Shown: piece by piece, positions 1-64,000 of the stretch | Layout of the letters: every line of letters starts with the position of its first letter | How positions within the stretch are numbered: position 1 is the first letter of the stretch | Assembly (NCBI RefSeq): GCF_000025285.1 | Contig: NC_013741.1 | Coordinates: forward strand, 186,001-250,000 | Reading direction: 5' to 3' | DNA: 64,000 bases | Source of the DNA: Archaeoglobus profundus DSM 5631 | GTDB taxonomy: Archaea > Halobacteriota > Archaeoglobi > Archaeoglobales > Archaeoglobaceae | Made by a program: the position numbers and the translations under genes | The notes under the pieces: generated by a model | Databases searched by the model: none | Seen by the model: the letters and a program-made list of their open reading frames with translations, nothing else | What the model was told of the DNA's origin: nothing

Positions 1-242
1 ATCACTTTGGTGGTGTCTGAAAATATTATAAGATTGAAAATATTATAAGTTTGCTTAAAAATTTCTTTGATGATGGAGTACATTTTGACTTCTCTGATAA
101 TGGTTTTAATCTCGTTTGTAGTCTTCTCGCATGTTAAGAAAACAAGCGATCGGTGAATTGCTCTTACTACATGAGCATTACAAGAGGGGTTACGAAGAGG
201 CTATGAAATAAACATTTATAATCGCTCAAGCTTTGTTGAGGC
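1..242. other. Intergenic start of window, with a 26-codon ORF
   Basis: No recognisable gene lies before metG. A tiny ORF at 131-211 (+) encodes 26 residues beginning MLRKQAIGELLLLHEHYK. It looks helical and could be the remnant of a small antitoxin-like protein, but I cannot assign it. An AT-rich box TTTATAAT at 214-221 sits about 25 bp before the metG ATG and is the likely metG promoter. A partial C box (TGATGATG near 66) followed by CTGA has no second half, so I do not call a guide RNA here. Confidence 0.4.
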
Positions 243-2228
243 ATGAAGCTCGTTACCTGTGGCTTACCCTATGCGAACGGTAAGGCACACATAGGTCATC
301 TGAGAACTTACATTCCCGCTGACGTCTACGTCAGATACCTCAGGCTTTTGGGAGAAAAAGTCCTGTTCATCTGCGGTAGCGATTGCCACGGAACACCGAT
401 AGTCGTAAACGCTGAGAAGGAGGGAATATCTCCGAAAGAGCTTGTGGATAGATATCACGAACACTTTCAGAAAGTCTTTAAAGAGCTTGAGGTTGAATTC
501 GATTTTTACGGGAGGACTGACGCTGAATACAACCATCGCAGGACTCAGGAAATAGTAAAGACACTCATGGATAAGGGATACATCTACGCTAAGGAAATTG
601 AGCTTGCATACTGTCCGAAGTGCGACAGATTTTTACCTGATCGATATGTGGAGGGAATTTGTCCATACTGCGGTGCAGTTGCGAGAGGAGATGAGTGCGA
701 TCAAGGTTGTGGAAGACATTTGGAGCCGGGAGAGATTTTACAGCCGAAGTGTAAGATTTGTGGGAGTCCGGCAGTTTTCAAGAAGCAGAAGCACTACTTC
801 TTCAAGCTTACAGCCTTCAAAGACTTTCTAATGGACTACTTGGAGAATAAACTTCAGGGAACTTCCAACGCTTTGAACTATGCAAGGGAATGGGTAAGGA
901 GAGAGCTCAAGGATTGGTGCATAACTCGAAACTTGGAATGGGGTGTTAAGTTCCCTGGCGAAAATTTAGTTGTCTATGTCTGGGTTGATGCACCTATAGG
1001 CTACATATCTTTCACAGAACAGGCTTGTAAGCTCAAAGGCTGTAACTGGGAGGATATTTGGAAGAATGGTGAGATTAGTGACATAACGCACTTCATAGGC
1101 TTAGACATAGTCTATCATCACTGCATATTCTGGCCTGCAATGTTGAAAGGAGCAGACTATTCATTGCCTAAAGCCGTTGTAGCAAGTGGAATGGTAAAGG
1201 TGGAAGGCAAAACTTTCTCCAAGAGCAGAGGATACGTTGTCTGGGTTGAAGACGACTATCTCAAGGCTGGATTTCATCCAGACTATCTAAGATACTACAT
1301 TGTGAGCTACACATCTCATGAGAAGGATCTTAATTTCTCTTGGAGGGTTTTCAAGGACAAGGTAAACAACGAGCTGATCGGAACTTTCGGCAACTTCATC
1401 TATAGAGTTCTTCACTTCGCTTGGAAGAACTTTGGCAGGGTTAGGATGAATGTTGATAAAGAGACACTCGAAAAAATTTCGAATGTTAAAGATAAAATCG
1501 TTGAATCTCTGAAAGTCTGGGAGTTCAAGGAGATTTGTGATGCATTTATGGAATTAGCCACATTCGGAAACGAGTTCTTCCAGTCCAAAAAGCCTTGGGA
1601 GTTGATAAAGACCAATAGGGAAGAATGTGAAAGGGTTTTGGCAAACGCAATCCAGCTTGTGAAAGCTCTTTTGATATTTGCATATCCAGTGATGCCCAAG
1701 AGCATGGAAAACGTTGCTAAGGTGATAAACTTGGATCTGAAGAATGCAAGACTTGACGACGCTTTAAAGGTTGATGATGTTGTTGAACTTAGTAAACCTA
1801 AGATTCCGTTTGAGAAAGTTGAAGACAAGAAGATCGAGGAGATGGAAAGAATTATGATAGAGAGAATTAGAAGAGCTGAGAGCGGTGAGAAAGAGAAGGA
1901 GGAAGAACTCGTAGATATAAAGGACTTTACAAAGCTGGACATAAGGATTGGTAAGATTATCAAGGCTGAAAGAATAAAGGGTAGCAAAAAACTGCTAAGG
2001 CTTGAGGTTGATATTGGAGGTGAGATTAGACAGATAGTCGCTGGAATTGCAGAGACCTACAGCCCTGAGGATTTAATAGGAAAGCTCGTGCCCGTTTTGG
2101 TGAATATAAAGCCCGCAAAGCTTATGGGTGTTGAAAGCAGGGGAATGATCTTGGCTGTTGATGTAGATGGCAAAGCGGTGCTTCTACAGCCTGAGAAAGA
2201 TGTACCAGTTGGCTCAAAGATAAGATGA
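243..2228 (+). CDS. metG: Methionyl-tRNA synthetase
   Basis: Class I synthetase that charges tRNA-Met in the cytoplasm. The 661-residue protein has the HIGH signature (HIGH, residues 16-19), a zinc-knuckle insertion with repeated CPKC, CPYC and CKIC pairs around residues 123-175, the KMSKS-equivalent KTFSKS near 323, and the helical anticodon domain. Its C-terminus (about 565-661, [13 protein letters not shown]) is the EMAPII/Trbp-like tRNA-binding domain, here fused rather than separate as in some archaea. The TATA box at 214-221 suggests a leaderless or near-leaderless mRNA from ATG 243. The stop codon overlaps the next start (ATGA), so the two genes are probably translationally coupled. 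Confidence 0.97.
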
Positions 2229-2764
2229 AGCACCTCGAATTTAAAGACAAGTACAAAGAACTACTGTTAAGCGGGAGGAAGAGAGCAACGATTAGACTAC
2301 AGTGTTACGTTAAGGAAGGGGATGAAGTCTTCGTTCACTGCGGTGGCAAGATAATCGGCACTGCGAAGATAAAAAAGGTGGAGGAAAGAAGCTTGGAAGA
2401 AATTGACGACGAACTTGCCAAAGCTGACGGATTCAACAGCAAAGAAGAGCTTATCAATGAGATAAAAAAACTGTATGGATGTCCGAAAAAGGTTTACGTG
2501 ATCTGGTTCGATTTCAAGCCCTTTAAGAATGAGATCGATCCGCACGAGATGTATTACAGTGATGCCGATCTTGTTGAAGTCGCTAAGAAAGCTTTGGAGA
2601 ATCTAAGTCTGAGCGAGGGTGATAAAAGAATTCTTGAGCTTTTTATAAAAACGCAGAGCATAAGGAAGACTGCAATGAAGTTGGGTGGGATTAAGAAGAG
2701 AGGTGTCGTTAGGAAGGTGTTGAGGAAGTGTCTAAATGAGCTTAGAAAGAGGGGCTTGATTTAG
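2225..2764 (+). CDS. ASCH domain protein with C-terminal helical tail
   Basis: The first 100 or so residues have the ASCH pattern: an early [12 protein letters not shown] motif, then [21 protein letters not shown], as in PUA-like RNA-binding proteins. Residues about 115-179 are basic and helical ([20 protein letters not shown]) and resemble a helix-turn-helix. The gene overlaps metG by 4 bp and ends one base before the convergent hef gene. Family knowledge suggests RNA or nucleotide binding, and the link to metG hints at translation or tRNA. The substrate is unknown. Confidence 0.8.
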
Positions 2765-4975
2765 TCACTCAACAAACTTATCCGCTTCGCTGTAAGGCGT
2801 TTTCATAATTCTTACGATCTTTTCAGCCGTTTTTTTACCGACTTTCGGGACTTTCATGAGATCTTCAACGCTTGCCTTAGCTATATTCTCAATCGTTTGA
2901 AAGTGTTCTAGCAGATTCCTCGCTATTACCGGTCCTATATCCGAAATCGAAGATACGACGTATTCCATCTGCTCCTTGAGAGTCATCTTAGTCTTGCCGT
3001 AGTGTGGTGAGACCTCTCTATCCTTTGCTAACTGCTCTCTCCTTGCCAAACTCACTATGAACTCAGCAGTCTCTTCTGGACTTTTTGTGAATATCACGGG
3101 AATACCGAAATCGACTATTACCGTGGCAAGAGCCCCTCTTATTGCATTCGGATTTAAGCGCCTGTAAATTCCATCTCCTTCAACTATGAGAACAGGTTTG
3201 AGATAATGTTTCTTCAACTCGATCAACTGATCGAACAGCCTTCTATCAATTATACTGTCCACAAAGTCGTCCGCAGTTTTTCTCTCTATTGCGACCCTGT
3301 CACTAACAACATAATCAGCATTAAAGTTCCCAACCCTTACATTCGCTTTCTCGTAGAGCTTTTTAACTACCTCAGACCTCATTTCCCTCGAATCGACGTA
3401 AACGGTTACATCTTTGAGATTGCCAACTTTAAATTCCTCTAAACTCTTCTGAGTTCTTTTAAGCATGAATTTAAGATCTCTCAATCTTTCGAACATTGCT
3501 CTCTCCTTTCTCAAACTTATGTAGAAGTAAGCCTCGTCCCTTGTCCCTTTCGTCACCAAAACTACTATTCTTCCCTCCTTCTTTCTTCCAGTCCTTCCTT
3601 TTCTCTGAATCGACCTGATCTCGGAAGGTATAGCCTCGTAAAATACAACGAGATCAACTTCAGGAATATCCAACCCCTCTTCTCCAACGGATGTGGCGAC
3701 TAGGACCTTTATATCTCCAGCTCTGAACCTCTCAACAATCTCAACCTGCTCCCTTTGCCTTAATCCCCTATCGTTCTCTCTGTTGGCTTGTCCCACAAAT
3801 CTTACGGCTGGTACTCCCATACTTTGTAGCTCCCTAGATATAACTTCAGCCGTATCCCTAAAGTTCGTGAAAACAATTATCCTTGATTCGGGCTTTTCCT
3901 TTAACTGGCTTGAAACTATTTCTTTCAGCTTTTCAAGCTTCGGATGGTCAACTTCACACTTCAAAGCTTTAACTACAGCTTTTTTGAACTTAGGATCGGC
4001 TATTATGCTTTTTGAAGCTCTGCTGCCTCCCCTCGACTTAGCTTCAACGACTATCCTTCTCAAGTAATGTTTCAGGGCATCCAAGCCTTGAGTTTCTATC
4101 AATTCTATTGCATGGTGTATCTTCAGGATTTCAGCCAAAACTGACAAAGCTTCAAAGAGCCTCTGATCCCCGCTTTCATAGGCCTCACTTTGTAGAGCTT
4201 CTTGCAGAGCTAATAGTTCCTTCTTGCTTAAACCCCTTGCCTTAACACCCAACCCTTCAAGTCTCATCAGTCTCAGTTCTACACACTCGTTCAGGAGGTC
4301 TCTGACCTCTTTAAGCTCTTTGGGCATCTCAACTCTTACCCACTCTATGGCTCTCTCGTGAATGTAGGGCTTTACGTCCTCATCTAACTCGGTTCTAACC
4401 TCAACATCCTCTATGTAAAGGTTCTTTATCACCTCTTCAATTCTCTCAATGTCGCTACCCGGTGATGCCGTTATTGCAAGGATAAGGGGATCTTTAGCCT
4501 GTTCCATATAGGCTTTGGCTATGAAAACGTAAGAATAGTTTCCAACAGCCCTATGAGCCTCATCAAAGGTAACGTGAACGACATCTTCGAGCGATATTCT
4601 GCCAGATATCAAATCATTCTCAATCACTTGTGGTGTCGAAACTACAACTTTTGCCTTATTCCAGAGCTGATATCTCTTATCTGGGGGGACCTCACCGCTT
4701 AAAGCAACTATCTCATTACTTGGAATTTTTAGAGTCTTTCTGAAGAAGTTTGCATGCTGTTCAACCAAAGGTTTCGTAGGTGCTAAAACCAAAGCCTTGC
4801 CACCCTTGTTGTGCAGACGTGAGGCTATGACTAGGAGAGCAATGACGGTCTTACCCAATCCCGTAGGGAGTACTACCAATGTGTTCCTCATTAAGGCCGT
4901 TGCGGTTATGGCGATCTGGTAAGATCTCCTCTCAATCGTGTTCTCCCTTATGAGAGGATGATGAACGTATTCCAC
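2765..4975 (-). CDS. hef: Hef helicase/nuclease (XPF/FANCM family)
   Basis: Structure-specific repair enzyme acting on stalled or branched replication forks. The N-terminal SF2 helicase shows Walker A (LPTGLGKT, about 38-45), a DEAH-type box (FDEAH, about 138), a TASPG motif and motif VI (QRKGRTGR). The C-terminal XPF nuclease has the active-site signature ERKTADD near 575, followed by tandem helix-hairpin-helix motifs (SDIGPVIARNLLEHF, VPKVGKKTAEKI). At 736 residues it is full length and both activities look intact. It is divergent from the IMP cyclohydrolase-like gene, with only 46 bp between the starts. Confidence 0.96.
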   Translation of the reverse strand: MEYVHHPLIRENTIERRSYQIAITATALMRNTLVVLPTGLGKTVIALLVIASRLHNKGGKALVLAPTKPLVEQHANFFRKTLKIPSNEIVALSGEVPPDKRYQLWNKAKVVVSTPQVIENDLISGRISLEDVVHVTFDEAHRAVGNYSYVFIAKAYMEQAKDPLILAITASPGSDIERIEEVIKNLYIEDVEVRTELDEDVKPYIHERAIEWVRVEMPKELKEVRDLLNECVELRLMRLEGLGVKARGLSKKELLALQEALQSEAYESGDQRLFEALSVLAEILKIHHAIELIETQGLDALKHYLRRIVVEAKSRGGSRASKSIIADPKFKKAVVKALKCEVDHPKLEKLKEIVSSQLKEKPESRIIVFTNFRDTAEVISRELQSMGVPAVRFVGQANRENDRGLRQREQVEIVERFRAGDIKVLVATSVGEEGLDIPEVDLVVFYEAIPSEIRSIQRKGRTGRKKEGRIVVLVTKGTRDEAYFYISLRKERAMFERLRDLKFMLKRTQKSLEEFKVGNLKDVTVYVDSREMRSEVVKKLYEKANVRVGNFNADYVVSDRVAIERKTADDFVDSIIDRRLFDQLIELKKHYLKPVLIVEGDGIYRRLNPNAIRGALATVIVDFGIPVIFTKSPEETAEFIVSLARREQLAKDREVSPHYGKTKMTLKEQMEYVVSSISDIGPVIARNLLEHFQTIENIAKASVEDLMKVPKVGKKTAEKIVRIMKTPYSEADKFVE

Positions 4976-4994
4976 ATTCGATGGTCAACGAACA

Positions 4995-5003
4995 TATATA
5001 TAA
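4995..5003. promoter_or_regulatory. Shared divergent TATA box
   Basis: TATATATAA lies 20-27 bp from both the hef start (4975, minus) and the start at 5022 (plus). The near-symmetrical box could serve both directions, and the distances imply leaderless transcripts on both sides. Confidence 0.6.
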
Positions 5004-5021
5004 CACGATCGACCGACATTC

Positions 5022-5489
5022 ATGAATGTACTGATATCAGTCAGTAGAAAGGACAAACTCGAAAGATTTGCCAAAGCTTTGGTCAATCTGGGGTACACCT
5101 TATATGCTACAGAAGGAACGGCAAAATTCCTTGAGAATTGCGGGATTCCCGTTAGGAGACTTTCTGAAATTACACACCTTAGCGAGAGTGAAGATTTAAA
5201 GACATTGCATCCAGAAGTGTTTAAAAGGATATACGGCGGATTTTTCAGCCTCATTGTCGTAAATCTCTACGAAGATAAGGTGGACGTTGGTGGGGTTGCA
5301 CTGATTAGGGCTGGTATCAAAGCTGGAGTGCCAGTGGTTTGCTATCCAGAAGACTACGAGAAAGTTTTGGAGGATTTGAAAAACGGAAGAGATTTAAGCT
5401 GGCTTGACTTGAAGGCTTTGCTTTATCTGATTTACAACGACTTGGAGTTGCTAAAAAGAAAGTTGTATATATCGAGAGATATCGCTTAA
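5022..5489 (+). CDS. IMP cyclohydrolase-like (PurH N-terminal, MGS fold) protein
   Basis: Resembles the IMP cyclohydrolase half of bacterial PurH, which closes the ring of FAICAR in the last step of IMP synthesis. Seen: an MGS-type start (ISVSRKDKLERFAKALVNLG), the KTLHPEVF motif near 66, IVVNLYE, and VGGVALIRAGIKAG followed by YPEDYEKVLEDL. At 155 residues it is shorter than the usual domain of about 190-200, and the transformylase domain is absent, as expected in archaea that use PurP for formylation. Leaderless start from the TATA at 4995. A methylglyoxal-synthase activity is less likely given the KTLHP motif. Confidence 0.8.
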   Translation: MNVLISVSRKDKLERFAKALVNLGYTLYATEGTAKFLENCGIPVRRLSEITHLSESEDLKTLHPEVFKRIYGGFFSLIVVNLYEDKVDVGGVALIRAGIKAGVPVVCYPEDYEKVLEDLKNGRDLSWLDLKALLYLIYNDLELLKRKLYISRDIA

Positions 5490-5493
5490 TTCG

Positions 5494-6006
5494 ATGAGAA
5501 GAGTGAAGCTAGTCAACGATGTCGTGGATCTCGTCCCTATACTCTACATGTTCTCAACGACAACATACAAGAATGTTTACAGTGCACTATTGGACGACTG
5601 GTACACTCTAAATGAACTCAAGGAGATGTTCGGAGAGGGTGTTGAGGAAGCTTTGAAAATATTGAAAAGTGCCGGAATGCTCGAAGTGAGATGGAGAATG
5701 CCAAAAGATCCAGCTGGAAAGCCAGAAAAGGAGTATCATGTTACATACACACACCTTAACGCTAGCTTCTACGTCTCACTCATAGAACTAAACAAAGTCT
5801 TGGAAGTAATATTCATGCCGGAGGACGAGTTTGAAGAAGTCGTTAAGAAAGTTATCGATGAGATAAAGGCTGGAAGGATGAGCGTTCAGCACATAAGCAG
5901 AGATTTAAAGCTTGAGCCAATAGTCGTTAGAGCTATTGCCAAGAGATCTCTAAAGCTGAACCTCAAGGGGAACATTGTTGAAATTGCCAAGGAGGAGGAA
6001 ATTTGA
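5494..6006 (+). CDS. ArsR-like winged-helix protein
   Basis: 170 residues. The first 90 read as a winged helix (YTLNELKEMFGEGVEEALKILKSAGMLEV, then a charged wing and YHVTYTHLNASFYVS), as in archaeal ArsR-type regulators. The C-terminal third holds a second small helical segment (MSVQHISRDLKLEPIVVRAIAKR) that may be another DNA-binding or dimer element. It starts 4 bp after the IMP cyclohydrolase-like gene and overlaps the DUF504 gene by 4 bp, so it belongs to the same operon. Its target is unknown. Confidence 0.65.
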   Translation: MRRVKLVNDVVDLVPILYMFSTTTYKNVYSALLDDWYTLNELKEMFGEGVEEALKILKSAGMLEVRWRMPKDPAGKPEKEYHVTYTHLNASFYVSLIELNKVLEVIFMPEDEFEEVVKKVIDEIKAGRMSVQHISRDLKLEPIVVRAIAKRSLKLNLKGNIVEIAKEEEI

Positions 6007-6248
6007 AAATTAAAGAAATTCTTGACAAGTTTAAGTGGCATCCCAATTACGATATCAGCAAGGTAACCGTAGTTTATATCGACAGACCGAAAGGCTTCTC
6101 TGAGATAAGAGGCGATGAAATTGAGAAGGCTGGATACAAGTTTCTCTATTTGAAATCTGGTCTGATGATTCCTGTTCATAGGGTTGTTGAAATAAGATAC
6201 GATAAAGAAGTTGTGTGGAGGAAGGGAGATGTTGAGAAGCAGGTTTAA
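6003..6248 (+). CDS. DUF504/UPF0248 family protein
   Basis: Small 81-residue archaeal family protein of unknown biochemical role, often linked to RNA metabolism by context. Seen: WHPNYDISKVTVVYIDRP near the N-terminus, then IPVHRVVEIRYDKEVVW near the C-terminus, both typical of the family. The start is TTG 6003, overlapping the stop of the preceding gene, with GGAGGA 5-10 bp upstream. Its last 20 bases overlap the argH start. Confidence 0.82.
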   Translation: MKIKEILDKFKWHPNYDISKVTVVYIDRPKGFSEIRGDEIEKAGYKFLYLKSGLMIPVHRVVEIRYDKEVVWRKGDVEKQV

Positions 6249-7641
6249 AAAACAAATGGATCCGCTGGCTTTGGAATTCACGTCGTCGATTGATCAAGAC
6301 AGATACATCTTCTACTACGACATACTTGTAGATTTAGCTCACGTCCTAGGTTTGCTTAAATGCGGTCATATAAGCAGAGATGATGCCAAAGCAATTATCA
6401 GGGCACTTCTTGAGATCAGAGACAAGGGCTACGAGGCCATACCTAAGGAATACGAGGATGTACATGAGGCTATTGAAGCTGAGGTTACAAAGCTAACGCA
6501 AGCTGGAAAGAAGATGCATACCGCGAGAAGTAGGAACGATGAGGTTGCAACGTGCTTGAGGATGTTTGCGAGGGATAGGCTACTTTCAATAGCTAGTGCA
6601 ATTTTAGATTTGAGAAGAGTTTTGCTGAAGAGGGCTGAAGAAAGTATAGATGTGATAATGCCGGGTTTTACGCATTTGCAATACGCGCAACCCACAAGAC
6701 TTTCTCATCATATCTTAGCATATCACGACATGCTCAAGAGAGATTTCGACAGAGTAATTGAGACGTTTAGAAGAGTAAATTTGTCCCCGCTAGGTGCCTG
6801 TGCATTCGCCGGGACATCCTTCGAGCTCGATAGAAATTATACAGCTGAGCTTCTGGGATTTGATGGTGTTGTAGAGAACAGCTGCGATGCTGTGGCTAGT
6901 AGGGATTTCCTGATAGAATCCGTTTTCGTAGCAACTCAGCTGATGCTAACTCTAAGTAGGATGGCTGAGGAGATAGTTTTATGGTGTTCCGAATTCGATT
7001 TCATCGATTTACCTGAGGAATATGCATCTACATCATCAATAATGCCACAGAAGAAAAATCCGGACGTTGCGGAGTTGATAAGAGCCAAGGCTGGTAGATT
7101 GATCGGTAATTTGACTGGAGTTATGAGCATTTACAAGGCTATGCCTCTGACATACAACAGAGACTTTCAGGAGATGAACGAAATACTGTTTAAATCGCTT
7201 GAGATAGCGGATTTATCCACAATTCTAATGGCTGGAATGTTTGAGAAAATCGTGTTTAAGACGGATGTTATGCGCGAAAAAGTTCTAAAGAGTTTTACAG
7301 TTGCAAGTGAAATTGCAGATAGGCTTACGAAGGCGGGAATTCCGTTTAGAGATGCACATAGGATCGTTGGCAGGGCTGTTGCTGAGGGTGATTTGAGTAA
7401 AGTTTTGGATATTGCCAAAGAGATGAGCTATGACGTTAAAGTTGATTTGGATGTGAGTGTTGAAGAAGTTGTTGAAGGAAGGAAGAATATCGGTGGCACT
7501 TCCAAGAGTGAAGTTTTGAGGATGATAGAAGACAGACTGGCCATGCTTGAGAAGGATTACGATACGCTGAATAGTATAATCGACTCCATAGTTCTAAAAC
7601 TCGAAAAACTTTACGGAGAAGTGGAACAACTGCTGAAGTGA
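6229..7641 (+). CDS. argH: Argininosuccinate lyase
   Basis: Splits argininosuccinate into arginine and fumarate, the last step of arginine synthesis. The fumarase/aspartase superfamily signature SSIMPQKKNPD is present near 270, plus TARSRNDEV and PGFTHLQYAQP in the first third. About 470 residues, full length. I chose ATG 6229 because GGAGG at 6217-6221 lies just upstream. A TTG at 6211 in the same frame precedes that Shine-Dalgarno and adds six residues with no family support. The gene ends the short operon that begins at 5022. Confidence 0.95.
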   Translation: MLRSRFKKQMDPLALEFTSSIDQDRYIFYYDILVDLAHVLGLLKCGHISRDDAKAIIRALLEIRDKGYEAIPKEYEDVHEAIEAEVTKLTQAGKKMHTARSRNDEVATCLRMFARDRLLSIASAILDLRRVLLKRAEESIDVIMPGFTHLQYAQPTRLSHHILAYHDMLKRDFDRVIETFRRVNLSPLGACAFAGTSFELDRNYTAELLGFDGVVENSCDAVASRDFLIESVFVATQLMLTLSRMAEEIVLWCSEFDFIDLPEEYASTSSIMPQKKNPDVAELIRAKAGRLIGNLTGVMSIYKAMPLTYNRDFQEMNEILFKSLEIADLSTILMAGMFEKIVFKTDVMREKVLKSFTVASEIADRLTKAGIPFRDAHRIVGRAVAEGDLSKVLDIAKEMSYDVKVDLDVSVEEVVEGRKNIGGTSKSEVLRMIEDRLAMLEKDYDTLNSIIDSIVLKLEKLYGEVEQLLK

Positions 7642-7711
7642 TACAAACTCAGCTAAGTTAACACACTCAACAGAGCAATCGAAAACACTAAATACTGCGT
7701 ACTGAAGTTGT

Positions 7712-7772
7712 ATAGACGTGATGATGTAGCCCGCGACTGATCCGTGATGAAAGAATCCAATTCTGATTATTA
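7712..7772 (+). ncRNA. C/D box guide sRNA (2'-O-methylation guide)
   Basis: All four boxes occur with canonical archaeal spacing: C GTGATGA (7718-7724), 12 nt guide, D' CTGA (7737-7740), 4 nt spacer, C' GTGATGA (7744-7750), 12 nt guide, D CTGA (7763-7766). The D' guide TGTAGCCCGCG (7725-7735) is complementary to CGCGGGCUACA, a conserved stretch of archaeal 16S rRNA in the 3' major domain (from memory, the 1220s-1230s in E. coli numbering). The nucleotide to be methylated pairs with the fifth base before D'. The target of the second guide (AAGAATCCAATT) is unknown. It stands alone in the argH-gatD gap and should act with L7Ae, Nop5 and fibrillarin. Confidence 0.88.
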
Positions 7773-7866
7773 ACTATTGGAAAAGCTTGATGACACCTCT
7801 ATATTCCCTTGTTGGAAAAATATTCAGTCTAAAAACTCTTAAAAGCCTTTACAACAATTCGAAGAC

Positions 7867-9099
7867 ATGACGCTTGAAGGTAAGAGAGTCAGGATCAAGG
7901 CTAAAGGCAGGATTTTTGAGGGAATTGTAATGCCCTCTTTTACGGATTGTCTTGTCCTCAAGCTCGATAACGGTTATAACGTTGGCTTCAAGGATTACGA
8001 AGTTTTGGAGATTCTAGAGGAAAAGCCAATAAGTTTTCCCAAGCCGAAGATCGAAAAGAAGGAAGAGTTGCCGAATGTGATGATAATCTCAACTGGTGGA
8101 ACTATTGCGAGTAAGGTCGATTACAGGACTGGAGCTGTTACAAGCCAGTTTACAGCTGAGGAGATAGTTGGAGATGTCCCCGAGCTTTTAGACGTCTGCA
8201 ACGTCGATGCGATGCTTCTGTACAACATTCTCAGCGAGAACATGAAACCAAAGCATTGGATAGAGCTAGCGAGAGAAGTGTATAAAGCTATCAAGAAGGG
8301 GTACGAAGGCGTAATAGTAACTCATGGCACAGATACAATGCACTATTCAGCCTCTGCCTTGGCCTTCATGCTTTCAACACCAATTCCAATCGTATTTACG
8401 GGGGCACAGCGTAGTAGCGATAGACCTTCGAGCGATGCCTCGATGAATGTGTTCTGTTCAGCCGTAACGGCTGTATCGGATTTGGGAGAGGTTGTCGTTG
8501 TTATGCATGGAACAACTAGTGATGATTACTGTCTGATACACAGAGGAGTTAAGGTCAGGAAGTGTCACACATCGAGAAGGGATGCATTTAGAACTATCAA
8601 CTATACACCTTTGGGAAAAGTTCACTATCCGAGCGGGGAAATCGAGTGGATCGGTGAGAGGTTCAAGAGGGGAGAGAGAGAGCTCGAGCTTAGAGATAAA
8701 CTTGAGGAGAAATGTGTTCTGATAAAATTCTTCCCAGGCTTAAGTCCCGACATACTTGAATATTACTACGAGAGGGGTTACAGAGGATTCGTTTTGGAGG
8801 GAACTGGTTTGGGACACGTATCGACTGACTGGGTGGATACTATAAAGAGAATTGCTGAAGACAGCTTAATTGTAATGACTTCTCAATGTCTCTGGGGTAG
8901 GGTCTGTTGCAGAGTTTATGATACTGGAAGATACCTGCTCAGGGCGGGAGTCATTGAAGGTGAAGATATGCTTCCAGAAGTAGCTCTGGTTAAGGTGATG
9001 TGGTTACTTGGAAATTATGATCTTGAAGAGGCTAAGAAGCTCGTTAAAGAGAATTTGGTCGGAGAGATAACACCTTCAACGAGATACGATTACTCATGA
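7867..9099 (+). CDS. gatD: Glu-tRNA(Gln) amidotransferase subunit D
   Basis: Asparaginase-like subunit of the archaeal GatDE complex, which releases ammonia to convert Glu-tRNA(Gln) into Gln-tRNA(Gln). Residues 1-60 form the small beta-barrel that distinguishes GatD from plain asparaginases (GKRVRIKAKGRIFEGIVMPS). The asparaginase core has both threonine motifs, STGGTIAS (about 76) and THGTDTMHY (about 152). Length 410, as expected. gatE is not in this window. ATG 7867 is the family start. Confidence 0.94.
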   Translation: MTLEGKRVRIKAKGRIFEGIVMPSFTDCLVLKLDNGYNVGFKDYEVLEILEEKPISFPKPKIEKKEELPNVMIISTGGTIASKVDYRTGAVTSQFTAEEIVGDVPELLDVCNVDAMLLYNILSENMKPKHWIELAREVYKAIKKGYEGVIVTHGTDTMHYSASALAFMLSTPIPIVFTGAQRSSDRPSSDASMNVFCSAVTAVSDLGEVVVVMHGTTSDDYCLIHRGVKVRKCHTSRRDAFRTINYTPLGKVHYPSGEIEWIGERFKRGERELELRDKLEEKCVLIKFFPGLSPDILEYYYERGYRGFVLEGTGLGHVSTDWVDTIKRIAEDSLIVMTSQCLWGRVCCRVYDTGRYLLRAGVIEGEDMLPEVALVKVMWLLGNYDLEEAKKLVKENLVGEITPSTRYDYS

Positions 9100-9118
9100 G
9101 ACGGCAGATTTTTTATGT

Positions 9119-9259
9119 ATGGACATTGCCACGCTAATGAGAGCAGGTTTAGGCTTAATTGTACTGTTACTCCTTCTTTCCGGGATAAGGATTGTAAAGA
9201 TATTCCGTTTGAGTAGGTTAGTGGGTGAAATCACGAATTTTACAAAGTATGATTTTTGA
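9119..9259 (+). pseudogene. Truncated duplicate of the stomatin gene 5' end
   Basis: A 46-residue ORF starting MDIATLMRAGLGLIVLLL that is clearly a copy of the first 40 or so residues of the intact stomatin gene at 10890 ([18 protein letters not shown]). The SGIRIVK sequence is shared, then the copy lacks six codons (EYERGV in the intact gene), resumes as IFRLSRLVGE, diverges and stops at 9257. The upstream GGCAGATTT is also shared with the intact copy, but the copy has lost the following TATA and about 16 bp. It retains one membrane helix and no SPFH domain, so it is read as a degenerate fragment. The two copies flank the symporter as direct repeats. Confidence 0.85.
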
Positions 9260-9294
9260 CATATTTTGGGATTATACCTACTATTTGGGAAAAA

Positions 9295-9303
9295 TTTAAA
9301 TAT
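9295..9303 (+). promoter_or_regulatory. TATA box upstream of the symporter
   Basis: TTTAAATAT lies about 25 bp before a likely transcription start near 9324, ahead of the short ORF at 9337 and the symporter start at 9408. Confidence 0.5.
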
Positions 9304-9336
9304 CTGTGATTGTACCTATAATCCATAATTGTTGCG

Positions 9337-9411
9337 TTGGTGTATGTGCTCTCAATAATTCTGATGATAGCGGGTGTTATCGCTGGATTGAAGAGGGTGA
9401 AATCGTTATGA
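9337..9411 (+). CDS. Possible small single-helix membrane peptide coupled to the symporter
   Basis: A 24-codon ORF (TTG 9337 or GTG 9340) encodes a hydrophobic stretch YVLSIILMIAGVIAGL followed by basic KRVKS. Its TGA overlaps the ATG of the symporter gene (ATGA, 9408-9411), the arrangement expected for translational coupling. Some SSS transporters have a small membrane partner encoded just upstream (YhdT with PanF), so this could be a counterpart. There is no clear ribosome binding site and it may be chance. Confidence 0.35.
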   Translation: MVYVLSIILMIAGVIAGLKRVKSL

Positions 9412-10870
9412 TCGTAGAGACTATTGTATCGATCTACCTTACTTCGATGATATTGATAGGCATCTTTGAATACAGGAGAACGCGCGGAATATTGGATTAC
9501 TACTTGGCTGGTAAAAAGCTTGGTGTGTTTTTAGTAAGTTTCTCATTTTTTGCCACATACTTTTCAACATCTGCATTTTTGGGTGGAGGGGGGTTTCGGA
9601 TTTATAGCTGGTTTTCAGTGGTCGGCATTTCTCATATTCTTCCACATACTTTTTGCTATACTCGCTTGGATGGTGGTTGCACTACCTATGAAGGAGCTTA
9701 CTGATAAATACGGTGCTTTAACCGTCCCAGAGCTTTTCAAAATGAGATTTAGTAGAGCTACTCAAATAATATCGGCCGTTATAATCGTAGTCTTCTTCGA
9801 GTTCTATATGGTTTCCATATACAAGGGCGGAGGAAATCTCCTACAGATCATGATGGGTATGGATTATACCGCTGCTTTAGTAATGACGGCTTTAGTCGTT
9901 TTGATATATACATCCATCGGTGGTTTTAGGGCTGTCGTAACCACGGACCTTATTCAAGGAATTCTCGTCCTATTTGGCGGTATTGTACTGTTCTTGGGCG
10001 TTTTATACGAGCTTGGAGGGCCTTTTAAGGCTCTGGACATGCTTAAGAGCATTGAAATATTTGGTGGATACAGCGGTGAAGTCCTTTTTGAGTTCGGCGA
10101 GATTGCACCACCACCCGTAATGAAAGCTGGTATGGTTATACCCTTCATTCTCAGTTTAACTTTTGCCATAAGCATTGCACAGCTTGCGAGTCCTCAGCTC
10201 CGTGGTGAGATTTTTGGCTGCAAGAGACAGAAAGGTTATAGCACACGGTATGATATTGACACCTACGATCATCGGTATTTTCGCACTCTGCGTATTCAGT
10301 TTAGGACCTTTAGGATGGTTGGTAATTCCGAAGTACACCGACGTCACGCCGTTTTTAAAAGATCCGGACTTAGTTGTTCCTTTCATGGCTATGAAAATAC
10401 TACCTATAGGGTTAAACGCACTAGTACTCACCGCCGTCGTAGCTGCCGCAATGTCTACCATAAACTCTCTCGTTCACGTAGCTTCAACATCCTTCGTTAG
10501 GGATATAGTTCAAAATTTCACTAACTTAGATGATACGAAGGCATTAAAGCTTACGAGGTTTATGGTGGCTGTTTTTGCCGTCATACCGGTGTTATTCGCA
10601 TTAAAACCACCGAGTTACATAGTCGACATCGTCGGGCTGAGCTTTTCGGTTATAACTTCGGCATTTCTAATTCCTTTAATCTTTGCCCTCTACTCCAAGA
10701 AGGTTAGGGGTGTATCCGCAGCAGCTTCAATGCTTGTAGCTGTTGTAGTCCGTGGAATCTGGTATTACAAATTCTATAAAATTTATTGGATATATCCCGT
10801 CGTCTCGGGTTTGATTTCATCGCTATTTACATTCGTTATAATTGAAAGGCTAGTAGGCAGATTTAAATAA
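9408..10870 (+). pseudogene. Sodium:solute symporter family protein, two frameshifts
   Basis: The reading frame is broken twice, but together the pieces give one SSS-family transporter of about 485 residues. Frame 3 carries the N-terminus (IYLTSMILIGIFEYRRT, then DYYLAGKKLG and FFATYFSTSAFLGGGG). Frame 1 takes over after a run of six G at 9588-9593 (GFIAGFQWSAF through SLTFAISIAQLASPQL). Frame 2 takes over near 10198-10206 (VVRFLAARDRKVIAHG to the end). Removing one G from the first tract and one base from CTCCGTGG at the second point restores the family sequence. About 12 membrane helices are implied. Start ATG 9408 matches the family N-terminus. The substrate is not deducible. It is either a young pseudogene or carries sequencing errors. 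Confidence 0.82.
10861..10870 (+). promoter_or_regulatory. TATA box of the stomatin gene
   Basis: ATTTAAATAA centred about 25 bp before ATG 10890, so the stomatin mRNA is probably leaderless. The TATA overlaps the last codons of the symporter reading frame. Confidence 0.55.
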
Positions 10871-10889
10871 TGGACAAACAATTCTATTT

Positions 10890-11642
10890 ATGGAAATTGC
10901 CACTTTGATTGGAGCAGGTCTTGGAATAATAGTACTGCTATTCCTCCTTTCAGGAATAAGGATCGTAAAGGAATATGAAAGAGGTGTTATATTCCGTTTA
11001 GGTAGATTGGTTGGAGCAAGAGGGCCCGGTCTTTTCTACGTGATCCCTATTATTGAGACTATGGTTGTTGTAGATTTGAGAACCGTGACGTACGATGTCC
11101 CTACTCAGGAGGTAGTTACAAAGGACAACGTGACCGTTAGGGTTAATGCGGTTGTCTACTACAGGGTTGTCGATCCTGAAAAGGCTGTGACGGAGGTTGC
11201 TGATTACAGATACGCCACCGCTCAAATAGCTCAAACAACTCTGAGGAGTGTGATAGGTCAGACTGAGTTGGACGAGCTTCTGTCTGAAAGGGAGAAAATA
11301 AACGTGAAACTACAGCAGATAATCGATGAGGCTACGAACCCGTGGGGTATCAAGGTTACCGCTGTAGAGATCAAAGATGTAGAATTGCCTGAGGAAATGA
11401 GGAGAATCATGGCTATGCAAGCTGAGGCTGAAAGAGAGAGGAGAGCTAAGATAATTAGGGCTGATGGAGAACTTCAAGCTTCAAAGAAGTTGCTTGAAGC
11501 TGCGCAAGTTTTAGAGCAAAGTAGAGGAGCTATGATGCTTAGAATTCTTCAGACACTGAATGAGGTTGCATCTGAGCAGAACACGACGATAATATTGCCG
11601 ATTCCAATAGAGATTCTTGAGTACTTCAAGCGAAAGAACTGA
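10890..11642 (+). CDS. Stomatin/prohibitin-like SPFH membrane protein
   Basis: 250 residues. One N-terminal membrane helix (about 4-22) is followed by an SPFH/Band 7 domain ([21 protein letters not shown], then [18 protein letters not shown] and [19 protein letters not shown]) and a charged coiled coil (about 165-215). Such proteins oligomerise at the membrane and organise or are clipped by partner proteases. The usual archaeal partner, an NfeD/1510-N protease, is not adjacent. A degenerate duplicate of its first 40 codons lies at 9119. Confidence 0.9.
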
Positions 11643-11707
11643 TCAACTCTAATTTTTCTGTTTTGCGATATTTTACTGAACTTTCGTAAGTTATGTTAAC
11701 GTTGCTC

Positions 11708-12811
11708 TCAAATTCCACCGAAAATTCTCTCAACCAACCATCTCGAATCGAACTTTACAAGGTCGTCGTAGCCTTGGCCAGTACCCAAGAATAGGATGGG
11801 CTTGCCTGTTACGTAGCTTATTGATATAGCAGTTCCACCTTTTGGATCGGCATCAATCTTCGTTAGGATTGTTCCATCAATTCCCACAGCCTCGTTGAAC
11901 ATCCTTGCCCTCTCAACAGCGTCGTTTCCAGCTATGCTTTCATCGACAAAGATTACCAAATCTGGCTTAGTTACCCTCTTTATCTTGGCTAACTGATCGA
12001 TGAGGTTTTTCTTGGTGTGCATTCTTCCAGCGGTATCTGCCAAAACGATATCTATTCCCTTGCTCTCAGCATGCTTTAGAGCATCGTAGATAACCGCACA
12101 AGGATCTGCTCCCTGCTTGTGCTTTATAACTTTCACACCCAAACGCTTACCGTGTTCCTCCAACTGCTCTATGGCTCCAGCCCTAAACGTATCACCGGCT
12201 GCCAAAACAACGGAGTAACCAAAGTCTATCAACCTTTTGGCAACCTTGGCTATCGTGGTGGTCTTGCCAGTCCCATTAACTCCAACGAAAACAATGTTAA
12301 GCGGTCTCTTCTCCTTAAGCTTGCTCTCAACGAATTCGTCAAAATCGAAGCGGTTTCTATCGAGTATATCTAATATTATCAGCTTTAACTCATTTATGAC
12401 AATATCGGAGATTTTCTCTCCAATCTTCCTTCTCCTACCAACCAATCTATCCTTTAGCTGTCTCGAAATCTCCTCAACAACCTCCAAAGCGACATCGCTC
12501 TCAAGAAGGATTATCTCCAAATCTTCCAAAATCTCTTCGACGCTCTTTTCATCTATTACAACTTCCCTATCCTTAACAAGAGCAACGATCTTATCCTTTA
12601 AACCGACTTTCTTGGGCTTTTCATCTTTGGAGGATTCCACTCTACCCTCAACGGTTTTAACAACCTCAGATTTAGCTTCCTTAACTTCAGTTTTCTTAAC
12701 TTCAGCCTTAGTGGGAGTCTCAACAGCTTCTACTACTTCCTCTTTTTTCTTAAACTTTTCATCTAACTTCTTCTTAAAAGCGGAAAGTTTCTCTTTAAGC
12801 GATTTAAACAT
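11708..12811 (-). CDS. ftsY: Signal recognition particle receptor FtsY
   Basis: SRP receptor GTPase that docks ribosome-nascent chains at the membrane. The first 80 residues are an acidic/basic linker rich in K and E. The NG domain follows, with the P-loop GVNGTGKTTTIAK (about 175), the DTFRAGAIEQL motif, DTAGRMHTK (about 258) and TKID. Length 367. Its ATG shares one base with the stop of the prefoldin alpha gene, and it closes the translation operon running from 16392 down to 11708. Confidence 0.96.
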   Translation of the reverse strand: MFKSLKEKLSAFKKKLDEKFKKKEEVVEAVETPTKAEVKKTEVKEAKSEVVKTVEGRVESSKDEKPKKVGLKDKIVALVKDREVVIDEKSVEEILEDLEIILLESDVALEVVEEISRQLKDRLVGRRRKIGEKISDIVINELKLIILDILDRNRFDFDEFVESKLKEKRPLNIVFVGVNGTGKTTTIAKVAKRLIDFGYSVVLAAGDTFRAGAIEQLEEHGKRLGVKVIKHKQGADPCAVIYDALKHAESKGIDIVLADTAGRMHTKKNLIDQLAKIKRVTKPDLVIFVDESIAGNDAVERARMFNEAVGIDGTILTKIDADPKGGTAISISYVTGKPILFLGTGQGYDDLVKFDSRWLVERIFGGI

Positions 12812-13221
12812 TACTTCTTCTCCTCCTCTTTCTTCGCCAATTCAACCTGAATTTGCCTAACTTTCTCGATTATCTGCTGGAGAACCTGCTCTAAGTTTGC
12901 AACATTCTTCTGAATTAGTTCTCTCTTCTTCTTCAGGAACTCTATTGCTTCTCCAACTTCCTTTTCAACAACAACTCCAGCTCCGACATCTACAAGCATC
13001 TTCTTAGCGTTTTTTACATCAACGTAAGCGAATATACCTCCACCCAAGTTCATCAAAGCTTCAACGGTTCCATCCAATGAATTGAAATATTCCAAGCTCT
13101 CTATGGTCTTCTCGAGCTGTGAATCTACAAGCTCAAGCTCGATAATTCTCCTCTGGATCGCCTCAGCCTCGCTTTGAAGTTGTTGGAGTATGTACAGCTT
13201 TTCCTCTACCTCTTTCTCCAA
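12811..13221 (-). CDS. pfdA: Prefoldin subunit alpha
   Basis: Hexameric chaperone subunit that delivers unfolded proteins to the thermosome. The protein is two long coiled coils flanking a short beta-hairpin region (GGGIFAYVDVKNAKKMLVDVGAG), as in archaeal PfdA. I place the start at TTG 13221 because GAGGTG (13233-13228), which overlaps the stop of the upstream LX gene, is 6 bp away. The in-frame GTG at 13230 lies inside that Shine-Dalgarno and would add three residues. About 136 residues. Confidence 0.9.
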   Translation of the reverse strand: MEKEVEEKLYILQQLQSEAEAIQRRIIELELVDSQLEKTIESLEYFNSLDGTVEALMNLGGGIFAYVDVKNAKKMLVDVGAGVVVEKEVGEAIEFLKKKRELIQKNVANLEQVLQQIIEKVRQIQVELAKKEEEKK

Positions 13222-13231
13222 AAATATCACC

Positions 13232-13405
13232 TCAAACAGCCTTAATGGACTTTATCTTTATTAAGTTTCTCTTCACTTTGTGGTTGCTACCCAGAAGCGA
13301 GTAAACCTTTTCCAAGGCAAACTTCTCGTTGTGTGCCTCTACAACCTTCCTGAACTTCTGCCAGACCATCCCATTCCTAAAAACACCCTCCACCTCGAAC
13401 TTCAT
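13232..13405 (-). CDS. rplX: 50S ribosomal protein LX (L18a family)
   Basis: 57 residues, beginning [18 protein letters not shown] and ending IKIKSIKAV. This is the archaeal LX (L20a/L18ae) protein, normally encoded between aIF6 and prefoldin alpha exactly as here. It is short enough to be missed by gene finders. It lies 12 bp after the aIF6 gene, with GGAGGTGGTGGC just before the ATG. Confidence 0.93.
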
Positions 13406-13417
13406 GCCACCACCTCC

Positions 13418-14071
13418 TTACGGGAATAAGGCTTCCTCAATCAATCCCAACTCAAATCCAGTCGTGTCCTTTCCAGCTATGTACCCCTTCGAATTAGCAA
13501 CCAAACCCGTTCCTACAAGCTCAACTCCGAAGTTGACAGTTCCTGTTCCGACTTCCACTTTCATAACCTTCTCAACTCTCTCTATCTCCCACTCGCTTGA
13601 ATTGGGATTCAGTAGTCCACCTCTGTTCGTTACAACTGCCGACATTCCTACGGTTTTCACTCCTCCTATTGTCCCTCTTGCAGCTTCAACGTTCAAGAAG
13701 TCAATCACAGCGTTTTCTATGGCCTTATCGACCTCTGGATGTATTATTGCACCTTTATCGTTCACACATACAACGTTACCCAAGCATGTCACATTGGATT
13801 CTACTGTCTTAACCTCTGCTACCTTTCTTATTATTTCGAGTTCCTTGCTCGAAATCTGTGAGTTTACGAGTACTCCATTGGAGTTTGCACATGCCAATGC
13901 ACCGACAAGCTCTGATCCCATGATTGTCGTCACCACTACATCAACGTCAAGCTCTTCTCTCAAGTATTCCTTGGCCTTTTCGTCATCTACTCCGAGTATT
14001 GCGAAGTCTTCAGTCGCTCTTATGTACAGTCCAATCAGTGGAACTCCCTTGATAGCCAAAAGCTTAGGCAT
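13418..14071 (-). CDS. eif6: Translation initiation factor aIF6
   Basis: Anti-association factor that binds the 50S subunit and blocks premature joining with 30S. The 217-residue protein has the five-fold pseudosymmetric repeats of the family, each with an IG/AxxTDD-like or NxxG turn (for example ICVND-type VVCVNDKGAIIHPE and LVANSKGYIAGKDTTG). The start overlaps the end of the L31e gene by 8 bp. Confidence 0.95.
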   Translation of the reverse strand: MPKLLAIKGVPLIGLYIRATEDFAILGVDDEKAKEYLREELDVDVVVTTIMGSELVGALACANSNGVLVNSQISSKELEIIRKVAEVKTVESNVTCLGNVVCVNDKGAIIHPEVDKAIENAVIDFLNVEAARGTIGGVKTVGMSAVVTNRGGLLNPNSSEWEIERVEKVMKVEVGTGTVNFGVELVGTGLVANSKGYIAGKDTTGFELGLIEEALFP

Positions 14072-14393
14072 GCTGACCTTCTACTTCCTCTTTCTTCTCT
14101 TCTTTTACTTCACTTTTTACCTCACCAGTATAAAGCTCTGCCTCAACTATTCCGTCATCGAACTTTACAGCCCTTATCCTTATCTTTGCTGGAGGCTTCT
14201 GAATTCCTCTCTCCCAAATCTTGAGGTTTATGCTTGGATCAATCTTTATGTTCTCTTCACTCACCTTCATGTGCCTGCTAAGAAATCTCCTGATGTATCT
14301 CATTGCCTTCACAGCTCTGAGCCATCTTGGATACCTCTTGAGCTTGTGCTTCAACCTTATCGAATAAACCCTCTCAACCTCCACCTTCGCCAT
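14064..14393 (-). CDS. rpl31e: 50S ribosomal protein L31e
   Basis: 109 residues, ERVYSIRLKHKLKRYPRW near the start and KIWERGIQKPPAKIRIRAVKF in the middle, diagnostic of L31e. The C-terminal tail (about 88-109) is a low-complexity K/E stretch ending GQHA, longer than in many archaea. It lies between L39e (3 bp upstream) and aIF6 in the translation operon. Confidence 0.94.
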   Translation of the reverse strand: MAKVEVERVYSIRLKHKLKRYPRWLRAVKAMRYIRRFLSRHMKVSEENIKIDPSINLKIWERGIQKPPAKIRIRAVKFDDGIVEAELYTGEVKSEVKEEKKEEVEGQHA

Positions 14394-14396
14394 ACC

Positions 14397-14549
14397 TCAC
14401 ACCTTCAACTTTTTATGTCTCCAATGCCTCTGCTTCGGACTCCTAACAAACCTCCTGTTTGTCTTGATTATAACCCAAAGTGGAGGTCTTCTGTTGGCTT
14501 TTAGGAATTTTGCCAATCTCCTCTTAACGCCAACAGTCTTCTTCCCCAT
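14397..14549 (-). CDS. rpl39e: 50S ribosomal protein L39e
   Basis: 50 residues, very basic, beginning [17 protein letters not shown] and containing [20 protein letters not shown] near the middle and HWRHKKLKV at the end. L39e lines the ribosomal exit tunnel. It is 5 bp downstream of the PDCD5-like gene and was found directly from the sequence because of its small size. Confidence 0.94.
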
Positions 14550-14554
14550 AACCA

Positions 14555-14884
14555 TCACTTCCTTATTATTCTTGGCTCCCTCTTTCTCGAAGCAATCTGC
14601 CTCAATATTGCCACAAGGACATCGTCACTTATCCTATTCTTTATCCTACCGCTTTGAGCCAAAAATATCAGCTGATTTTCAACCGCTTCAGCTATATCCG
14701 GATGAGCAAGTTTGAGTCTCGCCAATCTTTCCCTCGCCTCTGGCTCAAGAATTTGCCTGAGTATAGCCTTCTTTTGCAATTCAATCTGCTGTTTCATCTG
14801 CTCTTTTTGGATCTCCTCCTCTCTCATCTTCTGCAATTCCATCATCTTGCGTCTTCTAATTTCTTCAAGCTCTCTTTCATCCAT
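14555..14884 (-). CDS. PDCD5-like DNA-binding protein
   Basis: 109-residue homologue of human PDCD5/TFAR19 and archaeal MTH1615. It shows a charged N-terminal helix ([18 protein letters not shown]) and the core three-helix bundle ([19 protein letters not shown], then [14 protein letters not shown]). I chose ATG 14884, 6 bp after a GAGGTG that overlaps the S19e stop. GTG 14893 lies in that Shine-Dalgarno. It is in the S19e-L39e operon as in most archaea. Its precise role is unknown. Confidence 0.9.
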
Positions 14885-14894
14885 AAGAATCACC

Positions 14895-15344
14895 TCAGTA
14901 TTTAGCTAGTTCAGGTATTTCTTGAACGAGCTCTTTCTTCATTTCAGCAGCTATCTTGTCTAGGAACGATCTGCCCTTTGGTGTTACTACTCTACCCTCC
15001 TTTGTCTTTGTAACGAATCCAGCCTTTTCAAGCTGCTGAAGAGCCTTCCTTATTATCGAACCGCTACCCTTTCTAAATTTCTCTGGCTTGACTCCCCTGT
15101 TCTTCCTTCCGCCGTAGGCAGTTCTCAACCTTTCGATTCCGACTGGGCCGTCGATGTAAACTTTCCTGAAGATCGAAGCAACTCTAATCCACCACCAATC
15201 CTCCTGCTCTGGCGCTCTTTCCTTATGAACACCAGTTTTGACGAACTTCGCCCACTCCGGTGGAGTAAATTCTGGCATCTCTTTCAGTCTCTCTGCAACC
15301 CTGTGAATGAGCATATCTGCTGGGACGTCATACACCGTAGCCAT
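14895..15344 (-). CDS. rps19e: 30S ribosomal protein S19e
   Basis: 149 residues with the family features [40 protein letters not shown] and [17 protein letters not shown], followed by a winged-helix-like C-terminus ([15 protein letters not shown]). Needed for 30S assembly. It is 4 bp downstream of the YhbY gene. Confidence 0.95.
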
Positions 15345-15348
15345 ACCA

Positions 15349-15573
15349 TCACCTCTTAAATGTCAATACAAACCCTCTCAGATCGACCAGCTTACCGTTA
15401 ACATGTTTTGCAATTTCTTTCGCAAGTTCTCTCCTATCCATACCCTTCATCGTGATCGTCCTGAAGTTTCTGAGCATTCTAACCTTAACCATCCCGTGCT
15501 TTTCGAGAGCCTGATTTATCTCGTTTATAACCCCTTCTGTTATACCCCTCTTACCGATGTTTATCGTGATCAT
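15349..15573 (-). CDS. YhbY/CRM-domain RNA-binding protein
   Basis: 74 residues spanning a single CRM (YhbY) domain: [32 protein letters not shown], and a C-terminal strand [10 protein letters not shown]. The GxxG-type loop is degenerate (GKRG early on). Bacterial YhbY associates with pre-50S particles, and the archaeal versions sit with ribosomal genes as here, so a ribosome assembly role is likely. Confidence 0.88.
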
Positions 15574-15579
15574 AGGCTT

Positions 15580-16392
15580 TCAGTTTTTAGACTTGTTAAA
15601 AAACTTTACTACGCTTCCGACTCCAACGATCTTGCACTTATCTCCAAGCTTAGATTTTATCAAGAACTCGTTTTCCAAACCCGTGCAGTGGCAGGGAGCA
15701 ATAAGTTCAACTTTCTTATCAAGCCAGCTGATAGTATCTAGGAGTTCGTTTCTTTTCAAAGCTATCAAGTGTGTACCGCCGACGATATATTTAACTTCAT
15801 CACCTACAACTTCCTCCGCGTATTCCACAGTATTTCTTAATCCAGCATGACAGCAGCCCAGAATTAACGCTATTCCATTCTCAGTTTTGATAGCTACGCT
15901 CTGATCATCCATTATCTCATCGAACTCTTTCTCTCCATTTCTAACGATGTAAGAGTTGGAAAGTAAAGCTGGCTTATGCTTTCTTGGAATTTCTCCCAAA
16001 GCCCAAATGTTCTTCGCAACTTCGACAGGTTCTCTATGCTCTATTATTTTCGAATAGGCGGAGATCTGCTCCCTCTTAAACGGTATCCCAATGTAGTCTC
16101 CCTTGTAAAACCTAGGTAGGAAAGCATCTGGATGTGCATAAATTATCAAATTGAACGCTTTCAAAAACTGTATAAGTCCACCAGTATGATCGTAGTGTCC
16201 GTGGCTCAAAATAACCTTCGCGGGCTTGTCCTCCTTAAGAATAAGCATGTTTTCGAACGCAACTCCCGTCTGTCCGGTATCAAACAAAATGTTCTCCTTA
16301 GCCTTTATCAGAGCGGAAAAACCCCACTCAGCCTTTAAGCCCTGTGGCCTCAAATCTACAACCTTGTTGTCTGCTAAAATTACAACCTCCAT
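15580..16392 (-). CDS. Metallo-beta-lactamase fold hydrolase (dihydropterin/RFAP synthase-like)
   Basis: 270 residues with the MBL metal motif LSHGHYDHTGGL (about 60-71), a later GCCHAGLRNTVEYA and a terminal PCHCTGLENEFLI. This pattern matches the archaeal family annotated as 7,8-dihydropterin-6-methyl-4-(beta-D-ribofuranosyl)-aminobenzene-5'-phosphate synthase, an early tetrahydromethanopterin step. The family is broad and the substrate is not proven. It is the first gene of the minus-strand translation operon, 6 bp before YhbY. Confidence 0.8.
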   Translation of the reverse strand: MEVVILADNKVVDLRPQGLKAEWGFSALIKAKENILFDTGQTGVAFENMLILKEDKPAKVILSHGHYDHTGGLIQFLKAFNLIIYAHPDAFLPRFYKGDYIGIPFKREQISAYSKIIEHREPVEVAKNIWALGEIPRKHKPALLSNSYIVRNGEKEFDEIMDDQSVAIKTENGIALILGCCHAGLRNTVEYAEEVVGDEVKYIVGGTHLIALKRNELLDTISWLDKKVELIAPCHCTGLENEFLIKSKLGDKCKIVGVGSVVKFFNKSKN

Positions 16393-16486
16393 AGGCGAAG
16401 AGCTTTTTTGAGACTTTAAACTTATCGAACTTTAAATAAAACCAGCACGGACAAAGCTTAAAATCGCTAAACGGTTTCAATTTGTT

Positions 16487-17248
16487 ATGAGAGTTACACT
16501 GTTGGGAACAGGCGATTCAACCGGAATTCCAATCATAGGTTGCCATTGCAAAACTTGTGAAGATGCAAGGAAAAAAGGATGGGAGAGGAAGAGATTCTCA
16601 GTTATGATTCAAAACGAAGGAAAAATTCTGCTCATCGATACATCACCAGATATGAGAAGACAACTCTTGGATACGAATGTTGATAGAGTCGATGCTGTGA
16701 TATGGACTCACTGTCATTTCGATCACTTCGGCGGATTTGGTAACTTCTATCGAGTTCAGAGCGATGTAAAGGTTTATACAACTCCAAAGATTCACGACGA
16801 CATTGGGAAATTCATGAGTTTTATGGAGTACAAGCCAATCGAAGTCGAGTGCTACGAACCTTTCGAGCTTATAGGACTCAAGATAACGCTGTTCGAGGTA
16901 AATCATCCGCCGGTCGATGCGATTGGTGTTAAGATTGAGTGGAACGGTTACAAAATAGTGGTCAGTGGAGATACCAATGCCGACATACCTAAGAGAAGCT
17001 TGGAAGAAATGGAGGAGCCAGACCTCTTCATCGTTGAAGCTTTAGCACCTAGAGGTAGATTTAAAAAGCATATGAATGCTGAGGAGGCTTTAAGCTTGGC
17101 TAAGAAGATCAGGGCGAGAAAAACTGTCTTAACACATGTAGGACACTTCTTCCCACCTCATGACATTGCTGTGAAGAAATATCCTATCGGTTACGACTAT
17201 CAAAGTTTTGAGTTCAGCAACGTCAAACTTACGAGGTTTTTTAAGTGA
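16487..17248 (+). CDS. PhnP-like metallo-beta-lactamase phosphodiesterase
   Basis: 253 residues. The N-terminus has a glycine turn (GTGDSTGIP) and a CHCKTC pair that resembles the zinc site of PhnP. The metal-binding HCHFDHFGG follows (about 84-92), then GDTNAD and THVGH. The family cleaves cyclic or phosphodiester bonds, for example 5-phosphoribosyl 1,2-cyclic phosphate. There are no phn genes nearby, so the true substrate is open. It is divergent from the MBL gene at 15580 and followed by the glycerate kinase 18 bp later. Confidence 0.82.
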   Translation: MRVTLLGTGDSTGIPIIGCHCKTCEDARKKGWERKRFSVMIQNEGKILLIDTSPDMRRQLLDTNVDRVDAVIWTHCHFDHFGGFGNFYRVQSDVKVYTTPKIHDDIGKFMSFMEYKPIEVECYEPFELIGLKITLFEVNHPPVDAIGVKIEWNGYKIVVSGDTNADIPKRSLEEMEEPDLFIVEALAPRGRFKKHMNAEEALSLAKKIRARKTVLTHVGHFFPPHDIAVKKYPIGYDYQSFEFSNVKLTRFFK

Positions 17249-17266
17249 TTGAAGCTATTTTGAATT

Positions 17267-18601
17267 ATGAATGCTGACGAGCTTCTTCACGGTGACGTAG
17301 ATGCTAAGAAGGTTGCTCTAAAGCTCTTAGAAGCTGTTTTGGATCTATCCAATCCATACAAAGTAGTTATAAATTCTGTTAGGCTTGAAGGGGATACTCT
17401 GAAAGTTGAAGATAAGTCCTTTCCCATTAGAGGTAAGGTGTATGTGCTGGGATTTGGGAAGGCCTCATGCCCGATGGCAAAAGCTTTGGAGGATTTGATG
17501 ATTGATAAGATTGAAGAGGGCTTGGTTATAACAAAATACGGTTATTCTCTCCCCCTTAGAAAGATCGAAGTTGTAGAAGCGGGACATCCGATACCTGATG
17601 AGAATTCATTAAAGGGTGCTTTAAAGGGTGTTGAGCTTGCCAAAAAGGTTGATAAGGACGATACTCTGATAGTTTTAATATCGGGCGGTGGTAGTGCTTT
17701 GTTCATACTGTCAGAGGACGGAATTAGCTTGGAAGATAAAATAAAAACGAACGAGCTCCTCCTAAAGAGTGGCGCGAAGATACACGAGATAAATACCGTT
17801 AGAAAGCACATATCTAAGGTTAAAGGGGGTAAGCTTGCCAAATTGGTTAAGGGAACACTCATAGGTTTGATAATATCTGATGTTGTGGGTGACAACTTGG
17901 AGGTCATAGCTTCGGGACCGACCGTAAAAGATCCGACAACCTTTAGAGATGCTTACAGGATTTTGAAGCTCTACGACTTGTGGGACAGAATCCCTGAAAG
18001 TGTTAGAAGGCACATAGAGCTAGGGCTGGAGGGGAAAGTGGAGGAAACTTTGAAAGAGGACTTGCCAAACGTGCACAACTTCCTCATAGCTAGTAACAGG
18101 ATACTCTGTGAGGGTGTTGCAGAGAGGTGCTCTAAGATGGGATACGATGCACACATCCTGACAACAACACTCGAAGGAGAGGCGAGAGAGGTTGCAACAG
18201 CTTTTGGATCAATAATTCAGGAGATTTACAGCTTTAACAGACCGTTCAAAAAGCCCTGCGTACTCATAGCTGGTGGGGAAACGACGGTTACAATTGAGGG
18301 TGAGTCAGGCTTAGGTGGTCCAAATCAGGAGTTTGCTTTAAGCGTTGCGAGGAAGATTGCAGGTTTGAGAGGAGTTGCTGTTTTGGCTATGGATACGGAC
18401 GGAACCGATGGACCTACAGATTCCGCTGGAGGTTTGGTTGATTCTTATACGGTTGAATTGCTTGAGAAGGAGGGAGTCGATGTGGACGAGTATTTGAAAA
18501 AGCATAACTCCTACGAAGCTTTGAAAAAAGCTAGGGCACTGCTTTTGACTGGTCCAACTAGAACTAACTTGAACTCTATTGTTATCGCTGTTGTTCTTTG
18601 A
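17267..18601 (+). CDS. Glycerate 2-kinase (MOFRL/GCK family)
   Basis: Phosphorylates D-glycerate to 2-phosphoglycerate. 444 residues. The N-terminal GCK domain contains GFGKASCPMAKALEDL (about 63), EAGHPIPDENS and LISGGGSALF. The C-terminal MOFRL domain contains CVLIAGGETTVTI, GLGGPNQEFALSVA and MDTDGTDGPTDSAGG. Its last 20 bases overlap the end of a convergent small ORF. Confidence 0.92.
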   Translation: MNADELLHGDVDAKKVALKLLEAVLDLSNPYKVVINSVRLEGDTLKVEDKSFPIRGKVYVLGFGKASCPMAKALEDLMIDKIEEGLVITKYGYSLPLRKIEVVEAGHPIPDENSLKGALKGVELAKKVDKDDTLIVLISGGGSALFILSEDGISLEDKIKTNELLLKSGAKIHEINTVRKHISKVKGGKLAKLVKGTLIGLIISDVVGDNLEVIASGPTVKDPTTFRDAYRILKLYDLWDRIPESVRRHIELGLEGKVEETLKEDLPNVHNFLIASNRILCEGVAERCSKMGYDAHILTTTLEGEAREVATAFGSIIQEIYSFNRPFKKPCVLIAGGETTVTIEGESGLGGPNQEFALSVARKIAGLRGVAVLAMDTDGTDGPTDSAGGLVDSYTVELLEKEGVDVDEYLKKHNSYEALKKARALLLTGPTRTNLNSIVIAVVL

Positions 18602-18725
18602 CATGATCTAGAGAAAAAGACAAATCTTCTTTGGATGTCTTCTTTAATTCCAAGTACTCTTCAACTTGCCACCCACTTAGATCATTCTTGGTAATCTCCT
18701 TGAACGTCTTAAATACGTCATCCAT
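18582..18725 (-). CDS. Hypothetical 47-residue protein
   Basis: Starts at ATG 18725 after GGGAG with 5 bp spacing and encodes MDDVFKTFKEITKNDLSGW and a charged helical tail ending HVKEQQR. No family recognised. It overlaps the 3' end of glycerate kinase (convergent, 20 bp) and, in another frame, the ORF at 18677-18793. The two ORFs might be one gene with a frameshift near 18725, because the residues DVIEEHIREIL of the upstream ORF join naturally to this one. Confidence 0.45.
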   Translation of the reverse strand: MDDVFKTFKEITKNDLSGWQVEEYLELKKTSKEDLSFSLDHVKEQQR

Positions 18726-18793
18726 AAAATCTCCCTTATGTGCTCTTCTATCACATCGTACAGTCCAAAAACATAGCACTTATCTTTAATCAT
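18677..18793 (-). CDS. Hypothetical 38-residue ORF coupled to the upstream gene
   Basis: ATG 18793 overlaps the stop of the 161-residue gene (ATGATTAA arrangement). The peptide begins MIKDKCYVFGLYDVIEEH. The first 24 codons look protein-like, while the last 14 (YLRRSRRLPRMI) look like out-of-frame sequence. That suggests a frameshift into the ORF ending at 18582, giving one product of about 70 residues. Confidence 0.35.
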   Translation of the reverse strand: MIKDKCYVFGLYDVIEEHIREILWMTYLRRSRRLPRMI

Positions 18794-19271
18794 CTTTAAG
18801 TTTATATTTTTCAGGTATTAATATGGAAATTTCACCTAACTTACCTACTCTTCCTCCTTCTAACCAGATTATAACCTTCCTTCCAGGAAAGAAACTCCAT
18901 GGAATGTTTTTATCTATGGTTTCTATTTTTTCTAAAGCTTTCTCAATTGATTTATCAATTACTACGATCATAGTCCTTAGAGCTATCTCGTATTCGTCTT
19001 TATTTTTATTCAGTAAAAGAGCTTCTAACGGTAACTCATCACAATCGGCATGGAATAATCCAACGATATCGAACATCGTTCCCGAATCAGGATTGTATAC
19101 GTTTACCCATGGACTACATTTTCCCAAAAATGCATTAGCAACACTAATTTTGAAATTCTGTGCTGTATCAATTTTAATTCGTTTTTTTATAGTGTATCCA
19201 TCATTCATAAGCAATCTTGCTACTTCCTCCATAACTTCTTGATAAGTACATCCTTCATATGGGTTAGACAT
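18786..19271 (-). CDS. Hypothetical protein, 161 residues
   Basis: No family recognised. It is a soluble alpha/beta protein starting MSNPYEGCTYQEVMEEVA, with a central strand-rich part (WVNVYNPDSGTMFDIVGLF) and RTMIVVIDKSIEKALEKIE later. The N-terminal layout resembles restriction-endonuclease-like folds (helix, strands, D at 69), but no D-x-E/DxK pair is convincing. Base composition is A/T-richer than the neighbours. Divergent from tRNA-Met and histone, with 185 bp of apparently non-coding sequence at 19272-19456. Confidence 0.6.
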   Translation of the reverse strand: MSNPYEGCTYQEVMEEVARLLMNDGYTIKKRIKIDTAQNFKISVANAFLGKCSPWVNVYNPDSGTMFDIVGLFHADCDELPLEALLLNKNKDEYEIALRTMIVVIDKSIEKALEKIETIDKNIPWSFFPGRKVIIWLEGGRVGKLGEISILIPEKYKLKDD

Positions 19272-19456
19272 AAATCATCATAGCACAGACATTAGTAAAA
19301 AGTTTATCATTTATCTATCAGGGGTTATAGTTTGCATAATCGTGAACCGTGATATGAGAAACGATATACGTTGATATAATCAAGGAAAATGAGTGTTCAT
19401 GTATTTTGAAGCAGCAACCTGAGAGTGATCGCAAGGGTATGGACGAGGAGTAGAAG

Positions 19457-19530
19457 TGCCGAGGCCGGGATTTGAACCCGGGACCTACGGATTATGAGTC
19501 CGTCGCCCCGACCAGCTAGGCTACCTCGGC
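19457..19530 (-). tRNA. tRNA-Met (CAT), elongator type
   Basis: Full cloverleaf on the minus strand: acceptor GCCGAGG/CCTCGGC with discriminator A, anticodon stem ACGGA/TCCGT with loop CTCATAA, and T arm with TTCAAAT loop. The anticodon stem lacks the GGG/CCC pairs of archaeal initiator tRNA, so this should be elongator Met. An Ile2 (CAU, agmatidine-modified) tRNA is possible but the acceptor fits Met better. No intron. Confidence 0.93.
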
Positions 19531-19612
19531 TTGGCATTTATTAGGCTGATAGTTATTAAAAGCTTTCGAATAGAAATTTGATCGTCAAAAATTTAAAGAA
19601 GGAATAAAATAG

Positions 19613-19825
19613 TTAAACCTTCAAGATCTCTTGAGCAGCCATCTTTATGTCTTCCTCTCTAACAGTCTTTCTTCCAGCATTCTTTGCCAACTCCGAAGCT
19701 CTCTTGGCAATTTTGATTGCCATCTCCTCTATAGCCTTGGCCAACTCTGTCTTTGCAGCTTCACTAACCCTCTGAGCACCAGCCCTTCTCAAAATTCTTT
19801 CGACGGGTGCAAGTGGCAACTCCAC
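19613..19825 (-). CDS. Archaeal histone (HMf family)
   Basis: 70 residues with the histone fold: [14 protein letters not shown], then [29 protein letters not shown] and [13 protein letters not shown] place the start at GTG 19825, giving [11 protein letters not shown] like HMfB (MELPIAPIGRI), with GGAGG six to seven bases upstream. An ATG at 19831 lies inside the GAGGAGGTG and would add two residues. A TATA on the minus strand (TATATAA near 19870-19880) precedes it. Confidence 0.95.
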
Positions 19826-19901
19826 ACGCATCACCTCCTCTAATTATATTAATTTTTTCTACACAACCATTATATAAACGTTTAGGTTGTTCGGAGGAAC
19901 G

Positions 19902-19909
19902 TATAAATA
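19902..19909 (+). promoter_or_regulatory. TATA box of the CBS-hibernation-like gene
   Basis: TATAAATA lies about 37 bp before ATG 19942, with GAGGTG 6 bp before the start codon. The histone promoter faces the other way in the same 116 bp gap. Confidence 0.55.
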
Positions 19910-19941
19910 GCAATCCTCGAACTTGAGTTGAGGTGATGGGT

Positions 19942-21117
19942 ATGGATGTTGAAAAGCTCAAGAGTTTGATTAGGGAAGATTATGAAGTCATAGATGCAAA
20001 CGAAACAATCTCAAAAGTAGTCCCAATGCTCGAAAAGTGGGAAAGCAAGAGTGCCATACTCGTTGAGGAGAACGGGGAGGTAATCGGCGTTATCAGGGAG
20101 AGGGACTTGCTAAGAGGCTGTGTTATGGTAAACCCGCACGAGACCAAGATAAAACACTTTGTAATACCAACAGGGATTTTAAGCTTGGATGATCTTACCC
20201 CTGAGAAGGTTGCAAGGAGGTTCGTAGAAGATTCTACTCCATTTGTGGTTGTAAGATTGAACGGCAGGTACGGAGTGATAAACATCGATGACTTCTTAAA
20301 TTTGCTAAAGTCCGAACTGAGCGATGTTAGGGCAAAGGATGTCATGAATCCTGAGGTAATAACAGTTTTAAGGGATGCAACGGTTGCCAAAGCCCTTGCA
20401 ACTATGAGAACTAACGGTGTTGACAGAGTAGTCATTATAGATGAGAATTACAAGGTGGTGGGAATTATTACAGGTAAGGATATAATCGATAGAATATTTG
20501 CTCCAAGAAAGAAAGCCAGAACAGGTGACTTCAGCGGTGAGAAAGAAAAAAGTCTATCTATAAAAGTTGAGAGTATCATGAGTTATCCCGTAATTACCGC
20601 TGAGAAGAACGATTCGATATCCGAAATTATAGACAAGATGATAGAGAACAACATTTCGAGCGTTGTAATAACCAAGGATGGATTCCCAGAGGGAATAGTT
20701 ATAAAGAAGGACATACTAGAGTATTATCTCAAGCAGGTAACCCCAGTCAAGTACACTTATCAGGTCGTTTTGAAAGACGTTGAACTTGACGAGTTCGAGA
20801 TGGACAGGATAAACAAAGACTTGGAAAACTTCCTCGACAGATTCAAAGAATACTTCGGAGAAGCAATTCTATTCGTTTATATGAAGAGACATAAGGAGTT
20901 CTACAGAGGCTTGCCACTTATCTACGTAAGGCTAAAACTTGCGAGCGACAAGGGAGTCTTCTTTGCAACGGGTGAGGGATGGGGTGCCGAGTACGCTTTG
21001 CATGCAGGATTGAGAAGACTTGAAAGGACTATTCTGGAACACAAGGATCTACAGATGGACAAAAAGATGATAAAGAGATTCTACGAGGACGTTTTCTCCG
21101 ATTTTGTGAGTATATGA
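19942..21117 (+). CDS. Tandem CBS-domain protein with hibernation-factor-like C-terminus
   Basis: About 391 residues. Four CBS motifs are visible: residues about 5-60, 60-125, 128-185 (RAKDVMNPEVITVLRDATV) and 200-265 (VESIMSYPVITAEKNDSI). The last 125 residues (YQVVLKDVELDEFEMDRINKDL onward, with YALHAGLRRLERTILEHK near the end) resemble the S30AE/HPF fold of ribosome hibernation factors. CBS modules bind adenine nucleotides, so this may sense energy state and act on ribosomes. I infer that function from the architecture only. ATG 19942 has GAGGTG 6 bp upstream. An in-frame GTG 19933 is less likely. Confidence 0.8.
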   Translation: MDVEKLKSLIREDYEVIDANETISKVVPMLEKWESKSAILVEENGEVIGVIRERDLLRGCVMVNPHETKIKHFVIPTGILSLDDLTPEKVARRFVEDSTPFVVVRLNGRYGVINIDDFLNLLKSELSDVRAKDVMNPEVITVLRDATVAKALATMRTNGVDRVVIIDENYKVVGIITGKDIIDRIFAPRKKARTGDFSGEKEKSLSIKVESIMSYPVITAEKNDSISEIIDKMIENNISSVVITKDGFPEGIVIKKDILEYYLKQVTPVKYTYQVVLKDVELDEFEMDRINKDLENFLDRFKEYFGEAILFVYMKRHKEFYRGLPLIYVRLKLASDKGVFFATGEGWGAEYALHAGLRRLERTILEHKDLQMDKKMIKRFYEDVFSDFVSI

Positions 21118-21230
21118 TTTCCAATATTTTATCTACGCCAGAATAACTGCTTTTTAACAACTGGGGAAAAGTTCCAATCAGCTTAACTAAGAAAAGGTGA
21201 TTTTTTTATACCTGTTTTAGCACTTCTGCC

Positions 21231-22460
21231 ATGCAACTTAAACCGCCAGAGGAAGGAGAGAAGATAGAGTACAAAGATGGGAAACTCATTGTCCCAGATA
21301 ATCCGATAATACCTTTCATAGAGGGCGACGGGATTGGAGTTGATGTGACACCAGCGGCTATAAAGGTTTTGAATGCAGCTGCGGAGAAGATAGGTAAGGA
21401 GATAGTTTGGTTTGAGATATATGCAGGGGAGAAGGCTTACAAGCTCTGCGGCGAGTATCTTCCTAAGGAAACGTTGGATGCGATAAAAGAGTACAGGGTT
21501 GCTTTAAAGGGCCCACTCACGACACCTGTTGGAGGAGGTTACAGGAGTTTGAATGTTGCAATAAGGCAAATACTGGATCTCTACGCTTGTGTGAGACCCG
21601 TCTACTATCTTAAGGGTGTTCCGAGCCCCTTAAAGAATCCTGAACAGGTAAACATCGTAATATTTAGAGAGACGACTGAAGACGTCTACGCTGGAATAGA
21701 GTGGAAGGCTGGAAGTGAAGAGGCTTTGAAAGTTATAAACTTCCTTGAGAAAGAGTTCGGAATAAAGGTTAGAAGAGATTCTGGAATAGGTTTAAAGCCG
21801 ATAAGCGAGTTCGCAACCAAAAGGTTGGTCAGGATGGCTATAAAGTATGCAATAGAAAACGGAAGGAAGAGCGTTACACTCGTGCATAAGGGTAACATAA
21901 TGAAGTACACGGAGGGAGCTTTCAGGGAGTGGGGTTACGAAGTTGCTTTGGAGGAGTTTAGGGATTACGTGATAACTGAGGAAGAGCTTTGGAACAACTA
22001 CAACGGTGAAGTTCCAAAAGGCAAGATCGTGATAAAGGATAGGATTGCGGATAACATGTTTCAGCAACTGCTCACTAGAACTGCTGAGTACGATGTAATC
22101 GCCACGATGAATCTAAACGGTGACTATCTAAGCGATATGGCTGCAGGATTGGTAGGTGGATTGGGAATTGCTCCCGGTAGCAACATAGGCGACGGGATTG
22201 GCGTTTTCGAGCCAGTTCATGGAAGTGCACCTAAGTACGCTGGTCAGAACAAAGCGAATCCCACTGCTATGATCCTAACAGGTGCTTTGATGTTCGAGTT
22301 CTTAGGGTGGAGGGAAGGTAGTGAAATAATAAAGAAAGCTGTAGAGATGACAATTCAGCAAGGGATCGTGACTTACGATATCCACAGGCAAATTGGGGGA
22401 AAGTTGGTTGGAACGAGGGAGTTTGCTGAAGCTGTGATTGAGAACATTCAGAGTCTTTAA
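21231..22460 (+). CDS. icd: Isocitrate dehydrogenase (NADP type)
   Basis: Oxidative decarboxylation of isocitrate to 2-oxoglutarate. 409 residues. Seen: [21 protein letters not shown]-type substrate-binding region (about 95-114), [14 protein letters not shown], the YADxxxxQ-region, [16 protein letters not shown], and [20 protein letters not shown]. Full length with no gaps. A TATA-like run at 21206-21215 precedes the ATG. Confidence 0.94.
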
Positions 22461-22492
22461 CTTTTTTATAGCTTTTCTTCAAAACACTCCAC

Positions 22493-23830
22493 GTGTATCG
22501 GATTAAAGAGAGAGACTTCGTAATACTCACGGAAGTTTTGAGGAAAGCGGATGAGATCAAGCCGAGCCAATACGCTAAGAGGATGGTTTTTGAGAAGTAT
22601 AACATACTAGGTACCCACATCGACAGAATTTTGACAGCAGTTTATTATAAAATAATGAAAAGACTTGGTGTAATCGACAAGATCATCAGAGACGTTGTGG
22701 GCGTTCACCCCAACATCCTCGACCCTTGGTTGAGATCGGCTTTGAGAGTTACAATCGAGTTTTTGGTTTTCGAAAAGAAGTATACAAAGCATCTCGACAA
22801 GGAGAGGGTTAAGAAGGTTGTAGCTGATTTCCTTTCTAACGTAACCCATCCATACGTTGGGATGTACTATTTCGAGACTTTCGAAAGGATTGCCAGCTAC
22901 AAGCTCGAACCGAAAGATGAAATCGAAAGGTTGGAGTTTGAATACCTTTTACCAGCTTGGTATATCAGAAAGATGAAGGAGCTTTTGGGTGAGGAGGCTG
23001 AGGAGCTTTTCAAAGCCTTTAACAGAGAGCCTATGATTAGCATAAGGGTAAACACTCTCAAAGCCACAGTTAAAGAGGTAATAGATCATTTGAGAAGGCA
23101 GGGGAAGGAGGTAATTGTGAGCAGCGTTGTTCCTACAGTCTTAAAGTTCGAAGGTCCCTACGACTTTGACAAGTCCAAGCTCTACAGGAAGGGAAAGTTC
23201 GTAGTTCAGGAGGAAGCTTCGGCTTTAGCCTCAATTCTACTAGATCCAAAGCCGAATGAAACTGTTGTCGATCTCTGCGCTGCACCAGGAGGTAAGACTA
23301 TCCACATGGCTGAGCTTATGAGAAATAGGGGAGTTATTCATGCCTTTGATGTAGACGAGCTTAGGCTTAAGAGAATGGAGGAGTTGATAAAGCGTTGCGG
23401 AGTTAAAATTGTAAAAATATACAAGATGGATGCGAGAAAAGCTGTTGATGTTTTGGGAGAAAGTATAGCCGATAAAGTTATGCTTGATGCGCCATGCACA
23501 TCCGATGGAACTTTAATGAAGAATCCCGAGCTCAGATGGAGAATCAGGGAAGAAAAGATTGAGGAGATCGCTCAGCTTCAATACGAGCTCCTAAACACGG
23601 GAATCGATTTGTTAAAGCCGAAAGGTAGAATACTTTACTGTACGTGCTCTATTTTTAGAGAGGAAAACGAGGACGTCGTTGAAAGAGTTCTGAAGGAGAG
23701 AGATGATGTTAAGCTCGTTCCGCTTGAAGGTTATTACTCCGAGGGATTCCTTAAAGTGACTATTAGGGCTTTTCCTCATAAACACAACACGATAGGCTTC
23801 TTCTATGCTCTTTTGGAGAAGACTGAATAG
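22493..23830 (+). CDS. RNA (cytosine-5)-methyltransferase, NOL1/NOP2/Sun family, with NusB-like N-terminus
   Basis: 445 residues. Residues 1-150 are helical and resemble the NusB-like RNA-binding domain found in bacterial RsmB (ILTAVYYKIMKRLGV, LRSALRVTIEFLVF). The methyltransferase half has the SAM motif DLCAAPGGKTIHMAE (about 263), DAPCTSDGT (motif IV, Cys) and LYCTCSIFREENE (catalytic Cys in TCS). Target could be rRNA or tRNA. Start codon is GTG 22493. Confidence 0.9.
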   Translation: MYRIKERDFVILTEVLRKADEIKPSQYAKRMVFEKYNILGTHIDRILTAVYYKIMKRLGVIDKIIRDVVGVHPNILDPWLRSALRVTIEFLVFEKKYTKHLDKERVKKVVADFLSNVTHPYVGMYYFETFERIASYKLEPKDEIERLEFEYLLPAWYIRKMKELLGEEAEELFKAFNREPMISIRVNTLKATVKEVIDHLRRQGKEVIVSSVVPTVLKFEGPYDFDKSKLYRKGKFVVQEEASALASILLDPKPNETVVDLCAAPGGKTIHMAELMRNRGVIHAFDVDELRLKRMEELIKRCGVKIVKIYKMDARKAVDVLGESIADKVMLDAPCTSDGTLMKNPELRWRIREEKIEEIAQLQYELLNTGIDLLKPKGRILYCTCSIFREENEDVVERVLKERDDVKLVPLEGYYSEGFLKVTIRAFPHKHNTIGFFYALLEKTE

Positions 23831-23886
23831 CCTCAGACCCGTGGAGGATCATCACCAATCAGTATGTGCAAAATTCATCATCGGCT
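23829..23886 (-). ncRNA. C/D box guide sRNA, antisense to the gene end
   Basis: On the minus strand all four boxes appear with canonical spacing: C ATGATGA (23881-23875), 12 nt guide ATTTTGCACATA, D' CTGA (23862-23859), 3 nt spacer, C' GTGATGA (23855-23849), 12 nt guide TCCTCCACGGGT, D CTGA (23836-23833). The RNA starts downstream of the DUF1646 gene's promoter side and ends at the methyltransferase stop codon. I could not match either guide to rRNA from memory. The 3' end abuts the NSUN gene and transcription is opposite to it. Confidence 0.85.
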
Positions 23887-23933
23887 TTTTTAACAACTAC
23901 TAAGGCGAAGCTTTATCAAAGTTCCCACAAGGG

Positions 23934-25031
23934 TTAGAGGTTAAAGGAGCATTCGGCCATTAAAATAACAAAGTAGACTGTGAGGAGTACTACACCCAGT
24001 GGAACTCCAACTCTTGCCCATTCGTTCATCCTTATCTTCAACCTTCCAGCTGAAACGATGTTTGGTATGTTTCCGGGTATAAGCATTCCACCAGAGATTA
24101 ACAAACTTATCAGAGCGCTTTTTATCTGCATTAGACTCATTTCAGGCTCTATCTCTACCGCTACAAGCGTTGCATTGTCAAGTATTGCGGAAATTGTGTT
24201 TAGCCAGTAGAGTCCAACAGGTGGGACCTTTGAAAAGTACCATACTGCAAGTGGTGACAAACCCTTTCCGAGCAGAATCAGGGCTGAGACAAACGTGTAA
24301 ACCCTTATAGCCCTTACAATCACATTTCTCAACGATTCCTCGTATATGGGCACTTCCATACGATCTACGCTCACAGACCCTATCCTGTAAGCTCCGTATA
24401 AGGCCAAGGCTAAAACTCCCGGTATTACGTATATCCCTAAAAGTCTTAGGAGGAAGAAGAAGTCTGCATGATAAGGTTCGCCTTTGAGCTTGGAAACGGC
24501 GATTGTTGAAAGAGGTTCACCAACTGGGGTTAACGCCGCACCTAATCCGACAGCAAAACAGGCAATTACAACGAATTCAATTTTCTTTCTCCTGTCAAGG
24601 GGGAGTATTAAAGCAATCTCGGATAAAATTACCGCCGTTACAATTACAGATATTATGCTCGAAATCAGACCAAGGAGAGTTATAATCATAAATGCGAACA
24701 CTCTTATGCCTACAATTCTCAAAAGACTCAAAAATCCGTTGTAAATCTGCCGATTAAACTTGTATATTATTAAACCGAAAATGAGAACAACTTGAAATAT
24801 TCCTATTGGTACGGGCGTGTTTGGAAGCCAGACAGGTTCCTTCAAGGCCTCAACAATTAGCTCGTAACTCCATTGGCCGGAGATAGTTACGGCTATAATA
24901 CCCATTATCAAGAAGAAGGGCTCAAGGTTTTCCTCGACTATTCTCACCCTAAAGGGAAAGATTAGGACGAGTAATAGAATGACAGCCAATCCGAGAGATA
25001 TGTGGAGAACTGGCTCTTGTGGAATTTCCAA
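23934..25031 (-). CDS. DUF1646 family membrane protein (IT-superfamily-like transporter)
   Basis: 365 residues with about ten hydrophobic segments, for example LGLAVILLLVLIFP at the N-terminus and VGVPLGVVLLTVYFVILM at the end. A polar signature in the middle (FAVGLGAALTPVGEPLSTIAV) and SAILDNATLVAVEIEP look like ion-binding loops seen in NhaD/ArsB-type carriers. The substrate is unknown. It lies 4 bp after the isochorismatase-like gene and is probably cotranscribed with it. Confidence 0.72.
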   Translation of the reverse strand: MEIPQEPVLHISLGLAVILLLVLIFPFRVRIVEENLEPFFLIMGIIAVTISGQWSYELIVEALKEPVWLPNTPVPIGIFQVVLIFGLIIYKFNRQIYNGFLSLLRIVGIRVFAFMIITLLGLISSIISVIVTAVILSEIALILPLDRRKKIEFVVIACFAVGLGAALTPVGEPLSTIAVSKLKGEPYHADFFFLLRLLGIYVIPGVLALALYGAYRIGSVSVDRMEVPIYEESLRNVIVRAIRVYTFVSALILLGKGLSPLAVWYFSKVPPVGLYWLNTISAILDNATLVAVEIEPEMSLMQIKSALISLLISGGMLIPGNIPNIVSAGRLKIRMNEWARVGVPLGVVLLTVYFVILMAECSFNL

Positions 25032-25035
25032 TTTA

Positions 25036-25554
25036 TCACCCCTTTACTATTTCGAGAATTTCCTTAAACTTCTCGTGTTCAGCCGTTTTCATTATCTCAT
25101 AGATCAGGCTTTCGGCAGTGCATAGCTTGACACCCTCCTGCATCATTCTCAGGACAGCAACATCCTTGTCTATCTGCTTCCTCGAACCAATGCAATCTAC
25201 GGCAACGTAGACTTCGCAACCCTCCTTAAGCAGATCCAAAGCCGTCTGTAGGATACATATGTGCGCTTCTATTCCAATTAAAGCAACCCTCTTAGGACTG
25301 AGCCTTTTAAACTCTCTGTAAAATTCTTCACATCTCAAACAGCTAAAGGACATTTTCTGAATAGGTTTGACATCTATTAGATCTTTTATCACTCCTATAG
25401 TACCTCCAAGCTTCTTCTGTTCAGTAATTAGAATGGGAAGTCCGAACACCTTATACGCCTTTATTAATTTAATCGAATTATTTATAATATCTTCAACATT
25501 TTGTATGTGCTTCACAAGTCTTTCCTGAAAATCTATGACTATAAGACAGTGCAT
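25036..25554 (-). CDS. Isochorismatase-family cysteine hydrolase
   Basis: 172 residues with the family triad: Asp in IDFQERLVK (residue 8), Lys in the KPIQKMSFSCL region, and Cys in GIEAHICILQTALDLL. A cis-peptide motif precedes the catalytic Cys. The family hydrolyses amide or vinyl-ether bonds (nicotinamidase, isochorismatase, ureidoacrylate hydrolase). The substrate cannot be told. It is convergent-free and sits between acsA (upstream, minus) and DUF1646. Confidence 0.82.
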   Translation of the reverse strand: MHCLIVIDFQERLVKHIQNVEDIINNSIKLIKAYKVFGLPILITEQKKLGGTIGVIKDLIDVKPIQKMSFSCLRCEEFYREFKRLSPKRVALIGIEAHICILQTALDLLKEGCEVYVAVDCIGSRKQIDKDVAVLRMMQEGVKLCTAESLIYEIMKTAEHEKFKEILEIVKG

Positions 25555-25609
25555 GGGCTGATGAAAGATGATAAAAAATATAAAGTTTTACCTTCTATCA
25601 CGTAAAAAA

Positions 25610-27592
25610 TTAGATTTGTTCCTCTAAAGCTCTCTTTAGCTCTTCGTAGGACTTCTTTATTTCTTCAAGAGCTTTCTCATCCTCCAAAGTTGTTACATCT
25701 CCCAACGGCTGCCCCGCAAGTACTGCTCTAAGGAGTCTTCTCATTATCTTACCGCTTCTCGTCTTAGGTAGCTTAGTTACGAAGATTATCTCTTCAGGAG
25801 TGGCTATTGGTCCTATCTTTTTCCTTACCCATTCCCTAAGTTCTCTCTTCAGCTCAACACTGGGCTCATAACCGTCCTTAAGTACAACGAAAGCTACTGG
25901 TACTTCACCCTTTATGTCGTGTGGCTTTCCTATAACCGCAGCTTCGCTAACGGCCTTATGGGCAACAAGAACACTCTCAAGCTCCATCGTTCCAAGTCTA
26001 TGACCGCTAACGTTGAGAACGTCATCGATTCTACCCATTATCCAGAAGTATCCATCTTCATCAATTTTAGCACCATCTCCAGTGAAGTAGACTAACTTGC
26101 CTTCGAACGCACTCCAGTATGTCTTGATGTATCTGTCTGGATCACCCCAAAGCGTTCTCAGCATTGAAGGCCAAGGTCTCGTTATTACCAACTTTCCACC
26201 CACGTTGGGTGGGCAAGGATTTCCTTCGTCATCCCAAACTTCAGCTTTGATACCGGGGAACGGTTTTGTAGCAGAACCGGGCTTGAGCTTTGTTACACCC
26301 GGTAGTGGGGTTATCATTATCATTCCAGTTTCGGTCTGCCACCACGTATCTACTATCGGACATCTTTCTCCACCAATGACTCTGTAGTACCACTTCCAAG
26401 CCTCCGGATTTATTGGCTCACCAACTGTTCCCAAGAGTCTGAGCGATGAAAGATCGTGCTTCTTCGGCCACTCTTCGCCAAGTCGCATGAAGTATCTTAT
26501 TGCTGTTGGAGCTGTGTAGAATACCGTTACTCCGTAGTACTCTATTATGCTCCACCATCTGTCGGGCTTGGGATAATCCGGAGCTCCTTCGTACATGAGT
26601 ACTGTCGCACCGTTGCTCAACGGCCCATAAACAACGTAGCTATGCCCTGTTATCCAGCCTATGTCAGCAGTACACCAGTAGATGTCGTCATCCTTTATGT
26701 CAAATATCCACTTCGTTGTTATGTGCGTTCCTACGTTGTAACCTCCATGAACGTGCAAAACTCCCTTAGGCTTGCCAGTCGTTCCAGATGTGTATAGTAT
26801 GAAGAGTGGATCTTCGGAGTCCATCACCTCTGGTTCACACTTCCAAGATGAACCGTATTGAACGTCGTCCCACCAGAAATCTCTATCCTCCACCATGTTA
26901 ACATCCAATCCGAGTCTGTCGTAAACTATAACGTGCTCAACACTTGGAGCATCTTCTAAAGCCTCGTCAACTATCTTTTTAGTCTCTACAATCTTACCTC
27001 TTCTGTAAAATCCGTCCATTGTTATTACAACCTTAGCCTTAGCATCATTTATCCTGTCTCTTAAAGCCATGGATGAGAATCCTCCAAACACAACACTATG
27101 AATTGCACCTATTCTTGCACAAGCCAACATTGCAACTACAAGCTCTGGAACCATACCCATGTAGATCGTGACTCTATCTCCCTTCCTAACACCCAAGTTC
27201 TTAAGAGCGTTTGCAAATCTGCACACCCTTCTGTAGAGCTCGTAGTATGTTATGACTCTCTTATCATTCTCTGGCTCACCCTGCCATATTATGGCGGCCT
27301 TGTTCTTCCTCCAAGTTTTAACGTGCCTATCAAGGCAGTTGTGAGTGATGTTTATCTTTCCTCCTATGAACCACTTGTAAAACGGTGCGTTGCTATCATC
27401 AAGAACCTTCTTGTACGGTTCAAACCACTCCACCTCTGTTCTGGCTATCTCATCCCAGAATGCGATCCAGTCCTTCTCAGCTTTCTCGTAAATTGACTCA
27501 TCCTTTACCCAAGCCTTCTCTCTGAACTCCTTTGGTGGTTCATAAACCTCTTCAACCTTTAACAGGGATTCAATCGACTTATCCTTTTTCAT
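25610..27592 (-). CDS. acsA: Acetyl-CoA synthetase, AMP-forming
   Basis: Activates acetate to acetyl-CoA with ATP to AMP and PPi. About 660 residues. ANL-superfamily motifs: [11 protein letters not shown] (about 268), an [10 protein letters not shown] and DTWWQTETG region, and the acetylation-regulated [11 protein letters not shown] near the C-terminus (Lys in GK). I chose ATG 27592 with GGAGG five to nine bases upstream. A longer ORF reaches 27613 but lies upstream of that Shine-Dalgarno. A 26 bp palindrome is directly upstream. Window also holds an ADP-forming synthetase (56823-58820). Confidence 0.94.
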
Positions 27593-27604
27593 CAAACCCC
27601 TCCT

Positions 27605-27630
27605 TTTTATCACGTTCTATCGTGATAAAA
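27605..27630. promoter_or_regulatory. Perfect inverted repeat upstream of acsA (likely operator or leader hairpin)
   Basis: TTTTATCACG (27605-27614) and CGTGATAAAA (27621-27630) are perfect reverse complements separated by TTCTAT. It lies directly upstream of the acsA Shine-Dalgarno and near the expected transcription start, because a TATA-like TTAAATAC on the minus strand lies near 27640-27650. A related half-site TCTATCACGT occurs near 25598, between the isochorismatase-like gene and acsA. A repressor operator is the simplest reading. A leader-RNA hairpin is possible. Confidence 0.6.
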
Positions 27631-27857
27631 TCATGTGTAGTATTTAACATTTTTCACCGCTTCAGCGATTCAATACTACGCAGGATAGGTGCAGACTAAA
27701 TAATATAATACATCGAAGATTGCAAGGCAAATGTCGATGTAGTGAGAAGGCTATGTGATTACAAGGTTAGGAAATTCTGAAAAAGCTCTAATGTTGCAAT
27801 CTTTATGGATTTGAAATTATCTGAGTCCTGAAATAATGGTAAGACAAGCTTGTTTCA

Positions 27858-28580
27858 TTATTTCTGAACTTTCCCTTTCCACGTTTCCTTTATTTTCTTT
27901 TTGGTAGGAATTATTTTTGCATAAGGACAATCCTTAGGCCTTGCCTCGTTTTCGGGACACAGTCCTAAGTTGTATCCTCTGCATCCAATGTTCTCGAAAA
28001 TTTCGGGGTAAATCTTCACAACGATGTCGTAAATCTTTTGAGCCAATTCACGAATTTCTGGCGCCGCCCTCTTGCATAATCTCAAACCCAAGAAGTTTAT
28101 CAATGATCTCGCATTTATAGTCCAAACATAGTGAGTGTGTGTAGCCATTGGCAGAACGTATCTCGCTACTTCTCTAGCTTTTTCCTTACTGTATCCTTTT
28201 TCAATCATTTTGTCAAATACTTTGACGTAATGCTCCCTCGCACTTTCCATAGCCTGTTTGAACATCTCAACGAGCTCAGGATCGTTTCTGATTGGAGGAG
28301 GAATTACATAGCCAAAATTCCTTTCATCATGATATCTCGTTGATCGAGCGGTATGGCTAGCAATTCTATGTTCCAAAAGCTCCCTACTTAAAGCTACACT
28401 AATTTCGCTAACATCAAAGGTAAAAACGATGTGCTCCAAAACACTGCTGTAGTCATTTTCAACAACCATCCTTACGACTTCCTCATCCGAAATGTCTGGT
28501 GGAATTCCACTAACTCTGCAGCTTTCAGCTATCAGCTTAATCCCATCTGGCGTGTATCTCAAAAGTTCAACTTTGACCAT
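27858..28580 (-). CDS. thyX: Flavin-dependent thymidylate synthase
   Basis: Makes dTMP from dUMP with FAD and methylene-tetrahydrofolate/methanopterin. The ThyX signature region reads LLEHRIASHTARSTRY (about 70-85): the usual RHR triplet is EHR here, while the S..S.R positions are kept. The later WTINARSLINFLGLRL matches the family. I start at ATG 28580 (MVKVELLRYTPDG). A longer frame to 28694 has no family match. About 240 residues. A 244 bp gap at 27614-27857 separates it from acsA and shows only weak C/D-like boxes. Confidence 0.88.
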   Translation of the reverse strand: MVKVELLRYTPDGIKLIAESCRVSGIPPDISDEEVVRMVVENDYSSVLEHIVFTFDVSEISVALSRELLEHRIASHTARSTRYHDERNFGYVIPPPIRNDPELVEMFKQAMESAREHYVKVFDKMIEKGYSKEKAREVARYVLPMATHTHYVWTINARSLINFLGLRLCKRAAPEIRELAQKIYDIVVKIYPEIFENIGCRGYNLGLCPENEARPKDCPYAKIIPTKKKIKETWKGKVQK

Positions 28581-28633
28581 GAACAGAGTTAACTGTATCA
28601 CTTTAAGGTTTTTGTCAACTTCGCTTAAATAGC

Positions 28634-29198
28634 TTAAATTATCCTCCACGGTGGAATTAGCCAAGAAACATACGAAATTATCCAAACAGCCCAAACAATA
28701 ACAGCGGTGGTAATGTTCAATGCTATTAGAAAAACAGGAACGAAAAGGAATATCAATCCCATAGACAGTTGAAAAAGGATTATTTTCCTTAGAGAGTTAT
28801 CGAATCTTGACTTAATTATAAAGCCATCCAAAATGTACATAACCAATGAAAGGTAGTATACAATGAGTACAGACGATATCGTCACTTGGTTAAATGCGTT
28901 GAGGAGCTCGTTGCACACTGCCTTATCTACTTTGAAGAAACCGCATGTATATCCCCACAAATATGATGAAGTAAAAACAGTTGTCACAAAAAATAATTGG
29001 AACACTTAAGCCAATCCATACAAGCGCGTAATTTCTAACCCAATCAACGAAATTCTCAGCTTTTCGCTCCCTGCTCAATGCCTGAGCATAAAACAGGATT
29101 ACGAATGTCAAAATTATGAAAGCTAAACCTATAAACTGAGTATGCAGGCTTACAAGGCTTAAATTTAAGTCGTGCAAACTTAAATTGGTTGCATTCAT
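28634..29198 (-). pseudogene. Membrane protein gene with a frameshift in a T6 tract
   Basis: Two overlapping frames join into one membrane protein of about 187 residues. The first (29198-28923) encodes MNATNLSLHDLNLSL, two hydrophobic helices (TQFIGLAFIILTFVILFY and ALVWIGLSVPIIF) and then loses sense. The second (from about 28985 to 28634) continues VTTVFTSSYLWGYTC, two or three more helices and ends SWLIPPWRII. The switch coincides with a run of six T on the minus strand (28988-28993). Adding one T restores the frame. No family recognised. Four bp overlap with the upstream gene at 29195 suggests coupling. Confidence 0.6.
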
Positions 29199-30379
29199 TC
29201 TATCTCCTCGTAAACCTCACTGAGTAGCTTTGCAAGTCTGACCTTAACAAAATTCTCGAACTTCTCGTTTAGCTTAATTCCTCCCTCCCTCACTTCAACC
29301 ACTCCAAGCTCTAAAGCCCTATCAAATTCTACACCCCTACCAAATCTCTTCTGAGACATATCAACTATCTCCTTGAACCTTTCAACGTAGCTCCTATCAA
29401 TTTCACAGAAACTCATGCTCGAAAGTACACTTGCTACTTCTCTCGGTGTTCTGTACACTACTCCTAAGAATGTTCCGTAAACATCGTGAACGGGACATCT
29501 GAAAGCCAAACCCATTCTTGCCAACTCTTCAAATAGCTCAACCACGTCATTGTAAAGCACGGTGTAGCAGAGGGCTGAACACAGACCTTCCAAAGGAGTT
29601 CTACCTCTTGCAAGCTTAATTAAGCTGTGAGCATCGATTCTGGCTATTAGATCATAGAAGTTTGAAGTGCTTTCGAAGTCTATATCTCTAACGACCATTC
29701 CTCTTCTATCTGATAGACCCATAACCGCTACGAAGAGCTTTCCAAAGCCGAATTTTTTTGCGATTTTGTAGATTTTACCTTCATCGATTCTATCGTAAAT
29801 GGCACATTTTGCAATTCTGACTCCATCTAAGGTTAGTGAGGCTGTAATATTCTTCGGCTTAACGATCTCCTTAGTTTCCCTTACAATTAAGCCCATCTCG
29901 TTCAGATATGGAAACAGTGCAGAATACGGGACTTTTTGCTCCGTACTCTCTAAAGCTTGACCAGCTGTGTATAGGAATACAATGGCTTCAATCAACTTCT
30001 TTCCGATCGTTCTCCCGTATCTATCGCACATGAACGCAAAAGCCTTCTCGTAGAACGCTTTATCTCGATCAACGTAACTTTTCAACCAATCTTCGTAGGG
30101 TGTGAAATCTTTGGAAAGTACCGTTGAGAATGCTCTGTGAACGTTGTCTAAAGTCGTGAAGATTACGTCATCCTCAACATTCTTGAAATTTGTAACTACT
30201 ACACATTTGCCCAACTTCCTGTACCTCTCAGCGTTGGGATGCATCGAAATATCGCAGATCAACTTCTCTCTGCCTAAGCATAAAACGTCTACCCATCCCA
30301 AGCTCGTTCTGTAATACAGCTTAGGCCTTAAGCCAGCTTCCTTCACAGAATCCTTGATATATTCCAGAATTAACCTCAT
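29195..30379 (-). CDS. Hypothetical protein with a nuclease-like N-terminal motif, coupled to SWIM protein
   Basis: 394 residues, family not recognised by name. The first 80 residues (EAGLRPKLYYRTSLGWVDVLCLG, then KLICDISMHPNAERY and GKCVVVTNF) have the order of a PD-(D/E)xK fold: GWVDV strand, then CDIS where a D/ExK would sit, but the Lys is missing, so the site may be inactive. The middle is helical with KIAKKFGFGKLFVAVMGLSDRRGMVV, and the end is a charged helical tail. It begins at the stop of the SWIM gene (ATGA overlap at 30376-30379). Confidence 0.6.
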   Translation of the reverse strand: MRLILEYIKDSVKEAGLRPKLYYRTSLGWVDVLCLGREKLICDISMHPNAERYRKLGKCVVVTNFKNVEDDVIFTTLDNVHRAFSTVLSKDFTPYEDWLKSYVDRDKAFYEKAFAFMCDRYGRTIGKKLIEAIVFLYTAGQALESTEQKVPYSALFPYLNEMGLIVRETKEIVKPKNITASLTLDGVRIAKCAIYDRIDEGKIYKIAKKFGFGKLFVAVMGLSDRRGMVVRDIDFESTSNFYDLIARIDAHSLIKLARGRTPLEGLCSALCYTVLYNDVVELFEELARMGLAFRCPVHDVYGTFLGVVYRTPREVASVLSSMSFCEIDRSYVERFKEIVDMSQKRFGRGVEFDRALELGVVEVREGGIKLNEKFENFVKVRLAKLLSEVYEEIE

Positions 30380-30708
30380 TTCGACACCTCTAAGTAGTCA
30401 ATATAATAAGCATCGACAAAATCGTAGAGGTTAAGCCTTTTGGCAACTTCAACTGCTATAATGTGGGCACACGGCTTTTGGAACTTGAGATTGAGTTGAA
30501 AGTCCCTACATGTGCAAAACCATTCATCAACTATGTACTCTTCACCGCCTACAACGATAAAGAAGTCTTTATACTTCTTTACTCTTCTTTCCACAACGTA
30601 TCTGAACGCCTTTTTTCCTCTCTTCCCGTAAAATCTAACAAGAGCTTTGTAGAGATCGAGACTTAAGCCTTTCTTGAGAGCCTCCTCAACTTCTCTAACC
30701 AATTCCAC
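30376..30708 (-). CDS. SWIM zinc-finger protein
   Basis: 110 residues. The SWIM pattern CxC-x-CxH is clear: WFCTCRDFQLNLKFQKPCAHIIAVEVA (about 70-96). The N-terminal half is helical and basic (RFYGKRGKKAFRYVVERRVKKY). SWIM proteins bind DNA or partner recombinases in archaea and eukaryotes. Overlap with the next gene by 4 bp strongly suggests a two-protein unit. Divergent from the S16 protease. Confidence 0.82.
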   Translation of the reverse strand: MELVREVEEALKKGLSLDLYKALVRFYGKRGKKAFRYVVERRVKKYKDFFIVVGGEEYIVDEWFCTCRDFQLNLKFQKPCAHIIAVEVAKRLNLYDFVDAYYIDYLEVSK

Positions 30709-30761
30709 AGTCCAACTTCTACCCTGAGTTAAATTTTTTTGCTCGTAACTAAACTTGGTTC

Positions 30762-32591
30762 ATGAAGAAGGCAGTAATTCTATTGCTGGCATTCATGCTA
30801 ATTATCTTTCCAGTGAACGCAAAGACCGTTAACATAAAAGCAGTTGCTGTTAAGAGCGGTGAGAAGCCAGAAGGAGCTGTTATAGATATAACCGTAACAG
30901 TCACAGACGGTGAAGGAAAAGTCTTCGTTTCAACTTCGCCATACACAGAGATAGATATGCAGGGATCGGCTCAACTTGCAGCTTTAACCGCTTGCGATCT
31001 CTTAGGGCTGGATTTTACGAAGTACAACTTCTATTACGAAATAGAGGCGGATGCACCAATCGTCGGAGGTCCTTCGGCTGGCGGAGTCATGACAGTTGCA
31101 ACAATCTGTGTCCTCAAGAATCTCACACCCAGAAGCGATGTATTCATGACCGGAATGATATACCCTGATGGATATATAGGCCCAGTTGGCGGTATTCCTT
31201 ACAAGCTTGAAGCTGCTGCCAAATCAGGGGCAAAAATATTTCTGATTCCAGAAGGACAGAGAATAGTTTACATAACTAAGACAGTTGAAGAGAAGAAAGG
31301 ACCATTCGTCTTCATAAGGCAGGTTACCGAGCCTGTTGATGTTGTGGAGCTTGGAAAGAATTTGGGCGTTAAAGTAATAGAAGTTGAGACGATTGAACAA
31401 GCTCTGTGGTATTACACTGGCTATACAATTTCGAAACCACAGCTGAAAATAAATCTAGCCAAGTATTCTGATATTTTGAAGATTCTTGCAACAAAGATGG
31501 AAAACGAGACGATAAATCTCAGGAATGTTGTTGGTGAGGTTAAAGAGGCTGATGAACTGATTGAGAAAGCCAAAAGGCATCTGGAAGAGAGGTATTACTA
31601 CACGGCAACATCTGAATTCTTTCAGGCGAAAATAATTCTAAGAAAGGAATATTATTCAAAAACTTTGAAGAGTGATGAAGACTTAGAGAATGCGTTTAAG
31701 GACGTCGAATCTGAGATAGCAGAACTCAAGAACTACCTTAGGGAAGTCGAGGACAATGTGGGTGTTGAGTCATTCCAGATAGTGGGTGCTGGGGAGGAGA
31801 GAGTTGCATGGGCTGAGAAGTACCTTGAGAATGCCAAGGCATCTGGAAATTGGTACTCCGCTATAGACTATTTGGCTCTTGCGAAGGAGAGAGTCGAGAG
31901 TGCTAAAGTCTGGCTTTCCCTACTTCAAACGATAGAGGAAGATGTTCCTCTAAATAAAGGGGAGTTAAAGAAGAGGACTGAATTCTACATAAGAATAGTG
32001 CAGTCTCTGATAGTCTACGCAAATTCAGTAGGAGGGTATAGCAACTTGATAGATCGGGCGGAGCAGTCCCTCCAAATAGCTCAGAATCTCTACAATGATG
32101 GATTCTACTCTGGAGCCCAGATAGCATGTATGGATTCGATGGTGGAGGCTGGTTTGGCTGTAGAACTGATCGCTCCGAGTAGTGTTTTTGAGGACATTTT
32201 GAAGTCAAAGCTTGAAAGGGTAGAAAAAGCAGCAGAAACTTCTATAGCTGAAATAGAGCAAGCTGTAACGCCAATACTCCCCGTTGCATACTTCGAATTT
32301 GCAAAGAGCTATTATGAAAGCTATATGAGTACAAACGATGTTAGAGATGCCGTCTACGCTCTGATATACTACAAGCTCTCAGAGAGGTTAGCTAAAGTCA
32401 TGCTACTGGTTTCAAAGGCTTACGAGGAGAGGCAAATTATCAAGACGGAAATTCCACCATTTACGCCTTCAGAGTATAGCAAGACATCGATAGAAAGGAT
32501 AGAGTACATAGAAGTCCCGGGATATTCTGCTCTAGTCTGTGTAATTGCAGTGGGATTAGCATACTATAAGCGCAAGAAGTCCAGAAGATAA
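30762..32591 (+). CDS. Membrane-anchored Lon-like S16 protease without ATPase domain
   Basis: 609 residues. A signal-like N-terminus (MKKAVILLLAFMLIIFPVNA) is followed by an S16 peptidase domain with catalytic Ser in GPSAGGVMTVA (about 108) and catalytic Lys in GPVGGIPYKLEAAAKSG (about 148-151). A long helical segment (about 230-560, EKAKRHLEER, AEQSLQIAQNLYNDG) follows, ending in a C-terminal membrane helix (YSALVCVIAVGLAYYKRKK). No AAA+ domain, unlike LonB. The catalytic domain should face outside. The family is known in archaea but its targets are not. Confidence 0.88.
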   Translation: MKKAVILLLAFMLIIFPVNAKTVNIKAVAVKSGEKPEGAVIDITVTVTDGEGKVFVSTSPYTEIDMQGSAQLAALTACDLLGLDFTKYNFYYEIEADAPIVGGPSAGGVMTVATICVLKNLTPRSDVFMTGMIYPDGYIGPVGGIPYKLEAAAKSGAKIFLIPEGQRIVYITKTVEEKKGPFVFIRQVTEPVDVVELGKNLGVKVIEVETIEQALWYYTGYTISKPQLKINLAKYSDILKILATKMENETINLRNVVGEVKEADELIEKAKRHLEERYYYTATSEFFQAKIILRKEYYSKTLKSDEDLENAFKDVESEIAELKNYLREVEDNVGVESFQIVGAGEERVAWAEKYLENAKASGNWYSAIDYLALAKERVESAKVWLSLLQTIEEDVPLNKGELKKRTEFYIRIVQSLIVYANSVGGYSNLIDRAEQSLQIAQNLYNDGFYSGAQIACMDSMVEAGLAVELIAPSSVFEDILKSKLERVEKAAETSIAEIEQAVTPILPVAYFEFAKSYYESYMSTNDVRDAVYALIYYKLSERLAKVMLLVSKAYEERQIIKTEIPPFTPSEYSKTSIERIEYIEVPGYSALVCVIAVGLAYYKRKKSRR

Positions 32592-33695
32592 TGTTGCAAG
32601 CAGATTTACGCCAGCGTTATTCAAAAATCCCTTTCTTTCAAGCGTAGCTCCTAAAACACTGTCTACGTGAACACCAAAGAATCCCAGAATTGTTGCAACG
32701 ATCAAACCTCTCAAATCTATTACACCTAAGAGAAAAGCAATTAAAGAGATTATAAAACAGCCCAAGAAGGCTGAAACCTCTCCAATTAATGATATCCCCC
32801 CACTTTCACCGGGTTTAACTTTTTTGAAATTTGTTATGAGGTAAACGTTGTCTGCAGTCTTACCTATTTCGCTTGCCATGGTATCTCCCAAAGCTGTGGC
32901 AATCGATGCTGTAAAGGCAACTGAAAAAGCCTCCATCCTGAAGACGCCATAGTTCATGGCGAAGAATAGAGCTGGTAAGCTGTTACTGAAAACGTTAGCA
33001 AACCCCCTTGCACCTCCAGCCTGCTCCGCAATGCCCCTCTCAACTTTCAGGCTATATCTGTACTTTGTTACGGCCGAACCGACCACGTAGAATGTGAGCA
33101 AAACTAGGAAGTATCTTATGTCCGTATAGACTATTGTTATTAGTCCTATGAGTGTTGCGCTCATTAAACCGCTCTCATCTGCTATTTTAGCCTTCAAAGC
33201 TAGGAGACTTAGGATAAAAGATAGTACAAACGCTAAAGCGATCTGCCAGAGCGGAGCATTTAGTGCATAGACGTGGAAGACAGCTAAAGATGTTGAGACT
33301 GCGAGGAGGATTAGCATAGGCTTGGCCTTGATACTCTCCATAAGAGAAGCGGAAAGAGAAGCTATTAGAGCTAGGAGAATGATATAGTTAATTTCCCAGT
33401 TTAGGAATACGTTGAGGTAGAGGAGATATGCCAATGATAACGCAAAGTAGACTGCAATTGAGGATATAGCTCCTCTTACAAACCTGTGACCGATAAGTAT
33501 GAATATCGATGTAAAAGAAACAACATTGGAAAGACCGATCTTGGTGAGCAAAAGCAAGATGAGAGATAGAAACACGGCATCAAAGTCCTTGTATTTCCTG
33601 ATGTGAGCGGTAACAGTAGCAATTACAGCGAGGAGGATTACCAAATCCGTTGAAAGGGGTGATATCAACATTGATAGGGATAGTATCTCGAGCAT
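32556..33695 (-). CDS. DUF92 (VTE6-like) polyprenyl/phytyl-phosphate kinase family protein
   Basis: 379 residues with about eleven membrane helices and the DUF92 core (LKAKIADESGLMSATLIGL, GGARGFANVFSNSLPALFFAM and GALGDTMASEIGK-type segment). Plant VTE6 of this family phosphorylates phytyl monophosphate, so an archaeal role in prenyl-phosphate recycling is plausible. It overlaps the S16 protease by 36 bp (convergent). It is divergent from the cis-prenyltransferase-like gene, with a shared TATA at 33713-33723. Confidence 0.82.
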   Translation of the reverse strand: MLEILSLSMLISPLSTDLVILLAVIATVTAHIRKYKDFDAVFLSLILLLLTKIGLSNVVSFTSIFILIGHRFVRGAISSIAVYFALSLAYLLYLNVFLNWEINYIILLALIASLSASLMESIKAKPMLILLAVSTSLAVFHVYALNAPLWQIALAFVLSFILSLLALKAKIADESGLMSATLIGLITIVYTDIRYFLVLLTFYVVGSAVTKYRYSLKVERGIAEQAGGARGFANVFSNSLPALFFAMNYGVFRMEAFSVAFTASIATALGDTMASEIGKTADNVYLITNFKKVKPGESGGISLIGEVSAFLGCFIISLIAFLLGVIDLRGLIVATILGFFGVHVDSVLGATLERKGFLNNAGVNLLATLSSGLLALIVC

Positions 33696-33712
33696 GGCGT
33701 TGGTTGGATGGA

Positions 33713-33723
33713 CTATTTAAAAA
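33713..33723. promoter_or_regulatory. Shared divergent TATA box for DUF92 and cis-prenyltransferase-like genes
   Basis: CTATTTAAAAA reads as TTTTTAAATAG on the other strand. It lies 18-28 bp before the minus-strand ATG 33695 and 17-27 bp before the plus-strand TTG 33740. One bidirectional element may control both lipid-related genes. Confidence 0.55.
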
Positions 33724-33739
33724 CGTATCAGATTTCCTT

Positions 33740-34249
33740 TTGAGAGTTTACATCAAAAAGCTCGAAAGAGAATTGATGAAAGGAAGGATGCCCAAACACA
33801 TAATGATAGTTGCTGATGAGAACTTCCTAAACAGGTTGCAAGAGTTTGTAAGGTGGTGCAAGAAGTTTGGAGTTGAAGAGCTGACCGTCTGCGTGAGAAG
33901 AGGGGAAAAGAAAGTCGAAACTAGTCTTTTGAATGGTGTGAAAGTTAACTACGTCATAGGTTACAGCGGGAAGGATGAGATAGTTGATGCTGTGAGAGAG
34001 CTTGCTAGACTTGTCGATAAAGGTGTTTTGAAGGCTGAAGATGTTGATGAAAAAGTTGTTGAAAGATTTTTGAAGATAAGAAGCTCTCCGGATTTGATAA
34101 TAAACGTTGGAGACGAAATTCCCGAATTTCTCATATGGCAAAGCATATACAGCGAGCTTTATTTCGCTGACATAAGCCAGTTCAGGTACGTAGACTTTTT
34201 AAGGTGTTTGAGGGATTATCAGAGGAGGGAGAGAAGGTATGGGCGTTGA
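33740..34249 (+). CDS. Degenerate cis-prenyltransferase (UppS/NgBR-like) protein
   Basis: About 169 residues from TTG 33740. It keeps the end motif of cis-prenyl diphosphate synthases (PDLIINVGDEIPEFLIWQ, then SIYSELYFAD) but the catalytic RxGGExRxSNF is replaced by NVGDEIPEF and the N-terminal DGNRRWA by ADENFLN. The Asp aligns but the Arg/Trp residues do not. It therefore looks like a non-catalytic subunit or a divergent enzyme. The frame extends back to 33650, but the TATA at 33713 lies inside that extension and supports the later start. Overlaps the next gene by 11 bp. Confidence 0.7.
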   Translation: MRVYIKKLERELMKGRMPKHIMIVADENFLNRLQEFVRWCKKFGVEELTVCVRRGEKKVETSLLNGVKVNYVIGYSGKDEIVDAVRELARLVDKGVLKAEDVDEKVVERFLKIRSSPDLIINVGDEIPEFLIWQSIYSELYFADISQFRYVDFLRCLRDYQRRERRYGR

Positions 34250-34712
34250 AGAAAAGCTCCTGAAAATGGTAAGGGTAATAGCGGATTATCAGTTTGGTAG
34301 AGGAGCGGGGAAAGCTCTGTTCCCTGACAAGTGTAAATTCGTTTTATCTCCAACGACTGGGAAGGTCAGGCAGATCAAGTATGAGGGTGTTAGGCTTGCA
34401 ACGCTTAAAGCCGACACGGGACTTTTCACACTCAGCATAGAGGGAGCCAAGAGATTGCATCGAGCTTTTGATTATCCCAAGCTTAGGGTTGTAGTTTTGA
34501 AAGACGTTGCAGAGTTTATAGCAAAGGGAAGAAACGTATTTGCGAAGCATGTTGTTAATGTTGATGAAAGCATAAGAGCCAATGACGAGGTTTTGGTCGT
34601 CGATGAGGATGATAACCTCTTGGCAACGGGAAGAGCCGTTTTGAGTGCTAGGGAAATGATGGAATTCGACAGAGGTATGGCTGTAATGGTTAGGCAAGGG
34701 ATCAAACAATAA
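34239..34712 (+). CDS. PUA-domain protein (archaeosine-transglycosylase-type)
   Basis: 157 residues. The N-terminal half (YQFGRGAGKALFPDKCKFVL, TGKVRQIKYEGVRLATLKAD) matches the archaeal PUA-associated family. The C-terminal PUA domain is clear (RVVVLKDVAEFIAKGRNVFA, then VDEDDNLLATGRAVLSAREM). RNA binding, probably tRNA or rRNA, is likely. It overlaps the cis-prenyltransferase-like gene by 11 bp. Confidence 0.85.
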   Translation: MGVEEKLLKMVRVIADYQFGRGAGKALFPDKCKFVLSPTTGKVRQIKYEGVRLATLKADTGLFTLSIEGAKRLHRAFDYPKLRVVVLKDVAEFIAKGRNVFAKHVVNVDESIRANDEVLVVDEDDNLLATGRAVLSAREMMEFDRGMAVMVRQGIKQ

Positions 34713-34732
34713 ACTTAAATACTACCTCCAAA

Positions 34733-35728
34733 ATGCCCGTTATGAGAGAGATCGTTAAGGAAGTGGCAGAGCTCATAAGAGTTGGAGAACCGATATTAGC
34801 CTTGAACTACGTTATCAGCAAAGCTCCTGAGGACATAAAGGAGAAGGCAAAGCACATTTTTGACGATCCTAAGATCATCGAAGAGATTGAGGATGATTGG
34901 GGTAAGCTACTGGCTTTGATATACTATTCCCACATGCTCAAGGTATCTTCAAGTGACATGAGTAGGAGAGGAATTGCTGGACAGGCAGTCTCAGCTTTAA
35001 CTGGAGCTAAGTTGAGCAGACAACTTGAATCGAAAGAGCTCGAAGCTATGTTTCTGTTAAGTGGTGGAAAAGCTTTGAGCTTAATGGGAATGAAGGATAG
35101 AGCTGAAGTATGCTACGTCAAAGCAGAGGAACTTGTGAGGGAACTCATTAAGGAGGACAAAAGCTGGCTTAAGGAGCTTTCAGATATTTTAAACGATCTG
35201 GGAATAATATACGTTGAAAGTGGCGATAGAGAGAAGGGTAAGGCTCTACTTGAGGAGGCTTTGGAGATAAGGAGAAAGCTGGCAGAGGAAAATCCAGCCT
35301 TTAAGCCCATGCTCGCTCAAACTCTCAACAACTTGGCATCTCTCTACAAAGACCTCAGAATTTACGACAAGTCTGAAGAGTACTTTGCCGAGGCGGAGTC
35401 AATATACAGAGAGTTGGCAGAGGCAAACGAAAACTACAGGGTGGATCTGGCTGTTGTTTTGTGCAACTACGCATCGCTCTTTAGAGTAATCAAGGAGCAT
35501 AAGAAAGCTGAGGAACTTTACCTTGAAGCTCTGAGCATATTCGAAGAGCTGGCCAAGAAAAACGAGTTCTATAAATCTGCCATAGCTGATGTCTGCATGT
35601 ATCTCAGCGGGCTTTACAAAGACATGGGCAACTATGAAAAGTCCAAGGAGTATTTTGAGAGAGCCAACAAGACGTTTGCAGAATTTACAGCAAAGATGAC
35701 AGCTTCATCAGAATCTTCCGCCTCTTAA
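34733..35728 (+). CDS. Tetratricopeptide-repeat protein
   Basis: 331 residues. The second half is at least four TPR units of about 40 residues (for example LLEEALEIRRKLAEENPAF, ESIYRELAEANENYR, LSIFEELAKKNEFYK). The first 130 residues are helical with an ALTGAKLSRQLESKELEAMF segment. Such proteins are scaffolds and the partner is unknown. ATG 34742 is an alternative start suited to a leaderless mRNA from a TATA at 34714-34720. Overlaps the convergent reductase gene by 44 bp. Confidence 0.8.
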   Translation: MPVMREIVKEVAELIRVGEPILALNYVISKAPEDIKEKAKHIFDDPKIIEEIEDDWGKLLALIYYSHMLKVSSSDMSRRGIAGQAVSALTGAKLSRQLESKELEAMFLLSGGKALSLMGMKDRAEVCYVKAEELVRELIKEDKSWLKELSDILNDLGIIYVESGDREKGKALLEEALEIRRKLAEENPAFKPMLAQTLNNLASLYKDLRIYDKSEEYFAEAESIYRELAEANENYRVDLAVVLCNYASLFRVIKEHKKAEELYLEALSIFEELAKKNEFYKSAIADVCMYLSGLYKDMGNYEKSKEYFERANKTFAEFTAKMTASSESSAS

Positions 35729-36758
35729 CAATTTTTAGGATCAGTGGAATCAGCTTTAGTAGGGTTGAAGGTCTATCCATATCCAACTCTCTAGCAAGAT
35801 CTCCGTGTTCTCTTGCAACTCCAATCAGATAGTCGTAGTCTTCCGGCTCCAAAGTCCTGTACAGCTTTGCAATCTTTGTCCCAACTTTGTATTCAATCCT
35901 AAGATCTTTCACATACTCTTTCTGAACTTTTTTGAGATTTGGAAAGTGTTTAAGCTTTTCAACTGCCTTAAGAATGTAGTAGAGCCCACCTCCAGTGTAG
36001 GGCTTGACCATGCCAGCGGAATCTCCTATGAGCATAACCCTGTCTTTTACAAAATCTACCAGTCCTATGGGAATTGCACCAGCATTTAACTCCAAAACGC
36101 TACCTTTAACCCTTTTACCAAGCCATCTGAGTAACCTTCTCATAACTGGCATTGGATTCTGGCTTGAAATTACTCCTATCTTTGCGAATTCGTCAAAAGG
36201 GATTGCGTAGCAGAAGTAATCGGAAAATCCGAAGTAGATTTCAACGAGATCATCGCTGATACACTCAAACCTGCATGTAATCTGTAATGCAGAATATACC
36301 TCAGGTTTCTTGAAATTGAATACGTTTGAAACTGTTGAGTATACACCATCAGCACCAATAATATAATCGTAATCAAGCTCAATTTTTTTACCCATACTTC
36401 TTAAGACCGCTTTACCCTTTTCAACTCCCAAAAACTTGGTTTTAATCATTACATTTGCGTACTCAGACGCTTTGGCTAGAAGATCTCTATCCAGAAGTTT
36501 TCTTTCAACTACTACTGCTCCCACCTTTCCCTCAAGCTCAACGCTGTTGTTTGGTGAAAAGAATACAGCACCTCTTATATCGTTAACCTTACAGTCCGAG
36601 AATTTTTTCAGCTCTCTATAGCATCTTTCACTAATCAGTCCAGCACACTGAACGGGAAAGCCAGCAGATGAATGCTCTTCCACAACCGTAACATCATAGT
36701 TCTTCAACGCGATTGCAGAGAGGGATCCAGCTGGGCCTCCGCCTACGATTAGTATCAT
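35685..36758 (-). CDS. Geranylgeranyl reductase family FAD protein
   Basis: Reduces geranylgeranyl chains of archaeal ether lipids. 357 residues. The N-terminal FAD motif is IVGGGPAGSLSAIAL, followed by EEHSSAGFPVQCAGLI (the CxGxI family feature near 40-48), GADGVYSTVSN near 140 and GDSAGMVKPYTGGGLYY near 250. Matches the GGR/ChlP family. Its 3' end overlaps the TPR gene by 44 bp (convergent). Confidence 0.9.
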   Translation of the reverse strand: MILIVGGGPAGSLSAIALKNYDVTVVEEHSSAGFPVQCAGLISERCYRELKKFSDCKVNDIRGAVFFSPNNSVELEGKVGAVVVERKLLDRDLLAKASEYANVMIKTKFLGVEKGKAVLRSMGKKIELDYDYIIGADGVYSTVSNVFNFKKPEVYSALQITCRFECISDDLVEIYFGFSDYFCYAIPFDEFAKIGVISSQNPMPVMRRLLRWLGKRVKGSVLELNAGAIPIGLVDFVKDRVMLIGDSAGMVKPYTGGGLYYILKAVEKLKHFPNLKKVQKEYVKDLRIEYKVGTKIAKLYRTLEPEDYDYLIGVAREHGDLARELDMDRPSTLLKLIPLILKIVKRRKILMKLSSLL

Positions 36759-36801
36759 TGTTGAGAAAACGTTTTATTGGTATTTTTTCATTACTACAAA
36801 T

Positions 36802-37323
36802 ATGCACGCGCTTGAATACCTGTATCCCATGAGAACATTCCTGATAACATCAGGGACAATGGAGAAACCCAACGTTATGACTGCTGATTGGGTGACCCCT
36901 CTCTCGTTGAATCCACCTCTAGTTGGTGCTGCTATAGCTCACAAGAGGTATACGAAGAAGCTGATTGATGAGTACGGTGAATTTGTAGTGTCCGTGCCTA
37001 CAATAGAACTGTTAAAGGATGTTTGGATAGCTGGAACGGTAAGTGGAGCGAATGTCAACAAGGCCGAAAAACTAAGCCTTACCTTTGTACCGTCAAAGAA
37101 AGTGAAAGCCCCATCTATAAAAGAGTGCCAAGCAAACTTGGAGTGCAAGGTCGTCAATGCAGTTGAGACTGGTGACCACGTCCTTTACGTCGGCGAGATA
37201 GTCGAAGTTACTCATGAAGATGCTTTCAAAGACAAGCCAGACGTGAAAAACTACAAATTCATACTCCACGTAGGATTTGGCAACATGTTTACAACAAATT
37301 CATCCGAAATTTTCAAAGCCTGA
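36802..37323 (+). CDS. Flavoredoxin-like flavin reductase (DIM6/NTAB family)
   Basis: 173 residues with the FMN-binding split-barrel pattern: NVMTADWVTPLSLNPPLVGAAI (about 23-44), VSVPTIELLKDVWIAG and a terminal LHVGFGNMFTTNSSE. These proteins bind FMN and reduce flavins or act as electron carriers. A T/A-rich box near 36780-36795 precedes the ATG. Its end overlaps dapF by 24 bp (convergent). Confidence 0.86.
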   Translation: MHALEYLYPMRTFLITSGTMEKPNVMTADWVTPLSLNPPLVGAAIAHKRYTKKLIDEYGEFVVSVPTIELLKDVWIAGTVSGANVNKAEKLSLTFVPSKKVKAPSIKECQANLECKVVNAVETGDHVLYVGEIVEVTHEDAFKDKPDVKNYKFILHVGFGNMFTTNSSEIFKA

Positions 37324-38139
37324 AAGCTCCAAAAGTCTTCCTTCAAAAACTTTCGCCGCAGTCCCATTCATGTAAATTTCGTCGTTAACTTCAATTTTTA
37401 AAATACCACCTTTTGTCTGGACTTCTACAACTTTATCCAAAATTCCTAAGCGGTTTCCAACGACTGCGACTGCGCAACTTCCAGTTCCGCAACTCAAAGT
37501 CTCATCCTCGACACCTCTCTCGTAAGTTCTAACGAATACACTGTTCCTGCTCAAAACCTTTGCAAAGTTTACGTTTGTTCCTTCGGGAAACAGCTTACTG
37601 TAGCGAATTTCTCTGGCAACTTTGTAGAAGTCGAAGTCGAAATCATCGACGAAAATAACCGCATGAGGAACGCCCGTATTAACAGCGTATACCTCAAATT
37701 TTCTTCCATCAATTTCGAAAACTTCACCCCAAACATCCTTTAGCGCTGGAACATCTTTTCCGAACTTGGGTCTACCCATGTTAACCCTTATCCACCACAT
37801 CTCATCGAACCAGACGTCAAGTTTCAAAACACCTGCAAGAGTCTCAACCTTAACGACTCCGGGCTTGGCATAACCTCTTTCAACTATATATCTCGCAAAG
37901 CACCTTATTCCGTTACCACACATCTCCGCTCTGCTACCGTCGCTATTGTAAAAAACGAACTTAGCATCAGCAATATCGGATTTTTGAACAAATATCGCTC
38001 CATCTCCTCCAACACCAAATCTTCTATCGCAGACAACTCTTACAAATTCGGATTTTCTATTATCTGGAACCTTCACACTTTCAAATTCGTCAATTAGCAC
38101 GAAATCGTTGCCGTTGCCATGCATTTTTACGAACTCCAT
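37300..38139 (-). CDS. dapF: Diaminopimelate epimerase
   Basis: Racemises LL- to meso-diaminopimelate for lysine synthesis. 279 residues. Family hallmarks: MHGNGNDFVLID (about 6-17), the first catalytic Cys in AEMCGNGIRCFARY (about 75) and the second in DETLSCGTGSCAVAVV (about 218). Both Cys are present. Start ATG 38139 is supported by the family N-terminus. Confidence 0.95.
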   Translation of the reverse strand: MEFVKMHGNGNDFVLIDEFESVKVPDNRKSEFVRVVCDRRFGVGGDGAIFVQKSDIADAKFVFYNSDGSRAEMCGNGIRCFARYIVERGYAKPGVVKVETLAGVLKLDVWFDEMWWIRVNMGRPKFGKDVPALKDVWGEVFEIDGRKFEVYAVNTGVPHAVIFVDDFDFDFYKVAREIRYSKLFPEGTNVNFAKVLSRNSVFVRTYERGVEDETLSCGTGSCAVAVVGNRLGILDKVVEVQTKGGILKIEVNDEIYMNGTAAKVFEGRLLELSGFENFG

Positions 38140-38189
38140 GAACCTCGTTTTGCAAAAGATTTTAAAAACTGCGGTGTAAGTTATGTCGA

Positions 38190-38271
38190 GCCGGGATTGC
38201 AGAGTGGTACTGCGCGGGCCTTGAGAGCCCGTGCCCTTCGGGGCTCCGGGGTTCGAATCCCCGTCCCGGCG
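38190..38271 (+). tRNA. tRNA-Ser (TGA)
   Basis: Class II tRNA with acceptor GCCGGGA/TCCCGGC, discriminator G, anticodon stem CGGGC/GCCCG around loop CTTGAGA (anticodon TGA), a long variable arm (GTGCCCTTCGGGGCTC) and a TTCGAAT T-loop. The extra arm and discriminator G support Ser. No intron. Confidence 0.95.
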
Positions 38272-38330
38272 TTACGCCCTTCTTCGAAGCATCTCCGATT
38301 TTAATAATAACCATCATATCATTCAAAAAT

Positions 38331-38339
38331 TTTATATAG
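38331..38339 (+). promoter_or_regulatory. TATA box of the thermosome gene
   Basis: TTTATATAG about 35 bp before the thermosome ATG. GGGTGATG lies just before the start. I see no clear heat-shock regulator site. Confidence 0.5.
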
Positions 38340-38372
38340 ACCTACTGACCTAGTGATTTTGGGTGATGTAAC

Positions 38373-40010
38373 ATGGCGACGTTGCAGGGAGTACCTGTGT
38401 TGATATTAAAGGAAGGGACACAGAGAACGACCGGTAGGGATGCATTGAGGATGAACATAACAGCTGCAAAGGTAATAGCTGAGGCTGTAAGAACTACATT
38501 GGGCCCAAGAGGTATGGATAAAATGCTCGTGGATAGCTTGGGTGATATAACAATAACCAACGACGGTGTTACAATCCTCAAAGAAATGGACGTAGAACAC
38601 CCAGCCGCTAAAATGATCGTAGAAGTGGCTAAGGCTCAGGACAGCGAAGTCGGAGATGGAACAACTACGGCAGTCGTTTTAGCCGGTGAACTCTTGAAGA
38701 AGGCTGAAGAACTCCTCGATCAGGATGTCCACCCAACCATCATCGCTAAAGGTTATAGATTAGCTTGTGATAAGGCGATGGAGATTCTTGAAGAGATCGC
38801 AATCCCGGTCAGCAAGGACGACGAAGAAACGCTGAAGCTGATAGCGAAGACGGCAATGACTGGAAAGGGTGCTGAAGTTGCTCTGGAGAAGTTGGCTGAC
38901 ATAGTTGTCAAGGCTGTTAAATCTGTTGCTCAGGAGAGAGACGGTAAGATAGTGGTTGATCCAGAGGATGTGAAGATCGAGAAGAAGCCCGGAGCTTCTA
39001 TCGAGGAAACTATGCTCGTAGACGGTATAGTACTGGACAAGGAAGTAGTACACCCAGCAATGCCCAAGAGAGTTGAGAATGCGAAGATTCTGCTGATCGA
39101 CTCTGCATTGGAGGTTAAGGAGACCGAGATTGATGCAAAGATTAGAATCACAGACCCAGAGATGTTGCAGAAGTTCATCGAGCAGGAGGAGAAGATGATC
39201 AAGGAAATGGTTGATAGAATAGTGCAGGCTGGAGCGAATGTAGTGTTCTGTCAGAAGGGTATCGATGACCTGGCTCAGTACTACCTAGCTAAAGCTGGTA
39301 TATTGGCTGTGAGGAGAGTTAAGAAGAGTGACATAGAAAAGCTTGCCAAGGCTACTGGTGCCAAGATCGTAACGAACTTGAGAGATCTGAAGCCAGAGGA
39401 CTTGGGAGAGGCGGAGTTGGTAGAGGAGAGGAAGGTTGGCGAAGACAAGATGGTATTCGTCACAGGCTGCAAGAACCCGAGAGCTGTAACAATCCTCGTC
39501 AGAGGTGGTACCGAGCATATAGTTGACGAGATCGCAAGAGGTATCGAGGATGCAGTGAGGGCTGTGTCCTGTGCACTCGAAGATGGAAAGGTAGTGGCGG
39601 GAGGAGGGGCGCCGGAGATTGAGCTGAGCTTAAGGATCAGGGAGTGGGCACCGAGCCTAGGAGGCAGGGAGCAGCTAGCTGCGGAAGCGTTTGCACAGGC
39701 GTTGGAGATAATACCGAGGACATTGGCTGAGAACGCTGGACTTGATCCAATAGACATACTTGTAGAATTGAGAAAGGCTCACGAAGAGGGCAAGGTAACC
39801 TACGGAGTAGACGTATTCGAGGGCAAGGTAACTTGCATGAAGGAAAAGGGTGTCCTAGAACCTCTCAGAGTCAAGAAACAGGCTATAAGCGGTGCAACTG
39901 AGGCAGCAATCATGATACTGAGAATCGACGATGTCATCGCCGCTAAGGGTCTAGAGAAGGAAAAAGAGAAGGAGAAGGGCGGAGAGGAGTTTAGCTCACC
40001 AGAGTTCTAA
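38373..40010 (+). CDS. Thermosome subunit (group II chaperonin)
   Basis: 545-residue ATP-dependent folding chaperone. Seen: [14 protein letters not shown] (about 43-56), [12 protein letters not shown], the ATP motif [15 protein letters not shown] (about 94-108), and [19 protein letters not shown] near 397. The tail is E/K rich ([12 protein letters not shown]), a low-complexity C-terminus typical of the family. A terminator-like T run follows. Confidence 0.97.
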
Positions 40011-40035
40011 CTTTTTTCGATTTTTCTAATTTTAT
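40011..40035 (+). terminator. T-rich terminator after the thermosome gene
   Basis: Two T runs, CTTTTTTCG and TTTTTCT, follow the stop codon. Archaeal RNA polymerase terminates at such runs without a hairpin. The convergent tpiA gene ends at 40066. Confidence 0.45.
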
Positions 40036-40065
40036 TAGCTCAACATTTCAAAAACTAGTAAATAG

Positions 40066-40725
40066 TTATCTCAGTCCTACAAGCTCTTCTAAAGCTCTCT
40101 TTGGGTCTTTCGCCTTTACAATACCGCTCGCAAGCAGAACGCCTTCTGCACCCAAGTCCAAAGCTCTAACGTAGTCTTCATGTGTAGTAATTCCAGCACC
40201 ACATAGCACCTTAACCTTAGGATTGAGATCTTTCACGGCCTTAACGGAGTTTTCCACAACTTCTGGCTCGGCCTTGCTAACCGGAATTCCTGTTCCTATC
40301 AGCTCTGGAGGTTCAACAGCAACGTAATCCGGATCTAAAACAGCAACGGCTTTAGTTGTATTCACGTTATTCGTGCAAACTATCGAAACCAATCCTACCT
40401 TCTTGAACTTCTGAATTAGGAAGTCTATATCAGCCAGCTTTAGTCTTCTCTCGCTGTGATTGATTAAACTCCCTTTTGCTCCCTTCTCTTTTATCATTTC
40501 AGCAGTTATTCTTCCGGTGTAACTTCCAAATTCGATAGGATCAACGTGCTGAGCGTAAACATCAACACCAATTCTGGCAATCTCAGCCAAATCCAAGAAG
40601 TTTGGTGCTACAGCAATGTAATCATCAACTTTATCGCTCACTTCCAAAACAGCTCTCGCAATCTCCATAGCCTTCTTACCGGAGCCTTCAGCATAGGCTT
40701 TGAAGTTTATTATTATCACGCCCAT
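40066..40725 (-). CDS. tpiA: Triosephosphate isomerase
   Basis: 219 residues, the compact archaeal form (bacterial proteins are about 250). Catalytic His in LINHSERRL (about 95) and Glu in YVAVEPPELIGTG (about 140) are present. N-terminal INFKAYAEGSG carries the family Lys. Interconverts DHAP and glyceraldehyde 3-phosphate. ATG 40725 is divergent from the PfkB gene. Confidence 0.95.
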   Translation of the reverse strand: MGVIIINFKAYAEGSGKKAMEIARAVLEVSDKVDDYIAVAPNFLDLAEIARIGVDVYAQHVDPIEFGSYTGRITAEMIKEKGAKGSLINHSERRLKLADIDFLIQKFKKVGLVSIVCTNNVNTTKAVAVLDPDYVAVEPPELIGTGIPVSKAEPEVVENSVKAVKDLNPKVKVLCGAGITTHEDYVRALDLGAEGVLLASGIVKAKDPKRALEELVGLR

Positions 40726-40757
40726 AAGGTTAAAATGTTGGCTGCGATTTAAGTATT

Positions 40758-41657
40758 GTGGATGCTGTTGGCTTCGGAGCTTTGAATCTAGATAAGGTCT
40801 TCTTGGTCAGCGAGATCCCAAAAGCTGAGGAAGAAAGCTACGTTATCGATTTGCAGTTTTCAGCTGGGGGCAGTTCTGCAAATACAATTGTCGGTCTAGC
40901 CAAGCTAGGTCTGAAGACGGGCTTTATTGGAAAAGTTGGGAAGGATAAGGAAGGCGAATTTTTGATTAGGGATCTTAAGAGCTACGGGGTAGATACCGGC
41001 AACGTGATAGTTTCGGAGGGAAGAACGGGATGTGCCATGGTTTTCGTTGATAGGGATGGTAGGAGAGCCATACTAATTGATCCAGCTGTTAACGACACTG
41101 TGGGGTTTGATGAGATCGATTTAGAATTCGTCAATCAATTTAAGCTCTTGCATTTATCCTCCTTCGTCTGCAAGGTTAGCTGGAAATCTTTTGAGGCTCA
41201 GAAGAGGCTTGTTGAAATATTTAATGGAATTGTGAGCTTCGATCCGGGCAGTGTTTACGCAAAGTTTGGACTTGAGAAGATTAAGCCCATAATAAAGCAC
41301 ACAAACATCTTCATGCCAAACGAGATCGAAGTGAAGCTTTTGACTGGCTTAAATTATAAGGAAGGAGCGGAATTTTTCTTGAAGTGGTGCGATATTGTTG
41401 TTGTTAAGAGGGGTGAGGAGGGTTGCTACATTGCGAGCAATGAAGGTTGCTACGAAGTCCCAGCTCACAAAGTAAGGGTGGTGGATACGACTGGCGCTGG
41501 AGATGCGTTCAACGCCGGATTCCTCTATGGATTACTAAGGGGTAAAAATTTGGAGGAGTGCGCTAAGCTCGGAAACTACTTAGCGTCGCTCTGCATTCAA
41601 CACGTTGGAGCGAGAACTTATTTGAAGCATATAGACAAACGTTATCTACCACTCTAG
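40758..41657 (+). CDS. PfkB-family carbohydrate/nucleoside kinase
   Basis: 299 residues with both PfkB signatures: the GGSSANTIVGLAKLGL region near the N-terminus and DTTGAGDAFNAGFLYGLL (about 244-261, catalytic Asp in GAGD). The substrate is uncertain: ribokinase, nucleoside or ADP-sugar kinase are all possible. Start is GTG 40758. It precedes argC by 12 bp and may be cotranscribed. Confidence 0.85.
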   Translation: MDAVGFGALNLDKVFLVSEIPKAEEESYVIDLQFSAGGSSANTIVGLAKLGLKTGFIGKVGKDKEGEFLIRDLKSYGVDTGNVIVSEGRTGCAMVFVDRDGRRAILIDPAVNDTVGFDEIDLEFVNQFKLLHLSSFVCKVSWKSFEAQKRLVEIFNGIVSFDPGSVYAKFGLEKIKPIIKHTNIFMPNEIEVKLLTGLNYKEGAEFFLKWCDIVVVKRGEEGCYIASNEGCYEVPAHKVRVVDTTGAGDAFNAGFLYGLLRGKNLEECAKLGNYLASLCIQHVGARTYLKHIDKRYLPL

Positions 41658-41669
41658 AGTTTGATGACT

Positions 41670-42662
41670 ATGAAGGTTGGAGTAATCGGAGGCAGCGGAT
41701 ACACGGGTGGAGAACTCTTAAGACTGCTCTACAACCATCCGAAGGTTGAAGTTAGTGTTGTAACTTCGAGAAAGTTGGCTGGAAAGGATGTTTGGAAGGT
41801 TCACAGGCATTTGAAGGGATTCTACGATCTAAAATTTGTGGAACCTGAGATGAAATATTTTGAAGAATGCGATGTAGCTTTTACGGCAGTTCCACACGGA
41901 GAGGCTATGAAATACGTTCCCCAGCTTTTGGAGGTTGGTATTAAAGTTGTTGATCTTTCAGCGGATTACAGATTGCCCAAGGATGTCTATGAGAAAGTTT
42001 ACGGTTTGAAGCATGAAGGTTATGTTGAGGCAGTTTACGGCTTAACGGAATTGCACAGAGATGAGATTGCAAAGGCTAATTTGGTTGCGAATCCCGGATG
42101 TTACCCAACTGGATGTATCTTGGCAGTAGCTCCAATAGCCAAATATGCTGAAAGAGTTGTTTTTGATTGCAAGAGCGGAATAACTGGAGCTGGAGTGAAA
42201 CCAACGGAATTTACTCACTACCCCAACCTGCATGAAAGCGTAGTCCCATACAAGGTCACGAATCACAGGCATTATTACGAGATAGTCCAAGAGCTTAAGC
42301 CCTTCAACTCTGAAATTGCTGTCTCGTTCACACCGCAAGTATTCCCGGGATCGAGGGGGATTTTGACAACATCCCACATCTTCCTTAAAGAGAACCTGAG
42401 CCTTGAGGAAATCGTTAGAATTTATGAGGATTTTTACAGGGATTGCTACTTCGTAAGGTTGCAGGATGAGGTTAGGCTGAGCTATGTGAGGGGTAGCAAC
42501 TTCTGCGATATAGCACTATTCAAAGGAGAGGACAGGATTGTAGCTGTATCGGCTATCGACAACTTGGTTAAGGGAGCGAGTGGGCAAGCTATTCAGAATA
42601 TGAACGTCATGATGGGTTGGGATGAGAAGTTGGGTTTGGACTTCCCACCCCTCTTTCCCTAA
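41670..42662 (+). CDS. argC: N-acetyl-gamma-glutamyl-phosphate reductase
   Basis: NADP-dependent reduction in arginine synthesis. About 330 residues. Rossmann motif VGVIGGSGYTGGELLRLL at the N-terminus, the catalytic Cys in VANPGCYPTGCIL (about 145) and SGITGAGVKPTEF. I start at ATG 41670 (MKVGVIGG), the family start. ATG 41664 and TTG 41661 are in frame upstream. In-window partner for argH; the LysW carrier genes of archaeal arginine/lysine pathways are not here, so the acyl-amino acid substrate (N-acetyl versus LysW) is open. Confidence 0.9.
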   Translation: MKVGVIGGSGYTGGELLRLLYNHPKVEVSVVTSRKLAGKDVWKVHRHLKGFYDLKFVEPEMKYFEECDVAFTAVPHGEAMKYVPQLLEVGIKVVDLSADYRLPKDVYEKVYGLKHEGYVEAVYGLTELHRDEIAKANLVANPGCYPTGCILAVAPIAKYAERVVFDCKSGITGAGVKPTEFTHYPNLHESVVPYKVTNHRHYYEIVQELKPFNSEIAVSFTPQVFPGSRGILTTSHIFLKENLSLEEIVRIYEDFYRDCYFVRLQDEVRLSYVRGSNFCDIALFKGEDRIVAVSAIDNLVKGASGQAIQNMNVMMGWDEKLGLDFPPLFP

Positions 42663-42693
42663 CTTTATTATACTTTTGAGCAAACTGAATTTA

Positions 42694-42879
42694 ATGAGGG
42701 TTACGAGGGTTAGGTTCGTAGGCAGGATTTGGAAGCCTTCATTTTTGAAAGACTTACTGTCGCTCTTCGAAAACATCTGTGAAGAGATCAGGATTAACAG
42801 CTTCTTGGCAAATATAACCAGTATTTTTGATAAACTTGTTATCGAATATTATCATTTAACGATAAACGAAACACACTAA
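42694..42879 (+). CDS. Hypothetical 61-residue protein
   Basis: ORF between argC and the TnpB element, starting MRVTRVRFVGRIWKPSFL and ending YYHLTINETH. It has mixed hydrophobic and charged residues like a small alpha/beta protein, and a TATA-like TTTATTATAC (42664-42673) about 25 bp before the start. No family recognised. Its reality is uncertain because it borders an insertion. Confidence 0.35.
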   Translation: MRVTRVRFVGRIWKPSFLKDLLSLFENICEEIRINSFLANITSIFDKLVIEYYHLTINETH

Positions 42880-42931
42880 AACGAGATATAATTGCGAAAA
42901 CTTTATAAATTTATATACCAAATGTTATATA

Positions 42932-44092
42932 ATGGGCGATGAAGTAACCCTAACGGGAACGGTTGAAATGACCGTTAGGGCAGAGCCTTTGTTCAACTTG
43001 GTAAGGAATTATACGAATGCGTTGAGATTTGTAGTTCATGAAATTCTAAGAGACCCAAGCAAATATGGTAGGTGGAGATATGTTAAAAAGACGAGAAGGA
43101 TAAGATGGGAACAAGATATAAAGAAGATACACGAATTCTACGAAACTTTGAAGCGTAGATTTAACCTACCACCAAAGTTTGCAATAGGGTGCGAAAGGGA
43201 AGCGTCCATGATTGCCAAAGCGGTAATAAACAACGAGAACAATGGAGAAAACAAATGTGTAATTAAAAGCTATAGAGCAAGGTGTGATTACCAGAGTTAT
43301 AGTGTTAAATTCGACGGTAACAAGTGTTATTTGAGGCTACAAGGACTCGGAGAATTTGAAATAAAAGGATTCAACAAGAAATGGATTGACAAATACAAGG
43401 ATTGGAAGTTCGGAGATTTGATAATGAAAATACAAGGGAAAATGATTAAGCTCTATGTAACATTAAAGAAGGTTGTTAAAATAGCGAATCCAAGTGAAAA
43501 GGTTGTAGCGGTTGATATGAATTTCGAGGAAGTTGTCGTGGGTAACGATAAAACCGAAGCAAGGTTCAGGACACCTTTACAAAGAATAATACACATTAAA
43601 AAGAATCACATCGAGAAAACTCAAAAGATGTATAACAAACAATGGTTACATGTTAGAGGAATTAGGAAAGCAATATCAAGATGGTGGAGAAGGATTAACG
43701 GTGTCACAAACAATTTCGTCAAGCAAATCTCAAGAAAGATAGTAGCATTTGCGAAAGAACGAGGATACGACACGATTGTCTTAGAAGATTTGAATGGGTT
43801 GAGAGATAAGCAAGCCAAGTTAAAGAAGTCGTGGAGTGAAAGATTTACGTTCTTCGTTTACAGAAAGCTTCAATCTTGGATAGAGTGGCAGGCTAAGAAA
43901 GAAGGTTTGGCAGTAGTTTACGTCAATCCAAAAAATTCATCGAGAACTTGTCCTAAATGCAAGAGCTTGAATACTAAATTTGAAAATAGAACGCTCGTAT
44001 GCAAGAACTGTGGTTTTACGATGGATAGAGATAGCGTAGCTATAATCAACTTAACAGGCAAATGGTTAGGTGTGTTGAAATGTGGGGCATGA
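42932..44092 (+). mobile_element. tnpB: Orphan TnpB (IS200/IS605-type) RNA-guided nuclease gene
   Basis: 386 residues. The RuvC-like catalytic triad looks intact: D195 (VVAVDMNFEEV), E285 (IVLEDLNG) and D367 (MDRDSVAI). A zinc finger (CPKCKSLNTKF, then CKNCGF) lies before the last motif. No TnpA is adjacent, so it is an IS1341-like element that cannot move by itself. A TATA (42902-42916) precedes the ATG. By family knowledge TnpB uses an omega RNA encoded at its 3' end to guide cleavage at a TAM-flanked target. Confidence 0.92.
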
Positions 44093-44157
44093 GGGTTTGC
44101 CCTGAACGAGGTCGAGGAGATGTGATCCCCGAATCCGATGAGACCTAAGGATGAAGG
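44085..44157 (+). ncRNA. Putative omega (re)RNA scaffold region 3' of tnpB
   Basis: Just past the tnpB end, two local stems are visible: GGGCA (44085-44089) with TGCCC (44098-44102), and AGGTC (44109-44113) with GACCT (44142-44146) enclosing a partly paired GAGGA/TCCCC. This fits the structured 3' region from which TnpB guide RNA is processed. Folding and the guide boundary are not established. Confidence 0.45.
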
Positions 44158-44194
44158 ATGTTATCATCTGATATTGATGAGGATGATAACATCC
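44156..44194. repeat. 13 bp perfect inverted repeat at the TnpB element's 3' edge
   Basis: GGATGTTATCATC (44156-44168) and GATGATAACATCC (44182-44194) are exact reverse complements around a 13 nt loop. The repeat covers the start of the following 76-codon gene. It could mark the right end of the element, or be a hairpin in the mRNA leader of that gene. Confidence 0.65.
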
Positions 44195-44388
44195 AGACGA
44201 ACCTTCCCATAACAGATTTTGACCTCTTTGCTGAAGTTGACGTTGAGGATTTGAAGGAGAAAGTGGTTGAGATCCTTGAAAAGCACGGCTACAATGCCAG
44301 GAGACTGCTGTTGTCGGTAAAGCGTGTGGAGTCTGTCGAAGTAGTTGAAGAGAAGCACGACAGAACTCTTCAGGAATTCATGGACTGA
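44158..44388 (+). CDS. Hypothetical acidic 76-residue protein
   Basis: Starts MLSSDIDEDDNIQTNLPI, continues TDFDLFAEVDVEDLKEKVVEILEKHGY and ends HDRTLQEFMD. Very acidic at the N-terminus with a helical middle. No family recognised. The start codon lies inside the inverted repeat at 44156, so the N-terminus may have been created or altered by the TnpB element insertion. It lies 33 bp before polB, which has its own TATA. Confidence 0.45.
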   Translation: MLSSDIDEDDNIQTNLPITDFDLFAEVDVEDLKEKVVEILEKHGYNARRLLLSVKRVESVEVVEEKHDRTLQEFMD

Positions 44389-44391
44389 ACT

Positions 44392-44400
44392 TATTTATAT
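44392..44400 (+). promoter_or_regulatory. TATA box of the DNA polymerase gene
   Basis: TATTTATAT is 22-30 bp before ATG 44422, consistent with a leaderless mRNA for polB. Confidence 0.55.
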
Positions 44401-44421
44401 TATTGGGGATACATCGTATCG

Positions 44422-46773
44422 ATGATCAAAGCTTGGCTTTTAGATGTCGATTACGTTACGGAGAATGACAGGGCTGTCATTAGATTATGGTGTAAGGATG
44501 ATAAAGGTGTATTCGTAGCTTACGATCGCAACTTCCTACCTTACTTCTACGTGATAGGTTGTAAAGCTGAGGATGTAATGAAGGTTAAGGTTCGCACGAA
44601 TGAGGGGATTATCACCCCCTTAAAGGTTGAAGAGATTGAAGCTAAAAGTTTGGGCAAGCCTATAAAGGCTCTTAAAGTTTACACACGGCATCCTCAGCAC
44701 GTTCCCAAGCTGAGAGAGGAGATAAAGAAATTTGCGGAAGTTAGAGAGGCTGACATACCTTTTGCTTACAGGTACCTCATTGATAAGGACTTAGCTTGCA
44801 TGGATGGGATTGAAATAGAGCCGATTGCGGTTAAGGAGGGTGTTTTGAGGGCTTACGAGGTTAGAAGTGTTAGGAGAGTTGAGAAAAAAGGTTTTCCCGA
44901 TCTGAAAATCTTAGCCTTTGATTGTGAAATGCTTGCACAATTCATGCCCGATCCAGAGAAGGACCCCATAATCGCTATAGCCGTAAAATGCGGTGATTTT
45001 GAGGAGGTCTTGCATGGAGATGAGCGAGATATTTTGAGAAGGTTTGTTAGCATCATCAAGGAGCAGGATCCAGACATCATAGTCGGATACAACCAGGACA
45101 ACTTCGACTGGCCTTACGTAAAAAAGAGGGCTGAGAAGTTTGGAATAAGACTCGACATAGGGAGGGATAGGAGCGAGATAAGCTTCAGGGGTGGTAGACC
45201 TAAGATAGCTGGAAGGTTGAATGTGGATTTGTACGATATAGCTTTGAAGATTCCTGACGTTAAGATCAAGACACTGAAGAAGGTTGCGGAGTTTTTGGGG
45301 GCTAAGGTTGAAGAGGAGGATATCGAGGGTAGAGATATCTACAAGTGCTGGATGAGAGGAGAGAAGGAGAAAGTCTTCAAACACGTCTTAAACGATGTCT
45401 TAACAACTTACAGGTTAGCTTTGGAGCTTTTGCCGATGCACTACGAACTCAGCAGGATGATCAGACTACCCTTGGATGATGTTGCGAGGTTGGGGAGGGG
45501 CAAGCAGGTAGATTACTTCCTCCTCAGCGAAGCTAAAAAGATCAACGAAATCGCCCCAAATCCACCTGAGATTGAGGAAAGCTACGAAGGTGCTTTTGTT
45601 TTAGAGCCAGCGAGAGGTTTGCACGAGAACGTAGCTTGTTTAGATTTTGCCAGTATGTACCCCTCAATAATGATTAACTTCAACATAAGCCCAGATACTC
45701 TCGTTAAAGGGGAGTGTGAAGATTGCTACGTTGCTCCTGAGGTAGGACACAAGTTTAGAAAGAGTCCAGATGGTTTCTTCAAAAGAATACTGAAGATGCT
45801 GATCGAGAAGAGGAGGGAGATGAAAAGGCAGATGAAGGAACTAGACCCAGACTCGGAAGATTACAAGCTCTTGGACATAAAACAGCAAACATTAAAAGTC
45901 TTAACAAACTCATTCTATGGCTATACAGGATGGAATTTGGCGAGATGGTATTGTAGAGAGTGTGCAGAGGCTACAACGGCTTGGGGTCGATACTTCATAA
46001 AGAGAGCCGTTAAGATTGCCGAAAGTATGGGTTTTGAGGTTCTATATGGAGATACAGACTCTCTTTTTATAAAAAAGAATAAATTAAATTTGAAAGATCT
46101 TGAGAAGGAGTGTTTAAAGTTGATAGATGTCATTTCCAAGGAGTTACCGATACAACTTGAGATTGACGAGTTTTACAAAGCCATATTCTTCGTTGAGAAG
46201 AAGAGGTATGCGGGGCTTACGGATGATGACAGAATAGTTGTAAAGGGTTTGGAGGTTAGAAGAGGGGACTGGTGCGAATTGGCTAAGAGGGTGCAAAGGG
46301 AAGTTATAGAAATAATTCTCAGGGAAAGAAATCCAGATAAAGCTCTGAAGTTCGTGAAGAATGTTATAGAGGAAATTAAGGAAGGTAAGTTCAAGCTTGA
46401 AGATTATGTGATATACAAGGGTTTGACGAAGAAGCCAGACAAGTATGAGAGCAAGCAGGCTCACGTTAAAGCAGCTTTGAGAGCTATGGAGATGGGAATA
46501 TACTATCCTATCGGAACTAAGGTAGGTTTCGTTATTGTGAAAGGAGGGGGTAGTATTAGCGATAGAGCCTATCCTATAGAGCTTATCGAGGAGTTTGATG
46601 GAGAGAATCTAAAGATAAGGACACCATCTGGCATCATGGTTAAGAAAATCGATAAAGACTACTACATCGATCACCAGATAATTCCCGCAGTGATGAGGAT
46701 ACTCGAGAGGTTTGGCTATACAGAGGCGAGCTTGAAAACGACTATTCAGAAGACACTCTTCGACTTCACTTGA
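44422..46773 (+). CDS. polB: DNA polymerase, family B
   Basis: Replicative/repair polymerase with proofreading. 783 residues. Exonuclease motif FDCEM (about 169), Exo II region [12 protein letters not shown], polymerase motif [11 protein letters not shown] (about 411), motif [13 protein letters not shown] (about 492) and motif C YGDTDS (about 543). All catalytic Asp are present. The uracil-sensing N-terminal pocket typical of archaeal PolB is expected in the first 130 residues. Intact, not split by inteins. Confidence 0.97.
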
Positions 46774-46813
46774 AACGAAACCCTTATTATTGCAAAACTA
46801 TTTTTCGAGCGGT

Positions 46814-47704
46814 ATGCAAGAACTACTCGTTTACATCGATGGTAAGTTTGTTCCGAAGAGTGAGGCAAAAGTTAGCGTTTTTGACCATGGATTTCTCTAC
46901 GGCGACGGAGTTTTTGAAGGTATAAGGGCCTACAACGGTAGAGTTTTCAGGTTGAAGGAACACATAGACAGACTTTACGATTCTGCAAAGGCAATAGCTT
47001 TGGAAATCCCAATTTCAAAGGAGGAGTTCATGGAAATTATCTTGGAGACTTTGCGGAAAAACAACTTGAGAGACGCCTATATAAGACCGATTGTCACTAG
47101 AGGAGTTGGAGATCTGGGCCTAGATCCGAGAAAGTGCGGAAAGCCGACAATAATAGTCATAGCTCAGCCTTGGGAGAAACTCTATGGAGATTTGTATGAG
47201 AAGGGTATTAAGGCTGTTACTGTGACTGTTAGAAGAAATGCGATTGATTCTCTGCCACCTAACATAAAGTCGATGAACTACCTCAACAACATACTGGCAA
47301 AGATTGAGGCTAACGTAAAAGGAGGTGATGAAGCAATATTCTTGGATCACAACGGTTATGTGAGTGAAGGTAGTGGAGATAACATATTCGTCGTCAAGAA
47401 CGGAGTTATCATGACTCCACCGACTATAAATAATCTCAAGGGCATTACAAGGGAAGTTGTTATTGAAATTATTCACGAGCTCGGAATTCCGTTCAAGGAA
47501 ACAAACCTAAGTCTTTACGATCTCTACACAGCTGACGAGGTATTCGTAACTGGAACCGCTGCTGAGGTTTGTCCAATAGTTTGGATAGATGGTAGAGTTA
47601 TTGGTGACGGCAAGCCGGGTGAGATAACCAAGAAGATCATGGAAGAGTTTAGGAAAAAGACAGAGAAGGAAGGTGTTCCAGTATATGCTGACGATGGTAG
47701 TTGA
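46814..47704 (+). CDS. ilvE: Branched-chain amino acid aminotransferase
   Basis: PLP fold-type IV enzyme for valine/leucine/isoleucine. About 296 residues from ATG 46814 ([13 protein letters not shown]). Seen: [19 protein letters not shown] (about 24-42), the PLP Lys in [11 protein letters not shown] (about 157) and [14 protein letters not shown] longer frame starts at 46790 but has no family match. The stop overlaps the ACT gene start by 20 bp. Confidence 0.93.
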
Positions 47705-48173
47705 GCTTGAGGACAAACCGGGACAACTCATAAAGGTTTTGGAGCCCATTTCAAAGCTGGGTGGAAACATAATCAGCGTCACTCACAGGAGAGATGAGAT
47801 TACCCCTCTGGGTAAGATTCCTGTGAGAATTGCAGTTCAGATAGATGAGAAAAAGATAGACCAATTGATAAGAGAAATAGAAAGTAGGGGAATCTGTATA
47901 AGAAATTACAATAGAGTTAAACACACAGTAACCACCTCCCTACTTTTGATCGGGCACATAATTCATACCGATTTGAGGAGTACTGTGGACGCCGTTGACA
48001 GAACAGGATTTGCAGAAGTTGTTGAAATGAGGATAGTCATGCCGGAACTGAACAAGCCTTCCACGGCCTTCATAAAGCTTTCAGCCGTTAACGACGAGAA
48101 GCTGAGAGAATCTGTTAGAATTTTGAAAGAGGTCTGTAAGGCTAAGGGGATAAAGGTTGTAGAGCCATTATGA
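47685..48173 (+). CDS. ACT-domain amino-acid-binding regulatory protein
   Basis: About 162 residues. The N-terminus is an ACT domain ([24 protein letters not shown]), and the second half ([25 protein letters not shown]) looks like another such fold. It overlaps ilvE and its ATG/stop pair (ATGA at 48170-48173) couples it to hom. A feedback-regulatory subunit for homoserine dehydrogenase, which itself lacks an ACT domain here, is a likely role. Confidence 0.8.
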
Positions 48174-49162
48174 GAATCGCCATAATAGGCTTCGGTTCCG
48201 TTGGGAGGGGAGTTGCTGAAGTTTTGATTGAGAAAAGAGATTATCTAAAGCGTTATCTGGGAGATTACAAGGTTGTAGCGGTAACTGATTCTAAGGGTGG
48301 AGTGTTTGACGAGAATGGATTGGATCTCAGAGAAGTTCTTGAGATGAAGAAGAGAGGAAGTTTGCCAAAGCGAGTAACATCGATTGAAGTTGTAAGAGAG
48401 CTGGATTTCGATGTTTGTATAGAGGTAACTCCAACTAACATTGAGAACGGTGAACCGGGATTAACACACATAAAGGAGTGCCTAAAGAGGGGAATTGATG
48501 TCGTAACATCTAACAAGGGGCCTCTCGCCGTAGCTTTTAAAGAACTCATGAGTCTTGCAGAGAAAAACAACGCTAGATTGATGTTTGAGGCTACCGTGGG
48601 AGGGGCAATGCCAGTCATAAAGCTCGCAAAGGTCGATTTAGCCGGAAACGAGATAATTTCTGTCAAGGGAATTCTGAACGGAACATGCAACTACATCCTC
48701 TCTAGAATGGAGAAAGAGCTTCTACCTTATGAAATGATACTCGAAGAGGCCAAGGAATTGGGAATAGCTGAGGCTGATCCTACCTACGATGTAGAGGGGA
48801 TTGATGCGAGTGCAAAGCTCGTTATAATAGCGAACGCGATAATGGGGCTTGACGCGAAGTTCGAAGATGTGGAAAGGGTTGGAATATCCGATCTGACTCC
48901 CGAAGCTTTCAAAGTTGCTCTTGAGAACGGTTACACTATTAGGTTGATAGCAGAAGCTACAAGTGAGTATCTAAGAGTCTCACCGAGACTTATACCCTTA
49001 AACCATCCTCTGGCAATATATGGAACGCTGAACGCTCTAGAGATAGAAACTGACTTGGCTGGTGAAGTGTTCGTTATAGGAAGGGGAGCGGGAAGCAGAG
49101 AGACCGCTTCAGCAATAATATCCGATCTGATATGCTTGTCGAAACCGTTAAAGTGCTTGTAA
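48170..49162 (+). CDS. hom: Homoserine dehydrogenase
   Basis: Reduces aspartate semialdehyde to homoserine on the way to threonine and methionine. 330 residues with the Rossmann motif IIGFGSVGRGVAEVL, then KGPLAV (about 122), the ATVGGAMPVIKLAK catalytic region (about 141) and GILNGTCNYILSRM. No C-terminal ACT domain; the separate ACT gene upstream may replace it. Its end overlaps the prepilin peptidase gene by 31 bp in the same direction. Confidence 0.94.
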   Translation: MRIAIIGFGSVGRGVAEVLIEKRDYLKRYLGDYKVVAVTDSKGGVFDENGLDLREVLEMKKRGSLPKRVTSIEVVRELDFDVCIEVTPTNIENGEPGLTHIKECLKRGIDVVTSNKGPLAVAFKELMSLAEKNNARLMFEATVGGAMPVIKLAKVDLAGNEIISVKGILNGTCNYILSRMEKELLPYEMILEEAKELGIAEADPTYDVEGIDASAKLVIIANAIMGLDAKFEDVERVGISDLTPEAFKVALENGYTIRLIAEATSEYLRVSPRLIPLNHPLAIYGTLNALEIETDLAGEVFVIGRGAGSRETASAIISDLICLSKPLKCL

Positions 49163-49815
49163 CTCTTTTAATTTTCATTAGGGCTAGTATCGAGGATTTG
49201 AAAACGAGAGAGATAGATGACAGGATTTGGTTGTTTATGATCGCTTTGGCTATACCTTTGAACGTTATCCAATACATTCAAGAGCCTTTCAATCTAACGT
49301 TTGCGCTCATACAGTTTGTACTGATCTTTATTCTTGCGAACGTGATGTATTACCTTTTGAACTTCGGAGGGGCAGACTGCAAGGCGCTGATAAGCTTATC
49401 CATAATGTTTCCGATTTATCCCGAGATTTTTGAGTTCACTGTTAAGGGTTTTATCTTCGCATTAAGCGTTTTAACAGATTCTGTGATATTCGCACCGCTA
49501 ATATCCCTCTACTTCTTCGTAAGGAACGCTTTGAAGGGTGATTTCGCAAAAACCATGTTTATCGGATATAAAGTCAAAATCGATGAGATTCCGAAGTTTC
49601 ACAACCTTTTGGAGTGGGTTGAGAACGGGAAGGTTGTTAGGTCTCTTAGAGGAATTGAATTTGACAGTAAGGTTGTTGAAGAGTTGAAGAGCTTGGGTGT
49701 GAAGGAAGTTTGGGTAACTCCTGCCCTGCCTTTTTTAGTCTTCATGACGTTTGGATTTATAGTTGCTGTAACTCTAGGTGACCTGATCTTCCTAATTCTG
49801 AATAGAATAACGTAA
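49132..49815 (+). CDS. Type IV prepilin/preflagellin peptidase (A24 family)
   Basis: 227 residues with about six membrane helices. The first catalytic Asp is in ASIEDLKTREIDDRIW (about 19), the second in NFGGADCKALISLS (about 82), as in FlaK/PibD/EppA. Processes class III signal peptides of archaellins and pilins. No archaellum or pilin genes lie in this window. The start is inside the end of hom, 31 bp overlap. Confidence 0.87.
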   Translation: MLVETVKVLVTLLIFIRASIEDLKTREIDDRIWLFMIALAIPLNVIQYIQEPFNLTFALIQFVLIFILANVMYYLLNFGGADCKALISLSIMFPIYPEIFEFTVKGFIFALSVLTDSVIFAPLISLYFFVRNALKGDFAKTMFIGYKVKIDEIPKFHNLLEWVENGKVVRSLRGIEFDSKVVEELKSLGVKEVWVTPALPFLVFMTFGFIVAVTLGDLIFLILNRIT

Positions 49816-49846
49816 CTGTTATATCGAATCGCTCAGAATTAAGATT

Positions 49847-51202
49847 ATGACGAGAATAGGTGCCGTCGGAGAGCTTTTTGGTACTGACGGTGTTAGAGGA
49901 GTAGCTAACGAGGAACTAACTCCCGAAATGGCCATGAATTTAGGAAGGGTTATGGGAACTCTAAAGAGAAAGGTTGCTGTAGCTATGGACACACGTATCT
50001 CAAGTTACATGCTCAAGAGTGCAGTTATAGCAGGTTTGACGTCCTGCGGGTGTGATGTCGTTGATCTCGGAATCGCTCCGACTCCAGCTTTGCAATATTA
50101 CGTTAAGAGCAAGGATGAGATCGAGGGAGGAATAGTTGTCACTGCAAGCCACAATCCGAGAGAGTATGGAGGTATAAAGTTCATTCAAGAGGATGGCAGG
50201 GAGTTCACAAGAGACATGGATGCAGAGTGTGAGCGTATTTATAAGAGCAAATCCTTCAGATTTGCAAGCTGGGACAATATTGGGCAAGTGTATTACGATG
50301 AATATAGAAGATTGTACATAAACGGAATTCTTAGCAAAGTTGACGTCGATGCGATTGCTGGGAAGGGGTTTAAGGTCGTTATAGATTGCGGTAACGGGGC
50401 TGGCTACGTAACTTCGCCTTACATATTGAAGGAGCTAGGTTGTAATGTGATCAGCATAAATGCGCATCCGGATGGTCGATTTCCTCAGAGAAATCCCGAG
50501 CCCGTTGAAGAAAATGTTGGATTGTTGAAAAGGGTTGTTAAAGAGGTTGGAGCGGATTTGGGTGTTGCTCATGACGGAGATGCGGATAGGGCAACTTTTG
50601 TTGATGAGAAAGGTAGATTCATTCCTGAAGACATAATGCTCGCTTTGATGGCTAAATATTATGTGGAGAAGAATAACGGTGGTAAAGTTGTAACCCCAGT
50701 AAGCTCTTCAAAGTGTGTTGAGGATGTGGTTGTGGAAGCTGGTGGTGAAGTTATCTACACTCCAGTAGGATCACCAGTCGTCGCTGAAACCATGCTTAAA
50801 GTAAAGGCAGTTTTCGGTGGAGAGGGGAATGGCGGTTTAATTTTCCCGGAGCACTTGCTTGCAAGGGATGGAGCTATGAGCTTTGCGAAGGTTTTGGAGC
50901 TTATGGCTTTAGAAAATAAACCTATCTCAGAGTTAGTAAAGGGAATTCCGAAGTACTACATGATAAAGACTAAGTTACCGTGCAGGGATAAGATCAAGCT
51001 TTTGAAGGGGCTGGAAGAGAAGTTTCCAGATGCAAACTTCACAGATGGGGCAAGAATAGACTACGAGGACAGCTGGATTCTCATAAGACCTTCAGGGACG
51101 GAACCTATAGTCAGGATATTTGCCGAGGCTAAGTCAAAGAAGAAGGCTAAGGAGCTTGTGGAGTTTGGAATTAAGGTCGTAAAGGAAATTTTGGGTGAGT
51201 AA
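49847..51202 (+). CDS. glmM: Phosphoglucosamine/phosphomannomutase
   Basis: 451 residues. The four alpha-D-phosphohexomutase motifs are present: FGTDGVRGVAN (about 11-21), catalytic Ser in VVTASHNPREYGG (about 101), the metal loop HDGDADRATF (about 243) and the terminal RPSGTEPIVRIF. Interconverts hexosamine or hexose phosphates for glycan precursors. glmM is the usual name but the substrate could be mannose or glucose phosphate. Confidence 0.9.
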   Translation: MTRIGAVGELFGTDGVRGVANEELTPEMAMNLGRVMGTLKRKVAVAMDTRISSYMLKSAVIAGLTSCGCDVVDLGIAPTPALQYYVKSKDEIEGGIVVTASHNPREYGGIKFIQEDGREFTRDMDAECERIYKSKSFRFASWDNIGQVYYDEYRRLYINGILSKVDVDAIAGKGFKVVIDCGNGAGYVTSPYILKELGCNVISINAHPDGRFPQRNPEPVEENVGLLKRVVKEVGADLGVAHDGDADRATFVDEKGRFIPEDIMLALMAKYYVEKNNGGKVVTPVSSSKCVEDVVVEAGGEVIYTPVGSPVVAETMLKVKAVFGGEGNGGLIFPEHLLARDGAMSFAKVLELMALENKPISELVKGIPKYYMIKTKLPCRDKIKLLKGLEEKFPDANFTDGARIDYEDSWILIRPSGTEPIVRIFAEAKSKKKAKELVEFGIKVVKEILGE

Positions 51203-51256
51203 TAGCCTCTTCAATTATTTTTCTCTAGGAATGATGGGATTGGTAGAAGTAAGGAG

Positions 51257-51348
51257 TCCCGGCTCCCGGATTTGAACCGGGGACCCCGGGCTCTCTGCCC
51301 GGTCGCCAGACTACAGGCCCGCGCTCTGCCAGACTGAGCTAAGCCGGG
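51257..51348 (-). tRNA. tRNA-Tyr (GTA) with an 18 nt intron
   Basis: Minus strand, 92 bases: acceptor CCCGGCT/AGCCGGG with discriminator A, D arm GCTC/GAGC, anticodon stem CGGGC/GCCCG. The anticodon loop reads CTGTAG, then an extra 18 nt (51310-51293), then A. Removing it gives the loop CTGTAGA with anticodon GTA. C1:G72 plus A73 is the archaeal tRNA-Tyr identity set. The insertion site is after base 37, the canonical position for archaeal tRNA introns, and needs the splicing endonuclease to remove it. Confidence 0.92.
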
Positions 51349-51390
51349 ACTACTGGATATGAGAACTGATGTGTTTATAAACCTTATGTC

Positions 51391-51927
51391 TCAACGTCTG
51401 ATAAGCTCATCCAGCTTGTCACCTACTTCAGACAACCAATCGATCCTTCCTGGCTTGTATTTCTCACTTTCACCTCTCAAAATTTCTTCGACAGCATTAG
51501 CCACTTCTTCAGGAGTTAAATTGGTTGTGTCTATCTCGTATACTTTCTCAACACTGTCCAAAGCTTCGATGAGAATCACATCGACAAGCTCAGCCTCGAC
51601 GTTTTCGAGAATTTTCTCCTCACTCCAGCCCTTCCTTTCAAGCCTCCTCTTTAGCTCCAACGGATTGCATCTCAAAACTATTGCCAAATCCGGGTTGAGA
51701 AGATGTGAAAGATGACCCTCGATAATCGTTAAGCCTTTAACTACTTTTCTAACATTCTCAGCCAGCTTTTCAACATCGACTATTTTACACCCTTCCTCTT
51801 CACCAATTATGCAGTTAAATTTCTCAGCTAACTCGTTGACTGACAAAACAATATATCCTCTCTTCCTCAATATTTCGGCAACTGTACTCTTCCCGACTCC
51901 TGGAGTTCCAGTTAAGGCTATAAGCAT
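51391..51927 (-). CDS. Adenylate kinase, AK6/Fap7 family
   Basis: About 178 residues from ATG 51927 (MLIALTGTPGVGKST). Walker A TGTPGVGKST, then VLSVNELAEKF, and the RCNPLELKRRLERKGWSEEKI motif. In eukaryotes and archaea the family works in 30S assembly with S11/uS11 and also has AMP kinase activity. The ORF extends to 52014 but that tail overlaps the divergent phosphoesterase start and has no family match. Confidence 0.88.
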   Translation of the reverse strand: MLIALTGTPGVGKSTVAEILRKRGYIVLSVNELAEKFNCIIGEEEGCKIVDVEKLAENVRKVVKGLTIIEGHLSHLLNPDLAIVLRCNPLELKRRLERKGWSEEKILENVEAELVDVILIEALDSVEKVYEIDTTNLTPEEVANAVEEILRGESEKYKPGRIDWLSEVGDKLDELIRR

Positions 51928-51945
51928 TCCTTCACTTCTGCAATT

Positions 51946-52641
51946 GTGGGCATCAAGTTTACACCTGAGAGAGCTCTGATAGTTGGGAGGACCGCGGTGA
52001 TAGCTGACCTTCATCTTGGCTTGGAGAACGTGCTGATAGAAAAAGGTATCGCAATACCGAAGGTTCAGCTCGATGAGATCCTTGAGAGACTTGATAGAGT
52101 TTCAAAAGAAGTTGAGAGGGTTGTGATAGCTGGCGATTTGAAACACGAGTTCGGCAAAAACTTGCCCTACGAATGGGAGGATGTTAAAGCTGTAATAGAT
52201 TTTCTGCTTAGTAAAGATTTGGAAGTTGTGGTTGTTAGGGGTAATCACGACAACTTTCTCAAGGCGATTTTAGCAAAATTCGGGATAGATTTGCTCGATC
52301 ACTACGATGTTGAAGGCTGGAGGATTGTCCACGGTCATAAGGCATGTGATGCCGACAAAATAATAATGGGTCACGAACATCCGGCAATAAAGGTTAGAGT
52401 AGACGGAGTCTACACATTTCATTGTTTTCTTAGGGTTAGGAAGGACGGAAGGGAGATAATAGTCCTTCCAGCATTTTCTCCACTAGTCCAAGGAAGTGAC
52501 GTAACTTCTTGCGAATTCATATCTCCTATACTTGCGGAGGTTGACTGCGAAGAAGTAGAAGTCTACGCTGTAAACGACGAAGTGCTATATCTGGGAACCA
52601 TTGCGGATATCAAAAACCTCAAAATCCATCAGCCGTTTTAG
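51946..52641 (+). CDS. Metallophosphoesterase (SbcD/ICC-like, archaeal)
   Basis: 231 residues with calcineurin-like metal motifs: VIADLHLGLEN (about 18), AGDLKHEFG (about 62) and VVRGNHDNFL (about 97), then HGHKACD and MGHEHPAIKV. It matches the archaeal phosphoesterase family seen next to other nucleic-acid genes. Substrate unknown. Start GTG 51946 in the 18 bp gap from AK6. Confidence 0.85.
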   Translation: MGIKFTPERALIVGRTAVIADLHLGLENVLIEKGIAIPKVQLDEILERLDRVSKEVERVVIAGDLKHEFGKNLPYEWEDVKAVIDFLLSKDLEVVVVRGNHDNFLKAILAKFGIDLLDHYDVEGWRIVHGHKACDADKIIMGHEHPAIKVRVDGVYTFHCFLRVRKDGREIIVLPAFSPLVQGSDVTSCEFISPILAEVDCEEVEVYAVNDEVLYLGTIADIKNLKIHQPF

Positions 52642-52645
52642 ACTC

Positions 52646-53185
52646 ATGCTCGAACTGATAATCAAAACAATCTGGCTACTCCTTCCGGCTTACATACCAA
52701 ACAACTTCGCTGTCATCTTTGGTGGGGGAAAACCGTTAGACCTTGGCAAGCACTTTATAGATGGGAAGAGAATACTCGGTGACGGGAAGACTATAAGAGG
52801 TTTCGTAGCTGGAGTTTTGGGCGGTATATTTACAGCTCATATTCAGCTAATTATCGAGAAATCGTTCAGTCTTAGCGTATATTCATCTTTAGATTACGCT
52901 TCTTTTCTTCAACTAGTTTTCCTGCTGTCTTTTGGAGCTATGCTCGGAGATTCGATAGGTAGCTTTATAAAGAGGAGATTTGGAGTTGAGAGAGGAGGAA
53001 AGTTTCCCATCTTGGATCAGCTTACCTTCCTTATAATAGCCTACATTTTAGCCAGCAGATGCAGTGCTTTCTACAAACTGTTCACTTTGGATGTTATAAT
53101 CACTGGAATAGTCATAACACCCTTGTTGCACCTGACAATAAACGTCTTAGCCTACAAGCTCGGGCTTAAGGATGTGTGGTGGTAA
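52646..53185 (+). CDS. carS: CDP-archaeol synthase
   Basis: 179-residue membrane protein that activates unsaturated archaetidic acid with CTP in ether-lipid synthesis. Motifs: PLDLGKHFIDGKRILGDGKT (about 31-50), IRGFVAGVLGG and GDSIGSFIKRR, typical of CarS (formerly DUF46). Hydrophobic helices flank them. ATG 52646 starts 5 bp after the phosphoesterase stop; a longer frame to 52601 is not supported. Confidence 0.9.
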   Translation: MLELIIKTIWLLLPAYIPNNFAVIFGGGKPLDLGKHFIDGKRILGDGKTIRGFVAGVLGGIFTAHIQLIIEKSFSLSVYSSLDYASFLQLVFLLSFGAMLGDSIGSFIKRRFGVERGGKFPILDQLTFLIIAYILASRCSAFYKLFTLDVIITGIVITPLLHLTINVLAYKLGLKDVWW

Positions 53186-53217
53186 GGCTTAAATAACAGT
53201 CTCTCAACTTGCCCTTT

Positions 53218-53601
53218 ATGATCTGGCAGGGAAGGAGCAGAAGAAAACCTACAGGCGGACTTTACAGACCTCACAGAAAGAAGAGGAAGTATGAGATGGG
53301 AAGACCGCAAACAGAGACTCTAATAGGTGAGAGAAAGATCAAGTTGGAAAGGGTTAGAGGCGGAAACTACAAGGTTAAGCTCGTTAGGGACAAGTATGCA
53401 AATGTCTATGTGCCGAGCGAGGGAAAGGTAGTCAGGGTTGAGATTAAGAGAGTCGTTGAGAACCCCGCTCACGTTCACTATGCGAGAAGGAACGTTATAA
53501 CGAAGGGTGCTATAATCGAAACTGAAATAGGACTTGCAAGAGTTACGAACAGACCGAGTCAGGAGGGACTTATCAATGCTGTACTGATCGAACAGAAGTG
53601 A
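53218..53601 (+). CDS. rps8e: 30S ribosomal protein S8e
   Basis: 127 residues starting [17 protein letters not shown], the S8e signature, with [20 protein letters not shown] and [20 protein letters not shown] later. I use ATG 53218. Three further codons upstream to 53209 have no family match. Its TGA overlaps the topA start (TGATG). Confidence 0.95.
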
Positions 53602-55547
53602 TGTGGTTAATAGTTGCTGAGAAGGATAAATCTGCCAGAAGGATTGCCCGAATCCTGTTTAAGGACGTAAAGGTTCTTAAAAAAAATCAGGTCAATTACT
53701 ACTTTTCTCCTTCCAATAAAGCCTTTGTCTTGGGTTTGAAGGGGCATATTGTCGAATACGATTTTCCTGAGGAGCTGAACAACTGGCGAAGAACACCTCT
53801 TGAAGCTTTACTTAAAGCCAAATTTGTAGTTAAAGTTAAAGAAAAAAACGTCGTAAAGACGCTTTTGGAACTTGCAAAAGATGCTGAGAGAGTTACGATT
53901 GCCACAGACTACGATAGAGAGGGAGAATTTATAGGATTGACAGCTGTCAAGCTTATTCAGAAGGTAAATCCGGGTGTGAAGATAGAGAGAGTAAGGTTCA
54001 GTGCCCTGACTCCTGTAGATGTAAGAAGAGCTTTTGAAAATCCCACGAGCTTGGATTTAAATCTGGCGAAATCTGCTGAAGTCAGACACAAGGTTGATCT
54101 GCTATGGGGTGCTATTTTAACGAGATTGCTGTCCCTATCTGCAAACCGTTTGGGTAGAGATTTTCTTAGCGTTGGGAGAGTTCAGAGCCCCACTTTGAGA
54201 TTGATAGTTGAAAGGGAGGAGCAGATCAAGTCGTTCAAGTCCAAATACTACTACAATGCCTTTGTAAAGGTTAGGGGAATTTATGCAAAGAGAAAATTCG
54301 AAAAAGAAGAAGAGGCAAAAGCAGTTTTAGAATCCATCAATACTCTGAAGGTTTTAAGTTTCAAAAAGAGCGTTGTTGAGGAGAAAAAGCCGATTCCTTT
54401 CAACACAACAGAGTTCTTGAAAGAGGCGTCGAAGTTTATGAAACCCGATAAAGCAATGGCTATAGCTGAAAACCTCTACATGGAGGGTTACATATCCTAT
54501 CCGAGAACAGACAACACAGTCTATCCAAAAACTCTAAACCTCAAGAAATTGGTTGAAATGTTCCTCAGTAGTGATTTCAAAGATCATGCCGAATTCGTCC
54601 TCAAGCACGGTATAGAGCCATCCAGAGGCAGAAAAGAAACAAGCGATCATCCTCCCATTCACCCGACAGCCGTTGCAAGTAAAGACGAGCTTAGTAAAGA
54701 CGAGTGGACAATTTATGAACTGGTTGTGAAGAGATTTTTGGCTACTTTAGCTCCCAAAGCGAAGTGGGAGGTAAAGAGGGTCGAGTTTGAGCAAGGCTTT
54801 AAAGCTATGGGTAAAAAGCTCATCTTCGCTGGTTGGAGATTAATTTATGATTACTCAAAGCCAGAAGAGAGCTATATCCCAGATTTTAAGGTTGGAGAAG
54901 TTTTGGTTGTTGAGGAAAAGAAGATCAAGAAAGAGAAGACAAAGCCACCATCTCGCTATACAACGGGAACTCTGATAAAGGTTATGGAGAGTTTGGGATT
55001 GGGAACAAAGTCAACGAGGCACGAGATTATAAAGAAGCTCTACGATCGCAAGTACATCTACGGTAACCCGATAAGGCCAACGAACCTAGCCTTTGCAGTT
55101 ATAAATGCTCTGAAGGAGACTGCTGAAGTAGTAACGCTTCCTGATATGACCGCAAAGCTTGAAAGGGACATGACTGCGATTGCGGAAGGAAGAATAGATG
55201 AGAAAGATGTTTTGAAGGAATCAGTTGTTTTTCTGAGCAGGATTTTGAAGAGTGTCGATAGGGAAAGGTTGGGGAGCATAATAAAGGAGGGTATCGAGAA
55301 GGATAGAGAAGAAGAGATGGAAAAAAATGCGATTGGTTCCTGTCCAGAGTGTGGTGGAGTTTTGTTGGTAAAGAGAGCCAACAAGAGGTTTATAGGCTGT
55401 TCGAATTATCCAAAGTGTAAGTTTTCACGTCCATTACCTCAGAAGGGAAGATTGGTCACAACTTCGAAAGTTTGCGAAAAACATGGTGTTAAGATTTTGA
55501 GGATAGTTGAAAAAGATAGAAAGTGGGAGTTTTGTCCCCTCTGCTAA
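53601..55547 (+). CDS. topA: DNA topoisomerase I (type IA)
   Basis: 648 residues. TOPRIM domain at the start (WLIVAEKDKSARRIARIL and ATDYDREGEFIG near 94-105), catalytic Tyr in GYISYPRTDNTVYP (about 300), and zinc-finger C-terminus with CPECGG and GCSNYPKC (about 575-605) plus a last CPLC. Relaxes negative supercoils. Not reverse gyrase: no helicase half. It starts at the S8e stop. Confidence 0.95.
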   Translation: MWLIVAEKDKSARRIARILFKDVKVLKKNQVNYYFSPSNKAFVLGLKGHIVEYDFPEELNNWRRTPLEALLKAKFVVKVKEKNVVKTLLELAKDAERVTIATDYDREGEFIGLTAVKLIQKVNPGVKIERVRFSALTPVDVRRAFENPTSLDLNLAKSAEVRHKVDLLWGAILTRLLSLSANRLGRDFLSVGRVQSPTLRLIVEREEQIKSFKSKYYYNAFVKVRGIYAKRKFEKEEEAKAVLESINTLKVLSFKKSVVEEKKPIPFNTTEFLKEASKFMKPDKAMAIAENLYMEGYISYPRTDNTVYPKTLNLKKLVEMFLSSDFKDHAEFVLKHGIEPSRGRKETSDHPPIHPTAVASKDELSKDEWTIYELVVKRFLATLAPKAKWEVKRVEFEQGFKAMGKKLIFAGWRLIYDYSKPEESYIPDFKVGEVLVVEEKKIKKEKTKPPSRYTTGTLIKVMESLGLGTKSTRHEIIKKLYDRKYIYGNPIRPTNLAFAVINALKETAEVVTLPDMTAKLERDMTAIAEGRIDEKDVLKESVVFLSRILKSVDRERLGSIIKEGIEKDREEEMEKNAIGSCPECGGVLLVKRANKRFIGCSNYPKCKFSRPLPQKGRLVTTSKVCEKHGVKILRIVEKDRKWEFCPLC

Positions 55548-55804
55548 CCTCCGGCAATAGGTGGAAATATTGCTATAACGCTACCTTCCTTCAGCTTTGG
55601 TCTTTCATCTTTTATGTTCCTCCCATCGACTGTTATTATCCTATCGCTTCTTATCTTACCGTTCTCATCAAAAATCTCCCTGTAAAACTCCTCTCCCAGC
55701 CTCTCTGCCAACTTCTTCAAAATTTCCTCTAAGCTGTTACCTTCAACCTCGAACTCCTTTCCAAATCTTCTCAGAGTTGCGAAAAGCTGAACCTTCACCC
55801 GCAT
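55544..55804 (-). CDS. MoaD/ThiS-like ubiquitin-fold protein
   Basis: 86 residues ending in GG (SVIAIFPPIAGG), with the beta-grasp pattern KVQLFATLRRFGKEFEVEGN and IKDERPKLKEGS. The C-terminal di-glycine suggests sulfur transfer (molybdopterin or tungstopterin) or SAMP-type protein conjugation. Overlaps the DRTGG gene by 10 bp and is convergent with topA. Confidence 0.9.
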   Translation of the reverse strand: MRVKVQLFATLRRFGKEFEVEGNSLEEILKKLAERLGEEFYREIFDENGKIRSDRIITVDGRNIKDERPKLKEGSVIAIFPPIAGG

Positions 55805-56826
55805 AATACGCTCACCAATTTATCAACATCTACGTGCTCCTTAACAATTTCAACCATTCTTTCCACTTTCTTTCCCTTCATCTTACCCTTTCCAGTGACC
55901 CTGCTAACCAAGCTAACAGTTGTGAGTGTGTCGTAGGGTACCAGAACAATCGGGGTCCCCCTACTTCTAGCTATTCCTAAAACAACGCTCGGAGGTTCGA
56001 GATTTCCAGTCAATATTAAACATTTAATATTCGGTACCTCCAAAGCAGTCACTATTATGTCCGATCTGTCTCCACCCGTTATTACAGCGCAGTTTTTGCA
56101 CCTTCTGAAGTGCTCGAGAGCGGATTGTGCAGTCATAGCTCCTATAAGGACCTGCTCTATTACTACATCCTCCTTAGGCTCGACGAGGTATCTTCCGTTA
56201 AGAACTTCAACAATCTCACTTAGAAATGTGCCTGATAGAAATGGATCTTTGGGAATTGCCCCAGCAAGTTCAACACCGATACTTTCCAATTTCTCGGATA
56301 TATCCTTGATATACCTCTCCATGTACCCTGAAACGAAGTTGAGTACAACTTGCTTCAGCCTATCACCAAAAACTTGCTTCGCCATTGCAATCTTATCCAA
56401 GACAAATTCATCAAATTTAGCTACCATGACTACGTTTAGATTTAGCTCTCTCGCAATCTCGTCATCGCTCAAACCCATGAATTTTCCAACCTCGTAGCTC
56501 AGAGCGCCTTCGACGAGTACGACGTCCTTTCCTTCTCTAACCCTTTGGTAAGCTTCAAGAATTCTCTTTTTTATGCCTTCAACCTTCATTTCGAATTCCA
56601 AGTAGGGTCTATCGATTACTACAGGGCAGATTGTCTCTAAGCTGTCGTCAACTTTCAGTATGGAGACTATACTCGAAACGTCCTCCTCAACCAACTCTCT
56701 TCCAACGTACTTACCAATACCAAAAGGCTTGAAGTATCCGATCCTATATCCTCTTTCCTGAAGTATCTTTCCCAGAGCTATTATGAGGGAGCTCTTGCCA
56801 GAGAATGCATCCGTTGAGGAGATCAT
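55795..56826 (-). CDS. P-loop and DRTGG-domain protein (Pta N-terminal-like)
   Basis: 343 residues. An N-terminal BioD-like nucleotide-binding domain begins with SSTDAFSGKSSLIIALGK (about 2-19, P-loop-like FSGKSS). The C-terminal DRTGG domain has VITGGDRSDIIVTALEVPN. This architecture is the N-terminal half of bacterial phosphotransacetylase. In archaea it is often next to ADP-forming acetyl-CoA synthetase, as here (4 bp overlap). A regulatory partner for acetate metabolism is likely, but it is not proven. Confidence 0.8.
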   Translation of the reverse strand: MISSTDAFSGKSSLIIALGKILQERGYRIGYFKPFGIGKYVGRELVEEDVSSIVSILKVDDSLETICPVVIDRPYLEFEMKVEGIKKRILEAYQRVREGKDVVLVEGALSYEVGKFMGLSDDEIARELNLNVVMVAKFDEFVLDKIAMAKQVFGDRLKQVVLNFVSGYMERYIKDISEKLESIGVELAGAIPKDPFLSGTFLSEIVEVLNGRYLVEPKEDVVIEQVLIGAMTAQSALEHFRRCKNCAVITGGDRSDIIVTALEVPNIKCLILTGNLEPPSVVLGIARSRGTPIVLVPYDTLTTVSLVSRVTGKGKMKGKKVERMVEIVKEHVDVDKLVSVLCG

Positions 56827-58820
56827 ACTATCACCTTAACATCCACAGCACAACAACCCTTCTCGTAAACAAATATAGGGTTTATGTCAAGCTCTAAAAT
56901 CTCCTCCAAGTCCATAACCATCTGTGAAACCCTCAGAATGACGTCTATTATGGCATCAACATCTGAAGGTTTCTCACCTCTAACACCTTGCAGTATTCTG
57001 TAAGCCTTAACCTCTCTAACCATCTCTTCCGCATCTTCCCTGCTTATCGGAGCTATTCTGAATGAAACATCTCTAAATACATCTACGTAAATTCCACCCA
57101 TACCGAACATCACCAGTGGGCCAAAGCTAGGATCTCTCTTCATACCAACTATTACCTCCTTGCCAGTGGGCATCATCTTCTGAATCATAACGCCCTCCAC
57201 ATCTCCAAACTCCTCAGCTCTCTTCAATATCTCGTAAAATATCTTAACAACCTCATTTCTCGTAACGTTCAGCTTTACACAACCTACATCCGTCTTGTGG
57301 ATAATCTTAGGTGACACAACCTTCATGGCAACGGGGTATCCAATTTTATCGGCAATCTCCAGAGCTTCTTCAGCCGATCTTGCAATCCCATACGGTGGTA
57401 CGGGTATCCCGTACTCCCTAACCACTTCGAAATACAGACCTCTCTTAAGCAGTTCTCTCACTTTCTTTAAATCGACATCAAACCTTACGAATTCTTTCCT
57501 CTTAGTTCTTCTGCTGTAGAACTGCACTGATGCTATCGCCTTCACAGCTCTAACAGGATCGTTAAAGTTTGCTATACCCTTCTCTCTTAAAATTCTTACA
57601 GCTTCTTCAAAGCTCTTCCCACCCATAAAACAACCTACGACCTTCTTGTTAATCCCAACAATTTTTTCAGCAACTTTTACACCATCTATGGTTGCAGTAG
57701 GAGTCAATATGGCGAGTATTAAACCAACGTTTCTATCCTTCGCAACGATATCCAACGCTTTGCAGAACCTTTCAGCATCAGCATCTCCCAAAACGTCTAC
57801 TGGATTGTAAACATTGCCGTAAGGGGCTATTGATCTAAGCATCTCCACAGTTTCATGCTCAAAACTTGCGAGATTTAAGTTATACTTTTCAACGGCATCT
57901 GACGCCATAACTGCTGGGCCTCCAGAATTTGTTACTATTGCAACACCCCCACGAAATCCCTTGATGTAGCTTAAAACAGTTGAAAAATCGAAGAGTTCCT
58001 CAACTGATTCAGCCTCTACAACACCACTCTGTCTGAAAGCAGTTCTGCAAGCCTCGTAACTGCCAGCCAAGCTTCCAGTATGACTCGAAACGGCCTTCGC
58101 TCCTGCAGATGTTTTACCACTCTTTATGGCAACTATCGGCTTTCTACACTTCTCAGCAATTTCCATGAACCTTCTGCCTTCTTCAATGCCCTCAACGTAG
58201 AGAGCTATTACTTCGGTTTCATCGTCGTTTGATAAATATTCAATGAAATCGCACTCGTTTAAAAGGGCCTTATTCCCTAGGGAGACGATTTTACTAAATC
58301 CGATGTTGTTTGCGAGAGCCCAGTCCATTATTGCAACTATCAGGGCTCCTGACTGACTTATCAGGGCAATTCTACCTCTTAAGGGCTCTACGCCGCTAAA
58401 GGTTGCATTCAAGCCGTTTGACGTATTTATGATTCCCAGACAGTTCGGACCAACCATTTTAATTCCGTACTTTTTGCATATTTCGACAAGCTCCATCTCA
58501 AGCTTGTAGTTTCCGACTTCTCTAAATCCGGCGCTTATAACTACAGCAGCTTTAACCCCCTTTTCACCGCATTCCTCTAGGACTTTTGGAACAACTTCAG
58601 CTGGAACGGCTATGACTGCCAGATCGACTTCTTCAGGTAAATCTTTCACAGAGGGATAGCATTCCACACCCAAAACTTCTCTATACTTTGGATTTACCGC
58701 ATAAATCTTTCCTTTGAATTTTGACAAGTTCTTTAGCAATGTATTTCCGACCTTTCCTTCCTTCGGCGTAGCACCTATGACTGCGATAGCCCTTGGCTCG
58801 AAAAGTTCTTCCATTTCCAA
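56823..58820 (-). CDS. Acetate-CoA ligase (ADP-forming), fused alpha-beta
   Basis: 665 residues. Interconverts acetyl-CoA plus ADP plus Pi with acetate plus ATP, conserving energy. The alpha half has IAVIGATPKEGKVGNTLLK and the active-site His in SSHTGSLAGS. The beta half carries an ATP-grasp fold (GYPVAMKVVSPKIIHKTDVG, GMKRDPSFGPLVMFGMGGI). One polypeptide rather than two subunits. Substrate range (acetate or other acyl-CoA) cannot be told. Coupled to the DRTGG gene. Confidence 0.92.
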   Translation of the reverse strand: MEMEELFEPRAIAVIGATPKEGKVGNTLLKNLSKFKGKIYAVNPKYREVLGVECYPSVKDLPEEVDLAVIAVPAEVVPKVLEECGEKGVKAAVVISAGFREVGNYKLEMELVEICKKYGIKMVGPNCLGIINTSNGLNATFSGVEPLRGRIALISQSGALIVAIMDWALANNIGFSKIVSLGNKALLNECDFIEYLSNDDETEVIALYVEGIEEGRRFMEIAEKCRKPIVAIKSGKTSAGAKAVSSHTGSLAGSYEACRTAFRQSGVVEAESVEELFDFSTVLSYIKGFRGGVAIVTNSGGPAVMASDAVEKYNLNLASFEHETVEMLRSIAPYGNVYNPVDVLGDADAERFCKALDIVAKDRNVGLILAILTPTATIDGVKVAEKIVGINKKVVGCFMGGKSFEEAVRILREKGIANFNDPVRAVKAIASVQFYSRRTKRKEFVRFDVDLKKVRELLKRGLYFEVVREYGIPVPPYGIARSAEEALEIADKIGYPVAMKVVSPKIIHKTDVGCVKLNVTRNEVVKIFYEILKRAEEFGDVEGVMIQKMMPTGKEVIVGMKRDPSFGPLVMFGMGGIYVDVFRDVSFRIAPISREDAEEMVREVKAYRILQGVRGEKPSDVDAIIDVILRVSQMVMDLEEILELDINPIFVYEKGCCAVDVKVIV

Positions 58821-58897
58821 TAAGATTTTATCAACAATATTTTAAAGTTATGTCACGATTTATAATTGAAATTATTGATAATAAAAATTATTTAACA

Positions 58898-58928
58898 TTG
58901 TAGAAAAATTTATATATTTTTGCTACAA
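58898..58928. promoter_or_regulatory. Palindrome over the promoter of the CBS gene
   Basis: TTGTAG (58898-58903) and CTACAA (58923-58928) are inverted copies with AAAAAT and ATTTTT as inner arms around the TATA (TTATATATT). The site covers the promoter of the gene at 58940, so a dimeric regulator binding there would block transcription. The acd gene on the other side starts 78 bp away. The regulator is not identified. Confidence 0.5.
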
Positions 58929-58939
58929 CATATACCTTG

Positions 58940-59347
58940 ATGACGGTGTTGGTAGCAGACATAATGTGTAGAAAGGTGGAGTTCATTGACGCTGATGCAA
59001 ACGTTTTGGAGGCTATAGAGAACGTTGTCCTTAAGAAGATTGGCGCTTTGATAGTTAAGGAAGATGGTAAGGCTGTCGGAGTTGTTACGCTGAGGGACAT
59101 AGTGTTAAGATGCTTAGCAGAGGGACTGGATCCTAGGGATGTGAAAGTTTCTGAAATAGCTTCGAAGCCCGTTATAGCCGTTAGTGGAGATACACCTATT
59201 GATGAGGTTGTCAAACTTCTTAAAGAACACAAGATTACGAGAGTTTTTGTTCGAGAAAATGGAACAATCGTAGGTTACGTTTCTCTAGCCGAACTCCTTC
59301 CAGTATATCTCAGAAAGTACATGGGTCTGCAAGAGATCGTGGTTTAA
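58940..59347 (+). CDS. Two-CBS-domain protein
   Basis: 135 residues that are essentially two CBS motifs: VADIMCRKVEFIDADANVLEA (about 5-25) with VVTLRDIVLRCLAEG, and VSEIASKPVIAVSGDTPIDEV with VGYVSLAELLPVYL. Likely adenine-nucleotide sensor. ATG 58940 fits a leaderless mRNA from the TATA near 58910-58918; a TTG three bases earlier is less likely. Overlaps the convergent synthetase gene by 4 bp. Confidence 0.85.
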   Translation: MTVLVADIMCRKVEFIDADANVLEAIENVVLKKIGALIVKEDGKAVGVVTLRDIVLRCLAEGLDPRDVKVSEIASKPVIAVSGDTPIDEVVKLLKEHKITRVFVRENGTIVGYVSLAELLPVYLRKYMGLQEIVV

Positions 59348-60150
59348 ATATCTCTCAATTTTTCTTCGGCTATTTTGGTCAAGTTGTCCCTTATAGTTTC
59401 CAATGCCAGTCTAAGTGTTTTTCTGTTGTCGTAGTTTTTAACGATCTCTTCGAGTTCTTCTCTGCTGGCATCTCTGAGTTTTTTGGCAAATTTAATCATG
59501 TTTGGAATTGCCCTGACAATGTTGTCTACTATGGTTACATCCGCCATCATGGCTGTTCTCGAAAGTGGGTTTAGATCTATTGCTATAACCTTCTTTCCGT
59601 GCTTCTTCAAGATTTCGCATCTGTCACCATCCTCCAAAGGGACGAGAACGGTGTCCGCAACGTATATTCCCCTTCTGTCAACTATTCTCCTTCCATGACT
59701 CAAACCATTCAGCTCGGCATCACAGTTTGCTAAAACTTCTGCTCCAAACCTTTCTAGATACTTTTTAATCCTATCAACTCTTTCCTTTGAAAAGTGGAAC
59801 ACGTTAACTTCGAGCGGTGCGTTTAAGAGTTTGGAAAGCTCGGAAATTTCTTCTGGTACCAAAACTGCGGTGTTACCGTTTACAGAAATTACAGGCCTTT
59901 TACTTAACATCATGAGGGCAACTGCAACCTTCTCAGCTTTCAAAGCGAAGTCGTGGGATTTTTCACCCAACACGTAATCGAACATTTCTCCCCTTCCGTG
60001 CGCTATTAAACCTTGCAGTACAGTTATACCCATCTTGTATCCTTCAACGATCCTTTCTCTCATCATTAATGACTCGTATCTTGGATGATCCTTAGGAATC
60101 ATACATGGCAAATTACAAATCGTTTTATAAAACTTGTTTAACTCTTCCAT
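59344..60150 (-). CDS. 4-phosphopantoate-beta-alanine ligase (archaeal phosphopantothenate synthetase)
   Basis: 268 residues. Family features: CMIPKDHPRYESLMMRER (about 15-32), QGLIAHGRGEMFDYVLGE, SVNGNTAVLVPEE and VLVPLEDGDRCEILK. Archaeal replacement for bacterial PanC in CoA synthesis (formerly DUF137), forming 4'-phosphopantothenate. ATG 60150. Confidence 0.88.
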   Translation of the reverse strand: MEELNKFYKTICNLPCMIPKDHPRYESLMMRERIVEGYKMGITVLQGLIAHGRGEMFDYVLGEKSHDFALKAEKVAVALMMLSKRPVISVNGNTAVLVPEEISELSKLLNAPLEVNVFHFSKERVDRIKKYLERFGAEVLANCDAELNGLSHGRRIVDRRGIYVADTVLVPLEDGDRCEILKKHGKKVIAIDLNPLSRTAMMADVTIVDNIVRAIPNMIKFAKKLRDASREELEEIVKNYDNRKTLRLALETIRDNLTKIAEEKLRDI

Positions 60151-60711
60151 TTTTCCATTTTCTTTTCGAATTTTTGATAAATTTTTTCATTAAATTCAAA
60201 TATCTATAATAATTGCTACATTGTTTATGCTATGCTAGAAACTTTCAAAATTTATAATCTATCATTATAAATAAAATATCTAACAACTTTATCTAAATCT
60301 ATTCAATTTGTATTAAATAACACCGATGAATATATTCCAAGAATTTTGTACTAAGATATCTGCTAGATACTGTGAGTTACTGGAGTCGATAGCCTTTGGT
60401 GTGGTTAAGGGGGGTTATATGCGCCTAAACACCCGTATTCCTGTAATTTTTGGAACAGCTAAACCACAATCTCAACGAATTTTCAGATAGCCTAAAAATA
60501 ATCATTCCAAAAAATTTGGGATAATTTGAAAGCTAAAACCTATAAAAAATCAAAATAAATTTTTAATATCTATTGATTGACAATGTATTTGTTAATAGTA
60601 CATTAATTCACACTTTTAAATTTTGAAGTTTAATAAAAAATTTAAAATCTTAAAAAATTTATTTAAATCTTCTGAACATAAAGTGATATACCGACTATGC
60701 TGTGGTGAGAT
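60151..60711. other. AT-rich 560 bp intergenic region with a GC-richer hairpin
   Basis: No ORF or recognised RNA is supported. Composition is strongly A/T-biased, with many poly-A/T tracts. At 60398-60433 a GC-richer patch can pair: GGTGT with ACACC and TTA(A)GG with CCTAA. The loop reads GGGGTTATATGCG. It might be a small RNA or a terminator remnant. A TATA near 60658-60668 probably serves the gene at 60712. I see no clear origin-recognition boxes. Confidence 0.4.
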
Positions 60712-61422
60712 ATGTACAAGAGATTCAAGTTTCAGCATAAGGAGACGATAGTAACCGTGCTCTTGGATGACGATTCATATTATGATATCGTTGTTGAGGC
60801 AATACTCACCGCACGTAAGGCGATAGAGAGCATGATAAAGAGAGATCCACTCTTTCAGGTTACCCTTGAGCCCTACGACTGTGATGGTTTCATAGTTGGG
60901 AGAATGTGCCAAGCTTCAAAGATCGCCGGAGTAGGTCCAATGGCATCAGTGGCGGGAGTTATAGCGCAATATGCTGTCGAAAGAGCTGTTGAGGAAGGAG
61001 CCAAGTTCGTCGTTGTTGATAACGGTGGTGATATTGCCATGTATTTGGATAGACCTATTAGGGTTGGCGTTTTTACATATTCTCAAAAGCTCTGCTTCGA
61101 GATTGATCAAAAGGGATTCTACGCTGTGTGTACATCTAGCGGTACAATAGGTCATTCAATTAGTTTTGGGTTTGCAGACGCTTGCACGATTTTTGCTAGA
61201 GATGCTTGCGTTGCCGATGCTTTTGCTACCGCTCTTTGCAATGAAATAAAAGAAGGCTTTGGAAGAGAAGAAATTGAGAAAACGCTTAGATTGTTTTGGG
61301 AGAAAGCCAAAGAACATATTTTAGGAGCTGTAGTTGTAAAAGGTGATGTGGTTGGATTTGCTGGAAATGTCCCAAAGATAGTTAAGGGTGTTGTCAAACC
61401 CGATTTAATCACTAAAGGTTGA
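60712..61422 (+). CDS. UPF0280 family (ApbE-related) protein
   Basis: 236 residues. The family features are RMCQASKIAGVGPMASVAG (about 65-85), VVDNGGDIAMYLDRPIRVG and VCTSSGTIGHSISFG, then DACTIFARDACVADAFATAL. Similar to ApbE flavin transferases in layout but lacking an obvious lipoprotein signal. Found mostly in methanogens and Archaeoglobales. Function unknown. Convergent with the VWA gene, which ends one base later. Confidence 0.85.
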   Translation: MYKRFKFQHKETIVTVLLDDDSYYDIVVEAILTARKAIESMIKRDPLFQVTLEPYDCDGFIVGRMCQASKIAGVGPMASVAGVIAQYAVERAVEEGAKFVVVDNGGDIAMYLDRPIRVGVFTYSQKLCFEIDQKGFYAVCTSSGTIGHSISFGFADACTIFARDACVADAFATALCNEIKEGFGREEIEKTLRLFWEKAKEHILGAVVVKGDVVGFAGNVPKIVKGVVKPDLITKG

Positions 61423-62673
61423 TTAGAATCTTAACCTTCTCATGTAACTTTTGACGAAGAACTTCTTCATGTTTAGTGGATTTTCTATATAGACGAGGTT
61501 TGCCTTTCTCGACAGCTTGGCAATTCTCTCACACAAAGCCAGAAATCTTTTTTCCGGACTTAACATTACTATCGTCAGATTAGCATCGACTTTTCTAAGC
61601 TTTTCAGCTTCTCTTAAAGCACACATCGTCGGTGTTAGGTATGGATCGTAGCTAGAAGTGGGTTCACCATCTGTGATGAGGAATATCACACCGCTTCCCC
61701 TTCTCTTCTTTATGATCTCTCTAGCGGTTTTTAGAGCTAAACCTATGTCTGTTCTTCCTCTCGTCCTAAGATTCAATATCTCTTCATCCTTTATCTTTCT
61801 AACCCTGTGATTGAAAGCTACAACGTGGAGCTCGTCCATATTGCTCTTTTTTATGACCTTTCTCAAAGCCAATGCAGACTCCAAAGCACCGACTATTCTC
61901 CTACCTCTCATCGAGTCGCTTACGTCTATGAGCATTACGTAGACGCACTTCTCCATGTGCTTACCCTCTCTTGCAACCAAATCCCTCTCATCAAATCTTA
62001 GGGAAGGGTCTCTTAAAGCACATTTGACTAAAGTCTCCTGAAGGTCTATGGAATCGTAGCTATGCCTTAACTCATCGTACTCCACTATCTCATTTTTAAG
62101 AAAGCTCGAAACTCCAGTCTTTTCAGTTTCATGCTCACCAAAATCCTCACCGGTGAGGTCTTGCAAGGACAACTGCAAAATCTTCTTGCTCAAAGCCCTT
62201 TCTGCATTCTTCGTAAACTTATACCCTCTAAAGTAATCGTCTTCCAAATATCCTTCCTTCTTTAAATCCTCGATAATTTCCTCGTAAAAGTAGTTGACAA
62301 GTTCACTCGTACTCAAATCTTCTCTCTTAAGCTCTCCTTCTTTCAATTTTCTTTTTATTTCCTCCCAAGCTTTCTTCTTCGCTTCTACGTAATCGTCTAT
62401 CTTTTCACTCCAGAACCTGCTTATGTATTTGTATCCCCTTATCATGTCGTTGAGCATGAAGGAAAAGTTCTCAAAAAACTGCTTAAGTTCCTCATTTTTC
62501 AGATGCTCCTTCACGAAGTTGAAAAGATTAACATTTCCCTTCTCCCTGTGATAAGGGTTGAAAAGGGAATAGAGTAGATCCCTAGCTAGGCTATCGTCTA
62601 TTTCTCTCTCATCTCCCTTACAAGCTCTACACTCAGGCTTCGTATCCAGCGTAAACATACCTACCAAATCCAA
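61423..62673 (-). CDS. VWA-domain protein, partner of MoxR/ChlI-like ATPase
   Basis: 416 residues. An N-terminal helical region with a CRACKGDE cysteine pair (about 16-23) is followed by a C-terminal von Willebrand A domain with the MIDAS motif DVSDSMRGRRIV (about 250) and an ITDGEPTSSYDP loop near 330. This combination occurs in CobT/ChlD-type chelatase subunits and MoxR-associated proteins. Overlaps the ATPase gene by 41 bp. Start could also be ATG 62658 (MFTLDTKPE). Confidence 0.85.
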   Translation of the reverse strand: MDLVGMFTLDTKPECRACKGDEREIDDSLARDLLYSLFNPYHREKGNVNLFNFVKEHLKNEELKQFFENFSFMLNDMIRGYKYISRFWSEKIDDYVEAKKKAWEEIKRKLKEGELKREDLSTSELVNYFYEEIIEDLKKEGYLEDDYFRGYKFTKNAERALSKKILQLSLQDLTGEDFGEHETEKTGVSSFLKNEIVEYDELRHSYDSIDLQETLVKCALRDPSLRFDERDLVAREGKHMEKCVYVMLIDVSDSMRGRRIVGALESALALRKVIKKSNMDELHVVAFNHRVRKIKDEEILNLRTRGRTDIGLALKTAREIIKKRRGSGVIFLITDGEPTSSYDPYLTPTMCALREAEKLRKVDANLTIVMLSPEKRFLALCERIAKLSRKANLVYIENPLNMKKFFVKSYMRRLRF

Positions 62674-64000
62674 CCTTTTCTATGAGTCCCGTACACCTCT
62701 TTATCGATTCGAGAAGAATCTCGAAAGCCGATTTCAACTCCTCCTTTCTCTTTGCTATAAGCAATAGTGTCCTGTAGAGGTATTCAAAGTTTTCAAAGCC
62801 ATCAACCTTTTCAACATCCACAGGTTCAAAGCAAAATTCAGCTAAATCATTCATCAATCCCTTGAACTCTTCCCTCGGAATCCTGTTGTATATTTCGCTA
62901 CAGGTCTTGTTCAAAGCTTCTTCAGTTAGCTTTACTATTACGTCGTCTTTGGATATCTCATCCTCGTACTCTATTTCCATCCTGCTTCTCAAAGCAAGCT
63001 TAACTATCTCGTAATTCTTCCCGTAATCTATCAGCATTGCACACTCACGCCCTTTCCTCGTGGCCGAAGCTCTGAGATGATCGAAGAGCTTTATAGTCGC
63101 TCTGCAAGAGGGTTCAAGCTCAATTACACTAGATATTCTACATTCCTTGCACCTCGCAAGCCTAACTATTCTTGCAAGCGTTTTGAGATGCCATTCGGGT
63201 AAAATCGCTCCATTCTTTAAGCTCATATTTCTCAAACCAATCTCTATCTCCTCTTCAAGAGTTTCTGGCGGACCTATTGGTATTTCCTCCATTCTATCTA
63301 AGAGAGGCTCCTTTATATCGGAAACACCCTTGTAGTTCGCTGGATTTGTCGAAGCTATCACGATCGTGTCTATTTTCATGGGAATTATGTCTCCTTCGGG
63401 AGTCGTTATCTGCTTTTCCTCTAAAAGCTCGTGCAGGAGTGTCTGCAGGGCTGAGGGAATTGCACCAAGCTCATCAAAATAGGCGATACCTCTGTGAGCC
63501 TTTAGAATCTTTCCGGGCGTAAAAACCTCTGGATGATCCAAATCGTAACCCTCTCTTATCTTTTGAATGCTTATGCCACCAATAAGTTGTCGTGTCGTCA
63601 TCATGGGATCTCCAGCAATTCTTATCCACTTTCTTGGAATCCAAGTTAGTTCTACGACATCATTCTCAAGAAGTTTCTTCTTGCATGAGAAACAGCTTGG
63701 ATGCGTTGGATCACAACCGATTTTACAGCCCTTAACAGCTAAGAGCTTCTCAGGCAAGAGCTTTGCTATAGCTTTACTAAATGTGGTCTTTCCATAACCC
63801 TTTCTTCCCCTGAAAAGTATATTTGAACCACTCATCAGCGCGTTCTTAACCATTTCCTTCTCAACTTCCTTACCAACTATCTCGGGAAAAGGATCTTCCC
63901 CTCTCTTTTCGTACTCAAGGATGGCATCTCTAACGTATTCAACAATGCTCCTCGAGTGATAGTTTAAGAATTCCTCGCTCCAGATATCAACCTCTTCACC
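62633..64000 (-). CDS. MoxR/ChlI-like AAA+ ATPase, 5' end beyond the window
   Basis: The frame runs to base 64000 without a start, so the gene continues outside. At least 455 residues are in view. Walker A is GRKGYGKTTF and Walker B GIAYFDELGAIP. Between them is a four-cysteine insert (C-x3-C-x6-C-x2-C: CKIGC, then SCFSC). Sensor STNPANY and an arginine-finger-like LLDRMEEIP are present. The first readable part (EIVGKEVEKEMVKNAL) is the usual AAA+ lead-in. Magnesium-chelatase ChlI and MoxR proteins are the nearest relatives; they work with VWA partners as in the next gene. Confidence 0.85.
   Translation of the reverse strand, partial: GEEVDIWSEEFLNYHSRSIVEYVRDAILEYEKRGEDPFPEIVGKEVEKEMVKNALMSGSNILFRGRKGYGKTTFSKAIAKLLPEKLLAVKGCKIGCDPTHPSCFSCKKKLLENDVVELTWIPRKWIRIAGDPMMTTRQLIGGISIQKIREGYDLDHPEVFTPGKILKAHRGIAYFDELGAIPSALQTLLHELLEEKQITTPEGDIIPMKIDTIVIASTNPANYKGVSDIKEPLLDRMEEIPIGPPETLEEEIEIGLRNMSLKNGAILPEWHLKTLARIVRLARCKECRISSVIELEPSCRATIKLFDHLRASATRKGRECAMLIDYGKNYEIVKLALRSRMEIEYEDEISKDDVIVKLTEEALNKTCSEIYNRIPREEFKGLMNDLAEFCFEPVDVEKVDGFENFEYLYRTLLLIAKRKEELKSAFEILLESIKRCTGLIEKVGFGRYVYAGYEA

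Follow-up and report, generated by a model that had tools for sequence, protein, structure and literature searches.

A 225-nt gap between argH (argininosuccinate lyase; Pfam Lyase_1 and ASL_C2, positions 6211-7641) and gatD (Pfam Asparaginase and GatD_N, 7867-9099), both on the forward strand, holds a predicted C/D box sRNA whose core, from box C to box D, lies at 7718-7766 on the same strand. Positions refer to the window, the whole stretch of 64,000 nt that was analysed (Archaeoglobus profundus DSM 5631, NC_013741.1 positions 186,001-250,000, forward strand); the genome (G000) comprises 1,563,423 bp in two contigs, with C1 accounting for 1,560,622. Box C (GTGATGA, 7718-7724) is followed by guide 1, the D' guide (TGTAGCCCGCGA, 12 nt, 7725-7736), box D' (CTGA, 7737-7740), the D'-C' spacer or k-loop (TCC, 7741-7743), box C' (GTGATGA, 7744-7750), guide 2, the D guide (AAGAATCCAATT, 12 nt, 7751-7762) and box D (CTGA, 7763-7766). 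The mature sRNA probably extends from ~7714 to ~7768, and ORFs of at least 60 aa overlapping 7718-7766 were not found. Downstream of gatD, at 9306-10500 (+), a transporter-like gene is apparently split into overlapping ORFs of 132 and 316 aa, possibly by a frameshift or as a pseudogene.

The succession RUGAUGA, CUGA, RUGAUGA, CUGA, with guides of 12 and 12 nt and a spacer of 3 nt, is the one expected of an archaeal C/D box sRNA. All four boxes and both guide lengths given in a preliminary description of this DNA were thus recovered; its 4-nt D'-C' spacer is correct when C' is read as TGATGA, and becomes 3 nt with the 7-nt C' box used here. That the boxes are a chance arrangement in an intergenic gap rather than a gene is extremely improbable, since the strict four-box pattern, present twice in the window, appeared in 0 of 60 dinucleotide shuffles, the sRNA is kept in nine other genomes, and its guides give two independent rRNA matches (see below). 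No Rfam family reached its cut-off for the sRNA at 7718-7766; the best was RF01312 (sR9) with 31.1 bits against 36, a full-length but weak match to 7714-7768 that is driven by the boxes, and the guides of sR9 do not match those of the A. profundus sRNA. In RNA folding, the folding energy was no better than that of shuffles and the terminal stem was weak. A folding energy indistinguishable from shuffles is usual for the C/D box class.

A second complete C/D box sRNA was observed in the window at 23833-23881 (-) (Rfam snoPyro_CD, 45.2 bits). Its D guide TCCTCCACGGGT pairs with 11 nt of the organism's own 23S rRNA (836-846, predicted Gm840) and its D' guide ATTTTGCACATA with 9 nt (862-870, predicted Um865), making it a short-range double guide. 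Beyond the window, a C/D guide module, TGATGAnCTAATCCGCnnCTGA, is located at G000:C1:353132-353153 (-); its guide pairs with 10 nt of the own 16S rRNA (251-260), and it is kept in seven other Archaeoglobaceae genomes.

Upstream of the sRNA in the argH-gatD gap, a BRE-like CGAAAA followed by the TATA-like CTAAATACT (7680-7696, +) forms a probable archaeal promoter, with the start of CTAAATACT 30 nt upstream of box C. In the closest relative, G002, CGAAAAGGTATAAATACT is found upstream of its sRNA at a nearly equal distance despite different flanks. The similarity of the whole upstream regions of the two species is modest, with 58 of 2000 shuffles scoring equally high.

Complements of both guides were searched for in rRNA and tRNA, as the preliminary description had proposed. 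Guide 1 forms 11 Watson-Crick base pairs with the own 16S rRNA at 1208-1218 (CGCGGGCTACA), so that the 16S motif which that description had given for the D' guide is genuine; a mismatch adjoins D' (A7736 against A1207). Guide 2, for which a 23S or tRNA target had been considered, instead pairs through 10 consecutive base pairs with 16S 935-944. When the guides were shuffled with their composition kept and compared with 16S and 23S together, 11 bp in the correct register were reached by guide 1 in 7 of 1500 trials, and 10 bp were matched by guide 2 in 2 of 1500; taken alone, the guide 1 match is only moderately improbable by chance. As candidate targets, 23S rRNA gave best properly placed runs of only 7 (guide 1) and 6 (guide 2), and among the 30 best-scoring of 44 tRNAs the best run for guide 2 was 5, while guide 1 had no comparable properly placed match in 23S or in the same 30 of 44 tRNAs. 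Runs of 10-11 nt near tRNA loci were located in the 1.5-kb flanks, outside the tRNAs.

Archaeal guides are assigned by at least 9 consecutive pairs that include position +5 (PMC4644070), and both matches pass this threshold and cover the nucleotide 5 nt upstream of D' or D. By the fifth-nucleotide rule, guide 1 is predicted to direct 2'-O-methylation of 16S G1211, which aligns with E. coli G1231 on the 3' strand of helix 30, and guide 2 is predicted to give Gm939, aligned with E. coli position 962 (a C in E. coli) in helix 31. A 9-bp run at 16S 1196-1207, a partial second copy of the guide 1 target (CGGGCUACA repeat), would lead to methylation of G1200 instead of G1211. This is very unlikely, as that duplex is two base pairs shorter than the one at 1208-1218 and contains a mismatch at guide position 3 from the D' box. 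Since both guides match the organism's own 16S rRNA, the sRNA most likely directs methylation at two nearby sites of the ribosome. On the basis of boxes, pairing and conservation, we assign a probability of about 0.93 to the reading that 7718-7766 (+) encodes a double-guide C/D box sRNA with its own promoter, predicted to methylate 16S G1211 and G939.

The two predicted sites lie 272 nt apart in sequence and flank helix 30. In the Rfam archaeal SSU model, 1208-1217 are paired with 921-930 to form this helix, with G1211 opposite U927; the guide 2 site starts 3 nt past the 5' strand and takes in helix 31 on its 5' side. Positions 939 and 1211 are therefore distant in sequence and close in rRNA secondary structure, as is expected of the targets of a proposed chaperone double guide. 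The region of both targets, with the E. coli 966/967 loop and 1229/1230, lines the P site. A single sRNA with two guides on 16S rRNA at helix 30, sR15 of Nanoarchaeum equitans, has been proposed as a folding chaperone that bridges both helix 30 strands (PMC4644070), and together with the adjacency of the two A. profundus sites this would agree with an sRNA that is mainly an RNA chaperone, with methylation absent or secondary at one or both sites. We consider this mainly chaperoning role unlikely, because both +5 nucleotides are Watson-Crick paired and methylation is thus not contradicted. The two sRNAs also differ in their targets: for sR15 the reported targets are G930 and G1217/1218 (numbering of the paper; PMC4644070), on the two strands of helix 30, whereas guide 2 of A. 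profundus is directed at helix 31, just past the 5' strand of helix 30.

In the mechanism proposed here, the sRNA would be transcribed from its own promoter inside the argH-gatD gap, and its C/D and C'/D' motifs would be bound by L7Ae, Nop5 and fibrillarin, a gene for the last of which is present in the A. profundus genome. Guide 1 would pair with 16S 1208-1218 and guide 2 with 935-944, placing G1211 (E. coli G1231) and G939 (E. coli position 962), respectively, where their riboses would be methylated. As the sites lie on both sides of helix 30, the sRNA probably also keeps these distant stretches together during 16S folding.

The conservation of the guide pair was followed with two pattern searches, each allowing up to 2 mismatches and both run on one set of 394 genomes from the phylum. 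Good copies of the two guides, with no more than 1 mismatch, were found together in ten genomes, all Archaeoglobaceae and the same in both searches, and in none of the others among the 394. Across the ten, the duplex with the 16S site measures 9-11 bp for guide 1 and 10-12 bp for guide 2; for some of these genomes the assembly lacks a full 16S, and an invariant target was assumed. The guide cores are conserved, and the unpaired guide ends vary freely. Both target sites are identical in the 12 of 12 genomes in which the full 16S rRNA could be read, so that target covariation is unusable as evidence.

The order of the guides differs within the family. Guide 1 comes first (order 1-2) in three of the ten genomes (A. 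profundus, G002 and G035), and guide 2 comes first (order 2-1) in the remaining seven (G013, G010, G020, G029, G276, G028 and G008). Counted to the 7-nt C' box in both orders, the D'-C' spacer is 3-4 nt in order 1-2 and 8-9 nt, with the form GC-N3-4-GCG, in order 2-1. Flanking genes are shared only among G020, G029 and G276 and between G028 and G008, and all other copies are at unrelated loci. G002, a congener of A. profundus, has argH next to gatD, with a gap of ~25 nt that holds no sRNA; the G002 copy of the sRNA sits elsewhere, adjoining a coaBC-like gene. The argH-like and gatD-like sequences of G013 and G003 are likewise close together with no sRNA between them. Judged from these three genomes, a derived position of the gene in A. 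profundus is the simplest reading. In a tree of RpoA1 and EF-2, G035 (order 1-2) is nested in its genus, the other four members of which have order 2-1. The G035 sRNA nonetheless resembles those of G028 and G008: its guide 2 is identical to that of G028, and the GCCTTA that follows its guide 2 D box is the same as the internal spacer of G028 and G008, both in order 2-1. This hints at transfer between lineages.

Several further elements were observed at these loci. The G010 homolog is followed after ~8 nt by another C/D sRNA-like element (L124 1530-1586), giving four guide modules in tandem, and the G035 homolog is clustered with a tRNA gene and two C/D sRNA-like elements (L127 1018-1091, 1999-2052 (-) and 2088-2142 (+)). 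The G013 homolog lies directly after ORFs that by eye resemble cas4 and cas2 (L121 188-1423). RpoA1, the RNA polymerase subunit A', of G002 (C4 158907-162941) and of G010 (C9 78572-82612) carries an in-frame insert of ~450 codons at the identical site, probably an intein; the two genomes belong to different genera and their relatives are without the insert.

The occurrence of both guides, intact, at unrelated loci and in swapped order indicates that the sRNA gene relocates and is circularly permuted, with both targets kept and both orders intact. The same guide pair might also have arisen by convergence at unrelated loci. Most copies are without shared flanks, and Dennis et al. judged convergence to be common for shared single guides. 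For the pair it is nonetheless rather unlikely: identical guide pairing and register occur in ten genomes and in no other of the 394, the GCCTTA after the D box of G035 in order 1-2 recurs as the internal spacer of G028 and G008 in order 2-1, and guide 2 has a different partner in other archaea. The latter was seen as a C-guide 2-D module in Methanomicrobia, Thermococci and Methanofastidiosia MAGs (L037, L044, L045, L068, L082 and L091), indicating that modules have also recombined singly.

How a relocating, permuted gene would spread can be proposed only tentatively. A circular RNA or DNA intermediate that opens at either junction between the modules and then inserts elsewhere in the genome is one candidate, to which we give a low probability. 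The spacer of order 2-1 fits the idea that one junction represents what were once the closed ends of the molecule. The GC..GC hairpin of this spacer gave a folding signal not above shuffles, and being so weak it leaves the former ends as something that we infer. In A. profundus, a convincing flanking direct repeat as an insertion footprint was not found. If the circular intermediate were real, the copies would be relocated, permuted and functional, and the longer GC-N3-4-GC spacer would be the fossil of an end-to-end joint.

The A. profundus sRNA is an ordinary representative of a known RNA class, and the notable part is the behavior of the family in location and order. Two 12-nt guides, a short spacer, canonical boxes and duplexes of at least 9 bp covering +5 are shared with the archaeal C/D box sRNAs described in 2015 (PMC4644070); none of the differences is anatomical, and what differs is that the Archaeoglobaceae orthologs are non-syntenic and occur in both guide orders. 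A circular rearrangement exchanging two guides was proposed earlier for sR39, sR119 and sR88 of Methanopyrus kandleri from the single case of sR88. The three M. kandleri sRNAs are paralogs within a single genome, and sR88 has one decayed guide, whereas the Archaeoglobaceae copies come from different species and retain both guides intact. For C/D sRNAs, mobility and permutation by way of circular intermediates were likewise suggested from a single case, sRNA24 of N. equitans (Randau, 2012, PMC3491384), where a permuted and possibly mobile gene has D preceding C and circularization is needed for it to work. The Archaeoglobaceae sRNAs are instead cut between the guide modules, and both orders are complete linear sRNAs. 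Circular C/D sRNAs have been documented in several hyperthermophiles. For a between-species family with both guides intact in both orders, no published description was found in a survey that left work on the Pyrobaculum family outside.

For A. profundus, the sRNA provides two specific predicted 16S methylation sites beside helix 30 in a cultivated hyperthermophile. By what route archaeal C/D sRNA genes move, and whether their circular form participates, is a question raised by Randau (2012), and for it the family offers a comparative set in which the same guides occur at different loci and in both orders.

Follow-up and report, generated by a model that had tools for sequence, protein, structure and literature searches.

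What does a small SWIM zinc-finger protein do next to an unnamed, nuclease-like neighbor whose gene overlaps its own? The question arises in 64,000 nucleotides of the Archaeoglobus profundus DSM 5631 genome (NC_013741.1, positions 186,001 to 250,000), hereafter the window. From its letters and open reading frames, a sequence-only reading had proposed an uncharacterized DNA repair unit, possibly including a downstream membrane gene.

The SWIM gene and the gene that overlaps it

The SWIM protein (110 aa, GTG start) is encoded on the minus strand at 30376..30708. In a Pfam search it matched PF04434 with an E-value of 3.2e-8 and a score of 33.4 bits (cut-off 19.6), and it carries the finger motif C-x-C-x(12)-C-A-H-I-I-A. 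Its identity as a SWIM zinc-finger protein was thus confirmed. A search of the whole genome returned this gene as the only match above the cut-off. The zinc ligands CxC...CxH, within the motif CXC...CXHXXA, were present in all 42 homologs examined, a count that omits the 5 of 47 loci where no SWIM gene was called. The gene was found in 49 of the 60 genomes sampled around the window lineage, including all 18 of those that bear the partner, and its dN/dS was 0.028-0.048 in four pairs from the sister genus (g9). The PDB chains returned by a 22-row profile at E-values up to 10 included no SWIM protein, and a literature search found no work on the function of the archaeal SWIM protein, on DUF2150 or on the partner family. 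In eukaryotes, Shu2/SWS1-type SWIM proteins, which carry the motif CXC...CXHXXA, act with RAD51 paralogs, according to the available portion of PMC6316741. By analogy, the SWIM protein may have a role in recombination in these archaea.

The partner gene (29195..30379, minus strand; 394 aa) follows the SWIM gene. The two overlap by four bases, as the sequence-only reading had described; these are ATGA at 30376..30379, in which the SWIM stop and the partner start lie. In the window genus, this overlap may allow translational coupling of the two proteins. That the partner might be a pseudogene is made unlikely by open reading frames and a low dN/dS (see below).

Two other features flank the pair. 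Divergent from the SWIM gene by 53 bp, a plus-strand gene at 30762-32591 encodes 609 residues that include a protease domain of the Lon type (S16; PF05362, E 2.1e-10); the profile libraries recognized no ATPase part in this protein. On the other side, the stretch 28634-29198 (minus strand) contains two membrane ORFs that overlap in separate reading frames and are possibly one frameshifted gene. The ORF at 28923-29198 shares ATGA (29195-29198) with the partner gene. The sister genome has no counterpart of this gene between the partner and thyX. Moreover, the second ORF, of 123 aa, matched 2 of 40 genomes, namely its own and another in which the match (E 0.009) contained two stops, leaving no convincing homolog in the 39 other genomes. 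The membrane ORFs (123 aa and 91 aa) were therefore rejected as part of the unit, and their suggested membership gained no support.

Predicted folds, catalytic residues and selection in the partner

The partner family has no name in Pfam, NCBIfam or PADLOC, and PDB sequence profiles returned no significant match. Its N-terminus gave weak, sub-significant matches to PDDEXK_4 (E 0.12) and MTES_1575 (E 0.1 and 0.038), which were used as leads only. A model of the whole protein, built from 9 sequences (pLDDT 80.5, pTM 0.79), has an alpha/beta N-domain followed by a helical part with winged-helix signatures. Foldseek with this model yielded no match with E <0.001; most rows were of low probability and were not used.

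VIA gave matches to separate parts of the protein, with the proviso that Z scores of 7-9 lie near the level that the tool calls common. Residues 1-90 (30110..30379) aligned with the VC1899 nuclease domain (1xmx) at Z 7.5 (rmsd 2.8, 90 aligned). Residues 104-203 aligned with the MarR-type protein 4hqm at Z 8.7 (rmsd 3.1, 89 aligned), with 4yif at the same Z of 8.7 and with the archaeal RosR, 6qfd, at Z 8.6 (rmsd 2.5, 79 aligned); we place the putative MarR-like winged helix at residues 106-201 (29777..30064). The N-domain was also modeled alone from an ortholog (L068) that has 34% overall identity with the window protein (pLDDT 84.8, pTM 0.76). Its elements follow the order alpha-beta-beta-beta-alpha-beta and, by DSSP, this core of PD-(D/E)xK nucleases is present in the models of both the window protein and the ortholog. 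The top Foldseek match of the ortholog domain was Tk-TIP26 (2czr; E 2.2e-3, prob 1.00). Its VIA list was filled by proteins of the restriction-endonuclease (REase) fold: AF1548 (1y88; Z 9.4, rmsd 2.9, 92 aligned), Tk-TIP26 (Z 8.7, rmsd 2.9, 84 aligned), NucS/EndoMS (2vld and 5gke; Z 8.0 and 7.2), VRR_NUC (Z 7.4) and Can1 (6sce; Z 7.3). Hjc-type nucleases reached up to Z 6.4, and Bax1 with XPB reached Z 6.0. Residues 1-90 are thus predicted to adopt a PD-(D/E)xK fold.

The C-terminal half of the partner appears winged-helix-like, as judged from the secondary structure of the model. Specifically, DSSP assigned H262-272, H276-288, E293-298, E304-310 and H313-322 within residues 261-325 (29405..29599). 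This segment is the most conserved stretch of the family (0.534), and the best-conserved columns, positions 314, 302 and 286 (each 28/28), fall in the same half.

The N-domain is less uniform at the positions that matter for cleavage. The window protein has D31 ... D43-I-S45, the (D/E)xK-like order lacking the Lys that the sequence-only reading had noticed. An Asp at D31, presumed to be structurally equivalent to that of motif II, is kept in 19 of 28 rows and replaced in 6; in 2 rows (G007 and G027) it is gone together with the whole N-domain, and 1 row (G234) lies outside the ORF call. The motif III Lys is absent from all 20 rows in which the preceding acid is retained; its place is taken by S, G, C, L, F, Y or T. 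Six rows of the family have lost the acids. Because the Lys is absent, because the acids or the domain are lost in 8 rows, and because the winged-helix part rather than the nuclease domain is best conserved, the proposed nuclease or repair activity is unsupported. Catalysis by the partner is unlikely, judging from these residues. Some PD-(D/E)xK enzymes have other residues in place of the Lys, and D31 and the motif III acid are retained by 19-20 of the 28 rows; some residual nuclease activity may therefore persist. Pure structural drift would not predict that retention. For comparison, the nuclease site of Can1 comprises Glu541, Asp543, Glu560 and Lys562, as given in the available portion of PMC6981274. 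By analogy, the window partner would keep two of these four residues.

The partner is under strong purifying selection throughout. For three g9 pairs whose partner lies beside SWIM, whole-gene dN/dS was 0.085, 0.068 and 0.088, and that of the N-domain was 0.084, 0.091 and 0.13. Five g5 pairs gave whole-gene values of 0.089, 0.16, 0.087, 0.039 and 0.109. Indeed, dN/dS was low in every domain; an N-domain value of 0.572 for G026-G174, with a dS of only 0.04, was out of line and was not relied on. Whole-gene values could be computed for these pairs, synonymous sites being saturated in the remaining ones, including G000-G002. The low values indicate that the N-domain, non-canonical as it is, is still under purifying selection and so is presumably kept for something.

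Distribution and surroundings of the two genes

With the window protein as the sole query, the partner was matched in 18 of 60 related genomes. With a 12-row profile, 27 of the 392 genomes searched in the phylum gave a match, and all 27 belong to Archaeoglobaceae. A single-sequence scan of genome contigs gave no match; an alignment-based scan gave 8 loci, which were judged to belong to genomes already counted and were not counted twice. A pattern scan of 2.9 million viral contigs found no relative. In 6 of these 27 genomes, the partner is the immediate neighbor of SWIM: G000 and G002 in the window genus (g1), and G010, G020, G035 and G275 in g9. A seventh near case is G009 (g8), where DUF2150, SWIM, TrmO/Dcd and partner follow one another on a single strand, closely spaced or overlapping, so that one gene separates the partner from SWIM upstream of it. 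In the other 20 genomes, no SWIM gene was found in the stretch around the partner, some of these stretches ending at contig ends; for 12 of the 20, SWIM is on another contig or >500 kb away.

The sequence-only reading had named two outcomes that would count against it, a predicted structure with no nuclease fold and a pair that never co-occurs elsewhere. Neither was found: as described above, a REase-like fold is predicted, and the SWIM-partner order recurs in five other genomes. As the partner proteins of those genomes are only ~30-57% identical to that of the window, the pairing is more than chance. It is not much stronger than the background of local gene order, since thyX, acs and two further genes also stay together near the pair between g1 and g9 in the local stretch compared. 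Adjacency alone therefore says little. A strictly obligatory unit is unsupported, given the 20 of 27 partners without SWIM in their stretch and the 31 of 49 SWIM genomes without a partner; any joint action with SWIM would be lineage-specific at best.

The surroundings of SWIM were read at 47 loci, representing 6 + 40 of the 49 SWIM genomes plus L069 (G275), with three of the 49 left out; a SWIM gene was called in 42 of the loci. A DUF2150 cluster with 30 members normally lies just upstream of SWIM, and a cluster of dCTP deaminase or TrmO-dCTP deaminase with 27 members normally lies just downstream. In more distant archaea, NIF3 and MoaA-like genes adjoin SWIM instead. In g9, the partner occupies the usual deaminase place, and a gap of 24-26 bp, with no overlap, separates it from SWIM. 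In the window genome, DUF2150 is ~1 Mb from SWIM, and the pair is kept in g1 though DUF2150 is elsewhere. The run in the sister genome G002 is SWIM, partner and thyX. Considered against the usual company of SWIM, the distribution of the partner suggests that it joined an old gene run late and locally. No recombinase-paralog gene was recognized among the identified neighbors of SWIM, most neighbors being without annotation.

Two further observations concern these surroundings. SWIM is repeatedly found beside DNA-precursor genes, namely dCTP deaminase in most Archaeoglobaceae and, in the window genus, thyX, which follows the partner (27858-30708 in the window). In part of the Archaeoglobaceae, a conserved ~280-aa protein that reads like a multi-pass transporter lies downstream of the SWIM-deaminase run (L110, L113, L119, L121, L124, L125 and L127).

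The genome of the window also encodes a distant partner paralog of 490 aa (contig C1, L020:5060-6532), which keeps ...RID...IGIEIT. Nearby are a gene for an archaeal phage integrase (PF16795, E 6.8e-63) and a UDG-like ORF whose match to PF03167 (E 0.0013) falls below the cut-off. This neighborhood is possibly an integrated element; no tRNA was found within 12 kb around the paralog. In a midpoint-rooted tree of 28 partner rows, where the paralog branch is long, the six SWIM-adjacent partners formed one clade (support 99/97), with the G009 partner elsewhere.

A proposed regulator-like role and its comparison with known systems

Based on the gene arrangement, predicted folds, loss of the Lys, purifying selection and distribution, we lean towards the partner being a non-cleaving, DNA-binding, regulator-like protein that is locally coupled to the ancient SWIM protein. 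The partner would bind DNA without cutting it. Its N-domain, a nuclease fold from which part of the catalytic set has gone, may now serve as a surface for contacting DNA or protein, and the main DNA contact would be made by the MarR-like winged helix and the second winged-helix-like half. In the window genus and one sister genus, where the partner gene directly follows the SWIM gene, the two would be co-transcribed and made together and may act on one DNA or complex. In such a role, DNA binding by the partner would serve to regulate expression or to help a complex that processes DNA; similar non-catalytic folds are used in this way by Tk-TIP26 and by Can1 in its nuclease-like domain.

The strongest competitor, to which we give about one chance in a few, is that a single event placed the partner gene downstream of SWIM, the two having no more than a promoter in common. 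One such event suffices to explain a single clade of six adjacent partners, and the 20 unlinked partners, the other local genes kept together between the two genera and the gap in place of an overlap in g9 all fit it. It accounts less well for g1, where the two overlapping genes remain paired although DUF2150 lies elsewhere, and for G009, a member of another clade whose SWIM run also includes the partner, one gene downstream. We consider it improbable that SWIM and partner form a DNA repair unit in which the partner is a nuclease or junction-binding factor working with a recombinase. Here the SWIM motif, of the type found in the RAD51-paralog helpers Shu2/SWS1 (in the part of PMC6316741 available) and present in 42/42 archaeal homologs, and the fold matches to NucS/EndoMS, Hjc-type nucleases and Bax1 with XPB have to be set against the Lys that no member with the motif has, the N-domain lost or stripped of acids in 8/28 rows, the lack of a recognized recombinase-paralog neighbor and the many SWIM genomes that do without a partner. 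Since the nuclease fold lacks a key catalytic residue, we read the pair as a DNA-binding or regulatory one rather than as DNA-cutting repair machinery.

Two other readings would each surprise us. In one, SWIM and partner form an archaeal SWIM-mediator complex in which an ancient Shu2/SWS1-type protein acts with a nuclease-fold/winged-helix partner that binds but does not cut DNA and takes the place of the RAD51 paralog. If true, it would be a recombination or transcription accessory complex with a make-up not known elsewhere. In the other, to which we give the least weight, the partner family stems from a mobile element or defense gene domesticated in Archaeoglobaceae, and its adjacency to SWIM is incidental. 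The integrase and UDG-like ORF near the distant paralog and the patchy distribution point that way, while the empty search of viral contigs, the absence of a PADLOC match, the lack of a tRNA near the paralog and the strong purifying selection on the partner point away from it.

The lineage with overlapping genes offers a concrete handle, through pull-downs, on a widespread archaeal SWIM protein. Archaeal SWIM shares the motif CXC...CXHXXA with Shu2/SWS1; no sequence match to a solved Shu2/SWS1 was found, and no RAD51-paralog neighbor was recognized. The partner itself is an unnamed architecture, a nuclease fold without the full catalytic set that is under purifying selection beside winged helices. 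AF1548, of unknown function, is the best VIA match of the ortholog N-domain, but no sequence match between it and the partner was found. NucS/EndoMS, a mismatch endonuclease, has the fold of that domain, whereas the partner lacks the catalytic Lys and its other domains differ. MarR regulators, including RosR, have a winged helix like that of residues 106-201, which in the partner is one module of a larger protein.

A regulatory parallel is Tk-TIP26, an archaeal TBP-interacting protein with a similar N-terminal REase-like domain; the title of its PDB entry refers to inhibition of the interaction between TBP and TATA-DNA. Unlike it, the partner has winged helices downstream of this domain. 2czr was not among the PDB sequence matches of the partner, no TIP profile matched in Pfam, and TIP is reported as Thermococci-specific in the available portion of PMC1852104. 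The DUF1887 proteins Can1, Can2 and VC1899 resemble the partner in fold, but the partner has no recognized CARF domain, fewer catalytic residues and no PADLOC match. According to the available portion of PMC6981274, domain 2 of Can1 superimposes on nucleases and has no active site, yet activity depends on its basic residues. This domain is thus a precedent for a non-catalytic copy of a nuclease fold, and the partner would be another case of such a fold reused for binding.
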